Program-made: the position numbers and the translations under genes
Shown: positions 1 through 64,000 of the stretch, piece after piece
Position numbering within the stretch: position 1 is the stretch's first letter
Layout of the letters: each line of letters starts with the position of its first letter
Notes under the pieces: model-generated
Databases searched by the model: none
Told to the model about the DNA's origin: nothing
Seen by the model: the letters and a program-made list of their open reading frames with translations, nothing else
Origin: Elusimicrobiota bacterium
GTDB lineage: Bacteria; Elusimicrobiota; Elusimicrobia; UBA1565; UBA9628
Assembly (NCBI GenBank): GCA_016212855.1
Contig: JACRDP010000018.1
Location: 1-64,000 of the forward strand
Length of the DNA stretch: 64,000 nucleotides
Direction of reading: 5' to 3'

Positions 1-1
1 C

Positions 2-1189
2 CCGGATGCGAGCGCGGCGTCCGCCGTGTTCGCCGCGATATTAACCGCCGCCGACGACGTCGTCGGCGCGCCGGAGCTCGTCGAGGCCCTGCTTCACGCC
101 GCCGGCGAGCGCGGCGAACCCGGTGCGCCGGCCGCGCTGACGCGGGCGCTCGAAACCCGCGCCGCGGGCTGGGACCCCGCGCGCCGCGCCTTTCTCTCCG
201 GCCGGGGCTCTCCGCTGTCGCTGCACGCCCGCTGGGCCGCCGTGTACTGGGACGCGTTCGCGCTGACCGGAGACCTCCGCTGGCGCGACGCCGCCGCGGG
301 CGCCACCGATCATATCCTCCTCCGGCTGTGGGACCCGTCGGCCGGGGCCTTCCGCCGCGCCGGCGCTCCGGAGCCGGCGGTGTTCCCGGCCGACGGCAAC
401 GCGCTCGCCGCCTCCGCGCTGCTGCGCGCGCACGCCTTCGGGCACAAGGGCGCCGGCGAAGCCGCGCTCAAGTCGTTGAGCTTTCTGCAGACGCGCCTGT
501 ACGATCCGGTTCTGGGGCTGGTGCACGCGGCCGGAGGCGAGGGCGAGTCCGTTTGCGGCCTTCTCGGCGACGCGGCAACCGCGACTTTGGCCTTCACCGA
601 CGGCTACCTGGCGACGGGACTCAAGGCGCACCGCGAGTTCGCCGACGCGCTTCTGCGGTTCCTCTTTCAGGAGCTGTGGGAGCGGGAGCAGGGAGGTTTT
701 CTCGACCGCGTGGCCCGGGCCGGAGACCCCGTCATCCTGCGCGAGCCGCATATCGACCCGGCGCTGAACGCGCTCGCCTTGGAAGCGTGCCGGCGCATGT
801 ACCATCTCAAGGGCAACCACAATTACCGGCGCTGGCTCGAATGGGGCCTGCGCGGCGCGTGGCCGGCGTCCGGCGGTATGCGCGCGGCCGGCTTGGCTCG
901 CGTCGCCGACCTCCATGCGCGCGGCCGCATGGACTTCGAGTTGGTCGGCCGCGCCGGCGAATCCAAGTCCGACTCCCTCCTGTCGGCCGTCCACCGTCTC
1001 TACCTGCCGCGCAAGGTGATCTCCTTCGTCGATCCCGACGATCAGGACTACATCCTCGCGCACCGCCTCGAGGCCGAGACCTACCCGCGTTTGTTCGGCT
1101 GTGGCTCGGATCTGCGGCGCTTGGCGGACACGGCGGAGACGGAAGGCGTGCCCGGCCTGGCCGAGGCCGTCAGGGCCGAAAAGAAATGA
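2..1189 (+). CDS. YyaL/DUF255-type protein, C-terminal part (5' truncated)
   Basis: The gene enters from beyond the left edge: the frame is open from base 2, so the GTG at 26 is probably internal. The 395 visible residues look like the alpha/alpha-barrel part of the YyaL/SPATA20 (DUF255) family: a DGNALAASALLRA helix, repeated Ala-rich helices, and near the end LLSAVHRLYLPRKV, which resembles the family's small C-terminal domain. The N-terminal thioredoxin-like domain that would settle the call is outside the window, and the family's role is poorly known. Its stop overlaps the next start as ATGA, so it is translationally coupled to the FIST gene. Another six-hairpin glycosidase-type barrel is possible. 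Confidence 0.6.
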   Translation, partial: PDASAASAVFAAILTAADDVVGAPELVEALLHAAGERGEPGAPAALTRALETRAAGWDPARRAFLSGRGSPLSLHARWAAVYWDAFALTGDLRWRDAAAGATDHILLRLWDPSAGAFRRAGAPEPAVFPADGNALAASALLRAHAFGHKGAGEAALKSLSFLQTRLYDPVLGLVHAAGGEGESVCGLLGDAATATLAFTDGYLATGLKAHREFADALLRFLFQELWEREQGGFLDRVARAGDPVILREPHIDPALNALALEACRRMYHLKGNHNYRRWLEWGLRGAWPASGGMRAAGLARVADLHARGRMDFELVGRAGESKSDSLLSAVHRLYLPRKVISFVDPDDQDYILAHRLEAETYPRLFGCGSDLRRLADTAETEGVPGLAEAVRAEKK

Positions 1190-2370
1190 GCGAAGCGAAG
1201 ATTTTCGCCGAGGGCTTCTCCGAAGACAAGGACTGGCGCGCGGCGGCGGCCGCCGCCGCCCGGGCCGCGCGGGCCCGCCTGGGCCCGGGGCCGTGCGATC
1301 TCGCGCTCGTGTTCGCTTCGGAGACTTGGAAGGATTTCGATCCGGCGGAACTCTCTTCCATTCTCGCCAAGCAACTCGCGCCGCTGCGCGTGCTCGGCTG
1401 CAACGCGAGCGGCGTCATCGGCGGGCGCAAGGAAGTGGAAATGCTTCCCGGGATCTCGATCCTCGCCATGCGGCTGCCCGGCGTGCGCGTTCAGCCCTTC
1501 ACGTTCACGCAGTCGGAGCTGGCCAAGCTCGACGGCGGGGCCGCGCTCGTCTCCGAGCTCGACCTGTATCCGAACGAGAAGCCGAAATTCCTCGTGCTCG
1601 GCGATCCCATGAGCGTCGATCCCGAGCGGGCGACCGCTCTGTTCAACGAGGCCTACCCGGGCGCGCCCGTGGTCGGCGGCATGGCCAGCGGCCTGCTCCT
1701 TCACAAACCTTCGTGGTTGCTTCTCGGTTCGCAAGTTCTCCGCCAGGGCCTCGCCGGCGTCGCGCTCATGGGCCCGGTCGAGATCCGGACCGTCGTGGCC
1801 CAGGGCTGCCGCCCCATCGGCGAGCCCTTGATCGTGACCAAGTCCGAGGGCAACGTGCTTCTCGAACTCGGCGGTCGCAATCCGCTCGAAGTCTTGAGAG
1901 AGACGCTCTCGCGCTGCTCGCCCGAGGACCAGCGGCTGGCGCGCAGCTCCCTGTTCGCCGGGCTCGTCATGAACGAGCTGTCCCGCGGCGACTTCCGCCG
2001 CGGCGATTTCGTCATCCGCAACCTGCTCGGCTACGACCAGCAGTCGGGCTCGCTCGTGCTCGGCACGAACCTTAAGCGCGGCCAGACCTTGCAGTTCCAG
2101 CTGCGCGACGCCCACACTTCGGACCAGGATTTCTCGATGCTCCTCGGCACGCTCCCGGAGAACGATTCCGAGCCGCGTGCCGCCCTCCTGTTCTCCTGCT
2201 GCGGCCGCGGGCGCGGCCTGTACGGCGAGTCGGATCATGACGCGACCTTGGTGCAGAGCCTGCGCGGGCCCCTGCCGCTGGCCGGCTTCTTCGCCAACGG
2301 CGAATTCGGTCCGGTCGGCGGCCGCAACTACGTCCACGGCTACACCTCCAGCCTCGCCTTGATCAAGTAG
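1186..2370 (+). CDS. FIST-domain signal transduction protein
   Basis: 394 residues starting at the ATG of an ATGA overlap with the preceding gene. The N-terminal half has the FIST_N layout (GCNASGVIGG near residue 70, a PGISILAMRLPG strand, VVGGMASG), and the C-terminal half the FIST_C layout (LQFQLRDAHTSDQDF, ALLFSCCGRGRGLYG, LAGFFANGEFGPVGG). These motifs are characteristic of the family. FIST proteins are proposed sensor domains for small ligands, possibly amino acids, and are often linked to two-component signalling. A receiver-domain gene follows directly. No transmembrane segment or output domain is seen, so it would act as a soluble sensor. Confidence 0.85.
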   Translation: MSEAKIFAEGFSEDKDWRAAAAAAARAARARLGPGPCDLALVFASETWKDFDPAELSSILAKQLAPLRVLGCNASGVIGGRKEVEMLPGISILAMRLPGVRVQPFTFTQSELAKLDGGAALVSELDLYPNEKPKFLVLGDPMSVDPERATALFNEAYPGAPVVGGMASGLLLHKPSWLLLGSQVLRQGLAGVALMGPVEIRTVVAQGCRPIGEPLIVTKSEGNVLLELGGRNPLEVLRETLSRCSPEDQRLARSSLFAGLVMNELSRGDFRRGDFVIRNLLGYDQQSGSLVLGTNLKRGQTLQFQLRDAHTSDQDFSMLLGTLPENDSEPRAALLFSCCGRGRGLYGESDHDATLVQSLRGPLPLAGFFANGEFGPVGGRNYVHGYTSSLALIK

Positions 2371-2398
2371 CGCGCCGGATGTGATATCCTCCGGGTCC

Positions 2399-3094
2399 AT
2401 GCTCCATATCCTCTCGAGCGAGGACGACCCCATGGTTCGGACCATGCTCTCCGGCCTGCTGTCCGGCGAGGGGCACGAGGTCGAGTTCGCCGCGAACAGC
2501 GACGCCCTGTTCAAGCTCCTGCCCAAGCGCGTCTGGGACCTGGTGATCCTGGACGTGAACGTCCCGGGCATGAACGGCTACCAGATCGCGCAGGAGATCT
2601 GCGCGCGCTACGGCGAGAAGCGGCCGAAGATGCTCCTGTTCACCGGCCGCGACACGCAGGCGGAGAAGGCGCAGGTCGTCCTGTCCGAGGTCGACGCGGT
2701 GCTCGAAAAAGGAACGCCGCTGCCGATGCTCGTCGAGACGATCAACCGTCTGACCGGGCTGTCGGGCGCGCCGAGGCCCGCGTCCGCTCCGATAGAAACC
2801 AAGGCCGGGACCGGGCCGGCCGCCGCCTCCGCAGTCGTCATCGGGGGCGAAACCGCCGTTTCCCGCGACGAGATCGAGCGCCTCAAGATGCGCATCGGCA
2901 CGACGCTCAACGAGAACGCGTCCGTCTCCCAGCGCATCGAGGCCGTCCAGAAGCGGGTCGCGGACCTCGAGAAGCTTCTGCGCGGATTGCAGAAAGAGAC
3001 CTCGGAGATACGCACGCGCACGGAGCGCCTGGCCGTCATGACCGGGATCGTCGGCGCCGCGGTCGGGCTAGCGCTGATTCTGACGAAGCGCTAG
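2399..3094 (+). CDS. Receiver-domain protein with coiled coil and C-terminal membrane anchor
   Basis: 231 residues. An N-terminal receiver domain has the acidic pair (SSEDDP), the phospho-acceptor Asp in LDVNVPGMNG, the Thr in LLFTGRD and the Lys in LEKGT. After an Ala/Pro linker there is a coiled coil (about residues 160-205) and a hydrophobic C-terminal tail, TGIVGAAVGLALILTKR. No DNA-binding output is present. A tail-anchored receiver is unusual; it may regulate a partner at the membrane. I prefer the ATG at 2399 to the GTG at 2381 because a TATCCT -10-like box lies at 2385-2390, within the longer version. It ends 4 bp inside the convergent gene at 3091. Confidence 0.75.
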   Translation: MLHILSSEDDPMVRTMLSGLLSGEGHEVEFAANSDALFKLLPKRVWDLVILDVNVPGMNGYQIAQEICARYGEKRPKMLLFTGRDTQAEKAQVVLSEVDAVLEKGTPLPMLVETINRLTGLSGAPRPASAPIETKAGTGPAAASAVVIGGETAVSRDEIERLKMRIGTTLNENASVSQRIEAVQKRVADLEKLLRGLQKETSEIRTRTERLAVMTGIVGAAVGLALILTKR

Positions 3095-3837
3095 CGGACG
3101 GAGTCGCGCAGGGCGGCGGTGAAGCGGGGAGCGAGAAGCTCCTGGGTTTCGGGCGCCGGCCAGACGACGCGGGCCTCGACGTCGGCCTCGAACATGAGCG
3201 GGATGGATTTGTCGTCCGGCTGAAAAGTCACGCGGTACCCGCGCTCGGCCGTGCGCTCGACCGTCCAGGCGGGCCGCCCTCCGGGAAGTTCGAGTTCGCT
3301 GCCGAGCCGTTCGCCCAGGGACTTGTCGTCGCCGGGCAGGATCCATTCGTGCACGAGAAGCAGAGCTTCCTGGGAGCGGTCCTCGTCGCCGACGACCGGG
3401 ACGCCCTTCGCGGCGGGCTTCGCGCCGATGACGGGCTGCGCGGCGGGGCGGACCAAAGCCGTCAGGTCGTGCGGAACGACGGCCGCGCGGCGCGCGCCGG
3501 AGAATTCGAGGGCCAAGGCGCAGACCGCGATCGCCGCGTACGGCGCGTACGCCGTCCAATTGCGACCCGTCCGCGGGAGGGAGGCCGGCCTGAATCTCGC
3601 CGAGTCCAAATCGGCCTCCTTCTCGCGGACGGGTACGACTATTTTTTGCGGCGCGGGCGGGTTGAGCGACGCTTTGAGCAAAGTCACCTGGGACCGCAGG
3701 CGGGCGAGGGCTTCTTCACGTTCGACGAGACGCGCCGAGGCGGCCCGGGCGGCTTCGTGAAGCCCTTCGGCGCGCTCGCGGATGATCTCGTCCTGGAGGC
3801 GCGCGACGGTGTGCAGCATTCGTTCGGTGTCGATCAT
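3091..3837 (-). CDS. Coiled-coil single-pass membrane protein, unknown function
   Basis: 248 residues, not recognised. Residues 1-60 form an amphipathic coiled coil rich in Glu, Arg and Ala (QDEIIRERAEGLHEAARA). A hydrophobic stretch around residues 94-113 (YAPYAAIAVCALALEFSG) should cross the membrane, leaving an outside region of about 130 residues that contains WILPGDDKSLGERLGSELE and a beta-rich ending. It is convergent with the membrane-anchored receiver gene, whose last 4 bp it overlaps, and divergent from the AAA+ operon. A TATACT box on its strand lies at 3850-3855, 12 nt before the ATG. The location next to membrane-tethered signalling genes suggests a related role, which is inference. 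Confidence 0.6.
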   Translation of the reverse strand: MIDTERMLHTVARLQDEIIRERAEGLHEAARAASARLVEREEALARLRSQVTLLKASLNPPAPQKIVVPVREKEADLDSARFRPASLPRTGRNWTAYAPYAAIAVCALALEFSGARRAAVVPHDLTALVRPAAQPVIGAKPAAKGVPVVGDEDRSQEALLLVHEWILPGDDKSLGERLGSELELPGGRPAWTVERTAERGYRVTFQPDDKSIPLMFEADVEARVVWPAPETQELLAPRFTAALRDSVR

Positions 3838-3899
3838 GGATGCCTGAACAGTATAGCCTCCGACGATGACAGACTTATTACGGAGGGGGAATTAAGACG

Positions 3900-3928
3900 T
3901 TGACAAGTTCCGGGCCTTCCTCAATACT
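3900..3928 (+). promoter_or_regulatory. Promoter of the AAA+/beta-helix operon
   Basis: TTGACA at 3900-3905 and AATACT at 3923-3928 with a 17-nt spacer. The start codon is at 3947, giving a leader of only about 12 nt with no clear Shine-Dalgarno sequence. Confidence 0.6.
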
Positions 3929-3946
3929 ATGGCCGCCTGAGGCGTT

Positions 3947-4702
3947 ATGCCCGAACAACCCGAACCCGAGCCGCAGAAAGCGAAGCCACAAGCCGCGCCG
4001 AAAGCGTCCTCGTCCTCGGGCGCGGACGTCTCGCCCGCGTCCGCGTATGTCCCGCTTCCCGGCGCGCCGAAGCCCAAAAGCAGGGCCGTGCTCGCTCTCG
4101 CCGCTTTGATCGCGGCCGGAGCGCTCGGCGGAGCCGCCTTGTACTTCAAAGGCCCTTCCGGTCCTCCGCCCGGGGTCGTCGCCGCGGTTCAGGAGAAGAA
4201 GGTCCTGTTCGTCTCCGACGCCGACGTCAACGTCGCCGCGACCAAGCGCCTGCGCGAGTCCGGCGCCCCGGCCGTCGCGAACACGATGGGCGCAGGCGGT
4301 CCGGTCAAACAGGCGGCTCCGCCGCTGCCCGTCGCGCCGCCGGAGCTCGTGAATCCTCCGGCCTCCGCGCCGCAGTCCGCGCTGACGCCGCAGGGCCAGG
4401 CGGCCGTGCGAGCCGACGGCTACTCCATCTTCTCGATGCAGCTCATCGACGACGTGGCCCAGGACGGCGACGTCGTGCAGATCTCGGTCGACGGCGTGCC
4501 GGTGTCGTTTCTGTCTCTGACCCACGCCGGGGCGACGCTCGACATTCCGCTCAAGAAGGGGGAGTCGCACGTGATCACGGTGACGGGGGTCCGCGACGGC
4601 ACCGGCGGCATCACCTTGGGGCTGCGGACCTCGGTCGGCGACGTCACCTCCCGAAATCTTGCCGTCGGCGAAAGCGAGAGCTGGACGATCGGATTCAAGT
4701 GA
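3947..4702 (+). CDS. Single-pass membrane protein with C-terminal beta domain, AAA+ operon
   Basis: 251 residues, no family recognised. A Pro/Ala/Lys-rich cytoplasmic tail (1-44) is followed by a membrane helix at about 45-64 (AVLALAALIAAGALGGAAL), a Pro-rich linker, and a C-terminal domain of about 90 residues. That domain has regular beta-strand alternation (VQISVDGVPVSFLSL, ATLDIPLKKGESHVITVTG) and probably forms a beta sandwich outside the cytoplasm. It is the first gene of a compact operon: its stop overlaps the GTG of the first AAA+ gene (GTGA). It may present an extracytoplasmic surface for the ATPases encoded downstream; that is inference from gene order. Confidence 0.65.
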   Translation: MPEQPEPEPQKAKPQAAPKASSSSGADVSPASAYVPLPGAPKPKSRAVLALAALIAAGALGGAALYFKGPSGPPPGVVAAVQEKKVLFVSDADVNVAATKRLRESGAPAVANTMGAGGPVKQAAPPLPVAPPELVNPPASAPQSALTPQGQAAVRADGYSIFSMQLIDDVAQDGDVVQISVDGVPVSFLSLTHAGATLDIPLKKGESHVITVTGVRDGTGGITLGLRTSVGDVTSRNLAVGESESWTIGFK

Positions 4703-5811
4703 AAGCGAACACTCCCCATCCGCTGTTCATCATGATGGCCGTGGTGGCCCTCGGCGGCGCGTTGCTGACCGTCAAGCAGCGCGCGCCGGAGTTCCTGCCC
4801 TGGATCTTCGTGCTCGCCGCGATCGGGATGATCTACCGCGTCTGGGCCGTGCAGAGCGAGGACGCGGCCGCGCGCGGCGAGGGCCAGGTCGATCACGAGG
4901 CCCTGCGCCGCATGCGCCTGGGCGACTACGGCAGCTGGATCAAGGAGAACGTGCGCGGCCAGGATCCGACCGTCGACCTGATCGTGCACGCGATCCAACG
5001 CGGCCTCGAGCTGGCGCGCCCCGGCCGCAGCCTGGGCTCGTTCCTGCTCGTGGGGCCGACGGGCACGGGCAAGACCTTCCTCGCGCAGATGACCGCGATG
5101 GCGCTGTGGCCGGAGAAGGAGCCCGTCGTCCTGCGCATGAACCAGTTCAAGGACCCTCAGGATCTGCAGGGCCTGCTCGGCGTTCTCGGCGGCGCGGACA
5201 CGGGCTCGCTGACCGGGGCTCTGTTGGAAGATCCGTGCCGGGTCGTGCTGCTCGACGAGATCGACAAGTGCCACCCCGACGTCCTCCACGGCCTATTCGA
5301 GGCGCTCGACGGCGGACGCGTGCGCGACCGCTCTTCCTCGAAGATGGTGGACTTCAGCGGCTGCGTGTTCTTCGCGACCTGCAACGCGGGGGCCGAGCGC
5401 CTGCGCGCGCTCAAGGCCGCGGCCCCGGCGGCGTTCGCCGCGAAGGCGCGCGACACTTTGATCAAGGACGCCGGCTACGAAAAGGCCTTTCTCGCGCGCT
5501 TCAGCGAGATCGTGCTGATGGACGCCCTCGCGCCGCTGCACGTCGCCGAGATCGCCTGCCTGCAGATCGCCAAGCAATGGCGCGAGCAGGGCATCGAAGT
5601 GGGCTATCTCTCGCCGGAGCTTCTCGCGAAGGCGGTCGCGCTCAACTCCGAATTCGGCGAGTACGGCGTGCGCCAGCTCGCGCGCTGCCTGCGCCGCCTG
5701 ATGGACCCTTTGCTCGAGCAGGCCCGTCGTCAGGGCACGAAAGTCGTGTCTCTTGGTTTCGATCCGGCGAAGGGCGCCGCCGTGCTGATGCTTCCCTCGG
5801 AGCGCGCATGA
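4699..5811 (+). CDS. Membrane-anchored AAA+ ATPase, ClpB-D2-like, degenerate pore loop
   Basis: 370 residues, GTG start overlapping the previous stop. Two hydrophobic segments (about 9-24 and 33-47) anchor the N-terminus. One AAA+ module of the Clp/Hsp100 D2 type follows: Walker A GPTGTGKT (119-126), Walker B VVLLDEIDKCHP (from 182), sensor 1 FFATCN, an Arg-finger candidate in FLARFSEIVLMD, and sensor 2 in GVRQLARCLRRL. In Clp proteins a GYVG pore loop grips substrate; the equivalent stretch here reads LLGVLGGADTGSL and has no aromatic residue, so direct threading by this subunit is doubtful. No ClpN or ClpP-binding element is visible. The soluble AAA+ gene two genes downstream may supply partner subunits. 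Confidence 0.8.
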   Translation: MKANTPHPLFIMMAVVALGGALLTVKQRAPEFLPWIFVLAAIGMIYRVWAVQSEDAAARGEGQVDHEALRRMRLGDYGSWIKENVRGQDPTVDLIVHAIQRGLELARPGRSLGSFLLVGPTGTGKTFLAQMTAMALWPEKEPVVLRMNQFKDPQDLQGLLGVLGGADTGSLTGALLEDPCRVVLLDEIDKCHPDVLHGLFEALDGGRVRDRSSSKMVDFSGCVFFATCNAGAERLRALKAAAPAAFAAKARDTLIKDAGYEKAFLARFSEIVLMDALAPLHVAEIACLQIAKQWREQGIEVGYLSPELLAKAVALNSEFGEYGVRQLARCLRRLMDPLLEQARRQGTKVVSLGFDPAKGAAVLMLPSERA

Positions 5812-7019
5812 AGCGCGCGCTCAAGGACGGCTGGTTTCAGATGTGCGCGGCCGTCGCCGGCCTCGCGGCCGTGGTCTCCTTGATCGGCGGCACGGTCTCG
5901 CGCCATATGGCGCCGGACCCGGCTCCGGCCTCCGCGCCCGCCGCCGTCGATCCGTTCAAGGCCGCGCAGGCGCAGGCGCCCGCGGCGCCGGCCGCGCGCG
6001 CTCCGGCCGAGACCTTGATCGTGCCACCCTCCGCGCCGGTTCCGGCGTCGGCTCCGGCGCCCGCCCCGGCGCCGCCGCCCGCGCCGGCTCCGAAGATGAC
6101 CCTGACCGGGACCGGCGTCGGCAACGCGCAGGGCATCGCCGCGGGGGCCGGGGGCGGCATCGCCCGGTTCTTCGGAATCGGAGGGACGCCGGCGCAGGTC
6201 GCCGCGGTCCAGCCCTTGCCTCAGGCCCGCTACGTCACGCCGGCGAAGCCGGGACTGTTCGTCGTCGACGCGGCGGGCGGCGGGGACACGACGAGCCTGC
6301 GCGACGCCGCGTACAGCGCCGCGAACGGCGACAAGATCCGCGTCAAGCCGGGCGCCTACGACGGGCCCGTCGAGATCGAGGGCAAGAGCGTCGTCATCGC
6401 CGGCGAGGGGCGCGACCCCGGCGCGGTCACGATCTCGCATACGGGCCGCAGCGCCGCCGTCGTGGTGCGGGACGGCGCGCTCGACATGGAAAAGATCCGC
6501 GTCGTCTACGGCCAGGCGATGGAGAGCCCGCCCGCCGAGCCTCACGGGGCGCTGTACGCGACGGGCTCGAACGTGACCTTGCGCAACGTGGAGCTGGGCA
6601 GCGGCAGCCTCAACGCCCCGCCGCTCATCGTCGAGAAAGGCGCCAAGGCGTCGCGGGTGACCGTCGAGGACTCGTATTTCATGGGAGGGCGGGCGAACGT
6701 CGTGATCCGGGGCAAGGTCGCGGCGAAGTTCACGCGGACGCGCTTCAATCAGCCCGAACTCGCGATCGTGGCCTGGCTCGACGCCTCCGTCGAGATCGCC
6801 GATGGACGGTTCGATTCGGGCAAGAAGATCAACGTCTACGAAGGCGCCGACGCCGCCGTCTCGGGCGCGCAGAGGCCGGTCGTCGATCGCGTCCGCGGGG
6901 CCGAGGCGACCGGCATCGAGCAGCTGTTCGGCCCGAGCCGCGGCGCGGCCGCGCGCGGGCGCTCCGGCTTCTCGCGCGACATTTTCAGAGCGGGCCGAAA
7001 GCCAGGTCAGCTTCCATGA
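5808..7019 (+). CDS. Membrane-anchored right-handed beta-helix protein
   Basis: 403 residues, starting at the ATG of an ATGA overlap. A membrane or signal-anchor segment at about 13-30 (CAAVAGLAAVVSLIGG) precedes an extreme Ala/Pro linker (about 37-95). From about residue 145 the sequence has the pectinesterase/NosD-like start SLRDAAYSAANGDKIRVKPG and repeated coils (KSVVIAGEG, GSNVTLRNVELGSG, VTVEDSYFMGGRANVVI), the pattern of a right-handed beta helix. No carbohydrate-esterase catalytic residues are obvious. The C-terminus is basic. It sits between two AAA+ genes and is probably a structural or binding element outside the membrane that works with them; substrate unknown. Confidence 0.7.
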   Translation: MKRALKDGWFQMCAAVAGLAAVVSLIGGTVSRHMAPDPAPASAPAAVDPFKAAQAQAPAAPAARAPAETLIVPPSAPVPASAPAPAPAPPPAPAPKMTLTGTGVGNAQGIAAGAGGGIARFFGIGGTPAQVAAVQPLPQARYVTPAKPGLFVVDAAGGGDTTSLRDAAYSAANGDKIRVKPGAYDGPVEIEGKSVVIAGEGRDPGAVTISHTGRSAAVVVRDGALDMEKIRVVYGQAMESPPAEPHGALYATGSNVTLRNVELGSGSLNAPPLIVEKGAKASRVTVEDSYFMGGRANVVIRGKVAAKFTRTRFNQPELAIVAWLDASVEIADGRFDSGKKINVYEGADAAVSGAQRPVVDRVRGAEATGIEQLFGPSRGAAARGRSGFSRDIFRAGRKPGQLP

Positions 7020-7029
7020 GGAGAACACC

Positions 7030-8027
<998 letters not shown>

Positions 8028-8031
<4 letters not shown>

Positions 8032-8465
8032 GCGGCGAAACGAATCCCGTCTCTCGGGTGGCGCCGTCGAGCAAGGAGATCCTGATCGTCGACGACGACG
8101 AGGCGATGCTCAACCTCCTCAAGATCCTGGTCCAGCGGGACGGCTTCCGCATCGACCTGGCCATGACGGGTGACGACGCGCTCGAGAAGCTCAAGCGGAC
8201 GAAGGACGCGCTGATCCTCGACTTGATGCTGCCGGGAACGACGAGCGGCTTCGACGTCCTCAAGCGCCTGCGCGAGTTCAAAGGGAAGATCCCGCCGGTG
8301 ATCGTCGTGACCGCGCACGCCCAGTCCCACGAGGTCAAGCAGGTGACGGCGGATCCGAACGTCGTCCTGTTCATGACCAAGCCGATCAGCCAGAAAAAGC
8401 TCCTGGCCGCCCTGCATAAGGTTCTGAACACCGTCAACCCGTACCCGGAGACGGATAATTCTTAG
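8028..8465 (+). CDS. Single-domain response regulator
   Basis: 145 residues with one complete receiver domain: acidic residues in ILIVDDDEAML, phospho-acceptor Asp in LILDLMLPGTTSG, Thr in VIVVTAHAQ and Lys in FMTKPIS. There is no output domain; a 15-residue N-terminal tail and a short C-terminal tail flank the receiver. It is the last gene of the AAA+ operon (ATGA overlap), so phosphorylation may control the ATPase pair or the beta-helix protein. No histidine kinase is encoded nearby. The 3' end overlaps the convergent gene at 8462 by 4 bp. Confidence 0.85.
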
Positions 8466-8977
8466 ACGAAGAATCGAGCGAATACGATGAGTTGCGCGGC
8501 GCCGGCCAGGGCGCATAGGCAGCGCAGCATGCGGCGCTTGCGCACGGCGGTCTTGGCGTTGGCCAGGATCTCGCCCACCACGTCCTCGTAGTACGCCGTC
8601 GCGGTGATGCCGCCGCCCAGGTACTTGTCGAGCTTGAAGATCAGCTCGCCGTGGGAGTACTTGATCAGGTCCTCCGCGACGATGAGGCAGTCGTCGGCCC
8701 GGATCTTATCGTGCGAGGGCTCCAGGAAGACGAGCCACTTCGGCATGCGCGTCAGCGGCGCGAAGGCGAGGACGCCGACCGGCAGGGCCGCGCCGAGCGC
8801 GGCGCAGGCGAACAGGCTGTCCGGGAACGCGAGCTTGACCAAAGCCAGCTCGAGCGCGGCGAAGGCGGTCAGCCCCGCGATCTTCCAGTCCGCCGATTCC
8901 ACGCCCGCCCTCATGCTCTCGAGGATCAGCCAGAGCCGGCGCTCCGGCTCGGGGGTCAGGTGGGCGGAGACGCTCAC
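8462..8977 (-). CDS. Three-TM membrane protein resembling Pycsar effector (DUF5706-like)
   Basis: 171 residues. An N-terminal cytoplasmic helix leads into SADWKIAGLTAFAALELALV (first membrane segment), a second membrane segment (SLFACAALGAALPVGVLAFA), a middle cytoplasmic region with DLIKYSHGELIFKLD, then YYEDVVGEILANAKTAVRKRRML and a C-terminal membrane helix. This order (ADxK before TM1, a tyrosine-plus-alanine helix, a Lys/Arg patch, TM3) matches what I know of the PycTM effector family, but that family also has members outside defence. No nucleotide cyclase is in the window. It overlaps the upstream small gene by 4 bp and would be co-transcribed with it. Confidence 0.45.
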   Translation of the reverse strand: MSVSAHLTPEPERRLWLILESMRAGVESADWKIAGLTAFAALELALVKLAFPDSLFACAALGAALPVGVLAFAPLTRMPKWLVFLEPSHDKIRADDCLIVAEDLIKYSHGELIFKLDKYLGGGITATAYYEDVVGEILANAKTAVRKRRMLRCLCALAGAAQLIVFARFFV

Positions 8978-9207
8978 CGGTAAGTCCTCGGCGCGATCGC
9001 GCGCGTGACCGCCGTATAAACGGCCACAGACAGCAATACGCCCGCGGCGAGAGAGACGTAATGAATCGCCGGTTCAGCCGGGCGTGCGATGAAGCGCTCC
9101 TCGAGCCGCGTCCACACCATCAAGGTCGCCACCGCCGCGGCCATCGCGGCGAGCATCGCCGCGAATTGGCGGCCCGTCATACGGGATTGGGGCTCGAGTT
9201 CCGTCAT
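8974..9207 (-). CDS. Small two-TM membrane protein, unknown function
   Basis: 77 residues with two membrane helices (about 11-29 and 47-66) joined by a short charged loop (RLEERFIARPAEPAI). Not recognised. It is the first gene of a two-gene unit with the Pycsar-effector-like gene (ATGA overlap). Its promoter region is only 26 bp shared with the divergent pruA gene: a TATACA box on this strand occupies 9218-9223 and overlaps the pruA -10. Confidence 0.55.
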   Translation of the reverse strand: MTELEPQSRMTGRQFAAMLAAMAAAVATLMVWTRLEERFIARPAEPAIHYVSLAAGVLLSVAVYTAVTRAIAPRTYR

Positions 9208-9227
9208 ACCCCCGAATTGTATATCAT
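9199..9227 (+). promoter_or_regulatory. pruA promoter overlapping a divergent promoter
   Basis: TATCAT at 9222-9227 lies 6 nt before the pruA ATG at 9234, with a weak -35 TTCCGT at 9199-9204 (17-nt spacer). The opposite strand carries TATACA at 9218-9223 for the divergent small membrane-protein gene, so the two -10 boxes overlap and the promoters should exclude each other. Confidence 0.45.
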
Positions 9228-9233
9228 CGAGAA

Positions 9234-10871
9234 ATGAGCAATGCCCGATTCAACGTCCCCAAGCCCGTCAACGAACCCATCCTCGGCTACGCCCCGGGAA
9301 GCGCCGAGCGGCAGAAGTTTTTCGCCCGGTTGAACGCGATGAAGGCGAAGGTCGTCGACATCCCCATGGTGATCGGCGGCCAGGAAGTGCGCACCGGCAA
9401 GAAGCACGACGTCCGCTCGCCTTATGATCACGCCCAGCTGATCGGCCGCTTTCACGAGGGCGGGACCGCCGACATGAAGAAAGCGATCGCCGCCGCGCTC
9501 AAGGCGCGCAAGGAGTGGGCGGCGCTGCCGTTCGTCGCTCGCGCGGGCGTATTCCTCAAGGCCGCCGATCTGCTCGCCGCCGACTGGCGCTGGACGATCA
9601 ACGCCGCGACCATGCTCAATCAATCCAAGAACCTCTACCAGGCCGAGATCGACGCCGCCTGCGAGCTCATCGACTTCCTGCGCTTCAACGCCCACTATGC
9701 CGAGTTCATCTACGCCCAGCAGGTCGACAGCGCGAAGGGCCTGTGGAACCGCCTCGAGTACCGCCCGCTCGAGGGCTTCGTGTACGCCGTGACCCCGTTC
9801 AACTTCACCGCGATCGCCGGCAACATCCCCGCCGCGCCCGCCTTGATGGGCAACGTCGTCGTGTGGAAGCCGTCGCATCACGCGATGTACAGCGCGCACT
9901 ACGTCATGAAGCTCTTCGAAGAGGCCGGGCTGCCGCCGGGGGTCATCAACATGGTCACCGGCGACCCGCAGGCGGTCTCCGACATTGCCTTGTCCCATCC
10001 GGACTTGGCCGGCGTGCATTTTACCGGCTCAACCTCCGTTTTTAAGGGCATGTGGACGACGGTCGGCAAGAACATAAATCTGTACAAGAACTACCCGCGC
10101 CTCGTCGGCGAGACCGGCGGCAAGGACTTCGTGCTCGCGCACGAGTCCGCCGATCCCGACGCGGTCGCGACCGCGCTCGTGCGCGGCGCCTTCGAGTACC
10201 AGGGCCAGAAGTGCTCGGCCGCCTCGCGGGCGTACATCCCGGCCTCGCTGTGGCCGAAGGTCAAGAAGACGATGAAGGACATGCTCGCCTCGATCGAGAC
10301 CGGCTCGCCGGAGGATCCGGGCAAGTTCGTCAACGCCGTGATCCACAAGGGCTCGTTCGACAAGATCAAGGCCTACATCGCCGCCGCGAAGAAGAACAAG
10401 GCCAACAAGGTCGTCATGGGCGGGACGTGCGACGATTCGATCGGCTGGTTCGTGACGCCGACCGTCATCGAGACGACCGATCCCAAGAGCGCCACGATGT
10501 GCGAGGAAATCTTCGGTCCGGTGCTCACCGTTTATGTCTACCAGGACAAAAAGTGGCGCGAGACGATGAAGCTCATCGATGAGAGCACGCCTTACGCCCT
10601 GACCGGCTCGGTGTTCGCCAAGGACCGGCGCGTTCTCGTCGAGGCGGAGGTCGCCCTCGTCAACGCCGCGGGGAACTTCTACCTGAACGATAAGCCGACC
10701 GGCGCGGTCGTCGGCCAACAGCCGTTCGGCGGCGCGCGCGCCTCCGGCACGAACGACAAGGCCGGGTCATACCTGAACCTGCTTCGCTGGGTTTCTCCTC
10801 GTACGATTAAAGAAACCTTCGATCCGCCGAAGGACTATCGTTACCCGTTCCTGCAGCGGGATCCCGCGTAG
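9234..10871 (+). CDS. pruA: 1-pyrroline-5-carboxylate (glutamate semialdehyde) dehydrogenase
   Basis: 545 residues, a full-length aldehyde dehydrogenase of the long monofunctional PruA type. It oxidises glutamate-5-semialdehyde to glutamate with NAD+, the second step of proline breakdown, in the cytoplasm. Evidence: the N-terminus NEPILGYAPGSAER, the cofactor region TPFNFTAIAGN, the general-base Glu in LVGETGGKDF, the nucleophilic Cys in YQGQKCSAASRAY, EIFGPVLTVYVY, and GAVVGQQPFGGARASGTNDKAG near the end. No proline dehydrogenase gene is beside it. The ATG lies 6 nt downstream of the -10 box, so the transcript is probably leaderless. A secreted protein of unknown function follows after 3 bp. 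Confidence 0.93.
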   Translation: MSNARFNVPKPVNEPILGYAPGSAERQKFFARLNAMKAKVVDIPMVIGGQEVRTGKKHDVRSPYDHAQLIGRFHEGGTADMKKAIAAALKARKEWAALPFVARAGVFLKAADLLAADWRWTINAATMLNQSKNLYQAEIDAACELIDFLRFNAHYAEFIYAQQVDSAKGLWNRLEYRPLEGFVYAVTPFNFTAIAGNIPAAPALMGNVVVWKPSHHAMYSAHYVMKLFEEAGLPPGVINMVTGDPQAVSDIALSHPDLAGVHFTGSTSVFKGMWTTVGKNINLYKNYPRLVGETGGKDFVLAHESADPDAVATALVRGAFEYQGQKCSAASRAYIPASLWPKVKKTMKDMLASIETGSPEDPGKFVNAVIHKGSFDKIKAYIAAAKKNKANKVVMGGTCDDSIGWFVTPTVIETTDPKSATMCEEIFGPVLTVYVYQDKKWRETMKLIDESTPYALTGSVFAKDRRVLVEAEVALVNAAGNFYLNDKPTGAVVGQQPFGGARASGTNDKAGSYLNLLRWVSPRTIKETFDPPKDYRYPFLQRDPA

Positions 10872-10874
10872 CCT

Positions 10875-11597
10875 ATGAGAATAGTTCTCGGACTCGCCCT
10901 CTTGCTCGCGCCGTTATCCGCCGTAGCCGGGTTGTCCCGGACGCTCTTCAAAGCGGGCGCCGCCTCGTCCTGCCCGCGCGTGGACCCGTCCCACGTGGGC
11001 AACACGCAGGGCTACGCGGACGGCATGGGCTCGGGAACGTGCTACGTGTCGATCAGCTCGATGCTGTCGACCAACCTGGTCTACCGCAGCTACGCCTTCT
11101 TCAGCGACGGCCTGCTGATGGTGTTCACCTCCTACGGCGACGGCGAGGACAGCAACCCGAACCTCACCTCGGCGCGCGAGTTCCGCTTTTTCCCGCGCTC
11201 GGCGCTTGCGCTTCACATGGACAAAAATGCGGGCACGATCTCGGTGACGATGGGCGACGGCGGAGAGGTCCGTTTTGATCCCGCGACGTCCCAAATCCGC
11301 TCCTTGGACAAAGGATCGGTCACGGTCTCTCCGCGCATCGATCCCGCGGAGCGCGGCGGCGTCGAGATCACGAGCTACTCGGGCCTTATGCTCGACGGCG
11401 GCTTTCGCATGGGCGAGTCCCCGGCGGGGCGGCCGAACGCGGACGCGACCTTCCGCGACGCGCACGGCCATCTGTGCACGGTGAAGAACAGCGAACTGTT
11501 CGCCTACGCGAACGGCGACCACTCCTTCAAGTTCTCCGATGCCCAGCTCAAGGTCTGGTTGGCGACTCGTTGTCCCGCGATCACGCCCGGCTACTAA
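10875..11597 (+). CDS. Secreted protein of unknown function
   Basis: 240 residues with an N-terminal signal peptide (MRIVLGLALLLAPLSAVAG). The mature part has four Cys (SSCPRVD, GTCYVSI, HLCTVKN, TRCPAIT), which could form two disulfides in the periplasm, and beta-rich segments (YRSYAFFSDGLLMVFTSYG, GTISVTMGDGGEVRFD). No family recognised. It begins 3 bp after pruA and is likely on the same transcript, though a functional link with proline catabolism is not evident. A structured intergenic element follows. Confidence 0.65.
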   Translation: MRIVLGLALLLAPLSAVAGLSRTLFKAGAASSCPRVDPSHVGNTQGYADGMGSGTCYVSISSMLSTNLVYRSYAFFSDGLLMVFTSYGDGEDSNPNLTSAREFRFFPRSALALHMDKNAGTISVTMGDGGEVRFDPATSQIRSLDKGSVTVSPRIDPAERGGVEITSYSGLMLDGGFRMGESPAGRPNADATFRDAHGHLCTVKNSELFAYANGDHSFKFSDAQLKVWLATRCPAITPGY

Positions 11598-11599
11598 CT

Positions 11600-11689
11600 C
11601 TCGTTTTTTGTTTCTCATTTCCCCGAGGAGGGTTTTGAGCATTTAGATGTTCAAAACCGTGGAGGGGGAAACGGAAATCGTTAAACGAG
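11600..11689. other. Nested inverted-repeat element, candidate structured RNA
   Basis: Three tiers of symmetry centre on TTAG (11643-11646). Inner arms GGTTTTGAGCAT (11631-11642) and ATGTTCAAAACC (11647-11658) pair over 12 positions with one G-T. They are flanked by near-identical purine blocks GAGGAG and GTGGAG, then by TTTCCCC (11618-11624) and GGGGAAA (11665-11671), then by CTCGTTT (11600-11606) and AAACGAG (11683-11689). It lies between a secreted-protein gene and the DUF808 gene. No U-tract follows the stem, so it is not a standard terminator. Confidence 0.5.
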
Positions 11690-11736
11690 GGCAAGCCGCC
11701 TGAGCCGCTCCCCGGTTTTGATAGACTGAGCGCTCC

Positions 11737-12603
11737 ATGGCCACGAGTCTGCTCGCGCTTCTCGACGACATCACGACCGTCCTCGACGACGTCGCCTTGC
11801 TTTCGAAGGTCGCGGCTAAGAAGACGACGGGCGTGCTCGGCGACGATCTCGCGCTGAACGCGAATCAGGTGGCCGGCGTCCACGCCGATCGCGAACTCCC
11901 CGTGGTCTGGGAAGTGGCCAAGGGCTCGTTCAAGAACAAGACGATCCTGGTTCCTGCCGCTCTCGCACTAAGCGCATTTATGCCCGGCGCCGTGACGCCG
12001 CTGCTCATGTGCGGCGGCCTGTATCTGTGCTATGAGGGCTTCGAGAAGCTCGCCCACCGGTTCCTTCACGGGAAGGCCGAGCTCAAGAAGGAACACGACG
12101 CCTTGGTCAAAGCTCTGTCCGACCCGAAGGTCGACCTCGTTGCCTTCGAGAAGGACAAAATCGCCGGCGCGATCCGCACCGACTTCGTTCTCTCGGCGGA
12201 AATCATCGTCATCACCTTGGGCGCGTCCGCTGGCGCCGAGTTTTGGGTGCGCGCGGGCGTGCTCGCGGCCGTCGCCGTGCTAATGACGGTGTTCGTCTAC
12301 GGCTTCGTGGCGCTCGTGGTCAAACTCGACGACGTCGGCCTGCACTTGAGCACCCGCAAGAATTCGGCCGCGCTCGGCCGCTTCCTGCTGCGCGCCGCGC
12401 CGGTATTAATGAAGGCTTTATCCGTGCTCGGCACCGTCGCCATGTTCATGGTCGGCGGGGGAATCCTGACGCACGGGCTGCATTGGGAGCTTCACGGCCT
12501 CCTCCGCTCCCTGCTGGACGCGCTGGCCGGCGTCGTCGCCGGGGCGGCGGTGCTGGGTGTCGTCGCCGGGGCGAGCGCCGCTCGGCGAGCAGCACGGCGT
12601 TAA
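11737..12603 (+). CDS. DUF808 (YedI-like) inner membrane protein
   Basis: 288 residues. The start [20 protein letters not shown], followed by [18 protein letters not shown] and [15 protein letters not shown], is the well-conserved opening of the DUF808/YedI family. Several membrane helices follow, with [12 protein letters not shown] and a final helix [16 protein letters not shown]. The function of the family is unknown. A TAGACT box at 11722-11727 is 9 nt before the ATG. The last 158 bp overlap the convergent folD-like gene; this C-terminus is a normal membrane helix of the family, so this gene's end is the original one and the folD tail is the newcomer. Confidence 0.88.
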
Positions 12604-13420
12604 GCACGGCGCAAGCGGTGGTCACCGGCCCCACGCCGCCGGGAACGGGCGTGAGGCGCCCCGCGCGCGCGGCGACTCCCGGAGCGGCGTCGCCCCGGAG
12701 ATGGCCGCGCACCACGCTGACGCCCGCGTCGAGCACGACCGCCCCGCGCTTGATCCAGGAGGCCTTGACCATGCCCGGAGCGCCCATGGCCAGCACGAGC
12801 ACGTCGGCCTCGCGGCACAGGGCCGCCAGGTTCTTCGTACGCGAGTGAGCCAAGGTCACGGTCATGTCGAGGGTCGAGAGCAGGTGCGCGGCGGGGCGGC
12901 CCACGGTCGCGGAGCGGCCGAGGACCACGGCGCGTCGGCCGGAGCGGGGCGCTCCCGCGGCGAGCGCCAGGCGCGCGATCGCCATGGCCGTGCAGGGGAC
13001 GACGAGGCCCGCGGTTTCCTTCCAGGACTTGGCGAGAAACAACTTGCCGTAGGCGTCGGCGGTGATGCCCTCGGCGTCCTTATCCTTGGGAATCGCCGCG
13101 GCCGCGTCGGCGGCGGTGATGCCGCGCGGATAAGGGGTCTCGATGATGATCGCGTCCACGCCCGGGTCGGTACAAAGGTCAGAGAGCAGTCCTAATGTTT
13201 TCACCCGCGAAGCGGGTGAAAGCCTGTGCACCACGGTCTCCACGCCGGAGGACGCGCAGGCGCGTAGCTTGATCTTAAGGTAGCTGTCGGCCGCGGCGTC
13301 GGGCGCGGCGACGATCGCCAGACGCGGGGCGCGGCCGCGGCGGCGGGTCACGGCGGCGGCGCGCTTGGCGGCCTCCGCCATCAGGCGAATCGCCAGGGGC
13401 CGTCCGCTGAGCTCGCTCAT
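12446..13420 (-). CDS. folD: Divergent FolD-like methylene-THF dehydrogenase/cyclohydrolase
   Basis: 324 residues. FolD interconverts methylene-, methenyl- and formyl-tetrahydrofolate with NAD(P). Present: the Tyr-x3-Lys pair in [10 protein letters not shown], the nucleotide-binding loop [16 protein letters not shown], and [13 protein letters not shown]. Two usual active-site positions differ: the Gln of the family motif VQLPLP is Glu (IETPYP), and the second Asp of KDVDG is Glu (KDAEG). A 44-residue Arg/Pro tail after [10 protein letters not shown] is read antisense through the end of the DUF808 gene and looks like loss of the original stop. Start ATG overlaps the panE stop (ATGA). It could be a working folD or a specialised paralogue; no other folD is in the window. 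Confidence 0.75.
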
Positions 13421-14340
13421 CGGGCCAGGCTCCGCTCCAGGCGCGCGATGACGGCGGCCAAGGTGGTCAAGGTGGGCGCGGGCACCTTGCGGCGTCTCGC
13501 GGCGTCCAACAGGGGTCCCAGGATCGCGCCGACCTCGGTGCGGCGGCCGGCGGCGAGGTCCTGGAGCATCGAGTTGCGCTGACGCGGGGCGTTGCGGCAG
13601 GACAGCATGAGCTTGTCGGCCATGTCGGGATAGTCCAGGCGGTGGCCGGAGGCCGCCGCGGCGGCCGTCGCCTCGCCGAGCGCGGCGAGCGCCAGTTCGC
13701 GCAGGGCCGGATCGGCCTCGAGCCGGCCGCTCTCGACCGCGCAGGCCGCTCCCAGCGGGTTGACCGCGGCGTTGAAGGCCGCCTTGGTCCACAGCATGCT
13801 TTCCTCCGAGTCCTTCACGTGGACCCGGAAGCCGGCGTCGGTCAGCAAGGTTTTCGCGGCTTCCAGCGCGCCCTCATTGCCTTTGCGCCGCGCGAGCAGG
13901 ACGTCCTCGCCGCCGTTGAGCTTGAGCTCGCCCGGCACGGCCCGGTCCGCGGCGAAGTAGCACACGCCGATCACGGTGCGCCGCGGCCCGAAGGCGGCTC
14001 GGAACACCTTCTCGTGACCGATGCCGTTTTGGAGGGCGACCACCGGGGTTTGGGCGCCGATCCGGCGGCGCGCGGCGGCGGCGGCGCGCCGGGCGTCGCC
14101 GGACTTCACGCAGAAGAAGGCGGCGCGAACGGGGGCCTTGAGGGCGCGGGCGGAAGTCAGGCCGGAGACGAGCTCGCGGCGGCCCGCGGTGTCCGTCGCC
14201 GCGAAGCCGGAGCGGGCCAGGCGGCGCTCGGAGGCGGCGTCGCGGCCCAGGATCGCGACCGGAAGGCCCGCGCGGCGCAGCCCGGCCGCCAAGGCCAGGC
14301 CGACGGCTCCGGGGCCGACCACGAGAACGGGTTCGCTCAT
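13417..14340 (-). CDS. panE: 2-dehydropantoate 2-reductase (ketopantoate reductase)
   Basis: 307 residues. PanE reduces ketopantoate to pantoate with NADPH in pantothenate/CoA synthesis. The N-terminal Rossmann loop VVGPGAVGLALAAGLRRAG, the segment VVALQNGIGHEKV, the catalytic Lys in SMLWTKAAFNAAVNPLGA, and the C-terminal signature RNSMLQDLAAGRRTEVGAI with ILGPLL are all present. I chose the ATG at 14340, just before the Rossmann strand; the frame is open further upstream but that would run through a terminator. A CATAAT box on this strand (14347-14352) is 6 nt before the ATG. It is followed by the folD-like gene with a 4-bp overlap. Confidence 0.9.
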   Translation of the reverse strand: MSEPVLVVGPGAVGLALAAGLRRAGLPVAILGRDAASERRLARSGFAATDTAGRRELVSGLTSARALKAPVRAAFFCVKSGDARRAAAAARRRIGAQTPVVALQNGIGHEKVFRAAFGPRRTVIGVCYFAADRAVPGELKLNGGEDVLLARRKGNEGALEAAKTLLTDAGFRVHVKDSEESMLWTKAAFNAAVNPLGAACAVESGRLEADPALRELALAALGEATAAAAASGHRLDYPDMADKLMLSCRNAPRQRNSMLQDLAAGRRTEVGAILGPLLDAARRRKVPAPTLTTLAAVIARLERSLAR

Positions 14341-14354
14341 GGCCGGATTATGGC

Positions 14355-14392
14355 AAAAAAAGGACCGCCCGGCGCTTGCGCGCCGGGCGGTC
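14355..14392 (-). terminator. Rho-independent terminator of the duplicated-motif gene
   Basis: A 13-bp perfect stem (14363-14375 with 14380-14392) and a 4-nt loop are followed on the minus strand by a run of seven T (14355-14361). It lies 24 nt after the stop of the 73-residue gene at 14417 and just upstream of the panE start. Confidence 0.9.
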
Positions 14393-14416
14393 AACTTCGG
14401 CGATTAACGAATCAGA

Positions 14417-14638
14417 TTACGCGTTCACCATCTTCGCGCGGGAGATATCGCCCTTCTTGTCCAAGAAGTACAGGAAGCCGGCCTGCTTCTTGATGCCGGC
14501 CTTCGCGACCTTCTCGGTCTTGCCGCCCTTCTTGCCGCCGCGGGCCATCTTCGCGCGGGAGACGTCGCCCTGCTTGTCGATGTAGTAAAGGAAACCCTGA
14601 ACCCGCTCAACGCCGACCTTCTGAACCTTCTCAGCCAT
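14417..14638 (-). CDS. Small basic protein with a duplicated 'GFLY-D-GD-SRAKM' motif
   Basis: 73 residues, unknown family. It consists of two copies of one unit: GFLYYIDKQGDVSRAKM (about 15-31) and GFLYFLDKKGDISRAKM (about 54-70), joined by a Gly/Lys linker (ARGGKKGGKTEK). The protein is strongly basic. Expression should be high: ACCTCC on the plus strand (GGAGGT on the coding strand, 14646-14651) is 7 nt from the ATG, and a strong terminator follows. The basic, repeated, short layout suggests a nucleic-acid or ribosome-binding role, but that is a guess. Confidence 0.75.
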   Translation of the reverse strand: MAEKVQKVGVERVQGFLYYIDKQGDVSRAKMARGGKKGGKTEKVAKAGIKKQAGFLYFLDKKGDISRAKMVNA

Positions 14639-14701
14639 TTTCGTGACCTCCGTGCAGATGCCGGGACCGATACCCCTGGATCCCTGGGGTGCGACGCCGA
14701 G

Positions 14702-14731
14702 AATCTAGCATAGTCTCCGACGGAGATGCAA
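14702..14731 (-). promoter_or_regulatory. Promoter of the duplicated-motif gene
   Basis: On the minus strand TTGCAT (14726-14731) and TAGATT (14702-14707) are separated by 18 nt. The spacer contains the palindrome CTCCGACGGAG (14715-14725). The leader of about 55 nt carries the strong GGAGGT site. Confidence 0.45.
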
Positions 14732-14767
14732 GTTTTTCTCGACGAGGGCTCGACGGAGGAAAAAGCC

Positions 14768-15025
14768 CTACTTGGAATTTTTGTCGAAAAGGGCCATCTG
14801 CGATTCCTGGGGCATGATGAGCCGTTCCTTCAGCCAGGCGTCGACGAGGTCCTTGGAAAAGCGGTATTGCCGGCCGATGCGGGAGGCGGGGATGCGCTTC
14901 TGGCGGATGAGTCCGTAGATCTTGGAGCGGCCCATGCTGAGGTACAGGGCCAGGGTCTTGATGTCCATGACGTCGGGCACGGGACCGCTGATGCCCTTCC
15001 TGGCTGCCTTGCGCTTCTTTTTCAT
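14768..15025 (-). CDS. Excisionase-family helix-turn-helix protein
   Basis: 85 residues. After a basic N-terminus (KKKRKAARKG) comes a MerR-like/HTH_17 domain: DVMDIKTLALYLSMGRSKIYGLIRQKRIPASRIGRQYRFSKDLVDAWL is the usual pattern of excisionase-type DNA-binding proteins (key features: leucine-rich first helix, SKIYGLI recognition helix, RIGRQYRF wing). No integrase or phage gene is nearby, so it is more likely a stand-alone regulator than an excisionase. It has its own good promoter and an inverted repeat at the transcription start. Confidence 0.8.
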   Translation of the reverse strand: MKKKRKAARKGISGPVPDVMDIKTLALYLSMGRSKIYGLIRQKRIPASRIGRQYRFSKDLVDAWLKERLIMPQESQMALFDKNSK

Positions 15026-15029
15026 GGAA

Positions 15030-15100
15030 TTGAGCGTTGTCTTCTATCGTTTAGAATCGGCTAACACTCAAAGTTTATGTCCTCTATCATCTTTTGTCAA
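15030..15100 (-). promoter_or_regulatory. HTH gene promoter with inverted repeat at the start site
   Basis: On the minus strand TTGACA (15095-15100) and TAAACT (15072-15077) have a 17-nt spacer. An inverted repeat (plus strand TTGAGCGTT 15030-15038 and AACACTCAA 15063-15071, one mismatch) spans the likely start of transcription, and a second one (TTCTA 15042-15046, TAGAA 15052-15056) is nested inside. This is a plausible autoregulatory operator. Confidence 0.6.
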
Positions 15101-15170
15101 GTATTCCGCGTGCCAGCCGCCGGGATCCTTCGGACCCGGCGCAAAAGTGCGGAGGAAACTCCTTGAACTT

Positions 15171-16127
15171 TTAGTCCTCTTCCTCTATCTTCGGCGGAAT
15201 CCCGCACGACGCGTCGGGCGCGAAATGCTCGCGGAACGCCTCGGCCTCGCTGACGCTGCGGTTGATCGCCTTTTGGTAGGCCTTGAGGCATGTCGCGGGG
15301 CAGCAGCCCCGGACCGTCTTCTTGTCGCAGTTCGGGGCCTTGCTCACGCAGGTGCCGAAGGAGTCGCCGGCGTCGACGCACGTGTTGAGCGCCTCGAGGC
15401 AGTCCCGGTACTTCGGGAGATAGTAGCCGGACCCGGAGGACTTCTTTTTCTTCGGCGCGGGCGTTTCGTCCACCAGCTCGGCCGCCGGGGCCTCCTCGAC
15501 GGCGCCCGGAGCTCCCCCGGCCTCGTTGGCTTCCGGCTCCGATTCGGGTTCGCCGGTTTTCGGCGCGCCCTTCGCTTCACCTTTCTTCTTCGAGGAGGTC
15601 TTCGGCGCGAGGGCCTTGGCCTTCGCGCAGGCGGCCTTCACGCCGAACTCGCAAGCGTGGCGGTAATCCTCGCGCGCGAAGCCGAGCTCGTTTTGGCTTT
15701 CGTAAGCGCGCGCGCGGTCGAGATAGGCCTGGCCGAAGCGGATGTCGAGGGCGATGGCCTTGTAGAAGTCGCCGATCGCCGCGGAGGTCTTGCCCGCCTT
15801 CACGTAGAGCAGGCCGCGGCGGTGGAAGACCTTGGCGTTTTTCTTATCGATGGCCAGGCAGGCGCCGAAGTCGTTGATCGCCTCGGCGTCGTCGCCGTCC
15901 TTCTCCCGGATCGAGCCGCGCGCGCACAGGACCTTGGCCTTGGCGGCGGCGCCGTCGCCGTCCTCCCACAGGGAGAGGGCGGTCGTGTAGGACGCGGCGG
16001 CGGCCTTGGGGTCCTTCTCTCGCTCCTCCCGTGAGCCCCTCGCGGCCCATGACTTACACGACTCGGCACGCGCCGGGGACGCGGCTGAAATTGATAGAAC
16101 GAGGGCGAAGACGAAGCGCGGGCTCAT
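15171..16127 (-). CDS. Secreted TPR protein with Cys-rich C-terminus
   Basis: 318 residues with a signal peptide (MSPRFVFALVLSISAASPARA). Tetratricopeptide-like repeats cover about 25-165 (AAASYTTALSLWEDGD, GSIREKDGDDAEAINDFGACLAI, AKVFHRRGLLYVKAGKTSAAIGDFYKAIAL, AYLDRARAYESQNELGFAREDY). A Lys/Glu/Pro linker leads to a C-terminal domain with eight Cys (CLEALNTCVDAG, GTCVSKAPNCDKKTVRGCCPATC, DASC), probably disulfide-bonded in the periplasm. It may be a protein-interaction scaffold. A stem with arms GCCGGG and CCCGGC (15119-15140) lies downstream. Confidence 0.75.
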   Translation of the reverse strand: MSPRFVFALVLSISAASPARAESCKSWAARGSREEREKDPKAAAASYTTALSLWEDGDGAAAKAKVLCARGSIREKDGDDAEAINDFGACLAIDKKNAKVFHRRGLLYVKAGKTSAAIGDFYKAIALDIRFGQAYLDRARAYESQNELGFAREDYRHACEFGVKAACAKAKALAPKTSSKKKGEAKGAPKTGEPESEPEANEAGGAPGAVEEAPAAELVDETPAPKKKKSSGSGYYLPKYRDCLEALNTCVDAGDSFGTCVSKAPNCDKKTVRGCCPATCLKAYQKAINRSVSEAEAFREHFAPDASCGIPPKIEEED

Positions 16128-16192
16128 GGCTTATTAGTAGGAAGGGTAACAGCGCCCGAACGGGTCGTCAAGGCGTTTGCTCGAAAAAAAGC

Positions 16193-16222
16193 TTGTCATC
16201 GACGGTGAAGTTTTGCTATATT
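16193..16222 (+). promoter_or_regulatory. rpsF operon promoter
   Basis: TTGTCA (16193-16198) and TATATT (16217-16222), 18-nt spacer. The rpsF ATG at 16233 is 10 nt after the -10 box, so the leader is only a few nucleotides. Confidence 0.65.
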
Positions 16223-16232
16223 GTGGGACACC

Positions 16233-16592
16233 ATGCAGATTTACGAAACGGTCCTCATCCTGAAGCCGGTCCTCGCCGATCCCGAAGTCGCGGAATTCGT
16301 CGAGAAAACGAAGCTCACCATCTCCGGCGAGAGCGGCGAGCTGGTCACCCACGAGATCTGGGGGCGGCGCAAGCTGACCCATATCATCGGCAAGGCGCGC
16401 GAAGGCATTTACGTGTACCTGAAGTACAAGGGCACCCCCGCGCTCCTCAAGAAGATGGCGCACAATTTCGGCGTTTCCGACACGGTCCTGCGCGAGATGA
16501 CGGTTCTCCTGCGCGACCGCAAGATGAAGGAAAAGAAGCCGAAGAAGATCAAGACGCCCGCCGCTTCCGCTCCCGCCGCGGCCCAGGCCTAG
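16233..16592 (+). CDS. rpsF: 30S ribosomal protein S6
   Basis: 119 residues. MQIYETVLILKP is the conserved S6 beginning, with GRRKLTHIIGKAREGIYVYLKYKG and DTVLREMTVLLRD following. S6 binds S18 and 16S rRNA in the small-subunit platform. The ATG at 16233 is preferred to one codon set upstream because it fits the family start. A Lys/Ala/Pro tail of about 25 residues follows the domain. First gene of rpsF-ssb-rpsR-rplI-dnaB, a widely conserved order. Confidence 0.97.
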   Translation: MQIYETVLILKPVLADPEVAEFVEKTKLTISGESGELVTHEIWGRRKLTHIIGKAREGIYVYLKYKGTPALLKKMAHNFGVSDTVLREMTVLLRDRKMKEKKPKKIKTPAASAPAAAQA

Positions 16593-16595
16593 AAA

Positions 16596-17018
16596 ATGTC
16601 CGAGTTGCGCATCCCCGAGCAGAACACCGTGCTTTTGACGGGGCGGCTCACGCGCGACCCGGAGCTCAAGTACACCGCCAGCGGCACCGCGATGTGCCGT
16701 TTCGGCCTGGCCGTCAACCGCCGCTACAAGGACCCCAAGTCCGGCGAGTGGAAGGACGACACCACCTTCGTCAACTGCGTGATCTGGCGCGAAGCCGGCG
16801 AGCGCGTGGGCAAGGTCGTCAAGAAGGGCAGCCCCGTGCACGTCGAGGGCCGCCTGCGCAGCTACGATTATCAGGACAAAGACGGCAATAAGCGCTCCGG
16901 CATCGAAATCGAAGCGCGCCGCGTTCAGATTCTTGAGAAAGCCTCTTCGGCCGGTTCGACCGGCGTCGGGGAGCCGGAGCCGTCGGCCGGCGTAGAGATT
17001 GAGGAGGTACCGTTCTGA
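16596..17018 (+). CDS. ssb: Single-stranded DNA-binding protein
   Basis: 140 residues with one OB fold ([54 protein letters not shown]) and the acidic tip EEVPF, the short tail through which SSB recruits repair and replication partners. The linker is unusually short (about 20 residues). It lies 3 bp after rpsF. The last codons (gag gag gta) also provide the ribosome-binding site of rpsR, whose ATG overlaps the ssb stop by 1 nt. Confidence 0.96.
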
Positions 17019-17353
17019 TGTCCGCCGAACCTAATGCCGCCGCGTCCCCCGAGGCCGCTCCCGCTTCTTCCGCCGCTCCGTCCGCCGCCGGCGCTCGCCG
17101 CCCCGCTTCCAGCGGCGCTCCGGGCGGCCGCCGCGCCCCGTACCCCGTGCGCCGCAAGGTCTGCCGCTTCTGCGCCGAGAAGGTCCGCGACATCGACTTC
17201 AAGCAGATCCAGATACTGCGCACGTTCACGACCGACACGGGCAAGATCCTGTCGGCCCGCATCACGGGCAACTGCGCGTCGCATCAGCGCCAGCTCACCC
17301 GCTGCATCAAGCGCGCCCGCAACCTCGCGCTCCTGCCGTACGTCGCTCGCTAA
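17018..17353 (+). CDS. rpsR: 30S ribosomal protein S18
   Basis: 111 residues. The conserved core is [35 protein letters not shown] and [18 protein letters not shown]-like, including the CxxC pair often found in zinc-binding S18. The first 45 residues are an Ala/Pro/Ser-rich extension absent from most S18 proteins. Translation is coupled to ssb (overlap of 1 nt), with GAGGAGG at 17001-17007 as the ribosome-binding site. S18 pairs with S6 in the 30S platform. Confidence 0.96.
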
Positions 17354-17376
17354 AGAACAGAAGTAGAGGCACCGTC

Positions 17377-17823
17377 ATGAAAATCATTCTGAAGAGCACC
17401 GTCGACAATCTCGGCCGCCCCGGCGACGTCAAGGACGTCAAGACCGGCTACGCCCGCAACTACCTGCTCCCGCGCAAACTCGCGGAGATGGCCTCCGAGT
17501 CCGCCCTGAAGTACTGGGAGAAGGGCAAGGAGAAGCGCGCCGCGCTCGTGGCCGCCGACATCAAGACCGCCAAGGAGCTGGCGGAGAAGCTCACCGGCGT
17601 CAAGCTCGCGTTTTCCGTTCCCGCGTCCGAGGAGGGCAAGCTATTCGGCTCGATCGGCAAGGCCGATCTCCTCAAGAGCCTGAAGGCGTCCGGCTTCGAG
17701 GTTCCCAAGAACTCGATCACCCTCGAGACCGCGATCAAGACCACGGGCGAGCATGAGGTGTCTCTGCGCCTCCAGCCCGAAGTCATCGCGAAGGTCAAAG
17801 TCACCGTCACCGCGCGCGAGTAA
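17377..17823 (+). CDS. rplI: 50S ribosomal protein L9
   Basis: 148 residues, the normal length. The N-terminal rRNA-binding domain shows MKIILKSTVDNLGRPGDVKD and GYARNYLLPRKLAE, followed by the long connecting helix and the C-terminal domain (GKLFGSIGKADLLKSL, HEVSLRLQPEVIAKVKV). L9 binds 23S rRNA at the L1 side of the 50S subunit. It lies between rpsR and dnaB in the conserved cluster. Confidence 0.97.
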   Translation: MKIILKSTVDNLGRPGDVKDVKTGYARNYLLPRKLAEMASESALKYWEKGKEKRAALVAADIKTAKELAEKLTGVKLAFSVPASEEGKLFGSIGKADLLKSLKASGFEVPKNSITLETAIKTTGEHEVSLRLQPEVIAKVKVTVTARE

Positions 17824-17834
17824 CCGAGGGGCGC

Positions 17835-19229
17835 ATGGCGCAAAATCCGTCCACCCCTCCTCAGGCCCTCGAGGCCGAAATGGCCGTTCTCGGCTCGATG
17901 CTCATCGAGCGGGAAGCCGCCGAAAAGGCCCTCGACGCCCTTCACGAGACCGACTTCTATCTCGACTCGCATAAGAGAATCTTCCGCTCGATCCACGCCC
18001 TGTTCACCGCTAGCCAGGCGATCGACGTCGTCACCGTTTGCGAGGAGCTGCGCAAGAAGTCCGAGCTCGACGGGGTCGGCGGCGGCGCCTTCCTGGCGGA
18101 GCTGATCCACAAGGTCACGACCGCGGCCCACGTCGAGTACTACGCCCGCCTGGTCAAGGAAAAGGCGATCCTGCGCGACCTGATCGCGGCCGCCACCGGC
18201 GTCGTGACGGCGTGCTACGCGATGGAGAAGGAGCCCAAGCAGATTCTCGACGAGGCGCAGGGCTCGATTCTCAAGGTCTCCGAGCGCCAGACCCTCCAGG
18301 GCGTCATCGAGATGAAGGACCTCGTGCATGAGGTCGTCGATCAGATCGAGCGCGCGCACCACAGCAAGCAGGAGGTCACGGGCATCCCGACGGGCCTGCG
18401 CGCGTTCGACAAGATGACGACCGGCTTCCAGAAATCCGACCTCATCCTGATCGCCGCCCGCCCCTCGCAGGGAAAAACCGCGCTCGCGCTGAACATGGTG
18501 GCTCACGCGGTATTGGAAAAGAACCTGCCCGTGCTGTTCTTCTCCCTCGAGATGAACCGCCACGCGATCATGCAGCGCTTCATCGCCTCCGAGGCGAAGG
18601 TCAACCTCAAGGATATCCGCACCGGCTACTTCAAGCGCGACCGATGGCAGGACCTGACCGGGGCGGCCGCCCGCTTCGCCGAGGCCTCGCTGTTCATCAA
18701 CGACAATCCCGGCATGACGGTGTTCAACGTGCGCGCGATCTCGCGCCAGCTGATGACCCGCCTGCGCCAGGACAAGAAGGAGCTCGGCATGGTCGTCATC
18801 GACTACCTCCAGCTTCTGCGCGGCGGCGGCGGGCGCAACGAGAACCGTCAGCAGGAAGTCTCCGAGATCTCGCGCGGCCTCAAACAGCTCGCCCGCGAGC
18901 TCAACGTTCCCGTGATCGCGCTGTCCCAGCTCTCGCGCGCGAGCGAGGACAAGACGCGGCTCGATAATAAACCCAAGCTTTCGGACCTGCGTGAGTCCGG
19001 CTCGCTCGAGCAGGACGCCGACGTCGTCGCGATGATCCACCGCGAGGGCTACTACAAGCCCAACGACCCCACGCTCGAGAACAAGGCCGAGATCATCATC
19101 GCCAAGCAGCGCCAGGGCCCGACCGGCTCGGTGCCCGTCACCTTCCTGCGCAGCATCACGCGCTTCGTCGACGAGACGAACGCGGAAGAGCCCGTCGCCT
19201 TCGAGGAGACGCAAACACAGTTTTCGTGA
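17835..19229 (+). CDS. dnaB: Replicative DNA helicase DnaB
   Basis: 464 residues. The N-terminal domain starts with PPQALEAEMAVLGSMLIE; the RecA-like C-terminal domain has TGIPTGLRAFDKMTTGFQ, Walker A ARPSQGKTALAL, LFFSLEMNRHAIMQR, Walker B VVIDYLQLL, and LSQLSRASE with LRESGSLEQDADVV. Hexameric 5'-3' helicase of the replication fork. The Walker A loop has Gln where most DnaB proteins have Met (RPSMGKT). No intein is present. It lies 11 bp after rplI. Confidence 0.96.
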   Translation: MAQNPSTPPQALEAEMAVLGSMLIEREAAEKALDALHETDFYLDSHKRIFRSIHALFTASQAIDVVTVCEELRKKSELDGVGGGAFLAELIHKVTTAAHVEYYARLVKEKAILRDLIAAATGVVTACYAMEKEPKQILDEAQGSILKVSERQTLQGVIEMKDLVHEVVDQIERAHHSKQEVTGIPTGLRAFDKMTTGFQKSDLILIAARPSQGKTALALNMVAHAVLEKNLPVLFFSLEMNRHAIMQRFIASEAKVNLKDIRTGYFKRDRWQDLTGAAARFAEASLFINDNPGMTVFNVRAISRQLMTRLRQDKKELGMVVIDYLQLLRGGGGRNENRQQEVSEISRGLKQLARELNVPVIALSQLSRASEDKTRLDNKPKLSDLRESGSLEQDADVVAMIHREGYYKPNDPTLENKAEIIIAKQRQGPTGSVPVTFLRSITRFVDETNAEEPVAFEETQTQFS

Positions 19230-19252
19230 TGACCGAGCATAGCGGAGGAAAT

Positions 19253-19281
19253 GGTCGCATCCATCGCCGTTGGAAGCGACC
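19253..19281 (+). promoter_or_regulatory. Hairpin between ribosome-binding site and alr start
   Basis: GGTCGC (19253-19258) and GCGACC (19276-19281) pair, with an inner CCA/TGG, directly before the alr ATG at 19282. GGAGGA (19244-19249) is 32 nt from that ATG linearly but only a few nucleotides away if the hairpin forms. A 20-codon ORF from the ATG at 19251 overlaps the alr start in another frame. Confidence 0.4.
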
Positions 19282-20388
19282 ATGAGACGATTCTTCCGGC
19301 CCACCTGGGCTGAAATCGACCTCGGCGCGCTCGTCGGAAACCTTCGGCACCTGCGCAAGCGCGTCGGCCCCCGCATGAAGCTGATGTTCGTGGTGAAGGC
19401 CAACGCCTACGGGCACGACGCCGTGTTGTGCGCGCTCGCCGCGCAGAAGGCCCGCGCGGCCGACTGGCTGGGCGTGTCCTCGGTCGAAGAGGGGCTGGCC
19501 CTGCGCACGTCCGGCGTGAACCTGCCCGTCCTCGTCCTGGGCTCGCTGTATCCCTTCGAGAGCGTGCTCGCCGCCGCCGCCCACGACCTGACTCCCATCG
19601 TGGCCTCGCTCGAATCGGCGCGCCGCGTGGCCGAGGCCGCCGCGCGCCTTCGCCGCGTCATCAACATCCACGTCAAAGTGGATACCGGCATGGGCCGCAT
19701 CGGAGTGCGCCCCGACGCGGCGCCGGCGCTGGTGCGCGAGCTGTCGGCGCTGCGGGGAATACGGGTCCAAGGGTTGTATACTCACATGGCGAAGGCCGAG
19801 GACGACCGGGCGTTCACCGAGCGTCAGCTTTCGGCCTTCCGGAAGGTATTGAAAGCCTTGGACAAGGAAGGACTACGCCCGCCCCTCGTGCACGCGGCCA
19901 ACTCCGCCGCGGCCCTGCGCCATCCCGGCGCGCGCTTCGATCTCGTGCGCCCCGGCCTCGCGGCTTACGGCTTATATGAAGGCTTTTCCCCGGTGCTGAC
20001 GCTCAAGAGCAAGATCATCTATACGAAGACGGTGGGGAAGGGCACGCCGGTCAGCTACGGCGCTGCCTGGCGCGCCAAGCGCGCTTCCCGCATCGCGACT
20101 TTGCCCATCGGCTACGGCGACGGCTACCCGCGCGCTCTCTCCAACAAGGCCTCGGTTCTCGTCGGTGGCAAGCGCTGTCCCGTCGTGGGCCGCGTCACCA
20201 TGGACCAGGTCATGATCGACGTGACCGACGTCCCGCGCGCCCGCGTCGGCGACGACGCGGTGCTGATCGGGAGCCAGGACGGCGCCTCGATCCCGGCCGC
20301 CGAGCTCGCCCGCGCGTGCGGTACGATCTCCTACGAGACGGTCACCGCCCTGTCCGGCCGCGTTCCGCGCGTGGGGGTCGGCGCATGA
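19282..20388 (+). CDS. alr: Alanine racemase
   Basis: 368 residues. PLP enzyme making D-alanine for peptidoglycan. The PLP-binding Lys is in FVVKANAYGHDA near the N-terminus; KVDTGMGRIGVRPDAA, VHAANSAAALR, RPGLAAYGLY, IGYGDGYPRALS (with the second catalytic Tyr region) and GRVTMDQVMIDVTD are family landmarks. The ATG at 19282 gives the usual start RRFFRPTWAEIDLGAL; a TTG 12 nt upstream is in frame. The stop overlaps the mlaE start (ATGA), coupling a wall-synthesis gene with an outer-membrane lipid transport operon. Confidence 0.95.
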   Translation: MRRFFRPTWAEIDLGALVGNLRHLRKRVGPRMKLMFVVKANAYGHDAVLCALAAQKARAADWLGVSSVEEGLALRTSGVNLPVLVLGSLYPFESVLAAAAHDLTPIVASLESARRVAEAAARLRRVINIHVKVDTGMGRIGVRPDAAPALVRELSALRGIRVQGLYTHMAKAEDDRAFTERQLSAFRKVLKALDKEGLRPPLVHAANSAAALRHPGARFDLVRPGLAAYGLYEGFSPVLTLKSKIIYTKTVGKGTPVSYGAAWRAKRASRIATLPIGYGDGYPRALSNKASVLVGGKRCPVVGRVTMDQVMIDVTDVPRARVGDDAVLIGSQDGASIPAAELARACGTISYETVTALSGRVPRVGVGA

Positions 20389-21176
20389 TCACCACCGTGG
20401 TCGGGGGCTTCGGCCGCTTCATCCTCGACACCTCAGAGGAGACGGGCCAGTTCACCTTCCTCGTGCGCTCGACGTTCGGCTGGATGACGAGCTCGAAGAT
20501 CGAGTGGCGACAGACCTTGATCCAGATGAGCCGCATCGGCGTGGGTTCCCTTCCGGTGACCGCGATGACGGCGTTCTTCACGGGCATGGTGCTGGCGCTG
20601 CAGACCGGCTCCTCGTCGAAGCACTTCTTCAACGAGCCCCTTTTCGTCGGCACCGTCGTGTCCTTTGCCCTCGTCATGGAGCTCGGGCCGGTGATGACCG
20701 CGATCGTCGTCGCCGGCCGCGCGGGCGCGGCGATCGCCGCCGAGCTCGGCACGATGAAGGTGACCGAGCAGATCGACGCGCTCTACACTCTGGGCACCGA
20801 CCCCGTTCGCTACCTCGTCATCCCGCGCTTCATCGCCTTCATGATCGTCCTCCCGCTGCTCACCGTCGCCTCCGATTTCACCGGCATCTTGGGGGGCTAT
20901 CTCGTGGCCAAGGCGAAATACGCGATTCCCGCGACGGTGTACTGGCACGACATCATCAACAATATGGAAGTGCGGCACTTCGTGCACGGCTTCCTGAAGA
21001 CCTTCATCTTCGCCGGAGTCGTTTCCCTCGTCTCCTGCTTCAAGGGCGTGACCACGCGCGGCGGCGCCGAAGGCGTGGGCAAGGCCACTACCGCGGCGGT
21101 CGTCATCAGCATGGTCCTGGTGCTCGTCCTCGACTATTTCGCCACCGCGGTCCTCAACGCGTTCGGGATCACGTAG
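20385..21176 (+). CDS. mlaE: MlaE/YrbE-family lipid ABC transporter permease
   Basis: 263 residues, five to six membrane helices. Family marks are TAFFTGMVLALQTG, ELGPVMTAIVVAGRAGAAIAAELGTMKVTEQIDAL, the 'P-R-' helix PRFIAFMIVLPLL, and GGAEGVGKATTAAVV near the end. MlaE forms the inner-membrane permease that with MlaF and MlaD moves phospholipids between inner and outer membranes. Start ATG overlaps alr by 4 bp; its stop overlaps the GTG of mlaF. The periplasmic and outer-membrane partners MlaB, MlaC and MlaA are not encoded next to it. Confidence 0.94.
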   Translation: MITTVVGGFGRFILDTSEETGQFTFLVRSTFGWMTSSKIEWRQTLIQMSRIGVGSLPVTAMTAFFTGMVLALQTGSSSKHFFNEPLFVGTVVSFALVMELGPVMTAIVVAGRAGAAIAAELGTMKVTEQIDALYTLGTDPVRYLVIPRFIAFMIVLPLLTVASDFTGILGGYLVAKAKYAIPATVYWHDIINNMEVRHFVHGFLKTFIFAGVVSLVSCFKGVTTRGGAEGVGKATTAAVVISMVLVLVLDYFATAVLNAFGIT

Positions 21177-21967
21177 TGATCGACGCCGAGGGAGTCGTCA
21201 AGAGGTTCGGCCCGCGCACCATCCTGCGCGGCATCGACATGCGCGTCGAGACGGGGGAGACCCTCGTCATCATCGGCGGCTCCGGCTGCGGCAAGTCCAC
21301 CTTCCTGAAGTGCGTCATCGGCCTCCATCACCCCGAAGAGGGGAAGATCGTCGTCGACGGCGTCGAGGTGGCCAAGCTCAAGACCGAGCGCGACATCGCC
21401 GAATACCGCCGCAAGTTCGGCTACCTCTTCCAGGAAGGCGCCCTGTTCGACTCCATGACCGTCTGGGAGAACATCACCTTCGGCCTGCGCTACCTGACCG
21501 ACATTCCGGCCGGCAAATACCGCAAGATCGCCTCGGATTGCCTCGCGCTCGTCGGCCTCAAGGACGTCGAGGACTTCAAGCCCTCGGAATTGTCCGGAGG
21601 CATGAAGAAGCGCGTGGCGCTCGCCCGGGCGATCGCGGCCCAGCCTTCGTACATTTTGTATGATGAGCCCACGACGGGCCTGGATCCGATCATGACGGAC
21701 GTCATCGCCGATCTGATCCTGGACCTTCAAAAGCAGCTCAAGGTGACGGCGATCGCCGTCACGCACGACATGAAGGCGGCGTACAAGGTCGCCAGCCGCA
21801 TCGCGATGTTTCACGAAGGGAAGGTCTTGCAGGTCGCTCATCCGGAGATCATCAAGATCAGCGACAACCCGTACGTGCGCCAGTTCGTCGATGGAAGCAG
21901 CGAGGGCCCGATCAAGATGAAGCTGAAGGATTTCGAGGCGGAGCCCGCCGCGGAAAGGACCAGTTGA
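21176..21967 (+). CDS. mlaF: MlaF-type lipid ABC transporter ATPase
   Basis: 263 residues, GTG start overlapping the mlaE stop. Complete ABC ATPase: Walker A GGSGCGKST, Q-loop YLFQEGALFDS, signature LSGGMKKRVALARAIA, Walker B YILYDEPTTGLDP, His switch AVTHDM. ALFDSMTVWENITF is typical of MlaF. It powers lipid movement through MlaE. Its end overlaps the mlaD start by 4 bp. Confidence 0.95.
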   Translation: MIDAEGVVKRFGPRTILRGIDMRVETGETLVIIGGSGCGKSTFLKCVIGLHHPEEGKIVVDGVEVAKLKTERDIAEYRRKFGYLFQEGALFDSMTVWENITFGLRYLTDIPAGKYRKIASDCLALVGLKDVEDFKPSELSGGMKKRVALARAIAAQPSYILYDEPTTGLDPIMTDVIADLILDLQKQLKVTAIAVTHDMKAAYKVASRIAMFHEGKVLQVAHPEIIKISDNPYVRQFVDGSSEGPIKMKLKDFEAEPAAERTS

Positions 21968-23277
21968 TCTCGCTCGAAACGAAAGTCGGCGCCTTCGTCC
22001 TGGGAGGGTTGACCCTCCTGGCCACCGCCATTTTCCTGCTCGGCGACGTCTCCTTCGAGAAGCGCTACACGCTGTACGGCCAGTTCTCCGACGTCGCCAA
22101 TCTCTCCAAGGACGCCCCGGTCAAGCTCTCCGGCGTCGAGGTCGGCCAGGTCCGCGCCATCGAGCTCGTCGAGGGCGGGGCGCGCGTGATCATGTCCATC
22201 CGCAAGGGCGTGGACATCTACAACGACGCCGTGTTCCAGGTCGGCTCCACCGGCATCATCGGCTCCAAATACCTCCAGGTCGACCAGGGCACGCGCGTCA
22301 AGGGCGTCATCCCCGCGAACTCCACGGTGCGCGGCGAGGACCCGGTCTCCATCGAGAAATCGCTGACCAAGGCGCTCGCCAAGCTCGAGAAGCTCCTCGA
22401 CGGGTTCACCAAGGAAGGCCCGCGCGGCACCTTGGCCGACAACCTGACCGAGACCGTGGCCAACGTCCGCGAGATGACGGCCAACCTCAACGACCTCGTC
22501 GAGACGACGAAACCCAAGCTGACCCGGGCGCTCAACCGCAGCGACGACATCACCGACAAGCTCGACGCCCTGCTGGCCAAGTCCAACGTGATGATGGCCA
22601 GCCTCAACACCAGCTCCGGCACGATCGGCGCGCTGCTCAACGACACCAAGATCAAGGACGATCTGAAGGACACCGTCTCGAACCTCCACGACACCTTCAG
22701 CCGCCTCAATCAGTTCAAGGTGTACTGGAACTACGATTGGCGCTACGAGCACGCGGTGCGCACGTCGCGCGTGGACATCGGCTTGAAGATTTCCCCGCGA
22801 GAAGGACGGTACTATTACGTCGGCGGCTCGAACCTGGCCAATCTCAACGACGCGCCGCGCAACTCGAAGCCGGACTACGCCCAGCCCAACCGCATCGACG
22901 CCCAGCTCGGCTGGGAGAAAGGCTGGTACGACGTCGCCGTCGGCGTGATCCGTTCCGGCGGGGGCGGACGCTTGACCATCACGCCCTTCCACAAGGACCC
23001 GCTGCTGGGCCGCGTCTCCGTCATGGGACAGGCGCACGACTTCGGCCGAAATCGCACCATCGCGGGCCGCGTGTTCTCCAAGCCCGCCTACGACATCGGC
23101 GCCGCGGTCCGGGTCCACAAGTACGTCAGCGTCGGCGGCCGCGTCGAGGACGTCGCGGAAGTTCCGCGCTACCAGACCTGGTTCAAGGTCATGTTCGAGG
23201 ACACGGACATCGCGTATCTGTTCGGCATCGCGTCCTTCGGCGCCGCCGGCTCCAAGGGCCGGTCGAAGAGCAAGTAG
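21964..23277 (+). CDS. mlaD: MlaD-family (MCE) lipid-binding protein
   Basis: 437 residues, TTG start overlapping mlaF. An N-terminal membrane anchor (VGAFVLGGLTLLATAIFLLG) precedes one MCE domain (YTLYGQFSDVANLSKDAPVKLSGVEVGQV, VGSTGIIGSKYLQVDQG). Residues about 145-250 form the helical tube-like region common in MCE proteins (NLTETVANVREMTANLND). The last 180 residues (from about NWDWRYEHAVRTSRVD onward) are beta-rich and look like an extra outer domain, longer than E. coli MlaD (about 180 residues). This long form may bridge the periplasm and replace MlaC; that is inference. Confidence 0.88.
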   Translation: MISLETKVGAFVLGGLTLLATAIFLLGDVSFEKRYTLYGQFSDVANLSKDAPVKLSGVEVGQVRAIELVEGGARVIMSIRKGVDIYNDAVFQVGSTGIIGSKYLQVDQGTRVKGVIPANSTVRGEDPVSIEKSLTKALAKLEKLLDGFTKEGPRGTLADNLTETVANVREMTANLNDLVETTKPKLTRALNRSDDITDKLDALLAKSNVMMASLNTSSGTIGALLNDTKIKDDLKDTVSNLHDTFSRLNQFKVYWNYDWRYEHAVRTSRVDIGLKISPREGRYYYVGGSNLANLNDAPRNSKPDYAQPNRIDAQLGWEKGWYDVAVGVIRSGGGGRLTITPFHKDPLLGRVSVMGQAHDFGRNRTIAGRVFSKPAYDIGAAVRVHKYVSVGGRVEDVAEVPRYQTWFKVMFEDTDIAYLFGIASFGAAGSKGRSKSK

Positions 23278-23293
23278 CCGGGCCGCAGTCCTC

Positions 23294-24145
23294 TCATCGT
23301 TCCGCCTTCGGGAATTTCGGTATGGCCCAAGGCCGGTTCTTTCGCAGCAGGGCCTTCAGCGCGTCGCGGAATATCCCCTCGAGCCTGCCGTCCGGATACT
23401 TATGCCTCATCGCGGCCTGAACCTCCTCGAGGAGTTGAGCGAACGACTCGTCGGCGGTAAAGGCGATGCGAACGTCATGCCGGGCGCGCGCCGACGGCTC
23501 GGTCTTCGAGGCGGGGGGAACCGAGGCGTACAGTTCTTGTCGCGACTCGTAGGCGCGTCCGGGTGGTTCCGAGACGGATTCTTCCGCGGGAAACGAGGGG
23601 AGCGAAGGCTGTGGAGACTTGGAATAAACTGGAAGTGCAGGTCCTGGAATTGACCCGACCGCAGGTGCCGATGCGGCTGTCGAAGGTGTCTCGGCCGCAG
23701 TTCTTGAGGCGATGAGGCGGATCACGTCGCGACGCGGAGCCTCTGTTCTGCGGGAAGCGACCAGACGTTCGACCTCGTATGCTCTCTTCCCGATCGCGGC
23801 GGTTACAAGCAGATGCGCGTCCTCATCCTCCAGATAGGGATGAATCACGACGATCGTTTCGAGAGACAGTTTCCCGGAACGAAGCAGCGCGCCCACCGGC
23901 GGAAAAATTCGGATGGCGCGAGCGGCTCTAATGTGGCGGTATGCGCTGGAATCGGACAGGCGAAGTTTGAAGACGCAGTACTCGTGCATCGACCGGCAGT
24001 CGCACTCGAAGTAAAGCCTGCGATCATCGATGATAGCGAGAGTTTCAATGAGGTCGGACGCGGACTCGCGCGTGCCGGCGGCGAGCCGCTCGGCGCGAGT
24101 CAGTAATTCGGAGTCGGACAATCGGGAGATATCCACAGTATTCAC
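23294..24145 (-). CDS. DUF222-like protein without the HNH nuclease domain
   Basis: 283 residues, GTG start. The N-terminal half (LSDSELLTRAERLAAGTRES, IDDRRLYFECDCRSMHEYCV, LRLSDSSAYRHIRAARA, LLRSGKLSLETIVVI) matches the helical domain that precedes HNH nucleases in a large family of Bdellovibrio, myxobacteria and related genomes. A disordered Pro/Ser middle follows, then AFTADESFAQLLEEVQAAMRHKYPDG, where the family usually continues into an HNH motif. Here the chain ends at KNRPWAIPKFPKAER, with no HNH residues, so it is a natural truncation or a non-nuclease member. A large inverted-repeat region lies upstream. Confidence 0.7.
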   Translation of the reverse strand: MNTVDISRLSDSELLTRAERLAAGTRESASDLIETLAIIDDRRLYFECDCRSMHEYCVFKLRLSDSSAYRHIRAARAIRIFPPVGALLRSGKLSLETIVVIHPYLEDEDAHLLVTAAIGKRAYEVERLVASRRTEAPRRDVIRLIASRTAAETPSTAASAPAVGSIPGPALPVYSKSPQPSLPSFPAEESVSEPPGRAYESRQELYASVPPASKTEPSARARHDVRIAFTADESFAQLLEEVQAAMRHKYPDGRLEGIFRDALKALLRKNRPWAIPKFPKAER

Positions 24146-24147
24146 AC

Positions 24148-24173
24148 GCCGACTATCGGCACCGATAGTTGGC
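24148..24173. repeat. 26-bp imperfect palindrome upstream of the DUF222-like gene
   Basis: Arms around the central CA (24160-24161) share the core ACTATCGG / CCGATAGT and outer GCC / GGC, with one mismatch in each half-site comparison. The 18-bp core follows the same pattern as the palindromes at 33886 and 60860. It begins 2 nt before the GTG start at 24145. Confidence 0.6.
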
Positions 24174-24197
24174 CTCTATACCAGACGATTGACCCCA

Positions 24198-24242
24198 CCG
24201 AAAAGTTCCAAGCGCGGTGTGCCGAATCGAGGAACTTTTCGG
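24198..24242. repeat. 12-bp perfect inverted repeat with 21-nt loop
   Basis: CCGAAAAGTTCC (24198-24209) and GGAACTTTTCGG (24231-24242) are exact complements. It lies between the divergent DUF222-like and radA genes. No U-tract follows on either strand, so it is not an obvious terminator. Confidence 0.7.
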
Positions 24243-24277
24243 CCCCCCCAATCGTATAAAGGCTGAGCCGGTCTCAT

Positions 24278-24314
24278 TCGAACGCTTGTACTAATCGGGG
24301 GAATCCGCTATACT
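24278..24314 (+). promoter_or_regulatory. radA promoter with imperfect SOS-like box
   Basis: TTGTAC (24286-24291) and TATACT (24309-24314), spacer 17 nt; the radA ATG at 24321 is 6 nt after the -10 box. CGAAC-GCTT-GTAC (24279-24291) overlaps the -35 and matches the GAAC-N4-GTTC LexA box with one change. Confidence 0.55.
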
Positions 24315-24320
24315 TCGGCC

Positions 24321-25754
24321 ATGGCCAGACTGAAAACCGTCTACCGCTGTCAGTCCTGCGGACACTCCGCGAGCAAGCCTATGGGGCAGTGCCCCGGCTG
24401 CTCCGAGTGGAACACCATGGCCGAAGAGGTTGTGGAGACCGCCCGCCCCGGAGCCTTGTCCGAGGCCGTCGCCGCCGTCCACGCCGCCGGTCCCGCCGGA
24501 TTCGGCGGCCAGGGCGGCCCCGGTCAACTGACCTCATTCTCCTCGGCCGTCACCAAGCTGCAGGACGCCAATCAGGAAGCGGAGAAGCGCACGCCCGTCG
24601 GCATCTCCGAGCTCGACCGTCTGTTCGGCGGCGGCGTCGTTCCCGGCCAAGTCATTTTGCTCGCCGGGCCCCCCGGCATCGGCAAGTCAACCTTGATGCT
24701 GCAGGCCGCGGCGAAGCTGGCCGAAAAGGGCCCGTTCTTATACGCCTCCGGCGAGGAAAGCCTGCGCCAGGTGTCGAGCCGCGCCAAGCGCCTGGGCCTC
24801 TCCTCCGAGCAGCTCTATCTCGTCAGCGAGTCGTCGCTGTCGAAAATCCTCGGGGCCATGGAGCAGGTCAAGCCGTGGGCCATGGTCCTCGACTCGATTC
24901 AAACCGTGACGCATCCGCTGCTCGCCTCGAGCCCCGGCTCGGTCGGCCAGGTACGCGAGTGCGCCGCCGAGCTCGTGCGCGCGGCCAAGTCCCGCGACAC
25001 CGTCGTCTTCCTGCTCGGCCACGTCACCAAGGACGGCTCGCTCGCCGGCCCGAAGGTGCTCGAGCATATCGTCGACACGGTGCTGTATTTCGACACGGAG
25101 AATCACGATCTCCTGCGCGTCCTGCGCGCGCAGAAGAACCGCTTCGGCCCGACCGACGAACTCGGACTGTTCGAGATGGGCGAAGGCGGACTTAAGGAAG
25201 TCAAAGACGCGACCGCGTTCTTCGCCGCCGAATTGGGCCGCGCCGCCGCGCCCGGACGCGCCGTGTCCGTCGCCCTCGAGGGCTCGCGCCCCGTCCTCGT
25301 CGAGACCCAGGCTTTGGTCGTGCCGACCAAGTACCCGCTGCCGCGGCGCATGTCCACCGGGCTCGATTTAAACCGTGTCCTCGTTCTTCTCGCCGCGATG
25401 GAGCGCCACATCGGCCTGCGCCTCGAGGACCGCGACTGTTTCGTCAGCCTCGCCGGCGGCCTGCGCCTCAAGGACCCCGCACTTGATCTCGCGGCCTGCC
25501 TCGCCGTCGCGGGTTCGTGGCGCGACAAGTCGGTTCCTTCCGACCTCGTTCTACTCGGCGAGGTTTCCTTGCTCGGCGAGGTCGGCCGCGTGCCCCAGCT
25601 CGAGCTGCGTCTGCGCGAGGCGGCGAAGGCCGGCTTCAAACGCGCGCTCGTCCCGGCGCGCGCGGCCAAGGATCTCTCTAAGACGCTCGGCATCGCCTTC
25701 ACGGGCGTCGCCGACCTGCGTGAAGCCGCCTCGGCCGCCTTCGGCGCCGAGTAA
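24321..25754 (+). CDS. radA: DNA repair protein RadA
   Basis: 477 residues. N-terminal zinc ribbon (YRCQSCGHSASKPMGQCPGC), RecA-like core with Walker A GPPGIGKST, Walker B VLDSIQTV, the diagnostic KNRFG (RAQKNRFGPTDELG) and a C-terminal Lon-like domain (DRDCFVSLAGGLRL). RadA/Sms promotes branch migration during recombination. The ATG at 24321 is 6 nt from the -10 box. A membrane PIN/TRAM gene follows at 55 bp. Confidence 0.96.
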   Translation: MARLKTVYRCQSCGHSASKPMGQCPGCSEWNTMAEEVVETARPGALSEAVAAVHAAGPAGFGGQGGPGQLTSFSSAVTKLQDANQEAEKRTPVGISELDRLFGGGVVPGQVILLAGPPGIGKSTLMLQAAAKLAEKGPFLYASGEESLRQVSSRAKRLGLSSEQLYLVSESSLSKILGAMEQVKPWAMVLDSIQTVTHPLLASSPGSVGQVRECAAELVRAAKSRDTVVFLLGHVTKDGSLAGPKVLEHIVDTVLYFDTENHDLLRVLRAQKNRFGPTDELGLFEMGEGGLKEVKDATAFFAAELGRAAAPGRAVSVALEGSRPVLVETQALVVPTKYPLPRRMSTGLDLNRVLVLLAAMERHIGLRLEDRDCFVSLAGGLRLKDPALDLAACLAVAGSWRDKSVPSDLVLLGEVSLLGEVGRVPQLELRLREAAKAGFKRALVPARAAKDLSKTLGIAFTGVADLREAASAAFGAE

Positions 25755-25789
25755 TTTCGTAGAATAGCCTCATCATTCGGCCGTTATAA

Positions 25790-25802
25790 CCTCCGTCGGA
25801 GG
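25790..25802 (+). promoter_or_regulatory. Hairpin covering the PIN/TRAM ribosome-binding site
   Basis: CCTCCGTCGGAGG is palindromic; the 3' arm is the Shine-Dalgarno GGAGG(A) 6 nt before the ATG at 25809, so it could be masked by the 5' arm. Confidence 0.4.
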
Positions 25803-25808
25803 AATTTC

Positions 25809-26810
25809 ATGTACACCTGGCTGTTTCGTTCCGTCGTCCTCATCAGCTGTCCCGCCATCGTCTATTACGGCAAGATCGCGCAGAATCCCGCCGGCCTCGG
25901 CATCGGGCTCGGCGTCGGCCTGCTGATCATCGGCATCGAGTACCTGATCGCCGAGCTCAACCTCCTCATGATCGTCGCCGGCGTCCTCGGCGCCGCCGGA
26001 GGCATCATCGTCGCGCGCGTGCTCGACTACATGGTGTTCCAGATCGGCAACGAGGAGCTGTACAAGAACTGGGACAAGTTCGCGCTCCTGCGCTTCTTCG
26101 CGCTCGGCGTCCTTGGCCTCGTTTTCGCCGTGCGAAAATTTCCAGAACTCGACGACCTCGACAAGGACATCCTCAAGATGGGCAAGAAGCGCGGCTCCGA
26201 GCTCAAGATCCTCGACTGCAACGCGATCATCGACGGCCGCGTCGCCGAGGTCGTGGAGACCCACTTCCTGTCCGGAACCCTCGTCGTGCCCCGTTTCGTG
26301 CTGACCGAGCTGCACCGCCTCGCCGACGCCGAGGACCCGATGAAGCGCGCGCGCGGCCGCCGCGGACTCGACGTGCTCGCCCGTCTGCAGGAGGGCCACG
26401 TGATCCCGGTGCGCATCCTCGATAAGGACGTTCCCGAGATCGCCGAGGTCGAAGGCAAGGTCGTCAAGCTCGCCCGCGAGATGGGCGCCAAGATCGTCAC
26501 CACCGACTTCAACGTCAACAAGGTCGCCACCCTCGAGGGCGTCACCGTTCTCAACGTGAACGATCTGTCCTCCGCGCTTAAGACCGTGGTCCTGCCCGGC
26601 GAGACCATGAGCGTCTTCGTCATGAAGGACGGCAAGGAGCGCGAGCAGGGCGTGGGCTACCTGGACGACGGGACGATGGTCGTCGTCGAGGACGGGCGCC
26701 GCAACATCGGCAAGCGCCTGGAGGCGACGGTGACCTCGATCCACCAGACCTCCAACGGCCGCATGATCTTCGCGAAGGCCCGCCCGGCGGAGCGCCCCGT
26801 CGTTCAATGA
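25809..26810 (+). CDS. Membrane PIN/TRAM-domain protein (YacL-like)
   Basis: 333 residues. Four N-terminal membrane helices (about 5-110) are followed by a PIN nuclease domain with acidic residues in KILDCNAIIDGR, VLTELHRLADAED, RGRRGLDVLARLQ and IVTTDFNVNKVA, then a TRAM domain (MKDGKEREQGVGYLDDGTMVVVEDGRR). YacL-type proteins are common in Gram-positives and other phyla and sit, as here, beside radA and ispD. RNase activity is inferred from the PIN domain only. Its stop overlaps the ispDF start (ATGA). Confidence 0.9.
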   Translation: MYTWLFRSVVLISCPAIVYYGKIAQNPAGLGIGLGVGLLIIGIEYLIAELNLLMIVAGVLGAAGGIIVARVLDYMVFQIGNEELYKNWDKFALLRFFALGVLGLVFAVRKFPELDDLDKDILKMGKKRGSELKILDCNAIIDGRVAEVVETHFLSGTLVVPRFVLTELHRLADAEDPMKRARGRRGLDVLARLQEGHVIPVRILDKDVPEIAEVEGKVVKLAREMGAKIVTTDFNVNKVATLEGVTVLNVNDLSSALKTVVLPGETMSVFVMKDGKEREQGVGYLDDGTMVVVEDGRRNIGKRLEATVTSIHQTSNGRMIFAKARPAERPVVQ

Positions 26811-27970
26811 AGGCGGCCGCGATCATCGTCTCCGGCGGCTCGGGCTCCCGCATGGGACGCCCGAAGCAGTTCCTGCCGCTCGCCGGCTCGACGGTCGCGG
26901 AATGGTCGCTCAAGTGCTTCGATTCGATGGCGGAAATTCAATCGATCGTGCTCGTGCTCGGCGAGGACGCGTTGAAAGAGCATGGCAAACGCCTCGCCGT
27001 CGGAAAAGTGAAGGTCGTAGCCGCCGGTCCCACGCGCATGGGTTCCGTTAAGAACGGTTTCGCGGCCCTGCCGAAGGGAATCGAGGTCGTCGCGGTTCAT
27101 GATGGGGCTCGGTCCATGATAACGCCCGAGATCGTGCGCGCGACCATCGCTCAGGCGGCGAAGTCCGGCGCGGCGATCGCGGCGGTTCCGGTCAAGGACA
27201 CGCTCAAGGTCGTCGAAAAAGGGAATGTCTCGGAGACGCCCGAGCGCGCTCGCTTTTGGTCCGCGCAGACCCCGCAGACCTACAAGTACTCCGTTTTGAA
27301 GGAAGCGCTCGAGAAATTCAAGGACGAGGCGAGCGCCACGGACGAGAGCCAACTGGTCGAGCGCTGCGGCCACAAGGTTGCCGTGGTGGAGTCGAGCTAC
27401 GAGAATTTTAAGATCACGACCCCGGAGGACATGACGATGGCCGAGGCGATCATCGCGGCCCGCTCGGGCGGCCGGCGCGAGAGCCGGACCGGTTTCGGGT
27501 ACGACATCCACAAGCTGGTGGCTGGACGCGAACTGTGGCTGGCGGGCGTGAAGCTCAAGCACGACAAAGGCTTGCTTGGGCATTCCGACGGAGACGCGGT
27601 GCTGCACGCCTCCTGCGACGCCGTCTTGGGAGCTTTGGGACTCGGCGAAATCGGCATCGCGTTTCCACCCAGCGACCCGAAGTTCAAGGGGCTGGCCTCG
27701 AAGGATATCGTGGCCCACACCTTGGGCAAGGTGAAAGGCGCGGGCGGGGAAATCGTCCATCTCGACGCCACCTTGATCGCCGAGGAGCCCAAGCTCAAAC
27801 CTCACTACGAGAAGCTCAAGTCCTCGCTCGCCGCGCTGTTCGGCCTGCCCGAGTCGCGCGTCAGCCTCAAGGCCAAGAGCAACGAGGGGCTCGACGCGAT
27901 CGGGCGCGGCGAGGCCATCGCCTGCCACGCGGTGGCGACGGTGCTATCGGCTTTCCATACCGGCACCTAG
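26807..27970 (+). CDS. ispDF: Bifunctional IspD/IspF of the MEP isoprenoid pathway
   Basis: 387 residues. IspD part (1-222): AAIIVSGGSGSRMGRPKQF nucleotide-binding loop, VHDGARSMITPEIV, and AQTPQTYKYSVL. IspF part (228-387): TGFGYDIHKLV with metal-binding Asp and His, GLLGHSDGDAVLHASCDAVLGALGLGEIG, LDATLIAEEPKL, and KAKSNEGLDAIGRGEAIAC. The two join with a short linker. Together they make CDP-methylerythritol and then the cyclic diphosphate. The fusion is known in several phyla. It overlaps the PIN/TRAM gene by 4 bp. Confidence 0.95.
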   Translation: MKAAAIIVSGGSGSRMGRPKQFLPLAGSTVAEWSLKCFDSMAEIQSIVLVLGEDALKEHGKRLAVGKVKVVAAGPTRMGSVKNGFAALPKGIEVVAVHDGARSMITPEIVRATIAQAAKSGAAIAAVPVKDTLKVVEKGNVSETPERARFWSAQTPQTYKYSVLKEALEKFKDEASATDESQLVERCGHKVAVVESSYENFKITTPEDMTMAEAIIAARSGGRRESRTGFGYDIHKLVAGRELWLAGVKLKHDKGLLGHSDGDAVLHASCDAVLGALGLGEIGIAFPPSDPKFKGLASKDIVAHTLGKVKGAGGEIVHLDATLIAEEPKLKPHYEKLKSSLAALFGLPESRVSLKAKSNEGLDAIGRGEAIACHAVATVLSAFHTGT

Positions 27971-27971
27971 T

Positions 27972-27993
27972 GCCCGGCCGCTTGCGGCCGGGC
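27972..27993 (+). repeat. 9-bp perfect hairpin after ispDF
   Basis: GCCCGGCCG and CGGCCGGGC around loop CTTG, starting 2 nt after the ispDF stop. Very stable, but no U-tract follows, so at most a pause or attenuation site. Confidence 0.45.
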
Positions 27994-28001
27994 CGACCGT
28001 C

Positions 28002-28889
28002 ATGAGTCCATATCTGCTGATCGCCGCCTCCAATATTTTGGGCGGCTCGACCTACGCGGTGACGACCGCGGCTCTGCGCGGCTTTCCGGAGAAAGACCTG
28101 ATCCTCCTGCGCATGGCGTTGTGCGCCGCGCTGTTCGCTCCCATGGCCTGGAGCGGCCGCCGGCGTTTGGCGAAGGCGACACGGGGCGATTGGGCGCGTA
28201 TGTTCGGCGTCGGAATTTTCGGCTACGCGCTGCCCCTCGCGCTCGGCACCTATGGCGTGAAGATGTCCTCGGCCACGAGCGCGGCCCTGCTCGTCGGCGT
28301 GGAGCCGGTGACCATCGTCCTGCTCTCCGCCGTGTTCCTGGGCGAGGGTCTGACCGGGCTCAAGATCGCCTCGTTGATCCTGGGCCTGAGCGGCGCGGCC
28401 TTGATCGCGTTTCAAGGACTCCCGACGTTGTCGGGAGTCTTCTCCGACCGCCTCAAGGGCGACCTGATCCTCGCCTTCCACGGAAGCTGCTGGGCGCTGT
28501 ACAGCGTGCTCGGCAAGTCGGCGCTCAAGCGCGTGAAGCCCCTCGACTTCACGGCCATCACCTCGATCATCGGCTTTTTCGGCGTCGCGCTGTGGACCGC
28601 GCCGGGCGTCGAGCCGTCGGCCTGGTCCGCGGTCCCGTTCCGGCATTGGTTGGCGATGATCTACCTCGCCGCCGCGGGCGGCTTCCTCGCCGTCATCCTC
28701 TGGAACGTCGCGCTCGAGAAGGTCGAGGCGTCCAAGGTGGCGAATTTCATCTTTCTGCAGCCCGTCGTGGGCGTGCTGCTCGGCGTGTTCCTGCAGGGCG
28801 ATCCGTTCAGCGGCTGGAGCATGGCCGGCGGCGCGCTCGTCCTCTCGGGCATGTGGGCGGCGAGTCGCGGCGGCCCCGCGATTTCCTAG
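28002..28889 (+). CDS. EamA/DMT-family transporter
   Basis: 295 residues with ten predicted membrane helices in two similar halves of the drug/metabolite transporter fold. Marks include NILGGSTYAVTTAALRGF, LLRMALCAALFAP, YGVKMSSATSAALLVGVEPV and the second-half equivalent FIFLQPVVGVLLGVFLQGD. Substrate unknown. The stop codon TAG (28887-28889) lies within the TAGAAT -10-like box of cysS. A perfect 10-bp inverted repeat (28417-28439) lies inside the coding sequence. Confidence 0.88.
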   Translation: MSPYLLIAASNILGGSTYAVTTAALRGFPEKDLILLRMALCAALFAPMAWSGRRRLAKATRGDWARMFGVGIFGYALPLALGTYGVKMSSATSAALLVGVEPVTIVLLSAVFLGEGLTGLKIASLILGLSGAALIAFQGLPTLSGVFSDRLKGDLILAFHGSCWALYSVLGKSALKRVKPLDFTAITSIIGFFGVALWTAPGVEPSAWSAVPFRHWLAMIYLAAAGGFLAVILWNVALEKVEASKVANFIFLQPVVGVLLGVFLQGDPFSGWSMAGGALVLSGMWAASRGGPAIS

Positions 28890-28898
28890 AATAAGGCC

Positions 28899-30278
28899 GT
28901 GGCCCTGCGACTCTACAACAGCCTGACCCGCGCGAAGGACGAGCTCAAGCCGTCCGCGCCCCCGAAGGTCTCTCTCTACACGTGCGGACCGACCGTGTAC
29001 AACTACCAGCACGTCGGCAATTACCGCACCTACATTTTCGAGGACCTGCTGGTCCGCACTCTCAACCTGCTGGGCTATAAGCCCAACCGGGTGATGAACA
29101 TCACCGACGTCGGCCACCTGACGAGCCAAGGCGACGAGGGCGAGGACAAGATGGAGGTCGGCGCGGCCCGAGAGGGCAAGAGCGCCTGGGACATCGCCAA
29201 GTTCTACACCGAGGCTTTCCTGACGGACTGCCGCTCCCTCGGTCTGCTTGAAGCCGACATCCTGTGCAAGGCCACCGATCATATCGCCGAACAGATCGCC
29301 TTGGTCCAAAAGCTCGATGCCAAGGGCTTCGTGTACAAGACCGCCGACGGCCTGTACTTCGACACCGCCAAGCTGCCCGACTACGGCAAGCTGATGACGA
29401 AGGAGCACCTCGAGGGCCTCAAGTCCGGCGCGCGCGTCGAGGCCAACGAGGAGAAGCGCCACATCACCGATTTCGCTCTCTGGAAATTCTCCGGCGCGGC
29501 CAAGCGCCAGATGGAGTGGGACTCGCCGTGGGGCAAGGGCTTCCCCGGCTGGCACATCGAGTGCTCGGCCATGGCCATGCGCTTCCTGGGCGAGACGCTC
29601 GACATCCACTGCGGCGGCATCGATCACGTGCCGGTGCACCACACCAACGAGATAGCCCAGTCCGAGGGCGCGACGGGCAAGCCTTTCGCCAAGATATGGC
29701 TGCACGGCGAGTTCCTGCTGATGAACAACGCCAAGATGGCGAAGTCCGCGGGCGGCTTCATCAAACTCGCCGACTTGGGCGAAAAAGGCTTCTCGCCCTA
29801 CGACTACAAGTACCTGTGCTATACAGCGCATTACCGCAAGCAGCTCGACTTCACGTGGGAGTCGCTCGAGTCCGCGAAGACCGCGCGCCGGCGCCTCAAG
29901 GAGTCCGTCGCCGCGCTGGCGGGCGAGGCGCCCAAGCCCGGCTGCGCGGAATACTCCGAGCGCTTCAAGGCCGCGCTCGCCGACGACCTCAACGCGCCGG
30001 CGGCTTTGGCGGCGGTGTGGGACGCGATGAAGAGCGATTTGCCCGGCGGGTCTAAGAAGACGTTCCTAGAAGAGGTCGAGGCCGTGCTCGCGCTCGGCCT
30101 GTTCTCGGCGGACGCCGAGGCCGCCGTCCCGGCGGAAGTCGTCGTTCTGATCGCCGAACGGTCGGCGGCTAAAGCGAAGAAGGAATTCGCGCAGGCCGAC
30201 CGGATTCGTAAGCAGATCGAGGACATGGGCTGGCTCGTCAAAGACGGCAAAGACGGATCCAAGGCGGTTAAAAAGTGA
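28899..30278 (+). CDS. cysS: Cysteinyl-tRNA synthetase
   Basis: 459 residues, GTG start. Class I synthetase: zinc Cys in LYTCGPTVYNYQHVGNYR with the HIGH-like HVGN, FPGWHIECSAMAM, IDHVPVHHTNEIAQSEG, and the KMSKS-like motif KMAKSAGGF. Charges tRNA-Cys. The TAGAAT box (28887-28892) is 6 nt before the GTG, so a separate leaderless transcript is possible in addition to read-through from EamA. The stop overlaps the rlmB start (GTGA). Confidence 0.96.
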   Translation: MALRLYNSLTRAKDELKPSAPPKVSLYTCGPTVYNYQHVGNYRTYIFEDLLVRTLNLLGYKPNRVMNITDVGHLTSQGDEGEDKMEVGAAREGKSAWDIAKFYTEAFLTDCRSLGLLEADILCKATDHIAEQIALVQKLDAKGFVYKTADGLYFDTAKLPDYGKLMTKEHLEGLKSGARVEANEEKRHITDFALWKFSGAAKRQMEWDSPWGKGFPGWHIECSAMAMRFLGETLDIHCGGIDHVPVHHTNEIAQSEGATGKPFAKIWLHGEFLLMNNAKMAKSAGGFIKLADLGEKGFSPYDYKYLCYTAHYRKQLDFTWESLESAKTARRRLKESVAALAGEAPKPGCAEYSERFKAALADDLNAPAALAAVWDAMKSDLPGGSKKTFLEEVEAVLALGLFSADAEAAVPAEVVVLIAERSAAKAKKEFAQADRIRKQIEDMGWLVKDGKDGSKAVKK

Positions 30279-31234
30279 AAAAGAAATTCGGACGCCGGCC
30301 CGACCGCGACAACCGCCCCGATCGCTCCGGAAAAGGGGGCAAAGGCGAGCGGCCGCAGCATCCCGCCAAGCCCGGCCACTACGACAAGAACAAGTTCTTC
30401 GACAAGAAGCGCCGCCTCGAGAAGGCTCGCCACGAGGGGCCGCGCCTGGAAGTCCCTGAAGGCGAAGAGCGCCCGCGCAACGCGGAGACGCGCTGGCTCG
30501 GCGGCTTCGAGGCCGTGGCGTCCGCGCTGACGAAGACGCCCTATGACTGCCGCGAGATGTGGATCGAGCACGAACTCACGCATCCGAACATCGGCGGCCT
30601 CATCAAGCAGGCGAAGGACCTCGGCGTGCAGATCCAGTACATGTCGCGTCCCGAGCTCGACCGCGCGGTGAAGGGCGGCAAGCACGGCGGTGTGGCGATC
30701 CGCGCGAGCTACGACCCGGCGGCGACGTTTTCCGAGTGGGTCCAGGGCCTCGACGCCGAGCGCAAGAAAGGCCTCGTCGTCGTCGTGCTCGACCAGATCC
30801 AGGATCCGCACAACCTGGGCGCCATCACGCGCTCGGCGCTGCAGCTGTTCGCGCGCTGCGTCGTGATCCCGGAGCGGCGCTCCGCGCCCGTGACCCCGGC
30901 CGTCATTCAGGCCTCGGCGGGCGCCGCGCTCAAGATTCCGGTTCATCGCGTCGTCAACATCGCGCAGACGCTCGACCTGTGCAAGAAGAACGGCTTCTGG
31001 GTGTACGGCGCCGACGCGGCGGGCAAGGACGCCTGGGACTCGACGATCAACACGCCGTGCGTGCTCGTGATCGGCTCGGAAGGCTATGGAATGCGGCCGT
31101 TGGTGCGCGCCTCCTGCGACGAGCTCGTGCGCGTGCCGCAGTCGGAGCACGGCGTCGGCAGCCTCAACGCGTCCTGCGCGGCGACGGCGCTGCTCTACGA
31201 GATCGCGCGCCAGAACCGGAAAGCCAAGCCCTGA
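30275..31234 (+). CDS. rlmB: 23S rRNA (guanosine-2'-O-)-methyltransferase RlmB-like
   Basis: 319 residues, GTG start overlapping cysS. SpoU/TrmH family: substrate-binding domain (ETRWLGGFEAVASALTKTP) and knotted SAM domain with VVVLDQIQDPHNLGAITRSA, SAGAALKIPVHRVVNI, VIGSEGYGMRPLVR and EHGVGSLNASCAATALLYE. A Lys/Arg/Asp-rich N-terminal extension of about 65 residues is likely disordered and RNA-binding. The cysS-rlmB pairing is common. The exact target G2251 is inferred from family. Confidence 0.9.
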   Translation: MKKKFGRRPDRDNRPDRSGKGGKGERPQHPAKPGHYDKNKFFDKKRRLEKARHEGPRLEVPEGEERPRNAETRWLGGFEAVASALTKTPYDCREMWIEHELTHPNIGGLIKQAKDLGVQIQYMSRPELDRAVKGGKHGGVAIRASYDPAATFSEWVQGLDAERKKGLVVVVLDQIQDPHNLGAITRSALQLFARCVVIPERRSAPVTPAVIQASAGAALKIPVHRVVNIAQTLDLCKKNGFWVYGADAAGKDAWDSTINTPCVLVIGSEGYGMRPLVRASCDELVRVPQSEHGVGSLNASCAATALLYEIARQNRKAKP

Positions 31235-32106
31235 TGGGCCACGACCACGACCATCGTAAGCCCGACGACGGAGCCGAGCGCCCGCTGTACGGCGTCATCG
31301 CGCTGACCGGGACGATTTTCTTCGTCGAGCTCGCGGGCGGCTGGTGGACGGGCAGCCTGGCGCTGATCGCCGACGCCACGCACATGGCGGTGGACCTTCT
31401 CGGCCTCGGGCTGACTTTGGTCGCGGCCATGCTCGCGCGCCTGCCCGCCGACCCCAAGCGCACCTACGGCTACCGCCGCGTCGAGGTCCTGGCCGCGCTG
31501 GGCAACGCGATCGCCCTGATGGTCGCCACGGGCTTTCTGCTGCGCGAGGCCTGGGCCCGGTTCATGTTCCCGAGCACGATCGCGGCCGGACCGATGATCG
31601 CGATCGCTTTGATCGGCCTGGTCTGCAACCTCGTCTCCGCCGCGATGCTGTGGCGCGCCAGCCGCACCAATATCAATATGCGCGGGGCGCTGCTCCACGT
31701 CCTGTCCGACGGGGCCGGCTCGGTCGGCGCCGTACTCGCGGGCGTCATCGTGCTGAAGACGCGCTGGTATCAGGCCGACGCGCTCGTCACCGTCCTGATC
31801 TGCGCCGGCATCGTGTTCACCGCTTTCTGGCTCCTGCGCGACTCGGTCCACATCCTGCTCGAGGGCGCGCCCGCGCACATCGACGTCGAGGAGGTCCGCG
31901 GCGCGCTGGCGGCGCTCGACGGAGTCGCCGGGGTGCACGATCTGCACCTTTGGTGCCTGACGATGGGCGAGGACGCGATGAGCGGACACCTCGTGCTCGC
32001 CCCCGGCCGCGATCCCGCGGCGGCGCTCAAAGACGGCAAGGCCGTGCTCGCCGACCGCTTCGGGATCACGCACGTGACCTTGCAGATCGAAGCCCATGAG
32101 CCGTAA
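31234..32106 (+). CDS. Cation diffusion facilitator (zinc/metal efflux)
   Basis: 290 residues; the ATG shares one base with the rlmB stop. His-rich start MGHDHDHRK, six membrane helices, and metal-site residues in LIADATHMAVDLLGLG and GALLHVLSDGAGSVGA (the His-x3-Asp pairs of TM2 and TM5), then a cytoplasmic metallochaperone-like domain (VAGVHDLHLWCLTMGEDAMSGHLV). Typical CzcD-like exporters use the proton gradient to expel Zn, Co or Cd. Overlaps the next gene by 11 bp. Confidence 0.93.
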   Translation: MGHDHDHRKPDDGAERPLYGVIALTGTIFFVELAGGWWTGSLALIADATHMAVDLLGLGLTLVAAMLARLPADPKRTYGYRRVEVLAALGNAIALMVATGFLLREAWARFMFPSTIAAGPMIAIALIGLVCNLVSAAMLWRASRTNINMRGALLHVLSDGAGSVGAVLAGVIVLKTRWYQADALVTVLICAGIVFTAFWLLRDSVHILLEGAPAHIDVEEVRGALAALDGVAGVHDLHLWCLTMGEDAMSGHLVLAPGRDPAAALKDGKAVLADRFGITHVTLQIEAHEP

Positions 32107-32740
32107 GACGGCGCTGATCCTGCTCAACGGCGACGTGCGCGACGCGAAGGCCGTGCGCGCCGCGTCCCGCCGGGCCGGTTATCTCCTATGCGCCGACGGC
32201 GGCGCCCGCCACGCCGTCGCCCTGCGCCTGACCCCGAACTGGATTATCGGCGACATGGATTCCTTGCCGAAGAAGCGGCCTCCGTCCTGGAAGAAGACCC
32301 GTTACTGGTGCGACTTCGATCCCGAGCGCTCCGATCTTGACAAGGCGCTCGAATTCGCGCGATCCCTCGACGTCGGAGCGGCGACGGTCGCAGGCGCGCT
32401 CGGCGGCGGCCTCGACCACGAGTTGATCAACCTCGCCGCGCTCGAGGAAAGCGCGCGCGGCCTCGAGTTGACCGTGATCGACGGCGGGAGCGCGCGCCTG
32501 TTCGGTCCCGGACGACGCCGCCTGCCGTTCAAGCGCGGCGATAGGTTCTCCTTGCTCGCCGCGCCCCGGGCGCGGTTGACCTTGACCGGAGCTCGCTTTG
32601 GACTGAAGAACGAGCTTCTGCGCCGCGGCAGCCGAGGCCTGGGAAACTGCGCGCGCGGGCCGGTTACCCTCTCGATCCGCGAGGGCCGGGTTTGGGTGAT
32701 CTCGACGGGCCCTCTCTCCCGGCAGATGTCGCGGCCATAG
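32096..32740 (+). CDS. Thiamine pyrophosphokinase-like protein
   Basis: 214 residues. The ThiN/TPK fold is indicated by LLCADGGARHAVALRLTPNWIIGDMDSL, FDPERSDLDKALEFA, and AGALGGGLDHELINLAAL, followed by a small beta domain. The enzyme makes thiamine diphosphate from thiamine and ATP. It overlaps the CDF gene by 11 bp and is the last gene of a long run starting at radA. A strong inverted repeat (32741-32774) begins right after its stop. Confidence 0.88.
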   Translation: MSRKTALILLNGDVRDAKAVRAASRRAGYLLCADGGARHAVALRLTPNWIIGDMDSLPKKRPPSWKKTRYWCDFDPERSDLDKALEFARSLDVGAATVAGALGGGLDHELINLAALEESARGLELTVIDGGSARLFGPGRRRLPFKRGDRFSLLAAPRARLTLTGARFGLKNELLRRGSRGLGNCARGPVTLSIREGRVWVISTGPLSRQMSRP

Positions 32741-32774
32741 CGAGACAGTTTTATCTCAAGATAAACCTGTCTCG
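32741..32774. repeat. 34-bp inverted repeat after the thiamine gene
   Basis: CGAGACAG and TTTATCT pair with AGATAAA and CTGTCTCG (one mismatch, central CA). It starts at the base after the TAG stop and sits between the operon end and the next promoter. No U-tract follows; it may still end or protect the transcript. Confidence 0.6.
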
Positions 32775-32806
32775 GGCGGGAGCCTAAGCCGTAGGAGTCC
32801 TCAGGG

Positions 32807-32850
32807 TTGACAGCCTCCCGAGGGGGGGCTATAGTAAAGATTCTGGAGGT
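32807..32850 (+). promoter_or_regulatory. Strong promoter and ribosome-binding site of the SPFH gene
   Basis: TTGACA (32807-32812), 17-nt spacer, TATAGT (32830-32835), then GGAGGT (32845-32850) 11 nt before the ATG at 32862. The best consensus promoter in the window. Confidence 0.85.
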
Positions 32851-32861
32851 TACACCCTAAA

Positions 32862-33827
32862 ATGGCGATCATCGACCGAGTCAAATACGACGGCCCCGCG
32901 AACATTCTCGTCTGGCGTTTCCCTCCCGACGATCTGAGCTGGGGCACCCAGGTCATCGTCAATCAGTCTCAGGAAGCGATCTTCTTCAAGGGCGGCCAGG
33001 CGATGGACATCCTCGGACCCGGCACCCACACCTTGCGCACCGCGAATATTCCGCTGCTGCGGACTCTGATCAAGGCGCCGTTCGGCGGCGAGACCCCGTT
33101 TGCGGCCGAGATCTACTACATCAACAAGGCGGTCAACCTCGACGTGAAATGGGGCACGAACAGCCCGATTCCCGTCCTCGATCCCAAGTTCAACGTCTTT
33201 CTGCCCGTGCGCGCCTTCGGCCAGTTCGGGATCCAGGTCGTCGACGCGAGGGCGTTCGTCACCCAGCTCTCGGCGACGAACCCGCAGTTCACCACCGACC
33301 AGCTGTCGAATTATTTCCGCGGCGTCCTGCTGACGAAGGCCAAGGACTACATCGCGGAGACGATCATCAAGGAGAAGATCAACCTCCTCGAGATCGCCGC
33401 CCACCTGGAGGAGATGTCGGGCGCGCTGCAGACGAAGCTCGCGGCCGATTTCGCGACCTACGGCGTCAAGCTCGTGAACTTCTACCTGAACTCGGTGGAT
33501 GTTCCCGAGGACGACGACACCGTCGTCCGCCTCAAGAAGGCGCTCGCCGAGAAGGCCGAGATCGACATCCTGGGCGACAAGTACCAGCAGAAGCGCCAGC
33601 TCGACGTCATGGAGAAGGCCGCCGGCAACGAGGGCGGCGGGGCGGGCGCGGGCATGGGCGCGGGCCTGGGCCTGGGCGCCGGCATGGCGATGGGCCAGCA
33701 GATGGGCGCGGCCATGCAGGGCGGCGCGAAGGGCTCTCCGGCCGGGGCGAAGTTCTGCGCCGAGTGCGGCAAGGGGCTCGCCGCGGGCGCGAAGTTCTGC
33801 GCCGACTGCGGCGGTAAGGTGGGCTAG
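32862..33827 (+). CDS. SPFH-domain protein with C-terminal zinc ribbon
   Basis: 321 residues. The SPFH/YdjI-like region (ILVWRFPPDDLSWGTQVIVNQSQEAIFFKGGQAMDILGPG, key features W, QSQEA, GPGTHTL) covers about 10-240 and ends in a charged helix (EKAEIDILGDKYQQKRQLDVMEKAAG). A Gly/Met/Ala-rich low-complexity stretch follows, then a zinc ribbon with two CxxC (FCAECGKGLAAGAKFCADCGG). The family is often called virion-core-protein-like; members form cytoplasmic or membrane-associated assemblies. It is a single-gene unit with a strong promoter and a terminator. Confidence 0.88.
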   Translation: MAIIDRVKYDGPANILVWRFPPDDLSWGTQVIVNQSQEAIFFKGGQAMDILGPGTHTLRTANIPLLRTLIKAPFGGETPFAAEIYYINKAVNLDVKWGTNSPIPVLDPKFNVFLPVRAFGQFGIQVVDARAFVTQLSATNPQFTTDQLSNYFRGVLLTKAKDYIAETIIKEKINLLEIAAHLEEMSGALQTKLAADFATYGVKLVNFYLNSVDVPEDDDTVVRLKKALAEKAEIDILGDKYQQKRQLDVMEKAAGNEGGGAGAGMGAGLGLGAGMAMGQQMGAAMQGGAKGSPAGAKFCAECGKGLAAGAKFCADCGGKVG

Positions 33828-33850
33828 TTAGGACTAGCCCCTCTACTTTT
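33821..33850 (+). terminator. Terminator of the SPFH gene
   Basis: GGGCTAGT (33821-33828) and ACTAGCCC (33833-33840) form a perfect stem with loop TAGG, followed by CTCTACTTTT. The stop codon lies inside the 5' arm. Confidence 0.6.
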
Positions 33851-33855
33851 AGACG

Positions 33856-33930
33856 ATATCCACACTGTCCACGCAGGTTCGCCGAATAACTGTTGTCGAC
33901 AACAGTTATGGAGACGATCGTTGTGGATAA
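33856..33930. other. Two inverted DnaA-box sequences flanking a palindrome
   Basis: ATATCCACA (33856-33864) differs by one base from the DnaA box TTATCCACA; TGTGGATAA (33922-33930) is its exact complement in inverted orientation. The 24-bp palindrome lies between them. The region separates convergent genes. No dnaA or dnaN is near, so origin function is only a possibility. Confidence 0.35.
33886..33909. repeat. 24-bp perfect palindrome
   Basis: The half-site ATAACTGTTGTC is followed exactly by its complement. The inner 18 bp follow the same pattern as the sites at 24148 and 60860. Intergenic, between convergent genes. Confidence 0.8.
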
Positions 33931-33937
33931 CGTCTCG

Positions 33938-33957
33938 TTGAGCCGCCGTCGGCTCAA
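33938..33957 (-). terminator. Hairpin after the metallophosphatase operon
   Basis: TTGAGCCG and CGGCTCAA (loop of 4) form an 8-bp stem 5 nt after the minus-strand stop at 33963. No U-tract; terminator function is uncertain. Confidence 0.35.
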
Positions 33958-33962
33958 GCGGA

Positions 33963-35030
33963 CTAAGGCTTAACCTGAGGAAGCGTGAACGGCGTCCCTT
34001 TGTAGGGCACCACCGTCTCCGTCAGTCCGTTCTTGTCCGCGACGACGCGCAGGACGTGCGCGAACCGCTTCTTCGGGTAGCCCGGCGGCAACGGGTAAAG
34101 AGGCGAGCCACCCCCGCCCGAGATGACGTAGCGCACGCCGCGATGGTCCGCGGCCCAGAAGGCGTGGATGTGGCCCATGTACACGGCCTTCACTCCGCCG
34201 TTCGTGACGAGCTCTTCGAATTCCTTCGAGCCGTCCTTGAAGTAGTTGGTGAAGAAGTCGCTGATCGCGCCCTTCTCGTCGTCGGTCTCCTTCACGAGTT
34301 CGCCGACCTCGGCGAGAGGCTTGATCGACTTGATGTAGTCGGGAGGCACGTGGGTGAAGATCACCTTGGGGCCGGGCACGGCGAGCGCCGCCTTGAGCCA
34401 AGCCAACTGGGCGGCCGTGACCTTGCGGTCGGAGGAGTCGAGGCTCACGAAGCGCCAGCCGCCGTGGTCGAAGAAATAATCGCGGGCGCCGAAGACGGCG
34501 TCATAGAGATTTTTGTCGGCGTCGCCGTTGGGGCGCGAGCGGTCGTGGTTGCCCACGCAGCGCAGAAGCGGACGGACGGCTTCGGCCTCGATCACCTTCA
34601 CGTGCGCGCGGTAATTCTTCGCGTCGCCCTCGCTGACGAAGTCGCCGAGCTGAAGGGCGAAGTCCACTCCCGCGGTCTGCAGGGCGCGCCACTGATCGAC
34701 GAACGCGGCTTTCTCGGGGCTGAAGATGCGCTCCCACCAGAAGCGGCCGTGCTCGGCGTCGCCGATGACGCCGAAGGTGAACGGCGCTCCCGCGGTCCGC
34801 GGCGTCAGGCGCGCGAGCATCGCGTCGTTGCCGACGCGCGCGCGGGCGGCGGCGAGGTCGGCGGGCACTTCGGTCGGCTTGCGCTTGTCTTCTTCAACGG
34901 CGATGAAGTCGGGGGCTTTCGGCGCCGGCGGCAAGGTCAGGCCGACGGAAGAAGCGCGGTCAAAAAACGGATCGGGGGCGGAGGCGAGGGCGGAAATCGA
35001 GAGAAGGAGTAGGGCGAGGGCCGGTCTCAT
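33963..35030 (-). CDS. Secreted calcineurin-like metallophosphatase
   Basis: 355 residues with a signal peptide (RPALALLLLSISALASA). Metal and catalytic motifs in order: FGVIGDAEHG, LQLGDFVSEGD, CVGNHDRS, VIFTHVPPD, MGHIHAFWA, the five blocks of the calcineurin-like phosphoesterase fold. GVRYVISGGGGSPLYPLPPGYPKKRFAHVLRV resembles the end of purple-acid-phosphatase-like enzymes. Substrate unknown. Start ATG overlaps the upstream TIGR03545 gene stop by 4 bp. Confidence 0.88.
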   Translation of the reverse strand: MRPALALLLLSISALASAPDPFFDRASSVGLTLPPAPKAPDFIAVEEDKRKPTEVPADLAAARARVGNDAMLARLTPRTAGAPFTFGVIGDAEHGRFWWERIFSPEKAAFVDQWRALQTAGVDFALQLGDFVSEGDAKNYRAHVKVIEAEAVRPLLRCVGNHDRSRPNGDADKNLYDAVFGARDYFFDHGGWRFVSLDSSDRKVTAAQLAWLKAALAVPGPKVIFTHVPPDYIKSIKPLAEVGELVKETDDEKGAISDFFTNYFKDGSKEFEELVTNGGVKAVYMGHIHAFWAADHRGVRYVISGGGGSPLYPLPPGYPKKRFAHVLRVVADKNGLTETVVPYKGTPFTLPQVKP

Positions 35031-36778
35031 CGTTTGAAAAGCTTATCAAGTCTTTGGCCGCCGAGTGCCTTGCCGAGCGCGTCTTGGAGCTGCTTATTTA
35101 AGGCCCCCTTCTGGGCGTCGAGGGGCCCCAGCAGCTTCACGTTCAGGCCGTCGGTCGAGGACTGGGCGTCCTTGAACTTGTTCCCGTAAATCCCCGCGAG
35201 CTTGCCCTCGAGGATATTCTTCTGCGCCTCGAGCTTTCCGGAGACGGCCTTCTTCATCGCGGAGGCGACGGCTTCGCCGATGTCGGAGGAGAAGGAGAGT
35301 TTGAGGTCGTCCTCCTTGCCGGAGATTCCGATCTTCATCTTGAAGCCCGTGAGCGACTTGAGCGCTCCGGCCACGAGCGACGCGGCCTCGCCCGTCAGGC
35401 CGGCCTTCGGATCGATCGACACGCCGTACGCCTCGACGAGGATCTCGCCCTTCCACTCGTCGCCGGAGGAGGCGATCGTGCCGCGCGCCTTCGCGCGCCC
35501 CTGCGTGACCTGGCCGCCGACCTCGCCGTCGCCGAGCGCGGCGCCGGCCAAAGAGAAGCCCTCGCCCCCGAAGTCGAGCGTCACGCCGACGGGATCCTTC
35601 TGCTGGTCGAGGCGGGCGTTGAGCGACACGGACTGTCCGGCCGCGGTCTTGCCGCCGAGCGTCAAGGTCGCGGGCTTGCCGTACAGCTTGGGATTGGAGG
35701 TGACGCCGTTGAGCAGACCGGAGAGGGCGAGGGTGCCTCCCGCCGCGTCGAGCGAGCCCGCGATCTTCGCGTTCTCGAGGAGGAATTGAGGATACGAGTG
35801 CTCGCGGGGGAATTCGATGTCGATGCCGGCGCGGCGAGCGGGCGCCGGAGGCGTCGCGGCTTTCTTGGCGGCGGCCTTCTCGCGCGCGTACTTCATCCAC
35901 TTGAGGGCGGTGTTCAGGCGCGCGGCGGTCTGCGCGCCGAGCAGGCGACGCGCCAGGTCCTGCGAGTCGAGGGTCGGCAGTCCGGCCGCGGCGAGCAGGC
36001 CGTTGAGGTCTTTCTTGCGCAGTTCGTCGGCTTCCTTCATCAGCGCCTGGGCTTCGGCGATGTCCTTCTGCGCCTGAGTCTTCTGCGCGTCCACACGGGC
36101 GATCAGCGCCTTCAGGCGCTGCTGGGCCTTGCCTGCCGCCTGCGCTTTTTTGAGGATGTCGCCGCCGCCGATGGACTTGAACTCGTCGGCGATCTCCTTG
36201 GCTTCCTTCTCGATCGCCTTGGCTTCGTCCGCCTTGCCTTTCCAGCGCTCCTCGATGTCCTTGAGCTTGGCCTTCGCCTCATCGAGCTTCTTGAGGCCCT
36301 GTAGCTTGGCCGAGTCCACCTCGCCGACGGCGTTCGACTTGACCTCGATGGCGGCCGACTTCGCCGGGGCGATCTGCTTCATGACGGCCGCGCTCAGAGC
36401 CGAAGGCGGGACGGCGCGCAGGGCGCCGCTCGTCTTTCTGTCGGTGCCCGCGCGTAAGCCCTCTAAAGCGGCCTCGCGCACGACGCCTTTGCCGCGCAGA
36501 GCGGCGGAGATGTCGAGGTTGAACGCCATGCGGCTCAGCTCGACGAGGTTCTTCATCGGTTGTTCGCGGTCGGCGACGGCGACGCGGTCGATCTCGAGCG
36601 TTCCCTTGAACCAGCGCGACCTCACGGAGCCGATCTCGACCTTCGCGCCCGCCGCGGCCTCTCCTCCGGCGATCAAAGCGCGCTTGAGGATCGGGTCGAA
36701 GAAGAAGATGATGAAGAGCGCGAGCAGCGCGAGCGCGCCGAGGACGGCGAGGACCGGCCCTTTCTTCACCCAGCTCAT
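35027..36778 (-). CDS. TIGR03545-family AsmA-like membrane protein
   Basis: 583 residues. One N-terminal membrane helix (VLAVLGALALLALFIIFFFDPI) followed by an AsmA-like start (LKRALIAGGEAAAGAKVEIGSVRSRWFKGTLEIDRVAVAD). Coiled coil at about 160-290 (KKLDEAKAKLKDIEERWKGKADEAKAIEKEAKEI), then a long beta-rich region. Length and neighbour match the TIGR03545 family, which pairs with TIGR03546. AsmA-like proteins are thought to help lipid traffic to the outer membrane; for this family function is not proven. Start ATG overlaps the TIGR03546 gene stop by 4 bp. Confidence 0.8.
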   Translation of the reverse strand: MSWVKKGPVLAVLGALALLALFIIFFFDPILKRALIAGGEAAAGAKVEIGSVRSRWFKGTLEIDRVAVADREQPMKNLVELSRMAFNLDISAALRGKGVVREAALEGLRAGTDRKTSGALRAVPPSALSAAVMKQIAPAKSAAIEVKSNAVGEVDSAKLQGLKKLDEAKAKLKDIEERWKGKADEAKAIEKEAKEIADEFKSIGGGDILKKAQAAGKAQQRLKALIARVDAQKTQAQKDIAEAQALMKEADELRKKDLNGLLAAAGLPTLDSQDLARRLLGAQTAARLNTALKWMKYAREKAAAKKAATPPAPARRAGIDIEFPREHSYPQFLLENAKIAGSLDAAGGTLALSGLLNGVTSNPKLYGKPATLTLGGKTAAGQSVSLNARLDQQKDPVGVTLDFGGEGFSLAGAALGDGEVGGQVTQGRAKARGTIASSGDEWKGEILVEAYGVSIDPKAGLTGEAASLVAGALKSLTGFKMKIGISGKEDDLKLSFSSDIGEAVASAMKKAVSGKLEAQKNILEGKLAGIYGNKFKDAQSSTDGLNVKLLGPLDAQKGALNKQLQDALGKALGGQRLDKLFKR

Positions 36779-37287
36779 CGCGACCAATCCAGGTACGTCT
36801 GATACCAGCCCATGCCTTTGAGCGCCTGCACGAGGCGCAGGCGCTCGACCTTTTCGGCCAGGTTTTTCTTGTACCAGACGACGAAGCGCAGGAAGAAGAA
36901 GTAAAGCGGCGCGAACAGCAGGGCGCCGAGAACCAGATTGCCGAGGACGACGGTGTTGTTGAAGCGCGTCAGCGGCACGATCGGCAGGTCGTACAGCGCC
37001 GTCCACAGGCCGCGCAGGGAGGGGGCCTGAAGCAAGGCGAGGCCGATGCGGTGGGCCGGTCCGTCGGCGGCCCAACCCAGCGGCGTGAAGAACGTCGCCG
37101 CCAGCAGCGCCATTCCCTTATTCAGGCGCAGCGCGAAGAAGAGCAGGAGGAACGCCACGGCGAACAGGTTGCCCTTCGGGATCAGGCCGAGCGCGGCGCC
37201 CAGGGCGAAGCCGGCGGCGAGATGCCGGGGGTCGGAGCCGCCGTGGAAGGCGACGACGAGATCCTTGAGCAGCCGGAGCGGATTCAC
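36775..37287 (-). CDS. TIGR03546-family (DUF2062-like) membrane protein
   Basis: 170 residues, GTG start. PRHLAAGFALGAALGLIPKGNLFAVAFLLLFFALRLNKG and ATFFTPLG are the conserved opening of the TIGR03546/DUF2062-type family, with three to four membrane helices and a charged C-terminal tail (KKNLAEKVERLRLVQALKG). It is the first gene of the TIGR03546-TIGR03545-phosphatase operon. A TAGTAT box on this strand lies 6 nt before the GTG, suggesting a leaderless start. Confidence 0.82.
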   Translation of the reverse strand: MNPLRLLKDLVVAFHGGSDPRHLAAGFALGAALGLIPKGNLFAVAFLLLFFALRLNKGMALLAATFFTPLGWAADGPAHRIGLALLQAPSLRGLWTALYDLPIVPLTRFNNTVVLGNLVLGALLFAPLYFFFLRFVVWYKKNLAEKVERLRLVQALKGMGWYQTYLDWSR

Positions 37288-37324
37288 GCGCCTATACTAG
37301 CGCATTGGCCCCGGCGGAGTCAGC

Positions 37325-38575
37325 TTACGCGCTTTTGACCGGGACGTACATCTTCAGGCAGCCCTTCTTTCCGTAGGTCCGCAGGAAGGGCATGCTGCGC
37401 GTGGTGCAGGAGAAGTGGCAGACGCGAACCTCGTTGGGGTCCGCGCCGACGCCGCGCAGGCGCGTGTTCCGCACGCGCAGCTCCTGATAGGTTTGTTCGC
37501 TGACGGTGAGCTCGGCGTGACCGTTGGTCGGATCGGCGAACGCGCAGCCGCCGCCGTAGACCAGCATCGAGCCGTCCGGGATCGTCGCGGGGTCGTTGCT
37601 CGCGTTGGCCAGATCCACCTGGCGATAGCCCATTTCGTCGAGGATCTTGGGATTTTTCTTGACGTCCTGGTTGAACATTTTCGCCGCGCCCGGGCGCAGG
37701 CCGATCTGGCCGACGCTTTGCGGGTTGGGCGCGTCGATGACGCCCGCGTCGATGAGCGCCTGTTTGACGAACATGTAACACATCCTGCCCATGCGCTTGG
37801 CATAGTTCAAGGTGCCGGTGAAGGCCTCCTGCGCGACCTGCTTGCCCTTCTCCCAGTCGATGAGCCCGCTCAGCGAGGACCACGACATGGCCGAGGCCGA
37901 GGCGGAGGGCGCGGGCCCGGCGTCGACGGGCGACGGCGTCGGTTGAGTGATGAAGGATACGGGCTGGACGCGGGGCGGGAGCTTACTCCAGTCGGTTTGC
38001 GGCCGGGCGGAGGGATCGTACGCGACGGCGGCGGCCGCCGCGGGGGGGACGTAGACGACGGGAGTCGCGGCCTTCGCGTCGTTCAGGCTGATCAGCTCGC
38101 CGCTCTCATTCAAGCCCATCTTCAGATATTCGCTGGTGCGCCGGAGATTCTGGGCCAGCCGGGCCTTCTTGGCCGGGGAGATGCCGGGATTCTTGATCAC
38201 GTCCTCGGCGATGGCCGTGCGAGCGGCGATCTCCTCCGGCGGCGCCTCGGCCGTCCGGGCGGGGCGGGGCGGACGCTTGAGATACAGCGCGACGGCTTGG
38301 GCCGAGTTCACGCTCAGGCGGCGCGCGACCGAGCGGATGAACGTGATGTAGGTTTCCTGCTGGTCCCCGGGCTCGAGCCCCTTTTGCACGTACTGCGCCT
38401 GATCGCGGAGTTTGATCAGGGCGGCGGGCTGGCCGGCGACGCTGATTTTAGCGACGTCGGAGCCCTTGGAAAAAGCGTTCGACAGCTCGGCTAAAGCCGC
38501 ATCGTAGGTTTTGGGTTCGGCCGAGGCCGGAAGAGCCAGGACGACGGCGAGCACGGCGGCGAGGGGGAGCGCCAT
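37325..38575 (-). CDS. Secreted protein with CHAP/NlpC-like C-terminal domain
   Basis: 416 residues. Signal peptide ALPLAAVLAVVLALPASA. A helical N-terminal half and a Pro/Ala/Ser linker lead to a C-terminal domain with a possible Cys-His pair: MGRMCYMFVKQALIDAGV and SMLVYGGGCAFADPTNGHAELTV, the order seen in CHAP and NlpC/P60 amidases that cut peptidoglycan cross-links. Four more Cys lie near the end (RVCHFSCTTR, KKGCLKMYV). The enzyme call is inference. ATG at 38575 is chosen because the promoter's -10 ends 6 nt upstream; a TTG 6 nt earlier is also in frame. Confidence 0.65.
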   Translation of the reverse strand: MALPLAAVLAVVLALPASAEPKTYDAALAELSNAFSKGSDVAKISVAGQPAALIKLRDQAQYVQKGLEPGDQQETYITFIRSVARRLSVNSAQAVALYLKRPPRPARTAEAPPEEIAARTAIAEDVIKNPGISPAKKARLAQNLRRTSEYLKMGLNESGELISLNDAKAATPVVYVPPAAAAAVAYDPSARPQTDWSKLPPRVQPVSFITQPTPSPVDAGPAPSASASAMSWSSLSGLIDWEKGKQVAQEAFTGTLNYAKRMGRMCYMFVKQALIDAGVIDAPNPQSVGQIGLRPGAAKMFNQDVKKNPKILDEMGYRQVDLANASNDPATIPDGSMLVYGGGCAFADPTNGHAELTVSEQTYQELRVRNTRLRGVGADPNEVRVCHFSCTTRSMPFLRTYGKKGCLKMYVPVKSA

Positions 38576-38581
38576 GTACAA

Positions 38582-38610
38582 AGGGTAGAAGCGAAGCCTT
38601 TACTTGTCAA
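38582..38610 (-). promoter_or_regulatory. Leaderless promoter of the CHAP-like gene
   Basis: Minus strand TTGACA (38605-38610), 17-nt spacer, TACCCT (38582-38587), then 6 nt to the ATG. The sequence just upstream, GGGGCCC joined to TTGAC, is identical to that before the 44811 gene. Confidence 0.75.
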
Positions 38611-38652
38611 GGGCCCCTCCGACGGAGAAATGGAGACACCGGTCTCCTCCCC

Positions 38653-39162
38653 TCAATTCCCGGACGTATCCCCGTGAGGCGGGTCGACCGCGACGATCTG
38701 CAGGCGGTAACGCAGGACCTTGTCCGCGAGCGGATGGTTGAAATCCACGCGCGCGACGCCGTCTTTGACCTCGAGCACGAGGCCCGACACGGTTTGCCCG
38801 TCCTGAAAGCCGAGGATCTTCTTGCCGGGCTTCACGAGTCCGGCCATGGCGCCCATCGTGGAGAGGGGCATGGGCTTGATCTTAGCGGGGTCGTGGACGC
38901 CGAAGCCGGCGCCCGCGGGCAGGTCGATGTCAGCGCGCTGGCCGCGCGTCATGCCGATGAGGGCCTGGTCGATCGCGGCGGGAAGATCGCCGTGGCCCTG
39001 GATGATCTCGATGGGGCCGTGCAGTTCAGTGCTCTCGAAGGGCTTGCCGTCGACGTCGAGCTTATAGTCGAGGCGCACGGTCGAGCCGGGATGGACCTTC
39101 CCGTCGGGGCCGCGGGAGCACGCGCAGGCGAGGACCAGGAGCAGTACGGCCGGGAGCTTCAT
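38653..39162 (-). CDS. FKBP-type peptidyl-prolyl isomerase lipoprotein (SlyD-like)
   Basis: 169 residues. Lipoprotein-type signal (KLPAVLLLVLACACSRG). The FKBP core is seen in STVRLDYKLDVDGKPFEST, HGPIEIIQGHGDLPAAIDQALIGMTRGQRADIDLPAGAGFG and, after the flap-like insert, GLVLEVKDGVARVDFNHPLADK, a SlyD arrangement. It would catalyse proline isomerisation of envelope proteins. A GTG 6 nt upstream is in frame; the ATG is preferred. It starts 7 nt after the stop of the amidase gene, so the two form one operon. Confidence 0.88.
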   Translation of the reverse strand: MKLPAVLLLVLACACSRGPDGKVHPGSTVRLDYKLDVDGKPFESTELHGPIEIIQGHGDLPAAIDQALIGMTRGQRADIDLPAGAGFGVHDPAKIKPMPLSTMGAMAGLVKPGKKILGFQDGQTVSGLVLEVKDGVARVDFNHPLADKVLRYRLQIVAVDPPHGDTSGN

Positions 39163-39169
39163 CCGCACT

Positions 39170-40666
39170 TTAGTTGACGACGGCGGCGACGGTGATGGCG
39201 CCGGTGCCCTTGCTGCCCGCTCTCTGCGCCAGGACCAGCTCGACGGCCTTCTCGCGGATGTGGCGGAGCTTGTTCATGACGTGGCTTCCGGGGCAGGCCT
39301 TGCGCACGTAGTGCTCGTGGCCGCGGACGAAATCGGGCGAGGTGGTATCCATGTCGTAGCGCGCGCCGATGTAGGACATCAGCCCCACGAGGCTGGCGAG
39401 CATCTTGTCGGTCGGCTCCTGCTTGTCGAAGTTTCCGGCGAGGCAGATGCCGACGTTGCCGGCGTTGTTATTGAGAGTGTGGGAGCCGACGAGCTCGGTG
39501 CCGGTGCCTTCCACGACGTCGCCGGCGTCGTCGATGGCGTAGTGATAGCCCATGCGCCCGAAGCCGCGCTTCATGTGATCGCCCTCCCAGCCTTTCATCT
39601 GAGAGCGGAGATTGGCGTCGTTGTGCGACGGCGCGCCGGCCGAGTGGTGGACGGTGATCTTCATGGGCGTGTGCTCGGGCGCGTCGGAGCCGAAGCGGGC
39701 GTTCCACGAGTCGCGGCCCAGCACCTTGATGCCCAGGCCGGACAGCGCCGCCTTCACGTCGGCGATGATGCTGCCCCGCGAACTGCCGCTCGTGGGTACC
39801 GCCGTCGGCGGAGGCACGTCGACCAGGCTGAGATTATGAAGCGCGCTGGGCTCGGGGCCGGTCATCACCGGCTCCTCCTTCACTCCGCGGCGCGGCCCGA
39901 GCGAAGGCGGCGGGGTGTAGGCCCGCGCCGCCGAGCGGAATTCGGGGTCCTGACGAAGATCCGGGCTCAGCGGCTGGCCGGCGAGCTGCTGGCGCATGCG
40001 CTCCTGGTCGCGCAAATGGATGCTGCCGATCATGGTCGCCTGCTTGGCGGCGTCCGCGGCGCGGCGGTCGAGCGTTCTCTCGGCTTTGGTGAGCGCTCCG
40101 GAGAGCTCGTCGGCGCTGATCGACGCGTTCCCGTCGAACAGACGGCGCGACAGGGTCTGCTGATCGGCGATGCTCTTGGCGCTCATCGACTTCAGAGGCA
40201 GAAGGGGCGCGGAACGCGTCAGCACGGCGAACATGCGCTCGCGGTCGGCCTGATTCATCTCGCCCTCGACGCCGGGAGCGACGGCGACCTTCAGATCGCC
40301 GTGCGCGGCGTAGTACTTCCGGAAATCCTCGCGGCACGCCTTCTTGGCGGCCTTCGGATCCTTGCCGCGCGCCTTGATCTGAAGAACCTTGGGCTTCTTC
40401 GGGGCCTTTTCGCCGCCCACCGCGCCCGCGTCGGACGGAGCGTCGGCGGTTTCGGCCTCGGGAGGTCCGAACAGGCTTTCCGGCTGGTCCTTGGCGTCCT
40501 CCCCTTCGGGGGCGCGTAGAAGCAGTCCGCCCTTCGATCCGCAGGCGGCCGCAAGCAGGGCTTCGCTCGCGGGTTTGGGCTTGGGCTGAGGCTTAGGAGG
40601 AATCTCCTGCTGCGCGTGTAAGGCCGCCGCGACGGACAGGGTCATCAAAGCGAGGAGGGGGCTCAC
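39170..40666 (-). CDS. Secreted N-acetylmuramoyl-L-alanine amidase (PGRP/Amidase_2 type)
   Basis: 498 residues, GTG start, signal peptide (SPLLALMTLSVAAALHAQQ). The first 320 residues are low-complexity or helical and unassigned. The C-terminal Amidase_2 domain begins at about residue 330: GRDSWNARFG, KITVHHSAGAP with the first zinc His, GYHYAIDDAGDVVEGTG, ELVGSHTLNNNAGNVGICLAGN, and RGHEHYVRKACPGSH with further ligands. It cleaves the lactyl-alanine bond of peptidoglycan. The promoter's TATACT is 6 nt from the GTG. Confidence 0.88.
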   Translation of the reverse strand: MSPLLALMTLSVAAALHAQQEIPPKPQPKPKPASEALLAAACGSKGGLLLRAPEGEDAKDQPESLFGPPEAETADAPSDAGAVGGEKAPKKPKVLQIKARGKDPKAAKKACREDFRKYYAAHGDLKVAVAPGVEGEMNQADRERMFAVLTRSAPLLPLKSMSAKSIADQQTLSRRLFDGNASISADELSGALTKAERTLDRRAADAAKQATMIGSIHLRDQERMRQQLAGQPLSPDLRQDPEFRSAARAYTPPPSLGPRRGVKEEPVMTGPEPSALHNLSLVDVPPPTAVPTSGSSRGSIIADVKAALSGLGIKVLGRDSWNARFGSDAPEHTPMKITVHHSAGAPSHNDANLRSQMKGWEGDHMKRGFGRMGYHYAIDDAGDVVEGTGTELVGSHTLNNNAGNVGICLAGNFDKQEPTDKMLASLVGLMSYIGARYDMDTTSPDFVRGHEHYVRKACPGSHVMNKLRHIREKAVELVLAQRAGSKGTGAITVAAVVN

Positions 40667-40672
40667 GTCGCC

Positions 40673-40701
40673 AGTATAGCCCCGCCCCTCCCGGGGCGCA
40701 A
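40673..40701 (-). promoter_or_regulatory. Leaderless promoter of the amidase gene
   Basis: Minus strand TTGCGC, a 17-nt G/C-only spacer and TATACT, then GGCGAC and the GTG at 40666. The -10 is at 40673-40678. Confidence 0.65.
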
Positions 40702-40750
40702 GACCGTTGGGCCTGTGTGTGTAATAGGACTAAAGACCTAGCCCACCCCC

Positions 40751-40779
40751 TTGACATCGAACGCCCGTTCGACTATGCT
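40751..40779 (+). promoter_or_regulatory. lexA promoter with LexA (SOS) box in the spacer
   Basis: TTGACA (40751-40756), 17-nt spacer, TATGCT (40774-40779). The spacer is filled by the palindrome TCGAAC-GCCC-GTTCGA (40757-40772), an exact GAAC-N4-GTTC LexA box, so LexA bound here blocks RNA polymerase. The ATG at 40788 is 8 nt after the -10 box. Confidence 0.88.
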
Positions 40780-40787
40780 TATGGTCC

Positions 40788-41384
40788 ATGGAAAAGAACG
40801 GATTGACCCCGCGTCAGCAGCAAATCCTCGAGCTCCTCGGCCGCTTCACCACCGACCACGGCTACCCGCCCACCGTGCGCGAGCTGTGCCGCCTGGCCGG
40901 CGTCTCCTCGCCCGACACGATCCAGTATCACCTCGACAAGCTGCGCGAGAAGGGTCTTCTTGAGGAAGCCAAGGGCCGCTCCCGCTCCGCGCAGATGACG
41001 ACGATGGAGCGCGTGGCCATGATCCCGCTCCTGGGCCTCGTGCCCGCCGGGCCCACCGCGGGCGCCTACGCCGAGCCGATGGGCCACGTCCCCGTCGTCG
41101 CCGACCGCGGCGACCCGGCGTCGCTGTTCGCGCTCAAGATCAAGGGCGACTCGATGCAGAGTACCTTGCACGACGGCGACACCGTCGTCGTGCGCTGGCA
41201 GGAGACCGCCTCGACCAACGACGTCGTCGTCGTGCGCTACGAGGACGGCGAGGCGACGGTCAAACGCCTTAAGGTCAAGCCCGCCGGCCTCGTCCTGGTG
41301 CCGGACAATACCAAGTACGACCCGTTCCCGATCGGCGAAGGCCGCATCGCCGGCAAGGTCATCTCCTTGATCCGCAAGCTCTGA
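40788..41384 (+). CDS. lexA: LexA repressor
   Basis: 198 residues. N-terminal winged helix (LTPRQQQILELLGRF, GYPPTVRELCRLAGVSS), cleavage site Ala87-Gly88 in LVPAGPTAG, catalytic Ser122 in KGDSMQ and Lys159 in ATVKRLK. It represses SOS genes and self-cleaves when RecA is activated. The helix-turn-helix ends SSPDTIQYHLDKL, the type that reads GAAC-N4-GTTC sites, matching the operator in its own promoter. A Cys-rich CWC gene follows after 2 bp. Confidence 0.95.
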   Translation: MEKNGLTPRQQQILELLGRFTTDHGYPPTVRELCRLAGVSSPDTIQYHLDKLREKGLLEEAKGRSRSAQMTTMERVAMIPLLGLVPAGPTAGAYAEPMGHVPVVADRGDPASLFALKIKGDSMQSTLHDGDTVVVRWQETASTNDVVVVRYEDGEATVKRLKVKPAGLVLVPDNTKYDPFPIGEGRIAGKVISLIRKL

Positions 41385-41386
41385 GT

Positions 41387-41692
41387 ATGGAGAAGTGCGT
41401 CCGCTGCGGAGCGGAATTCGGGTGCGGCGGGGCTGAGGGGAAATCATCGTGTTGGTGCGCGGAGATTCCTCCGGTGATGCCGGTGACCGACGAGGGTTGC
41501 CTGTGTCCGAAGTGCCTGAAGGCCGAGGTCACACGCCGCGTCGGGGACTGCTTTGGCTGTTCGCACGCGAAGACGCTCAAGACCAAGACGGGAAGCGCGA
41601 TCTTTATGTGCGGCCGCGCGGAGAACGAGCCCTCCTACCCGCGCTACCCGGCCCTGCCCATGTCCGGCTGCGCCGGCCGAGCAGCGTCCTAG
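41387..41692 (+). CDS. Cysteine-rich CWC-type small protein
   Basis: 101 residues with 13 Cys. The N-terminus has the Cys_rich_CWC pattern (KCVRCGAEFGCGGAEGKSSC then WCAEIPP, CLCPKCLKAE), and a second part has CFGCSHAKTLKTKTGSAIFMCG. Probably zinc-binding; function unknown. Only 2 bp after lexA and without its own promoter, so it should be SOS-induced along with lexA. Confidence 0.8.
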   Translation: MEKCVRCGAEFGCGGAEGKSSCWCAEIPPVMPVTDEGCLCPKCLKAEVTRRVGDCFGCSHAKTLKTKTGSAIFMCGRAENEPSYPRYPALPMSGCAGRAAS

Positions 41693-41885
41693 CTCCCCAA
41701 TGCCGGTCACCTGAGGGGCCGGCACAAGCTGCGCGCTGATGCCTTCTCGTGCATTTTCACCTTCATCGCGAGGGCAGAAATGTACAGCGCGGCATACTCG
41801 TCGTCCCATGACGGTAAAAATACACGAGGCGCCATAAGACCGGCCGACTTTACCTCGTCGTGGGCTTACGCGACCGGCATCTGTC
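41693..41885. other. Convergent intergenic gap
   Basis: 193 bp between the CWC gene and the minus-strand gene at 41886. It holds one weak inverted repeat (TGCCGG 41701-41706, CCGGCA 41719-41724) and no convincing terminator, promoter or RNA gene. Confidence 0.5.
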
Positions 41886-42320
41886 CTAGCCCCGGTTCTT
41901 CGCCGCTTCGCAGAATTGGTCGAAGATCGTCGAGGCGCCCATGTACTTCTCCTCGATGCGCGTGCGGAGGGCGTCCTGCACGGCGGCGCCGGCCATAGGC
42001 ATGACGTCGGCTGCGCCTTCCATGACCCAAGACATCAGGTCCTCGGGGCTGGTCCGCATCGAGAGGCTCATCCCGGAAAGCGCTTCCATCACGCCGACGG
42101 CGGCGTCGGGGACGCTCTGGCCGCCGAGCAGGACCGCGTTGAAGCCACCGCGGCAGGCCGCGACGACCGCGTCCTTTGGCTCCTTGGTCACGCGCGCGGC
42201 ATGGGCGAGCTGCATGCCGATGACCGGCACGATCTTCGCCGCGCCGCCGAGCGGGTCGGCCTTGATGCACGCCATGACGGCGTCTTTCGCCTGTGTTTCG
42301 AAGTCGGTGGGGTCGGCCAT
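41886..42320 (-). CDS. Conserved-looking cytoplasmic protein, unknown function
   Basis: 144 residues, mainly helical, no family recognised. It has no signal or membrane segment. Notable stretches: AAKIVPVIGMQLAHAARVTKEPKDAVVAACRGGFNAVLLGG (key features GM-LAHA and repeated Ala/Val) and a Met-rich region SGMSLSMRTSPEDLMSWVMEG. It is transcribed from its own promoter, with the -10 6 nt before the ATG. Confidence 0.65.
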   Translation of the reverse strand: MADPTDFETQAKDAVMACIKADPLGGAAKIVPVIGMQLAHAARVTKEPKDAVVAACRGGFNAVLLGGQSVPDAAVGVMEALSGMSLSMRTSPEDLMSWVMEGAADVMPMAGAAVQDALRTRIEEKYMGASTIFDQFCEAAKNRG

Positions 42321-42326
42321 GTCTGG

Positions 42327-42355
42327 ATGATATCCCGCATGCTCGCGTTCGTCAA
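42327..42355 (-). promoter_or_regulatory. Leaderless promoter of the 41886 gene
   Basis: Minus strand TTGACG (42350-42355), 17-nt spacer, TATCAT (42327-42332), 6 nt to the ATG at 42320. Confidence 0.7.
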
Positions 42356-42380
42356 GTTCTTCAATTCCGGATCTTGCGGA

Positions 42381-42746
42381 CTATCCTTGAGGATAGTTCC
42401 CCGATGCCGGGCGCAAACCGAAGACCAGAGATCCGGGGGCCTTGCCCGAGTCGCGAATCCCGCTCAACGCCACCTCGAGCGCGGCCAGGGACTCGGGCTC
42501 GAGCAGGCGGCGCGTCTTCGCCAGCTTTTCGGCGCCCCGACCGAGCAGATAGAACGCGCCGTCCGTCTTCGCGGGGTAGAGCTTGAGGCGGTGCAGGCCC
42601 GCCGCGATCTGGATCAGGCCTTGGAGCAGGATTTTCTCGTCGCCGGACGCCTTCATCCAGAACGCCTCGAGCTCCTCATGGGCGTCGAAGTAGCGGCCTT
42701 CGCCGCCGAGCTCGTCGGCCTTGCGCAACGCGTCTGTCAGGGCCAT
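42381..42746 (-). CDS. DUF309-family protein
   Basis: 121 residues. GRYFDAHEELEAFWMKASGDEKILLQGLIQIAAGLHRL is the DUF309 signature (HE-x2-E-x2-W, then QGLIQ-A). These small helical proteins are widespread and of unknown function. It shares one base with the stop of the upstream lipoprotein gene and is the last gene of a three-gene unit starting at 44811. Confidence 0.88.
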   Translation of the reverse strand: MALTDALRKADELGGEGRYFDAHEELEAFWMKASGDEKILLQGLIQIAAGLHRLKLYPAKTDGAFYLLGRGAEKLAKTRRLLEPESLAALEVALSGIRDSGKAPGSLVFGLRPASGNYPQG

Positions 42747-43312
42747 CAGCTCTTCGGCTTGAAGCTGCGCACGATCGCCTCGAAAACGGGGAGCGTTTTC
42801 TGATATGAGGCCGCGGGCGCGCTGTGCGAGATCTCGTAAAACCCGCCCTTGACCGGGACAAGTACGAAATCGTGGCGCACGGGAGGCCTCTTGGTCTTCG
42901 AGTGCGGGATCAGGGGCTCGCGTTCAATGTGGAGGCGGAGCACCGTCGCGCCCCCGATGTTCTCCTCGGCGATGTCAGGCTGTTTGCCGTTCACATCGGC
43001 CTGCCAGAACGACTCGGCGAACTTGCGCGCGTCCTTCACGTCCGGCGAGCTTTCGGGGTACTTGAGAATCGAGATCGACACGTCTGAAAGCGTGAACGCG
43101 GCGCCTTTGTAGCCCTGCAGGCGCTTCTCGGGGACGATGCCCCAGTCGCGGGGCGCGAGGCAGGAGAAGTGCGCCTCGGGCGAATCGAACTCGATCATCG
43201 GCACGCCCGCGATCGTGTCCTTGACGGGAAACGCGTCGGCGGCCGTCCCGGCCGCCTTTTTACAGGCGGACAGGGCGAGGACGGCGAGCAGCAGCGCGCG
43301 ACCGATGTTCAT
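42746..43312 (-). CDS. Lipoprotein of unknown function
   Basis: 188 residues. Lipoprotein signal NIGRALLLAVLALSAC with lipobox LSAC. The mature part (GVPMIEFDSPEAHFSCLAPRDWG, AAFTLSDVSISILKYPE, GFYEISHSAPAASYQKTLPVFEAIVRSF) resembles PsbP/DcrB-like domains that begin with a strand pair followed by a final amphipathic helix; the assignment is tentative. Start ATG at 43312 overlaps the peptidase gene stop by 4 bp. Confidence 0.65.
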   Translation of the reverse strand: MNIGRALLLAVLALSACKKAAGTAADAFPVKDTIAGVPMIEFDSPEAHFSCLAPRDWGIVPEKRLQGYKGAAFTLSDVSISILKYPESSPDVKDARKFAESFWQADVNGKQPDIAEENIGGATVLRLHIEREPLIPHSKTKRPPVRHDFVLVPVKGGFYEISHSAPAASYQKTLPVFEAIVRSFKPKS

Positions 43313-44811
43313 TCCTTCTTTTCCTTCGCCTTCCGGATTTTTTCGAGCAGGACCTTGTCGTCCGCGGCCTTCGCGTAGCGCTCGGCCTGGTCGAGCCACG
43401 CGGAGCGGTCGGCGGACCGTTCCGTCGCAAGAGCCTGGACAAGATAGTAACTTCCGAGGAGCTGGTAAGCGCCGGCTTTCGCCGTGTCGAGTTCGCCGTC
43501 GAGCGCCTTCATGCGCGCGGCGTGCGCCGTCGAGAGCTCCGCGAGCTGCTTCTCGCCGCGGGTGAGCGCGAGGAGGTCGAGGGCCTTTTTTTGCTGGTCG
43601 GCCGCCGTCGTCGCGGCCCGGCCCCGGGCCTTTTGAGCGCGGGCGGTTTGGAACTCGTGAACCGTCTGTACAGGCAGCGCCCGCGCAGGCGAGGTCTCGG
43701 ACAAATTACGGAACAGCTCCTGCTTCCAGGACTCGCGGCCATGGTTCATGAGCAGGTAGTCGCTGAACTCGCCGTCCATCTTAACCGAGGCCGGGTCGTT
43801 CTTCAGCTTGGAGTGGATGTAGAGGTTCTTGGTCTTGTAAGCCTCCTCCTCGTACTCGAGAGGCTGGGCGTCGGGCAGGTTCCCGCGCGCCATCTCCCGG
43901 AACACCGGATCGCGGAGGTCCTGCCAGGCGTGCGTGAGCTCGTGGACGAGGAGCGCATCGTTGTCCTTGACGACGGCCGTGACGGCGTCCGGGTGCGCGT
44001 CGAGATAGGAGAGAAGAGCGGCCTTCGTCGCCAGCGACTTGCGCAGCGCGGCGCGGTCCTTGGGCGGCGCCGCGCCGACGATCGAGTCGGTGACGCCCGC
44101 GCGGTCGAGGACGACGGCCCGGCGGCGGAAATCGTACTGCGCGACGACAGGGCCGTTCTGGTCCTCGATGACGATCGGCGGCAGGTCGTTGCCGAGGCGC
44201 GACAGCACGGTTTTTCCGAACGGGTCACGGCCGATCACGGCGGACGCCGAGGCGCGGAGCTTTTCGCCGGCCGCCTTCTCGTTCGCGCTGAAATACGGCA
44301 GGTCGACGCGAGGGCCGGGAGTCCCGGCGGAGACGGGCGCGGCGGCCGCGCGCCGGTCGGCCAGGCTCCGGCCGCCGTCGAAATAAGCGGCGACCGCATC
44401 GAGCTCGCTCGACGCCAAGGTCTTCGCCTTCGCGAGATCCGACTTCGGATCGAGCAGCGCCTTCACGAGAGCCGGAGGCAAGTCCTCGGACAGGGCTTGA
44501 ATGCGGTCGCGGTCGGCCTTCTCCAGCGGCTTGCCCGAGGCCAGCATCTTATTCGCGGTTTCCAGGGCCGCGCGGCGAGCGTCCTGACGCAGATCGAGGA
44601 CCGTCTTGTCGAGTACGGCCTTCGTGACCGGGGACTTGGTCTTGGGATCGAGCGCGCGGCCGTCGTCTTCGAGCCGCCAGCCTTTGACGGTGAGGGCCTG
44701 TTTGACCCGGTCGTCCACGCCGTCGCGGCGCCAATCGGCCTGGACGTCCCCGGCATAAACCGCGGGCGCAAGCGTCAGCCAGACCACGAGTGCGAGAGGG
44801 GCGCGCACCAT
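43309..44811 (-). CDS. Secreted zincin-like metallopeptidase (HELTH)
   Basis: 500 residues with a signal peptide (VRAPLALVVWLTLAPAVYAG). A zinc motif HELTH lies in DALLVHELTHAWQDLRD at about residue 300, with a possible third ligand in YEEEAYKTKN downstream. The N-terminal 230 residues are helical and the C-terminal 100 are coiled or TPR-like (YAKAADDKVLLEKIRKAKEKKE). HExxH with this spacing suggests a metallopeptidase; substrate unknown. The ATG at 44811 is chosen because of promoter placement. It leads an operon with a lipoprotein and a DUF309 gene. Confidence 0.75.
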   Translation of the reverse strand: MVRAPLALVVWLTLAPAVYAGDVQADWRRDGVDDRVKQALTVKGWRLEDDGRALDPKTKSPVTKAVLDKTVLDLRQDARRAALETANKMLASGKPLEKADRDRIQALSEDLPPALVKALLDPKSDLAKAKTLASSELDAVAAYFDGGRSLADRRAAAAPVSAGTPGPRVDLPYFSANEKAAGEKLRASASAVIGRDPFGKTVLSRLGNDLPPIVIEDQNGPVVAQYDFRRRAVVLDRAGVTDSIVGAAPPKDRAALRKSLATKAALLSYLDAHPDAVTAVVKDNDALLVHELTHAWQDLRDPVFREMARGNLPDAQPLEYEEEAYKTKNLYIHSKLKNDPASVKMDGEFSDYLLMNHGRESWKQELFRNLSETSPARALPVQTVHEFQTARAQKARGRAATTAADQQKKALDLLALTRGEKQLAELSTAHAARMKALDGELDTAKAGAYQLLGSYYLVQALATERSADRSAWLDQAERYAKAADDKVLLEKIRKAKEKKE

Positions 44812-44819
44812 CACGGCAT

Positions 44820-44848
44820 AGGGTAAAGAGAACGTCCAAATCAGTCAA
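44820..44848 (-). promoter_or_regulatory. Leaderless promoter of the HELTH peptidase gene
   Basis: Minus strand TTGACT, 17-nt spacer, TACCCT, then 8 nt to the ATG at 44811. GGGGCCC directly precedes the -35, as in the promoter at 38582-38610. Confidence 0.7.
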
Positions 44849-44931
44849 GGGCCCCTCTCCAACGACGTAAGGAGGGGACATTTCCTCGCCTTATGGCTCG
44901 GTCAGCCCGTCGGCGAAGCGCACGTTAAACC

Positions 44932-44960
44932 TTGATTTTCTCGACGAGAAATGCTATACT
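44932..44960 (+). promoter_or_regulatory. smc promoter with palindrome in the spacer
   Basis: TTGATT (44932-44937), 17-nt spacer, TATACT (44955-44960). The palindrome TTTCTCG-A-CGAGAAA (44937-44951) fills most of the spacer and is a likely operator. The leader is about 65 nt. Confidence 0.65.
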
Positions 44961-45031
44961 GATGTGTCGTAAACGCAACTAGTCGCTAATAGATAGCAAT
45001 AGATGGACAAACCTTCGCGCGCCGAGGTTCC

Positions 45032-48000
45032 ATGCATCTGAAATCGATCGACATCTTCGGCTACAAGTCCTTCGCGGACAAGACGCACGTCGACTTGGAG
45101 CCGGGCATTACGGGCGTGATCGGGCCCAACGGCTGCGGCAAGTCCAACGTGATGGAGTCGGTGCGCTGGTGCTTGGGCGAGATGTCGTGGAAGTCCCTGC
45201 GCGCGGACTCGATGACCGACGTCATCTTCTCCGGCACGACCAAGCGTTCCCCGCAGTCCCTGGCCGAGGTCACCTTGACCTTCGACAACGCCAGCTCTTT
45301 GCTGCCCGTGGAGTATTCCGAGGTCACGATTTCCCGCCGCCTGTTCCGCTCCGGCGAGTCCCAGTACTTCCTCAATAAGACCCAGTGCCGCCTGCGCGAC
45401 ATCCGCGAGATGTTCCTCGACACCGGCCTCGGCGGCGACGGCTACGCCATCATCGACCAGGGCGGCGTCGACAGCATGATCCGCTCCAAGCCGGAAGAGC
45501 GACGCGCGTTTTTCGAAGAAGCCGCCGGCGTCGCGAAGTACAACGCCAAGCGCGAGGAAGCCCTGCGCAAGCTCGACCGCGTGGACATGGACCTCGGTCG
45601 CCTGCAGGACTCCGTCGCGCTCATCGAGGAGCAGGTCAAGAAACTCGACAGCGACGCGCGCCGCGCCAAGCTGTACGCGAAATATAAAGAAGAGCTGACG
45701 GCGATGGAAGCCGCGCACATCATCGAGCAGACCGCGTCGATCGAGGCCGAGCTGGCGCTGATGCAGGAGCGCATCGGGCCCGTCGAGCAGGTGTTGGGCG
45801 AGCGCCGTTCGCAGATCGCCGCCGAAGGCGCGAACCTCGCGGCGTTGAACCTCGAGAAGGCCGGCGAGCAGAACCGCCTTATCGAGGCCAACGCGAAGGT
45901 CGCCGAGGTCAAGACGTCGGTCGGCCGGCTCGAGGAGCGTCTGCAGAGCTCGGCGCACGCCGTCGGCGCGATGGACGCGCGCTCGGAGTCGTGCCGCCTG
46001 GAAGCCGAGGCCGACCGGGCCCGCGCCGCGGCGATCGCCCCGGAGATCGCCGTCGTCGCCGCCTCCGTCGCGGCCGCCGAGGCGTCGCTCGCCGAGGCCA
46101 AGGCCCGCGCCGAGGCCGCCGGAGCCGAGCTCGCCGATATTGAAGCACGCGCCGAAACGGCGCGTGCCGCCAAGGACGCGCTCGGCCGCGAGGCTCAGGC
46201 CAAGCAGCAGGAGTCCTACGAGCTCGGCCGCGAGCTGTCGGGCGCGGAATCCGCGTTCTCGCGCGCCGAAATCGGCGCGCGTTCCGCTCTCAAGAGCCTG
46301 GAGCGCGATCAGCTGTCCGCCGCCGAAGCCCGCGGCCGCCTGGACGAGGCCCGCGCCGAGGCCGTGCTCGCCGAGACCGCCTACGAGGCGGCGCAGGCCG
46401 CCGCCGCCGCCGCGGAGACGCGCGCTGAGGAGCTGCGCGCCGCGCAGAGCCGCCTGTCGGACGACACGGTCACGCTCCACTCGGCGCTGGCGCAGTCGTC
46501 CGCCCGGGCCGAGTCGCTGGAAAGCCAGGGCGGCCAGAATCCGTACTGGGTCGGCGCCCAAATCGTGCTCGGAGCGAACATCCCGGGCGTGATCGGCATG
46601 GTGCGCGGCCTGTTCCGCGTGGACGATTCTTTCAAGCCCGAGCTCGAGGATCTGCTCGGCGAGCGCCTGTTCGCCGTCGTCGTCGAGGATTCGACCGCGG
46701 CCCGCTCCGGCGTCGAGCTGCTTCAGGCGTCCGGCAAGGGACGCGCCCGGTTCCTGGTTCTGTCCTCGTTGCCCGAGGCGTTCGAGAAGTCGTATCCCGC
46801 CGAGGCCAAGCCCCTGCTCGCGCGCCTGCAGTACGATCCGCGCCACGACAAGGCGCTGCGCCACCTTTTCGCCGAGGCCTACGAGCTCGGCGGCCAGCTG
46901 TTCGGCGATCATTGGGTGTACGGCGGAGCCGCGGCGAAGGACGGCCCGCAGCCCTCTTTAGCCGACCTCGGCGAACTGAAGGAGCAGGTCGTCACGCTCA
47001 ATCTGCGCGGCACCGCGCTCGCCGAGGAACGCGCCCGCACCGACGCCGCCTTGACCGAGGCTCTTCAGGCCTCCCGCCTGATGGGCTCCGCGTTGTCCCA
47101 GGAGTCGGGACGCCGCCACGGCCTCGAGGCCCGCGTCGGTCAGCTCGAGCAGTCGTTGGCCAACCATGCGCGCAACGTGGAGCTGTCCACGGAAGAGGCC
47201 TCGCGCGCCCTGAGCGACGCGTCGTTGGCGAAGGAATCGATCCGCGAGCGCCGCTCGCGCCGCGCGCTGGCCGAGGAGCGCGTCGCCGAGGTCCGTCTCG
47301 CCGAGACGCAGGCCGCCGAGACGCTCGCCGCCGCCCGCGAGGAGCTGTCGGGCAAGCGCGCCGCGTTCCAGGGCCAGGACGAGCGCCGCCGCGGCGTCGA
47401 GCAGGAGCTGAGCGCCTACCAGTCCAGCCTCAAGCGTCTGGAAGACGAGCTTTCCGCCCTTAATACCGCGATCGCGCGCCTCGCCTCCGAGGCCGGCGAG
47501 CTGGCCGTGCGCAAGGCCGAGGCGCTCGAGTCGCAGGAGCGCATGCGCGCCGAGATCCTGGAGCGGCAGGCCGAGTTGGCCGCGCAGGAGAACGAGGCCA
47601 AGTCGGTCTTCGACAGCCTCCAGGACCTGCAGAACAAGATCGACGCCTTGGGCGCGCGCCTGAAGACGCTTCAGGCCGAGCACGACCAGGCCCAGGCCGA
47701 CCTGCACCAGCACGAGGTGCACGCCTCGGCGCTGAAGTCCAAGCAGGACCTGCTCAAGACCCGGCTCTGGGACGAGTGGCAGCTCACGGCCGAGGAAGCC
47801 AAGAACAAGTTCAACGGCGTCGTCGCCGACGTCGAGAAGATCGAGATGCTGCGCAAGCGCATCGCGAACATGGGCAACATCAACATGGCGGCGCCCGAGG
47901 AGTACGAGCAGCTGGCCGAGAAGCAGCGCTTCCTGATCGGTCAAATCAACGATCTTCTCAAAGCTAAAGATGACCTGCTCGCCGCCATCGTCAAGATCAA

Positions 48001-48553
48001 CAACGCGACGCGCGAAAACTTCCGCCAGACCTTCACCGAGGTGCGCGAGCACTTCCGCCGCCTGTACGGGGTGCTCTTCGAGGGCGGCGAGGCCGACTTG
48101 ATCCTGACGGATCCTGAAAATATCCTGGAAACGGGCGTCGACATCCTGGCCCAGCCCCCGGGCAAGAAGCTGCAGAGCATCATGCTGCTCTCCGGCGGCG
48201 AGAAGACGTTGACGGCGATCGCGCTGCTCTTCGCCTTCTTCATGGTCAAGCCCTCCCCGTTCTGCATGCTCGACGAGGCCGACGCCGCTCTCGACGACGC
48301 CAACATCGAGCGCTTCGTCGCCCTGCTGCGCGAGTTCCAGAACAAGACCCAGTTCCTCATCGTGAGCCACAACAAGCGCACGATGGAGGCCGCCGACGTC
48401 ATCTACGGAGTCACGATGGAGGAGAAGGGCGTCAGCCAGCTCATCTCCGTCGACTTCCGCAAGAAGGTCGGCGGCACGGAACGCGAGGCGACGAGCCACA
48501 AAGTCGCCATCCAGGGTCCCTTCGCCGCGTCCGAGCCCGCCCCCGAAAACTAG
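45032..48553 (+). CDS. smc: Chromosome segregation protein SMC
   Basis: 1173 residues, normal length. N-terminal ATPase half with MHLKSIDIFGYKSFADKT and Walker A GPNGCGKSN; coiled coil from about 165; hinge at about 495-660 (NPYWVGAQIVLGANIPGVIG, LLGERLFAVVVEDS); second coiled coil; C-terminal half with signature LLSGGEKTLTAIALLF and Walker B PSPFCMLDEADAALDD. SMC forms the condensin that organises and separates chromosomes. ScpA/ScpB are not in the window. The ATG at 45032 follows a weak GAGGTT site. Confidence 0.97.
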   Translation: MHLKSIDIFGYKSFADKTHVDLEPGITGVIGPNGCGKSNVMESVRWCLGEMSWKSLRADSMTDVIFSGTTKRSPQSLAEVTLTFDNASSLLPVEYSEVTISRRLFRSGESQYFLNKTQCRLRDIREMFLDTGLGGDGYAIIDQGGVDSMIRSKPEERRAFFEEAAGVAKYNAKREEALRKLDRVDMDLGRLQDSVALIEEQVKKLDSDARRAKLYAKYKEELTAMEAAHIIEQTASIEAELALMQERIGPVEQVLGERRSQIAAEGANLAALNLEKAGEQNRLIEANAKVAEVKTSVGRLEERLQSSAHAVGAMDARSESCRLEAEADRARAAAIAPEIAVVAASVAAAEASLAEAKARAEAAGAELADIEARAETARAAKDALGREAQAKQQESYELGRELSGAESAFSRAEIGARSALKSLERDQLSAAEARGRLDEARAEAVLAETAYEAAQAAAAAAETRAEELRAAQSRLSDDTVTLHSALAQSSARAESLESQGGQNPYWVGAQIVLGANIPGVIGMVRGLFRVDDSFKPELEDLLGERLFAVVVEDSTAARSGVELLQASGKGRARFLVLSSLPEAFEKSYPAEAKPLLARLQYDPRHDKALRHLFAEAYELGGQLFGDHWVYGGAAAKDGPQPSLADLGELKEQVVTLNLRGTALAEERARTDAALTEALQASRLMGSALSQESGRRHGLEARVGQLEQSLANHARNVELSTEEASRALSDASLAKESIRERRSRRALAEERVAEVRLAETQAAETLAAAREELSGKRAAFQGQDERRRGVEQELSAYQSSLKRLEDELSALNTAIARLASEAGELAVRKAEALESQERMRAEILERQAELAAQENEAKSVFDSLQDLQNKIDALGARLKTLQAEHDQAQADLHQHEVHASALKSKQDLLKTRLWDEWQLTAEEAKNKFNGVVADVEKIEMLRKRIANMGNINMAAPEEYEQLAEKQRFLIGQINDLLKAKDDLLAAIVKINNATRENFRQTFTEVREHFRRLYGVLFEGGEADLILTDPENILETGVDILAQPPGKKLQSIMLLSGGEKTLTAIALLFAFFMVKPSPFCMLDEADAALDDANIERFVALLREFQNKTQFLIVSHNKRTMEAADVIYGVTMEEKGVSQLISVDFRKKVGGTEREATSHKVAIQGPFAASEPAPEN

Positions 48554-48582
48554 TTCGCCCCGAATTGGTATAACGGGGTCGC

Positions 48583-49338
48583 GTGATCTACGGGGTCATC
48601 TCCGACGTCCATTCGAACTTGGAGGCGCTCAGCGCCGTCCTCTCCCACCTCGAGGATTTCGAGGTCGACGGCTGGATATGCTGCGGGGACATCGTCGGCT
48701 ACGGCCCGGACCCGAACGCCTGCCTCGACCGCATCCGCGCGCTCAAGAACCTCTCGGTCATCTGCGGCAACCACGACCTGGCCGTCATCGAGCGCCTGGA
48801 GCTCGACTGGTTCAACCAGTACGCGCGCGCGGCGGTGCTGTGGACGCGCGGGACCCTGTCCGCTGAGAACCGCGTCTTCCTCGAGGGCCTGACCGCTCGC
48901 CTGGAGACGCCGGACTTCACCTTGGCCCACGGCACGCCGCGCAACCCGGTGGAGGAATATCTTCTCAGCCCTCTCCAGTTCCGCGACAACGTGCCGCTGG
49001 TGAACAAGTGGCCGCTGTTCGTCGGGCACAGCCACATGCCGCTGCTGTTCCGGTTCGCCGATGGAGACCCGGAGAAGGTCGACTCGCGCTTCCTCGATGA
49101 CACGGAAGAGACCTTGCCCAAGATTTCCGGCGGAGGCATGGCGCCCGCCGCGCTCAACCCGGGTTCGGTCGGACAGCCGCGGGATCAGGACAATCGCGCC
49201 GCGTGCGGCCTGTACGACTCGTCGAAGGGAACCTTCCGCGTATTCCGCGTTCCGTACGACATCGCCGGCGTGCAGGCGAAGATCCGCGCCGCGGGTCTTC
49301 CCGAGTACCTCGCCCTGCGCCTGGCCTTCGGCCAGTAA
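48583..49338 (+). CDS. Cytoplasmic metallophosphoesterase (YfcE/MJ0936-like)
   Basis: 251 residues, GTG start. Motifs GVISDVHSNLEAL, CGDIVGYGPDPNACLDR, VICGNHDLA, TLAHGTPRN and VGHSHMPLLF are the five blocks of the calcineurin-like fold, and ALNPGSVGQPRDQDNRA is typical of the YfcE/MJ0936 branch. Members act on phosphodiesters in vitro; natural substrate unknown. A TATAAC box is 10 nt before the GTG. Stands between smc and a secreted-protein gene. Confidence 0.9.
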   Translation: MIYGVISDVHSNLEALSAVLSHLEDFEVDGWICCGDIVGYGPDPNACLDRIRALKNLSVICGNHDLAVIERLELDWFNQYARAAVLWTRGTLSAENRVFLEGLTARLETPDFTLAHGTPRNPVEEYLLSPLQFRDNVPLVNKWPLFVGHSHMPLLFRFADGDPEKVDSRFLDDTEETLPKISGGGMAPAALNPGSVGQPRDQDNRAACGLYDSSKGTFRVFRVPYDIAGVQAKIRAAGLPEYLALRLAFGQ

Positions 49339-49366
49339 CTCCGCGCCGGAGCGTGGGTCTTTTTTT
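49339..49366 (+). terminator. Possible terminator after the phosphoesterase gene
   Basis: CTCCG-CGC-CGGAG followed 8 nt later by seven T (49360-49366). The short stem makes this only moderately likely. Confidence 0.4.
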
Positions 49367-49390
49367 AACCTGCTTCCGCCGCTTTCGCGC

Positions 49391-49419
49391 TTGCATTCGA
49401 TAAACCCATGTTTTAGAAT
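49391..49419 (+). promoter_or_regulatory. Promoter of the 49488 secreted-protein gene
   Basis: TTGCAT (49391-49396), 17-nt spacer, TAGAAT (49414-49419). The leader is about 60 nt and ends with GGAGG (49479-49483) 4 nt before the ATG. Confidence 0.65.
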
Positions 49420-49487
49420 CCCGCACCGGTCGAAAGGCCGGCGCGAACAATTTAATGCCTGACACTCAGACCGCCTCTGGAGGCCGC

Positions 49488-50357
49488 ATGAATCAAGCGA
49501 AAACTCTTCTCGTCCTGGCCCTCGCGCTCATCGCCGCGCCGTCGCGCTCGTTGGCCGGCTCCGAAGCGCTCGCCGCCGGCGCGGACGCGGCCTTTGCGGG
49601 AGCTGCTTTCCATACACCCTTGCCTAAGATGGTCCTCGCTGAGGGTTGGACGATTCACAAGCCCATCGCCCAGGCGTCTTTGCTCCCGTCGACGAACTGG
49701 TTCAGCCTCGCGGTGCTCGCGCAGGTCGGCGGCGAGCCAATCGGCGCGACCGCCGCGACCGAGGTCGCCGCGATCGATCTCGCGGCGCTCCTTAATAAGC
49801 AGTTGAAGAGCCAGCTCAAGTACAACCTGGGCGGCAAGGACGTCTGGGTCAGCGGCGCCTTCGACCGTCAGCAGAACGCCTACGTCTCCATCCTCGTGGA
49901 CGGCTCCGACGCGGTTTTCTACAACGTGAAGGGCCTGCTCGACAAGGAAGAGACGGTCAGCGCGGGGGCGAACAAGTACACCCTGCGCCTTTCCCCGAAC
50001 GTCATCAACCAGATGAAGAGCGAGATCGTGCTCGAGAACAAGGCCAACGAGGACGACGTGGTCCGCATCACGCTGAAGAAGATGCTCGACGCGGTCGGCG
50101 CGACCGGCGACACGGCGAAGGTCGGCGGCCAGACCTACAAAGTCTTCTACACCGACGACATCAAGAACGGCCGGGTCGACAAGACCGCCAAGACCATCTC
50201 CTTCATCCTGACCGAGCCGAACGGCGAGATCCATGTGGTCCTGATCCCGGCCGAGCTCGTCCCGTCGGACAAGATCGCCGTGTTCAAGATGTTTAAGGAC
50301 GCGCGCGTCGGCATGACTCAGAAGGACGGCAAGCTGAAGGTTTACGAGAACCCCTGA
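49488..50357 (+). CDS. Secreted protein of unknown function
   Basis: 289 residues with a signal peptide (NQAKTLLVLALALIAAPSRSLAG). No family recognised. The mature protein mixes helices with strands (YKVFYTDDIKNGRVDKTAKTISFILTEP). It contains no Cys. The ATG at 49488 is selected because of GGAGG 4 nt upstream; an in-frame ATG at 49455 would spoil the signal peptide. A strong promoter, ribosome-binding site and terminator suggest an abundant protein. Confidence 0.7.
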   Translation: MNQAKTLLVLALALIAAPSRSLAGSEALAAGADAAFAGAAFHTPLPKMVLAEGWTIHKPIAQASLLPSTNWFSLAVLAQVGGEPIGATAATEVAAIDLAALLNKQLKSQLKYNLGGKDVWVSGAFDRQQNAYVSILVDGSDAVFYNVKGLLDKEETVSAGANKYTLRLSPNVINQMKSEIVLENKANEDDVVRITLKKMLDAVGATGDTAKVGGQTYKVFYTDDIKNGRVDKTAKTISFILTEPNGEIHVVLIPAELVPSDKIAVFKMFKDARVGMTQKDGKLKVYENP

Positions 50358-50367
50358 TCCCAGGCGC

Positions 50368-50412
50368 AAAAGGGGGGCGAATCCTAACGGATTCGCCCCC
50401 CTTTCTTTTTTG
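50368..50412 (+). terminator. Rho-independent terminator
   Basis: AAAGGGGGGCGAATCC and GGATTCGCCCCCCTTT form a perfect stem around TAAC, followed by CTTTTTT, 11 nt after the stop of the 49488 gene. Confidence 0.93.
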
Positions 50413-50552
50413 TCTGAGCGGGGCTCAAAGTGCCAGGCTTTTAGACCTTAACGCTGAATCCTTCATAGTGGGCCATTTGTCGTTGGGGGGGTGGGACCTC
50501 GGGCCCATGCCCGGTTCCGGGGCGACTGCTACCATCCTGGAACGAGGTTCCA

Positions 50553-50711
50553 ATGAAGAAAAACGCTTATCCCAACGGCCGGAAGCACGGCATGCGCTCG
50601 AAGGCGACGGGCGAAAACCGGCTGAAGACCACCCTCACCTTCGAGCCTTCGGCTCAAGCCTACCACTGGACCACCGATCGCGGCCGCTCGCGGTTCGTCA
50701 TCAGGCATTGA
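50553..50711 (+). CDS. 52-residue basic protein coupled to the outer-membrane gene
   Basis: Short ORF starting MKKNAYPNGRKHGMRSKATG and ending TTDRGRSRFVIRH; strongly basic, unknown family. The ATG follows a small hairpin GGAAC-GAG-GTTCC (50539-50551) that presents GAGG in its loop. Its TGA (50709-50711) overlaps the TTG start of the next gene, an arrangement that suggests translational coupling. It may be a leader for the downstream gene or a genuine small protein. Confidence 0.5.
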   Translation: MKKNAYPNGRKHGMRSKATGENRLKTTLTFEPSAQAYHWTTDRGRSRFVIRH

Positions 50712-51820
50712 AGCTCGGCGCGGCCATCGCGGCCGTGCTCTTGATGTCGTCGGTTACGGCTCGGGCCGCCAATCCCAGCTTGTCCGACGACTTCACGAGC
50801 ATGTCGCAGTGGCTCAGTCATGAGATGGCGCAGGGCCTGGCGTTCAACGCCGGGTCCAATTTCGATCCTCCCCGGGAAGTGAAGGGCTGGGCGCTCCAGC
50901 CCGACATCTCCCTCGGTGTCGGCCGCATCCCCTTCAACAAGTCCGCGTTCCCGAACTTGACCGTCCAGGCGCTTCAGGAGCAGGGCGGCTCAAACATCTT
51001 CCCGAACGGAACGATGTTTCCGAACCTCGCGTTGCACTTGCGCATGGGCCTGCCCGGACGCCGCGACGCCTATTTCCGCTTCGCCGACGCGACCACGCCC
51101 CCGGGCTATAAAATCTCCCCGACGATGACCGCGCAGGTCCAGACCAACTCCTACGGCTTCGGCGCGCGTCAGCATTTTTTCGGCGAGGACGAATGGCCGG
51201 TGCTCACGCTCGGCGGCCACTACAACCACGTGCGCGGGCGCACGCGCCTCAAGGGCCTCTTCAACGTCGACATCGACAACAACTTCAAGGCGGACAGCGA
51301 GCTCAACGGCGAGATCGACTGGAACCTCAACAGCTTCGGCCTGACCGCCGTCGCCCACAAGAGCTACGACGCCTGGACGCCGTTTTTCGGCTTCGGCTAC
51401 AACTATGCGACCGGCTCGGTGCGCGCCAAACTCGAGCTCAAGTCCCGGACCTTCCTGATCTCCGACGTCACCGGTCAAGGCAGCGAGCACCCCGAGCAAA
51501 GCCAGGGCCGCTGGATCACGGGCGTGCAGTACGCGCGCCCGAGCTGGAGCGCGTTCTTCAACGCGGAGTTGAAGGCGCTCGGGCAGCTGCAGTACCGGAG
51601 CTGGATCGCGCAAATCGGTTTCGCGCTGCCGTACGAGATCGGGCGCGGGCCGCAGATCATTTACAAGAAACGGATTCCCGGCGCCGAGGCCGAGAAGAAG
51701 GAGTACTCGGCGCCGAAGAAGCTCGATGAAGACAAGCCCGCGCCGGAGCCGAAGATACGAAAGCGCTTGGAGCCGAAGAAGCCGGAGAGCGCGCAGCCGG
51801 ACATGATTTTCCTGCAATAG
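50708..51820 (+). CDS. Outer-membrane beta-barrel-like protein
   Basis: 370 residues from a TTG start, which gives a clean signal peptide (KLGAAIAAVLLMSSVTARA). The mature protein has alternating polar/hydrophobic strands with aromatic residues at the ends (PVLTLGGHYNHVRGRTRLKG, WTPFFGFGYNYATGSVRAKLELK, QYRSWIAQIGFALPYEIG), as in outer-membrane barrels. A Lys/Pro/Glu tail follows (about 320-370). The giant protease-glucanase gene begins directly after its stop, suggesting a joint role such as surface display or export; that is inference. Confidence 0.65.
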   Translation: MKLGAAIAAVLLMSSVTARAANPSLSDDFTSMSQWLSHEMAQGLAFNAGSNFDPPREVKGWALQPDISLGVGRIPFNKSAFPNLTVQALQEQGGSNIFPNGTMFPNLALHLRMGLPGRRDAYFRFADATTPPGYKISPTMTAQVQTNSYGFGARQHFFGEDEWPVLTLGGHYNHVRGRTRLKGLFNVDIDNNFKADSELNGEIDWNLNSFGLTAVAHKSYDAWTPFFGFGYNYATGSVRAKLELKSRTFLISDVTGQGSEHPEQSQGRWITGVQYARPSWSAFFNAELKALGQLQYRSWIAQIGFALPYEIGRGPQIIYKKRIPGAEAEKKEYSAPKKLDEDKPAPEPKIRKRLEPKKPESAQPDMIFLQ

Positions 51821-54800
51821 ATGAAACGATTCGTTTCCGTCGTGCTGACGTCCAGCCTGGTCCTCGCGTCCTGGGGCCCGGGCGCGGCGTCGTTGTCCGC
51901 ACAAACCATCACGGGCCGCTCTTCTTCCGTTTCGCTCGTTCCCCAGTTGAGCGTGGTGCCCGCGGGACCAGGCGCCGTGTTGGGTTCACCATCCGTTTTG
52001 CCGTTGTTGACGCCGTTGATCTCTCCGTCGTTGACGCCGTCGATCAGCCCGCTCGCGGCGCTCACCCCCGTCGCTGCGGCGCCAGCCGCGGCGACGCCGG
52101 CCGCCGCGATAGCGGCGGCCGCGGCTGCCGTTCCCTCGGCGATCGCGGCGGTCAAGCCCTCGGCTCCGAACGAAGCGTTCGGGAGCGCGGCGGCGCAGGA
52201 TTTCGCGGGCCGAATTACGGGCGAACGGCTTTTGAACGGCGACGGATTGGGCGGAGATGCCGTATCCATCGACGGCGCTGTCCCTGAATCTACGACGCAC
52301 CTTTCCGCGGCCTCGGTCGAGCACGACGTCAAGACAAGTCGTGAGCCTGCTCTACATCCCGCGCCGCCGACTACACCTGAAGGACAGAAACGCGGCGCGT
52401 TTTTCCCGCTGGTGCTCGCGGGTTTATCCGGATTACTGTGGGGAGGATTCGAGTTCGCCCGCTGGGGCGCCCATGCCTTGCAGACCGCGCAGTCCTCCGG
52501 TTTCACCGGTTCGACGGTCCTGACCGTCGCCGCGGTCAGCGCGGCGGTGCTTACGGGCGCATTTGTTCTTAACGCTGTTGTTGATACCGTCGTCTTCCTC
52601 GCCGCCGTCGCTCGCGGCCGGAATGTCACCAACGCCGATCTCCAAAAATTCCTTCGTGCCGAAGTTTTGGAAGGACGTCTGGACGGCAACGCCGCCGCGC
52701 TTGTCAAAGCGTATCGTCCCGACAACCGCTACAAAGACTTTACCTTCGCCTTCGCCTCCCGCGGCCAGATCTGGGTTCGCCCCGAACTCGCCGCGACGCC
52801 GTGGCTGCTGCGGATGGTCTTGCTTCACGAGCTTCACCACATGCGCGCCTCGGCGCCGCGGGGACCCCCGCGCGGCAAGATCTTCGGACTGCTCTCGACC
52901 GTCGTCTCCGAGGTGCGCGCGCGCGCGGCCGAGTTCAGGGGAACCGGCGCCCTCAAGAAGATCAAGGTCACCGGCCTCCAGCGCGCGCTCACCTTGACCC
53001 AGACGTCCCTGCGGCTCTCCCGTCCCTACGACGTGCTCGTGGTCAACCCTGATTCGAAAGAGCTCGAGGATCCCAAGCTGTACGACGGGCTGTCCGACGG
53101 CGCGGCCCGCGTGACGCCGCTCAAGGACGTCGATCCCCGCAAGGCCCTGACCGGAAACGAGCGCCGCTACCGGGCGATCGTGCTGGGCCGCGCGACGCGC
53201 GCCTTGCCCGAGCCGAACAGCGCGGACCACAAGAAGCTGGAGAGCGTGCTCCAGCAGCTCGACAGCCTGCACGTGCTCGCGACCCGCCTCATCGTCCGCG
53301 CCGACGCGTTCAAGGGCACCACCAGCGTCGGCGCCTGGACCGATCTCGTCGATCGCGCGCAGCGCCTCAAGGAGAACGGCTCCAAGCGGGCGGTTCAGGC
53401 TTTCGAGGGCGAGGTGCGCAAGCTCTGGCGCTCGATCGCCTCCCAGCGCCTCAAGGGCGTGGGCGTCACCGAGCTCATGGACGGTTTGTACGGCAACCTG
53501 CGGGACCGCGGCTTCGCCTTCCTGTCCTTCGGTCCGGACGACCCCGGCGTCGTGTCCTGGGAGAAGCTGCTGCGCTACTGGGAGTCGGCCGATGGCGGCC
53601 AGTTCAAGATCACGCGGGTCGACCTCGAGGACGGCGGCCACCTGCTGATCCTGAGAAAAGTCGAGGCCCGCGTCGGTCTGTGGCTGCGGCCGATTCAGGG
53701 CGGACGCATCAAGGACTCGGTGCCGAACGCTTCGTTTACGGAGGAGGGCCGCGCGACGGCGCGCAAATCCCTCGAGGACGCGGGCTTCGGCAAGCAGCTC
53801 GAGCTGTTCGAGAAGATGGAGGTCAACGTGCGCCACGTGTTCGGCGCCGACGTGGGCCGCCAAGAGATCTACGTGACCGTGCCGCGGCGCAACAAGACGG
53901 CGATCATGAAGTACGTGAGCGCGAACGCCGAGATCCTGGACTCGCAGTCGAACTTCGAAACCCATTTGATGGACTCGGCCGAGCTCCAGGGCGTGAAGCC
54001 GGTTTGGAAGGCCGGGGTCACCGGCGCGGCGGGCTCGATCCTGTGGATCGACACCGGCGCGGACTCGACGCACGCCGACTTCGGCGGGCGTCTGGACGTC
54101 GTCGACATGGTCGACGAGGGGACCGAGGACTGGATCGGGCACGGCACGCACGTCGCCGGCATCTCGATCTCCGACAACCAGGGCTTTCTGGGTATGGCGC
54201 CGCAGGCGAAGGGCACGATGGCGAAGGTGTTCTCCCGCGACCAGCCCGGCGCGTCGGATGGCGAGATCATGGGCTCGGCCGCGATCGCGCTGAAGAAGGG
54301 AGTGGACGTGATCAGCCTGAGCCTGGGCTCGCGCGGCTCCTCGGCCGACAACCTGGCCGAGTTCTTCTCGCAGCTCACGAAGCAGAAGAACGCCGCGGGC
54401 GAGCATCCCATCGTCACCGCGAGCGCCGGCAACTCCGGCCCGTTCGACCGCACGTTGAGCCAACCCGCCGCCGGCGTCGAGGTCATCGCGGTCGCCGCCG
54501 CCGCCAAGAGCAAGGAAGACGGGATTGCGGAGATCGCCTTCTACAGCTCGGTCGGGCCCGACATCGACCGCCGCTACGCGGTCAAGCGCTTCCGCTTCAA
54601 GCCCGACATCACCGGCATCGGCGGCGACGTGACGACCTCGCCCGGCTCGAGCAACGTCTACAAGGACGGCGTCTATTCCGCGAAGTCGAAGGACGCCCAG
54701 CGGTCCGCTTCAGATCTCGAAGACGGCAAGCACACGGGCATGTCCGGCACCTCGATGTCGAACCCGTCTTTGGGCGGCATCGAGGTTCTTCTCAAGGTCG

Positions 54801-57800
54801 CGCTGCGTGGAGCCGGGGCGCTGACTCCGTTCATCTCGGAGAACCTGGCGTTCGCGGTCAAGGCCGTGCTCCAGCGCACCTCGAAGGACATGGGCGTGCC
54901 GGTGTGGTTCCAGGGCGGCGGCTTCGTCGACGCCTGGGAGGCGTTCAAGCTCATCCAGGCGTCGGGCACGCGCATGGTCGGCAACGGCCTGCGCGGGATG
55001 TGGGCGCGGCTGACCTCCAAGCCAGCCGCGCCGGAGGGCGAAGCGGCGTGGGCCTGGCTCGAGCGCCTGAAGGCGGTGCAGGACGCCGAGGACCGGGCGT
55101 TCAGCGCGGCCGAGCTCGCCAAGAGCGAGATGCAGGCTCACCAGGAGGGGGAATCCGTCGATGAATCCTCCGAGGAGCCGGCCGACAAATCGGCCGCCGG
55201 CAACGCCGTGCAGGCCGAGGTGCAGAAGCGCTTCAACGCCGCGCGCGACGCCGAGCTGCCGGCGCTGATCGCCGCGCTCAAAGACGACGTCTGGCTCGTG
55301 CGCATGCGCGCCGCCGCCGTCCTGATGAACTTGAAGTCCCCCGCGTCCGCCGCCGCGCTCGCCGAGGCCGGGCTCAATGACTCCGAGCCGCGCGTGCGCC
55401 AGATGGCCTTCCTGGCCCTCGCCGAAATTCCGACGCATGCCGTCGACGCGCTGCTGCAGAAGGCGGCGGCCAACGAGTCCTGGGACATCGGCGTCTACGC
55501 GGCCTACGCGCTCGTCCGGCGCGGCGACCGCGCCGCGATCGCCCGCATCGTGAAGGAGACCGCGAACGCCGACAAGCGGGCGCGCTTCACCTCGACCTGG
55601 CTGCTCGGCCAGATCGGAGCGTCCGCGACCGCCGCCGAGGCCGAGGCGCTCTCGGCGCGCGTGCGCGACCGCGCTGAGCGCGGCAATATCCGGCATTTGG
55701 CCTCCGCCGCGCTTTCCAACCTCGCCGACGCCGCGCCCGAGGCGATCAGCGACCGCGTCGTGACCGACCTGCTCGACGCGGCCGGACCGGAGAACCTCGC
55801 GCTGACGCGCACGATCCAGAAGATTTTCCCCGTCGCCGTGCGCAGCAAGGCCTTCATCGCGCGCCTGCGCGCCGACCCGCTCAAGCCGATCGTGACGGAT
55901 TTCGTCGTCAAGAACCGCGAGGCGATCGGCAAGCCCGGCGCGCTGAGCGAGCTGGTGCAGCTGCTCGCCCGCGCCGCGGGCGTGCCGCTCGACGCGCCGA
56001 CCCCGCCGATGGACGGCTCCGGCACGGGCATCGCGGGCGTCGACGAGGCGATGGGCCCGGTGGACCTGTTCGCGGTTCCGCCGCTGAACGAGGGCGCGCT
56101 CGACGACGCGACGGCGAAGCGCTTCGAGACGTCGGTCAAGGCGACTTTGACGGCGTCACGCGGGTTGTGGCTGTCGGTGCCGGAGCACAAGCTCTACGCG
56201 CTGACGATCGCGCTCGAGCACCGCGGCTGGACCGTGCGGCGCTCGCTGCCGTACTATCCGCTCTCCAACTCCCCGGCCGAACCCGGCGGGCTGACGGTCG
56301 AGCTCGGCGACGGCACGATGAGCGAGGACGTGCCTCCGGGCGCGGACCTGTCTCTGGTGCGCGTGCGCGCCTCGGCCGGCGTCTCCGAGGTGCGCGTGAT
56401 GGCCGCGCTCGAGCACATCGCCGCCGCCGCGAAGGACAAGGGTCCCGTCCTGATCTCGCTGACGATGGGCGCGCCGACGTCGCGTCGCACGCCTCTGTCG
56501 ATGCTCATCGACCGGCTGGTCGCGTCGGGCATCGGCGTCGTGGTCGGCGCCGGCAACGCGGGACCTAAGGCCGGCACCGTGGCCGCGCCCGGCGACGCGG
56601 CTTTGGCCGTCGTCGTCGCCGCCGCCAGCCGCGAGGGCCTGCAGTTCTACTCCTCGCGCGGAACGCCCGAGACGCCGCGCCTGTCCTGGACCGATCTCGT
56701 CGACGACCTGAAGCCGGGCGAGGCGCTCGCCAAAGCGGCCGTCGCCGCGGCGGACGCCGTGCTCGGAACGCCCGCGCCGGCGGCCCCGGCTCCTAAGATA
56801 CTGGGCACGGCGGCCGCGGCGGAGCGCACCGCCGCGAAGCTGGCCGTGCTCTCCCGCGCGCTCGCCGAAGGCATGAAGGCGGCGGGCCGGCAGTTGCCCG
56901 ACGGCTGGTTCCCGTACCTGGCGTCCTTGGTCAAGCGCTCGGCCACGCCGATGCCGGCCTATCAGCCCCACGAAGTCGGCGCGGGCTTGTTCGACGCCGC
57001 CGACGGCGCGCTCGAGCTTCTGCGCACCCGCCTCCTCGATCTCGAGGCGTTGACGCGCGACGCGAAGGCCCTCGCCGACGAGGCGCGCGCTCGCGTCGCT
57101 CCCGCGGCGGCGCCGATCGCTGCCCGGCCGAGCCTCCTGCGCCGAGCGATCCGCGCGGTTCTCGGCGCCTTCATCGCCGTCTCGCCGGCGCACGCTCCGG
57201 CGAAGGCCCTCACGGACGGAATCCGCCCCACGCCGTCGATCTCGGAGGACGGCGTCCCGGGTTTGCCGTGGTGGAAGGACGCGTCGGCGACTCGTTCCGC
57301 CGTGACCGTGCCGTTGTTCGCCCTGCGGCCTAAAAAAAAAGACGCTGACCCCGGAATAGGCAAGTACTCCGGCTTGGGCCGCTACTACCGCGAGGAACTC
57401 GCGCCCGAGGGGACCGACGCGGTGCTTCTCCTGCCTCACTTCGCCGCGCTCGGCGAAAGCCCGTACGCTCCGGTCAGCCTGTACGCGCTCAACGAAGATC
57501 AGATCGATTGGGCTCTGGTCGAAGAGTCCGCCGCCGATCCTCGTTTGAGCGCTCCGTCGCAAAGCGTCGATTACGCGTCGCTGCGCGCGCGAGAGAGCGC
57601 GATCGCCCGCGAGGCCTACGCGCGCTTTTTGAATTCCGACGGTCCACGCCGGGCCGAATTCTCCGCTTGGTCGGCGAAAAACGAAAACTGGCTCGGAGAA
57701 TACGCCGAGTTTATGGCGCTGTCCGCGTTGATCGGCAAGCCTGCACTCGACTGGACTCCCCCCGATCAGGGCGCCGCTCGGGCAGATCCGAAATTCGCCG

Positions 57801-59884
57801 AGCTGGTCTCAATACGCCGCTGGTCGCAGTGGCTCGCGTACGGGCAGTTTCGTGACGCGGTGGACGAAGTGCATGCCGCGGGCGGCAAGCTCCTGTTCGA
57901 CATCCCGATGTTCCGCGCCAAGAACGGCGTCGACGCGTGGAAGCGTCCGGAACTGTTCGCCGACCTGCGTACCCGAAATCCCGGCATCGTCAACGCCTGG
58001 GTCCACGAGGACTGGAAGGACCTGGCGCTGTGGCGCTGGTCCGAGCTCAAGAAGGACGGCTACGCGGCCGCGCTCGATCCCTACCGTTATTGGCTCGCTT
58101 TCGGCTTCGACGGCGCGCGCGCCGACGCTTTGCACTTCGCCTACAAGTTCGGCAACGGCCAGCTGGCCAGCGGCGACGAGCCCGGCGATCCGTACGTCGC
58201 GGCGCTGGGCGCGGTGCTGAGCGCGCGCTCCGCGTTTCCGCTCGCCGAAGCGTTCGAGGGCAAGGACGCCGACGCGCGGCGCCACGGCTTCGTCACGGTC
58301 GGCGGCGACTGGAAAAAGGTGAGCTCGCACGACGATCCCCGCACGCCCGATTTCATCGGGCGTCTTTTTACGGCGCGCCGCGAACCGTCCTCCGGCGCGG
58401 CGTCGAAATTCGTCGCGTACACGCTCGGCGATCAGTGGCGAGATCCCGTGCCCGTGAAGGACATGAAGAACGGCGTCTCGCGCTGGCGCTACCGCATTCC
58501 GCTGCCTTCCGACGCGGATTACGCCGGGCGCGTCCGCGCCGACGCGCGGCCCCAGCTGCGGGCGCTTAAGGCGATTGTGGACGGCGACGTGTGGGGCGCG
58601 GCCGAATCGGTCCGCGCCGCGTTTGGAAGCGCCGCCGACGCCTTCGTCAAGCGCGACGGCGATTCCGTGCAGATATGGGCCGCGAGCATGGACTGGTTCC
58701 TCGAGGAGTGGGGCCGCGACACTTTTATCTCTCTGCCGGGGCTCCTATTGTCCACCGGCCGTTTCAACGACGCGAAATCCGTTCTGCGCCGCTTCGCCGC
58801 GTTCGAGAAAGACGGCCTGATCCCGAACCGTATTCCCGACAACGGCGAGCCCGAGTACAACACCGCCGACGCGCCGATGTGGTACGTGCAGGCGCTCAAG
58901 AGCTACGCCGAAGCCTCGAACGATTGGGCGTTCGTCGACGAGATGGCACCGGTCGTGCGCCGAATCGTCGCCGGCTATGAACACGGCGCGAGCTACCGCC
59001 GCTACGGCCGCTGGAACACCATCAAGATGGACTCCGACGGCCTGGTCGTCACGCCTTCGCAGGCGACCTGGATGGACGCCGACCCCGAGGGCCGCGACCG
59101 GCCGGTGACCCCGCGCAACGGCAAGACGGTCGAGATCAACGCGCTGTGGTACGCCAACCTCCGTTTCCTGGCCGCGCTCGAGGCGCGCGCCGGACACCCG
59201 GAGACCGCGGCGGCGCGCAATGAACTTGCCGGCAAGGTGAAGGACAGCTTCAACTCGAAGTTCTGGTTCGTCAGCGAGGACAACCGCCGCGCCTGGGGCG
59301 GCGCCGGCGGGGCCTTGCGCGACGTGATCGAGGGCGACCCGCACGGCGAGGCGATCCGCCCCAACATGCTGTTCGCGATCAGCCGCGGCGGCGACCTGCT
59401 GAGCCCCGAGCGCCGGCGCGACGTCGTGCTCGCCGCGACGCGCGACCTGCTCACCCGCATGGGCCCGCGCACCTTGTCGCCGCGCGACAGCGGCTACCGC
59501 GCGACGTACGACACGTCCAAACCTCCGCTCGAGAAGGACCAGGCCTACCATCAGGGCACGGTGTGGCCGTGGCTGATGGGCGCTTACGCCGAGGCTTTGG
59601 CTCAGGTGCGGCGCGACATGGGCTGGGACGACGTCCGGATCGCGGCCGAGACGCGCGCGCTGGTCACGCCGTTGGTCACGGCCCTGGTGTCGCGCCCTGA
59701 GGGTTCGCTGTCCGAGGTGTACGACGGCGGGGCGAGCGACGCCGGCCTCGCGAATTTCTCGCTCGACGATCCCGAGGGCCTCGCGCCGCTGTTCAAGCGC
59801 GCCGGCCCCGCGCAGAATCCGGGCGGCACCCGCTCGCAGGCGTGGAGCGTCGCCGAGATTCTTAGGCTACTGGCCCGCGAATAA
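51821..59884 (+). CDS. Giant secreted fusion: zincin-like + subtilase + HEAT + GH77-like + GH133 debranching domains
   Basis: 2687 residues in one frame. Signal peptide (1-28). A zinc motif HELHH at 336-340. A complete subtilase (S8): Asp744 in WIDTGAD, His774 in GHGTHVAGI, Asn871 in ASAGNSGP, Ser978 in SGTSMSNPSLG. HEAT-like repeats at about 1147-1390. A partial second subtilase-like region (about 1430-1640; GAGNAGP, no GTSM Ser). From about 1827 a GH77/GH13-like domain begins with VTVPLFALRP and GIGKYSGLG, with candidate nucleophile Asp2102 (GARADALH), acid Glu2143 (LAEAFEG) and His2170-Asp2171. Residues 2285-2687 are an amylo-1,6-glucosidase (GH133): WGRDTFISLPGLLL, EYNTADAPMWYV, EINALWY, HQGTVWPWLMGAYAEA. 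An A9 run (57332-57340) lies in the GH77 N-terminus. Confidence 0.85.
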   Translation: MKRFVSVVLTSSLVLASWGPGAASLSAQTITGRSSSVSLVPQLSVVPAGPGAVLGSPSVLPLLTPLISPSLTPSISPLAALTPVAAAPAAATPAAAIAAAAAAVPSAIAAVKPSAPNEAFGSAAAQDFAGRITGERLLNGDGLGGDAVSIDGAVPESTTHLSAASVEHDVKTSREPALHPAPPTTPEGQKRGAFFPLVLAGLSGLLWGGFEFARWGAHALQTAQSSGFTGSTVLTVAAVSAAVLTGAFVLNAVVDTVVFLAAVARGRNVTNADLQKFLRAEVLEGRLDGNAAALVKAYRPDNRYKDFTFAFASRGQIWVRPELAATPWLLRMVLLHELHHMRASAPRGPPRGKIFGLLSTVVSEVRARAAEFRGTGALKKIKVTGLQRALTLTQTSLRLSRPYDVLVVNPDSKELEDPKLYDGLSDGAARVTPLKDVDPRKALTGNERRYRAIVLGRATRALPEPNSADHKKLESVLQQLDSLHVLATRLIVRADAFKGTTSVGAWTDLVDRAQRLKENGSKRAVQAFEGEVRKLWRSIASQRLKGVGVTELMDGLYGNLRDRGFAFLSFGPDDPGVVSWEKLLRYWESADGGQFKITRVDLEDGGHLLILRKVEARVGLWLRPIQGGRIKDSVPNASFTEEGRATARKSLEDAGFGKQLELFEKMEVNVRHVFGADVGRQEIYVTVPRRNKTAIMKYVSANAEILDSQSNFETHLMDSAELQGVKPVWKAGVTGAAGSILWIDTGADSTHADFGGRLDVVDMVDEGTEDWIGHGTHVAGISISDNQGFLGMAPQAKGTMAKVFSRDQPGASDGEIMGSAAIALKKGVDVISLSLGSRGSSADNLAEFFSQLTKQKNAAGEHPIVTASAGNSGPFDRTLSQPAAGVEVIAVAAAAKSKEDGIAEIAFYSSVGPDIDRRYAVKRFRFKPDITGIGGDVTTSPGSSNVYKDGVYSAKSKDAQRSASDLEDGKHTGMSGTSMSNPSLGGIEVLLKVALRGAGALTPFISENLAFAVKAVLQRTSKDMGVPVWFQGGGFVDAWEAFKLIQASGTRMVGNGLRGMWARLTSKPAAPEGEAAWAWLERLKAVQDAEDRAFSAAELAKSEMQAHQEGESVDESSEEPADKSAAGNAVQAEVQKRFNAARDAELPALIAALKDDVWLVRMRAAAVLMNLKSPASAAALAEAGLNDSEPRVRQMAFLALAEIPTHAVDALLQKAAANESWDIGVYAAYALVRRGDRAAIARIVKETANADKRARFTSTWLLGQIGASATAAEAEALSARVRDRAERGNIRHLASAALSNLADAAPEAISDRVVTDLLDAAGPENLALTRTIQKIFPVAVRSKAFIARLRADPLKPIVTDFVVKNREAIGKPGALSELVQLLARAAGVPLDAPTPPMDGSGTGIAGVDEAMGPVDLFAVPPLNEGALDDATAKRFETSVKATLTASRGLWLSVPEHKLYALTIALEHRGWTVRRSLPYYPLSNSPAEPGGLTVELGDGTMSEDVPPGADLSLVRVRASAGVSEVRVMAALEHIAAAAKDKGPVLISLTMGAPTSRRTPLSMLIDRLVASGIGVVVGAGNAGPKAGTVAAPGDAALAVVVAAASREGLQFYSSRGTPETPRLSWTDLVDDLKPGEALAKAAVAAADAVLGTPAPAAPAPKILGTAAAAERTAAKLAVLSRALAEGMKAAGRQLPDGWFPYLASLVKRSATPMPAYQPHEVGAGLFDAADGALELLRTRLLDLEALTRDAKALADEARARVAPAAAPIAARPSLLRRAIRAVLGAFIAVSPAHAPAKALTDGIRPTPSISEDGVPGLPWWKDASATRSAVTVPLFALRPKKKDADPGIGKYSGLGRYYREELAPEGTDAVLLLPHFAALGESPYAPVSLYALNEDQIDWALVEESAADPRLSAPSQSVDYASLRARESAIAREAYARFLNSDGPRRAEFSAWSAKNENWLGEYAEFMALSALIGKPALDWTPPDQGAARADPKFAELVSIRRWSQWLAYGQFRDAVDEVHAAGGKLLFDIPMFRAKNGVDAWKRPELFADLRTRNPGIVNAWVHEDWKDLALWRWSELKKDGYAAALDPYRYWLAFGFDGARADALHFAYKFGNGQLASGDEPGDPYVAALGAVLSARSAFPLAEAFEGKDADARRHGFVTVGGDWKKVSSHDDPRTPDFIGRLFTARREPSSGAASKFVAYTLGDQWRDPVPVKDMKNGVSRWRYRIPLPSDADYAGRVRADARPQLRALKAIVDGDVWGAAESVRAAFGSAADAFVKRDGDSVQIWAASMDWFLEEWGRDTFISLPGLLLSTGRFNDAKSVLRRFAAFEKDGLIPNRIPDNGEPEYNTADAPMWYVQALKSYAEASNDWAFVDEMAPVVRRIVAGYEHGASYRRYGRWNTIKMDSDGLVVTPSQATWMDADPEGRDRPVTPRNGKTVEINALWYANLRFLAALEARAGHPETAAARNELAGKVKDSFNSKFWFVSEDNRRAWGGAGGALRDVIEGDPHGEAIRPNMLFAISRGGDLLSPERRRDVVLAATRDLLTRMGPRTLSPRDSGYRATYDTSKPPLEKDQAYHQGTVWPWLMGAYAEALAQVRRDMGWDDVRIAAETRALVTPLVTALVSRPEGSLSEVYDGGASDAGLANFSLDDPEGLAPLFKRAGPAQNPGGTRSQAWSVAEILRLLARE
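57332..57340 (+). other. A9 slippery tract inside the giant gene
   Basis: Nine A encode Lys1838-1840 at the start of the GH77-like domain. Gain of one A leads to a stop after three codons (TGA), loss of one to a stop after about six codons (TAG). Slippage in RNA polymerase or ribosome would release the protease half alone. Confidence 0.5.
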
Positions 59885-60715
59885 AGTCGCCGGATTCGGC
59901 TGGTTCGGATTCGTCGGCGGCTTGCTGGGGTCCCGGTTCAGGTCCGGAAACGGATACCGGAACGGATACGGGTTCGGGAAGCGCATCGGGTAGGGCAGGT
60001 TCCAGCTCTGATCGATGTCCTCGCGCGTCACCGACTTCAGCGCCGCGTTCGGCGAGCACAGGATCGCGGGATTGTCGGTGAGGCCTTTCGAGGCGTTGAA
60101 GCAGGTCACCGGCGCGTTGTCCTTCGCGCCCGAGCACAGCAAGGCCGGGAACTGGGTGAGACCCTTGGCCGTCTTGAAGCATGCCACCGGCGCGTTCGAG
60201 GAGGCGCCCGCGCACAGCAACGCCGGGTAGTCGGTCAGGCCCTTGGCCGCCGCGAAGCAGGCGACCGGCGCGTCCGACTCGGCGCCCGCGCACAGCATGG
60301 CGGGGTAGTTCGTCACGTTCTTGGCCGAGGCGAAGCAGGCGATCGCCGCGTTCGACTTGGCGCCCGAGCAGAGAAGCGACGGATAGTCGGTCACGTTCTT
60401 GGCGGCGGCGAAGCAGGCCGTCGGCGCGTTCGACGTCGCGCGCGCGCACAGCAAAGCCGGGAAATTCGTCAGGGACTTGGCGGCCTTCCAGCAGTCCACG
60501 GGCGCGTTCGAGGAGGCGCCGGAGCACAGCAAGGCGGGATAGTCCGTGGTCGTCCCGGATTTGGCCGCGGCGAAGCAGGCGGCCGGGGCGGTGGTCTCGG
60601 CGCCGCCGCAAAGCAGGGGCGGATAATTCGTCACCGGCTTGGCCGCCGGGTAGCAGTCCACGGGAGAGGCCTGTGCGGCCGAGGACAGCATCGCAAGTAC
60701 CAGGAACGCTTTCAT
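59867..60715 (-). CDS. Secreted protein with eight 26-residue Cys repeats
   Basis: 282 residues with a signal peptide (KAFLVLAMLSSAAQA). Eight tandem units of about 26 residues follow, consensus C-F-x-A-A-K-x-x-T-[DN]-Y-P-A-L-L-C-[SA]-G-A-x-S-N-A-P; each has two Cys (unit 2 is two residues longer). The C-terminus is rich in Pro, Tyr, Phe and Asn (YPMRFPNPYPFRYPFPD). The repeats probably form a disulfide-rich solenoid in the envelope; function unknown. GGAGGT lies 3 nt before the ATG. Its 3' end overlaps the end of the giant gene by 18 bp. Confidence 0.8.
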   Translation of the reverse strand: MKAFLVLAMLSSAAQASPVDCYPAAKPVTNYPPLLCGGAETTAPAACFAAAKSGTTTDYPALLCSGASSNAPVDCWKAAKSLTNFPALLCARATSNAPTACFAAAKNVTDYPSLLCSGAKSNAAIACFASAKNVTNYPAMLCAGAESDAPVACFAAAKGLTDYPALLCAGASSNAPVACFKTAKGLTQFPALLCSGAKDNAPVTCFNASKGLTDNPAILCSPNAALKSVTREDIDQSWNLPYPMRFPNPYPFRYPFPDLNRDPSKPPTNPNQPNPATLFAGQ

Positions 60716-60746
60716 GAGACCTCCGCACGTCAACGCCGATGAGCCG

Positions 60747-60752
60747 AGTATA
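60747..60752 (-). promoter_or_regulatory. -10 box of the Cys-repeat gene
   Basis: TATACT on the minus strand (60747-60752), about 31 nt before the ATG at 60715. No convincing -35 at the normal distance. Confidence 0.35.
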
Positions 60753-60812
60753 CAGATTTCAGCGCGACGTGCACGCTGGCAATCGTCGCTTTCATCCTGC
60801 TATTTTTTTGAC

Positions 60813-60934
60813 GGTCCGCGCCTTCGTTTCTCAAAAAATTACCCAGTCAGAATATAGGCTATTCACTGTCGGCGCCGACAGTGAATAACGCATAATTTTT
60901 AAACACTATTTTTTTAAAAACGAAGGCGGACGGG
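60813..60934. repeat. About 120-bp nested imperfect inverted repeat
   Basis: Outer arms GTCCGCGCCTTCGTTT (from about 60814) and AAACGAAGGCGGAC (ending about 60932) pair apart from a 2-nt insertion; A/T-rich blocks follow inward, and the perfect 28-bp palindrome (60860-60887) is at the centre. It lies between divergent genes and looks like a fold-back or miniature mobile element. Confidence 0.55.
60860..60887. repeat. 28-bp perfect palindrome
   Basis: The half-site TATTCACTGTCGGC is followed by its exact complement. The inner 18 bp share the ACTRTYGK pattern with the palindromes at 24148 and 33886. Confidence 0.85.
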
Positions 60935-60950
60935 AATGATAGAATGGCCC

Positions 60951-61613
60951 ATGTTTTTGCGGCTCATTTTCATCCTCGCTGGATGCGTCACTGTCTCTTC
61001 GGCGGTTGAGCCCGCGGCGTTGTTCGACTCTCACGGCTGCCGCTCCTGCCACAAGATCGGCGAGCGCGGGGGGAACTCCGGGCCCGATCTGACCATGGTC
61101 GGGCATCGCCGCCCGCGCGCGTGGATCGAGAAGTGGCTCGCGAGTCCGCGCGCTTACAAGCATGACACGAAGATGCCCGAGCAGGGCCTTCCCGTCGCCG
61201 ACCGCGCCGCGCTGGCGAATTTTCTTTCGGAACTGAAGGGCCAGGCCTGGGGCGACGATCCGCCGTGGATCGATCACGGCGATCACGCGCCCGACGGGCG
61301 CAGGATCTACGTGCGCGCGGGCTGCATCGCGTGCCATGGCCCGGCCGGGCGGGGAGGCCATCCGAATCCTGGCGGGCGCGGCGGCTGGATTCCGGCCCTG
61401 CCCCCGCTTCTTGCCACCTATAAGAAGGACGAGCTGATCTCTAAGCTCAAGCGCGGCGCGAAGGCCGATGCCGAGCCCGGCCGCGTCGCCGAGGTGGATA
61501 TGCCCGGCTGGGACAAGATTCTCAGCGCCGCCGATCTCGAAGCGCTCGTCGACTATCTCCTGACGTTGGCGTCGGCCGGGCCCAAGGACGGAAACCCCCA
61601 GGACGACTTTTAA
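60951..61613 (+). CDS. Di-heme cytochrome c lipoprotein
   Basis: 220 residues. Short lipoprotein-type signal FLRLIFILAGC (lipobox LAGC). Two class I heme sites: Cys30/Cys33-His34 in HGCRSCHKIG with candidate Met75 in KMPEQG, and Cys125/Cys128-His129 in AGCIACHGPAG. The next gene encodes a PuuD-like membrane domain; in typical PuuD a cytochrome c domain is fused to it, so here the parts seem split. It would carry electrons at the outer face of the inner membrane. I chose the ATG at 60951 because TAGAAT (60940-60945) lies 5 nt before it; an ATG at 60936 is possible. Confidence 0.82.
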   Translation: MFLRLIFILAGCVTVSSAVEPAALFDSHGCRSCHKIGERGGNSGPDLTMVGHRRPRAWIEKWLASPRAYKHDTKMPEQGLPVADRAALANFLSELKGQAWGDDPPWIDHGDHAPDGRRIYVRAGCIACHGPAGRGGHPNPGGRGGWIPALPPLLATYKKDELISKLKRGAKADAEPGRVAEVDMPGWDKILSAADLEALVDYLLTLASAGPKDGNPQDDF

Positions 61614-61617
61614 AATT

Positions 61618-62433
61618 ATGAGCGACCTTCAAGAGTGGCTGAGCCTGATCTTACGCTGGATGCACGCGATCACCGGGATCATGTGGATCGGCCAGACCTA
61701 CCTGTTCAACTGGATGGAGAAGGCCTTCGAGCCGCCGCGCGACGCGAAGGCCAAGCCGAACATCTCCGGCGAGCTGTGGATGGTGCACGGCGGCGGCTTC
61801 TACCTCGTCGAGAAGCAGAAGTGGCCGGAGATCATGCCGCGCGTCCTGCACTGGTTCAAGTGGGAGGCGATGCTGACCTGGGTGTCGGGCTTTCTGCTCC
61901 TGTCGTTGATGTACTGGGGCGGAGCGTCGCTTCTCGACTACGGTTCCGAGCTGCCGCGCTGGAAGGGAATCCTGATCTCGTCCGGCGCGCTCGTCGGCGC
62001 GGTCGGCGCCTATCGCTTGATCTCCCGGTCGCCGCTCGGACGTTCCGAAAGCGCGGTCGGGGTCGCGTGGTACGTGTTTCTCGTCGCGTCGGGCGCCGCT
62101 TTGCTCAACGTCCTGAGCGACCGCGCGGCCTACCTCCACGTCGGCGCGATGATGGGCACGGTCATGATGACCAACGTCTGGATGACGATCATTCCCAACC
62201 AGAAAAAGATCATGGCCATCTCCGAGGCGAACGGCGCGCCGCGCCCCGAGCTCGCGCTCGAGGCCAAGCGCTGCTCGAAGCACAATACTCTGATGTCGAT
62301 GCCCCTGCTGTTCCTGATGCTGAGCAACCATTATCCGTCGATCACCTTCGGCGGACCGCACCCGCTCCTTCTGCTCGCGGTCCTGCTGCCGCTGGGCGCC
62401 TACGCCGCTCATCTGATCCGCGAGCACACGTGA
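61618..62433 (+). CDS. PuuD-like (Urate_ox_N) membrane protein
   Basis: 271 residues with seven or eight membrane helices. LILRWMHAITGIMWIGQTYLFNW, WKWEAMLTW-like FKWEAMLTWVSG and HVGAMMGTVMMTNVWMTIIPNQKKI match the membrane domain of urate hydroxylase PuuD (DUF989). The C-terminal cytochrome c domain of PuuD is missing and is replaced by the preceding di-heme gene. Many relatives occur in genomes without purine catabolism, so urate oxidation is not assured. Conserved His in RWMHA and HVGAMM may bind heme. It overlaps the next gene (GTGA). Confidence 0.78.
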   Translation: MSDLQEWLSLILRWMHAITGIMWIGQTYLFNWMEKAFEPPRDAKAKPNISGELWMVHGGGFYLVEKQKWPEIMPRVLHWFKWEAMLTWVSGFLLLSLMYWGGASLLDYGSELPRWKGILISSGALVGAVGAYRLISRSPLGRSESAVGVAWYVFLVASGAALLNVLSDRAAYLHVGAMMGTVMMTNVWMTIIPNQKKIMAISEANGAPRPELALEAKRCSKHNTLMSMPLLFLMLSNHYPSITFGGPHPLLLLAVLLPLGAYAAHLIREHT

Positions 62434-63164
62434 ACTTAAAGATCGCGACGCTTCGCTGTCCGAGCTGCGGCGCTTCGGTCCTCCCCGAGGCGAAGGCCTG
62501 CGCCCACTGCTCGGTGTCCTTACATCCGGTCCGCTGTCCGTGGTGCTTCGGCTGGACGTTCACCGAGTCCAAGGACTGCGCGCATTGCGGCTCTTTGGCC
62601 GAGCCAGCGGCGGTCCCGGCGTCGTGCCCGACCTGCCGTGCGCCGATGACGGCCCGTGCCCTCGCCGGCGCGGTCTTGTCGGGCTGTCCCGGCTGCGGGG
62701 GCGTCTGGGCCGACGCCGATTCGTTCCGACGGCTCTGCGCCGAGCGCGAGACGCAGGCCTCCTACCTCGGCGAAGGGTCGGCTTTGCCCGCGCCGAAGAT
62801 GGAGAATCCCCGGCTGTCGCCGATCGTCTATCGCCCCTGCGCCATCTGCTCCCAGCTGATGAACCGCTTCAATTTCGCCGACTGCTCGGGCGTGATCCTG
62901 GACGTGTGCAAGCCGCACGGCGTCTGGTTCGATCCGGACGAGTTGCGCCGCATCGTCGCGTTCATTCAAGGCGGCGGCATGGACGTGGCGCGGGCCAAGG
63001 AGCGCGCGAAGCTCGAGGTGGAGCGCAAGCGGCTCGAGCGGGCGACCGCGGACGCCAAGGCCGCTCAGTCGTCGGGGGAATTCGACGGATTTTCGGTCCA
63101 GTTCCGCACGGCGACGAGCGTCTACTCCGCCCGCGACCTGCTGCGCTTCATCGTCGACAAGTAA
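62430..63164 (+). CDS. Multi-zinc-ribbon (zf-TFIIB-like) protein
   Basis: 244 residues, GTG start overlapping the PuuD-like gene. Zinc ribbons in series: RCPSCGASVLPEAKACAHC, RCPWCFGWTFTESKDCAHC, SCPTCRAPMTARALAG with GCPGCGGVWAD, and RPCAICSQLMNRFNFADCSGVILDVCKPHGVWFDPDEL, the last two being the zf-TFIIB pattern. A charged helix follows (AKERAKLEVERKRLERATADAKA). No enzyme motif. Such proteins are often adaptors or metal-sensing factors; function unknown. Confidence 0.8.
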   Translation: MNLKIATLRCPSCGASVLPEAKACAHCSVSLHPVRCPWCFGWTFTESKDCAHCGSLAEPAAVPASCPTCRAPMTARALAGAVLSGCPGCGGVWADADSFRRLCAERETQASYLGEGSALPAPKMENPRLSPIVYRPCAICSQLMNRFNFADCSGVILDVCKPHGVWFDPDELRRIVAFIQGGGMDVARAKERAKLEVERKRLERATADAKAAQSSGEFDGFSVQFRTATSVYSARDLLRFIVDK

Positions 63165-63182
63165 GCGGCGCGGCCGCCCCCC

Positions 63183-63211
63183 TTGCGCAACGCGGCTCCA
63201 GCCTCTATCCT
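63183..63211 (+). promoter_or_regulatory. Promoter of the 63242 gene
   Basis: TTGCGC (63183-63188), 17-nt spacer, TATCCT (63206-63211). The leader is about 25 nt, with CAGGAGA 9 nt before the ATG at 63242. Confidence 0.6.
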
Positions 63212-63241
63212 TGTGAGGCCGCTTCCCAGGAGACCATCCCG

Positions 63242-64000
63242 ATGAAATTCGTCCGCCTCGCCCTCGCCGCCTCGCTTGTCTTCTCCGCCGGGACGTCCCG
63301 CGCCCAGACGACGCTGTCCGAGCCCAAGCTCAAGTCCTCGAAGGCGCTGAAATCTCCGTCCGCTCCGTCGAAGGCCGGAGAGCCCTCCTCGGCCGGCTCG
63401 GCGGCCTCCTCCGGCTCGTCCCCCTCTGGCGATACCGCCCCGGCGCCGATCGGCGCGATCATGATGTCGGGCAACGGCGGCTCCGGCTCGATCCTGCCCG
63501 CCATCCCCGGCGCGCCGACCGAAGAGCGCATCCAGCTCGACAAGATCACCACGCAGAACACGATCAAGCAGCAGGAGTACATCTCGCGCGTGCGCGCGCT
63601 CACCGAAGAGAAGGACGAGGCGCTGCTCAGGAACGCGCTGACGGCCGAGAAGACCCGCGCGGAGCTCTCGCCGATCGAGTTCGAGCAGAGGAAGCTTCAG
63701 CTCAAGGGGCAGATGGAGGATGAGAAGATGGCGCAGGCCGCCGCCGCGCTGCGCTACCAGCGCGACAAGGCCCGGCTCGAGAACGACGTCGCGCGCGAGA
63801 AGCTCAACGCCGAGTCGCTCAAGCTCGACGCGGAGAGGCTTAAGCTCGACGCGGACAAGCTCCGCTTCGACGCCGACAAGCTCAAGAAAGACGTCGCCGT
63901 CGCCGAGCTCGACTTCCAGGCGCGCAAGCTGCGCCAGGAGTCCGACCTCGCCGACAACCGGACCGTCGCCATCAAGTCGGACCTCGAGCTGCGCGAGAAG
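63242..64000 (+). CDS. Secreted coiled-coil protein (3' truncated)
   Basis: 253 residues are visible; the gene leaves the window. Signal peptide KFVRLALAASLVFSAGTSRAQ, then a Ser/Ala/Pro linker with IGAIMMSGNGGSGSILPAIPG, and from about residue 100 a long coiled coil rich in Leu, Lys, Glu and Asp with near repeats (LNAESLKLDAERLKLDADKL then RFDADKLKKDVAV). The domain that follows lies outside the window. Similar coiled-coil N-termini are found before serine-protease-like domains of the ClpP/SppA type, but nothing here proves that. Confidence 0.7.
   Translation, partial: MKFVRLALAASLVFSAGTSRAQTTLSEPKLKSSKALKSPSAPSKAGEPSSAGSAASSGSSPSGDTAPAPIGAIMMSGNGGSGSILPAIPGAPTEERIQLDKITTQNTIKQQEYISRVRALTEEKDEALLRNALTAEKTRAELSPIEFEQRKLQLKGQMEDEKMAQAAAALRYQRDKARLENDVAREKLNAESLKLDAERLKLDADKLRFDADKLKKDVAVAELDFQARKLRQESDLADNRTVAIKSDLELREK

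Follow-up and report, generated by a model that had tools for sequence, protein, structure and literature searches.

Debranching enzymes that pair a 4-alpha-glucanotransferase with an amylo-1,6-glucosidase are known chiefly as cytoplasmic glycogen enzymes. Two papers treat them within glycogen metabolism (PMC11046441, PMC4837477). The eukaryotic glycogen debranching enzyme (GDE; Candida glabrata GDE, PDB 5d06) carries transferase and amylo-1,6-glucosidase in one chain as GH13_25 and GH133 domains, and the GH77 transferases include MalQ/amylomaltase (Thermus, PDB 1cwy). Among proteases, the CspBA-type tandem subtilase/pseudo-subtilase likewise combines an active and an inactive S8 domain in one chain. 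Searches of open-licence full texts with a few sets of terms returned no description of a protease combined with a debranching enzyme, and none of glycogen debranching in Elusimicrobia.

A preliminary description of the window, the 64,000-nucleotide stretch of Elusimicrobiota DNA analysed here, proposed that a single gene joins protease domains, HEAT repeats and a two-part debranching enzyme. One open frame of 2687 codons indeed runs from a signal peptide to GH133, and the domains listed were recovered: the Pfam matches of the window protein to S8, HEAT_2, GH77 and GDE_C/GH133 all exceed the curated cut-offs, and a second S8 region is real though decayed. The order is signal peptide, Ala/Pro-rich linker, hydrophobic hairpin, HExxH region, S8, HEAT, decayed S8, GH77 and GH133. 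The features of the locus are as follows.

50693..51820, +, DUF6588-like gene, probable outer-membrane beta-barrel with signal peptide (PF20230 8.5e-5, below cut-off)
51821..59884, +, whole fusion gene, 2687 aa (single open frame)
51821..51904, +, putative signal peptide MKRFVSVVLTSSLVLASWGPGAASLSAQ (judged by eye; equivalent N-termini in relatives)
52403..52606, +, two hydrophobic segments, residues ~195-214 and ~236-254, possible membrane hairpin (hydropathy scan)
52613..53020, +, HExxH region with H336, E337 and H340; candidate third ligand E364 (alignments)
53021..53965, +, region of unknown fold with a C-terminal beta-alpha-beta part (AF2 model of residues 265-715)
54047..54901, +, S8 subtilase domain a (S8a), residues 743-1027, D744/H774/S978 (PF00082 5e-35; motifs in 26 relatives)
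55247..55732, +, HEAT repeats, residues ~1143-1304 (PF13646, PF02985; alphaRep chains in a PDB sequence search)
56168..56890, +, S8 domain b (S8b), residues ~1450-1690, triad lost (alignment to the intact S8b of family f2)
57131..57205, +, junction with signal-peptide-like stretch SLLRRAIRAVLGAFIAVSPAHA, probable fusion scar (home-made score)
57269..58510, +, GH77-type 4-alpha-glucanotransferase, D2102/E2143/D2171 (PF02446 6.5e-28; invariant columns; fold match)
58634..59734, +, GH133 amylo-alpha-1,6-glucosidase, D2419/E2632 (PF06202 1.4e-91; alignment to C. glabrata GDE)

One segment of the window protein lies above the hydropathy threshold where relatives usually have two, and the first hydrophobic segment also scored in the scan for signal-peptide-like stretches. 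The same genome encodes a 1105-aa secreted protein (L191:550-3864) with 40% identity to fusion residues 2-227 and no Pfam match, which has in common with the fusion the N-terminal signal peptide and the Ala/Pro linker; this linker seems to be common to several exported proteins of the organism.

Fifty-eight relatives were searched with the GH77-GH133 (GH) half, and architectures were read from the fetched loci. The close relatives fall among MAGs that carry the label Elusimicrobia or Elusimicrobiota or, in a few cases, simply 'bacterium'. The in-frame fusion is complete, at 2644-2868 aa, in G000, G003, G007, G012, G015, G016, G025 and G029; the G017 frame leaves the contig start, yet HEAT, S8b, GH77 and GH133 are joined. 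Nine genomes of the order, eight besides that of the window, carry the fusion, and this recurrence means that neither chance nor a local frameshift accounts for it; an assembly artefact is ruled out by the same nine in-frame copies. Relatives in which the halves are always separate genes would have refuted the single-gene proposal, and this is not what the relatives show. The protease is present in 37 of the 56 genomes of the order and the GH half in 23, one copy being partial; among 199 sampled genomes of the phylum, none outside this order had the protease at the threshold used. The protease half is an independent module, more widespread than the GH half.

Other arrangements occur within the order. 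In four genomes a separate GH77-GH133 gene stands downstream of the protease gene, at a distance of at most about 100 bases (G010, G065), ~1 kb (G028) or 2.7 kb (G062), and in family f2 (G036, G038, G044) the two are not on the same contig. The stand-alone GH77-GH133 genes start with typical signal peptides of their own, in keeping with the view that this pair, of debranching-enzyme type, is probably exported. Three genomes (G006, G008, G018) have the protease without the GH half, and tblastn revealed no GH77-GH133 remnants downstream of their protease genes. As the GH half can be absent from these three or split off in G010, covalent linkage is dispensable. The architecture in G037 is contig-limited, with overlapping frames, and contig ends truncate the loci in G001, G005, G009 and G013. 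In G011, a single-contig genome, the parts of a fusion homologue (L039) lie in three frames, reflecting indels or decay.

The HExxH region contains HELHH at residues 336-340, and alignment shows HExxH to be kept in 24 of 26 relatives. The zincin-like motif noted earlier is therefore present and conserved, but profile searches and Foldseek gave this region no Pfam family, no NCBIfam family and no zincin fold match, so that zincin is a motif-level call. The AF2 model of residues 265-715 (pLDDT 75) gave as its best Foldseek results weak methyltransferase-like matches (TMq ~0.2), which were set aside as uninformative. The beta-alpha-beta end of the region of unknown fold may be a subtilase propeptide.

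The S8 triad of Asp744, His774 and Ser978 was correctly identified, as motif alignment with 26 relatives confirms. Together with an oxyanion Asn in an SAGN motif, it places S8a in family S8 by sequence as a predicted protease. The catalytic Asp is missing from S8a in G021, G027 and G033, all of them fused to a GH13 domain (see below), and S8a is intact in the window. The HEAT_2 match (PF13646, residues 1143-1201, 2.7e-10) scores 40.8 bits against a cut-off of 27.7, identifying HEAT repeats between the two S8 domains. The second, partial S8 region at ~1450-1690 is genuine and has lost the catalytic Asp, His and Ser; the triad is absent in the window lineage, where the domain is accordingly a pseudo-protease. 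In family f2, S8b keeps Asp, His, Asn and Ser, the f2 sequence SGTSMAAPH aligning against LGTAAAAERT of the window, and matches a mycosin model at 6e-22.

In the C-terminal half, PF02446 matches residues 1831-2083 with 98.3 bits (cut-off 25), which assigns the domain to GH77 over profile positions 2-261 of 465 only. Because the match ends before both E2143 and D2171, these two residues are assigned by motif and conservation. D2102, E2143 and D2171 are conserved in relatives, and G029 alters the H next to D2171 to A (SSADD for SSHDD). The GH133 domain is identified by PF06202 (GDE_C/GH133) at residues 2272-2638, with 307.6 bits against a cut-off of 21. Its D2419 aligns with D1241 of C. glabrata GDE, a catalytic residue of that enzyme (PMC4837477), and E2632 is kept in 19 of 19 aligned rows. 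These matches and conserved residues uphold the proposed GH77 and GH133 domains with their candidate catalytic residues.

An AF2 model of the GH half (pLDDT 84, pTM 0.83) matched Thermus amylomaltases and C. glabrata GDE in Foldseek, the amylomaltase matches reaching a TM-score by target of up to 0.64. The protein misses the MalQ equivalog cut-offs (TIGR00217, 32.6 bits against 205.65; PRK14508 series, 75.5 against 556) and the whole-protein cut-offs for glycogen debranching enzymes (TIGR01531, 120.8 bits against 1399.55; TIGR01561, 208.4 against 364.15). Classical GDE_N + GDE_C proteins coexist with the exported GH77-GH133 form in G011 (L052) and G025 (L053). A 2234-aa ORF in G050 (L051:3903-10604) combines a GH133 domain with a weak ChaN/Tiki-like match below cut-off.

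The junction between the halves retains a possible trace of their history. By a home-made score the stretch at 57131..57205 is the top-scoring internal signal-peptide-like stretch of the window protein; its counterpart is top-ranked in five of the eight other fusions and third in G012, and none was eligible in G029 and G017. Since the score is home-made, a fusion scar is supported rather than proven. The protease of G006, which lacks the GH half, ends inside the corresponding stretch (GLLRRALRAAQKPSP), suggesting secondary loss of that half. In the GH tree, the split copy of G010 is sister to the fused G017 with full support and nested among fused copies (100/99), which implies either fission or repeated fusion.

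These observations bear on whether the link does anything at all. In a neutral fusion, the stop codon and intergenic region between two secreted neighbours would have been lost, leaving independent halves and a link without function; the signal-peptide-like remnant at most junctions, the adjacent but separate genes in G010, G028, G062 and G065, the nested split copy of G010 and the protease genes without a GH half in G006, G008 and G018 are all consistent with such a course. However, the fusions persist across several genera, the active sites are conserved in both enzymes and a GH13 domain has also been fused to the same protease, and we consider a functionless link rather unlikely, if far from negligible.

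The linker between the halves is less conserved (55-62% identity in close relatives) than the flanking domains (~72-86%). With an active-looking S8a upstream of it and a signal-like stretch at the junction, the subtilase might cut the linker, or signal peptidase the junction, to free a soluble debranching enzyme, as had been suggested in part from the outset. Inspection by eye found no conserved cleavage motif in the linker, G021, G027 and G033 lack the S8a Asp and are still fused to GH13, and the stand-alone secreted GH77-GH133 proteins show that the enzyme can exist without any release step; self-release is in our judgement improbable.

In six genomes (G020, G021, G027, G033, G034, G039) the C-terminus of the same protease is formed by a GH13 alpha-amylase-like domain, the Pfam score of G021 lying slightly below cut-off. 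The catalytic DxxPNH, RxD, E and D are invariant in an alignment of these six fused and two unfused copies, and GH13 relatives are encoded by separate genes too, among others in G006 and G018, where the protease is present and GH77-GH133 absent. No C-terminal enzymes beyond GH13 and GH77-GH133 were seen on the protease in relatives. Two different alpha-glucanases have thus become attached to one protease, from which it follows that the covalent link probably serves co-localisation and maturation of the glucanase in the envelope; the recurrence with two types of alpha-glucanase suggests that coupling glucanase and protease outside the cytoplasm is useful. In genus g11 (G028, G062, G065) the GH13 domain is a remnant from which ~200 barrel-core residues are gone, and a secreted GH77-GH133 gene lies downstream. 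The protease tree places G034, with its intact GH13, as sister to these three genomes (support 95/78), on a long branch. Displacement of GH13 by GH77-GH133 is the simplest reading that these data suggest; with the root unfixed, we infer the direction.

One protease platform with two alternative alpha-glucanases also raises the prospect of a joint attack on a protein-associated glucan, such as a coated glycogen or starch granule or a glycoprotein, in which the protease would strip protein and the GH half debranch. HEAT and pseudo-subtilase folds can bind protein, and those of the platform could do so here. In family f2, however, protease and GH half are unlinked, and we rate joint attack as marginally less probable still than self-release. 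In a bolder version, related lineages would have fitted an envelope subtilase platform with GH13 and then with GH77-GH133 instead. The resulting exported enzyme would combine proteolysis with debranching to act on protein-associated alpha-glucan, as a counterpart in the cell envelope to the glycogen debranching enzyme of eukaryotes; this we regard as a real possibility, though a doubtful one.

Immediately 5′ of the fusion lies the DUF6588-like gene (ORF 50468-51820, start codon uncertain), whose TAG stop is followed immediately by the ATG of the fusion. In 22 relative loci, among them loci that lack GH77-GH133, the protease has a homologue of this gene (37-76% identity) next to it, which makes the gene a partner of the protease and not of the glucanase. 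The partner is probably a beta-barrel; a PDB profile search gave no match. Further 5′, a 300-aa putative secreted protein without a family match (49455-50357, +) has conserved counterparts close to the protease in nine relative loci. On the 3′ side, a cytochrome c gene and then a urate-oxidase-N (membrane) gene (60936-62433, +) form a pair that is also near the protease in G006, G007, G008 and G011.

No glucan-use genes flank the fusion in the window, its neighbours encoding SMC, a phosphoesterase, cytochrome c and the urate-oxidase-N protein. In G038, the only genome examined in this respect, the stand-alone secreted GH77-GH133 gene lies directly 5′ of genes for a solute-binding protein (SBP_bac_1), two permeases (BPD_transp_1) and an ABC ATPase (ABC_tran), and two GH13 amylase genes are located upstream of it. 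This importer linkage is the best evidence, although indirect, that the secreted GH77-GH133 enzyme serves glucan uptake. The earlier suggestion of surface glucan use thus draws indirect support from G038 and none from the flanks of the fusion itself.

We favour, at somewhat better than even confidence, alpha-glucan debranching in the envelope on a subtilase platform, with the link serving co-localisation and maturation of the glucanase. Reading export, anchoring, substrate and activity from sequence features, we envisage a fusion protein that is exported and probably anchored in the inner membrane. Its N-terminal half would be a widespread envelope protease platform, comprising the HExxH region, an active subtilase, HEAT repeats and a pseudo-subtilase, encoded together with a probable outer-membrane barrel. 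The GH77 domain would transfer a maltooligosaccharide off a branch and GH133 would hydrolyse the alpha-1,6 glucose left at the branch, opening a branched polymer resembling glycogen or starch, located in the periplasm or on the cell surface, for uptake. Products would then pass to sugar importers and a cytoplasmic alpha-glucan phosphorylase, for which the genome has a short match of 719 aa. With this locus one can test whether it matters to uncultured Elusimicrobiota that proteolysis and alpha-glucan debranching are physically coupled, and the natural series of fused, adjacent, unlinked, replaced and lost enzymes offers a model for the fusion of secreted genes and for enzyme displacement.

Among Omnitrophota, GH77-GH133 proteins contain the same pair over its full length at 43-47% identity, embedded in other giant ORFs; no S8 domain was found in those scanned. 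Two of these ORFs are apparent alpha-glucan-metabolism polyproteins: one of at least 4876 aa (L171:3-14630) with GH116, GH13 and a GT5 starch-synthase domain, and one of 6720 aa (L163:2531-22690) with sigma-70 region 4 repeats, glycogen phosphorylase and GT5. The tandem S8 domains give weak matches to CspC and CspBA models and differ from CspBA in having HEAT repeats between them, no known spore context and an S8b that is intact in f2. MalQ/amylomaltase provides the best fold matches and the GH77 Pfam match to the GH half, whereas the fusion falls short of the equivalog cut-off, covers the Pfam profile only in part and has its GH77 joined to GH133. C. glabrata GDE shares the aligned GH133 catalytic Asp and a whole-model Foldseek match, and the fusion differs from the eukaryotic enzyme in that its transferase is of GH77 type rather than GH13_25 and in being bacterial, apparently exported and mounted on a protease platform. 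The pairing of GH77 with GH133 is already known; what appears to be new is its predicted export and the way it is joined to a subtilase platform that bears GH13 in other relatives.
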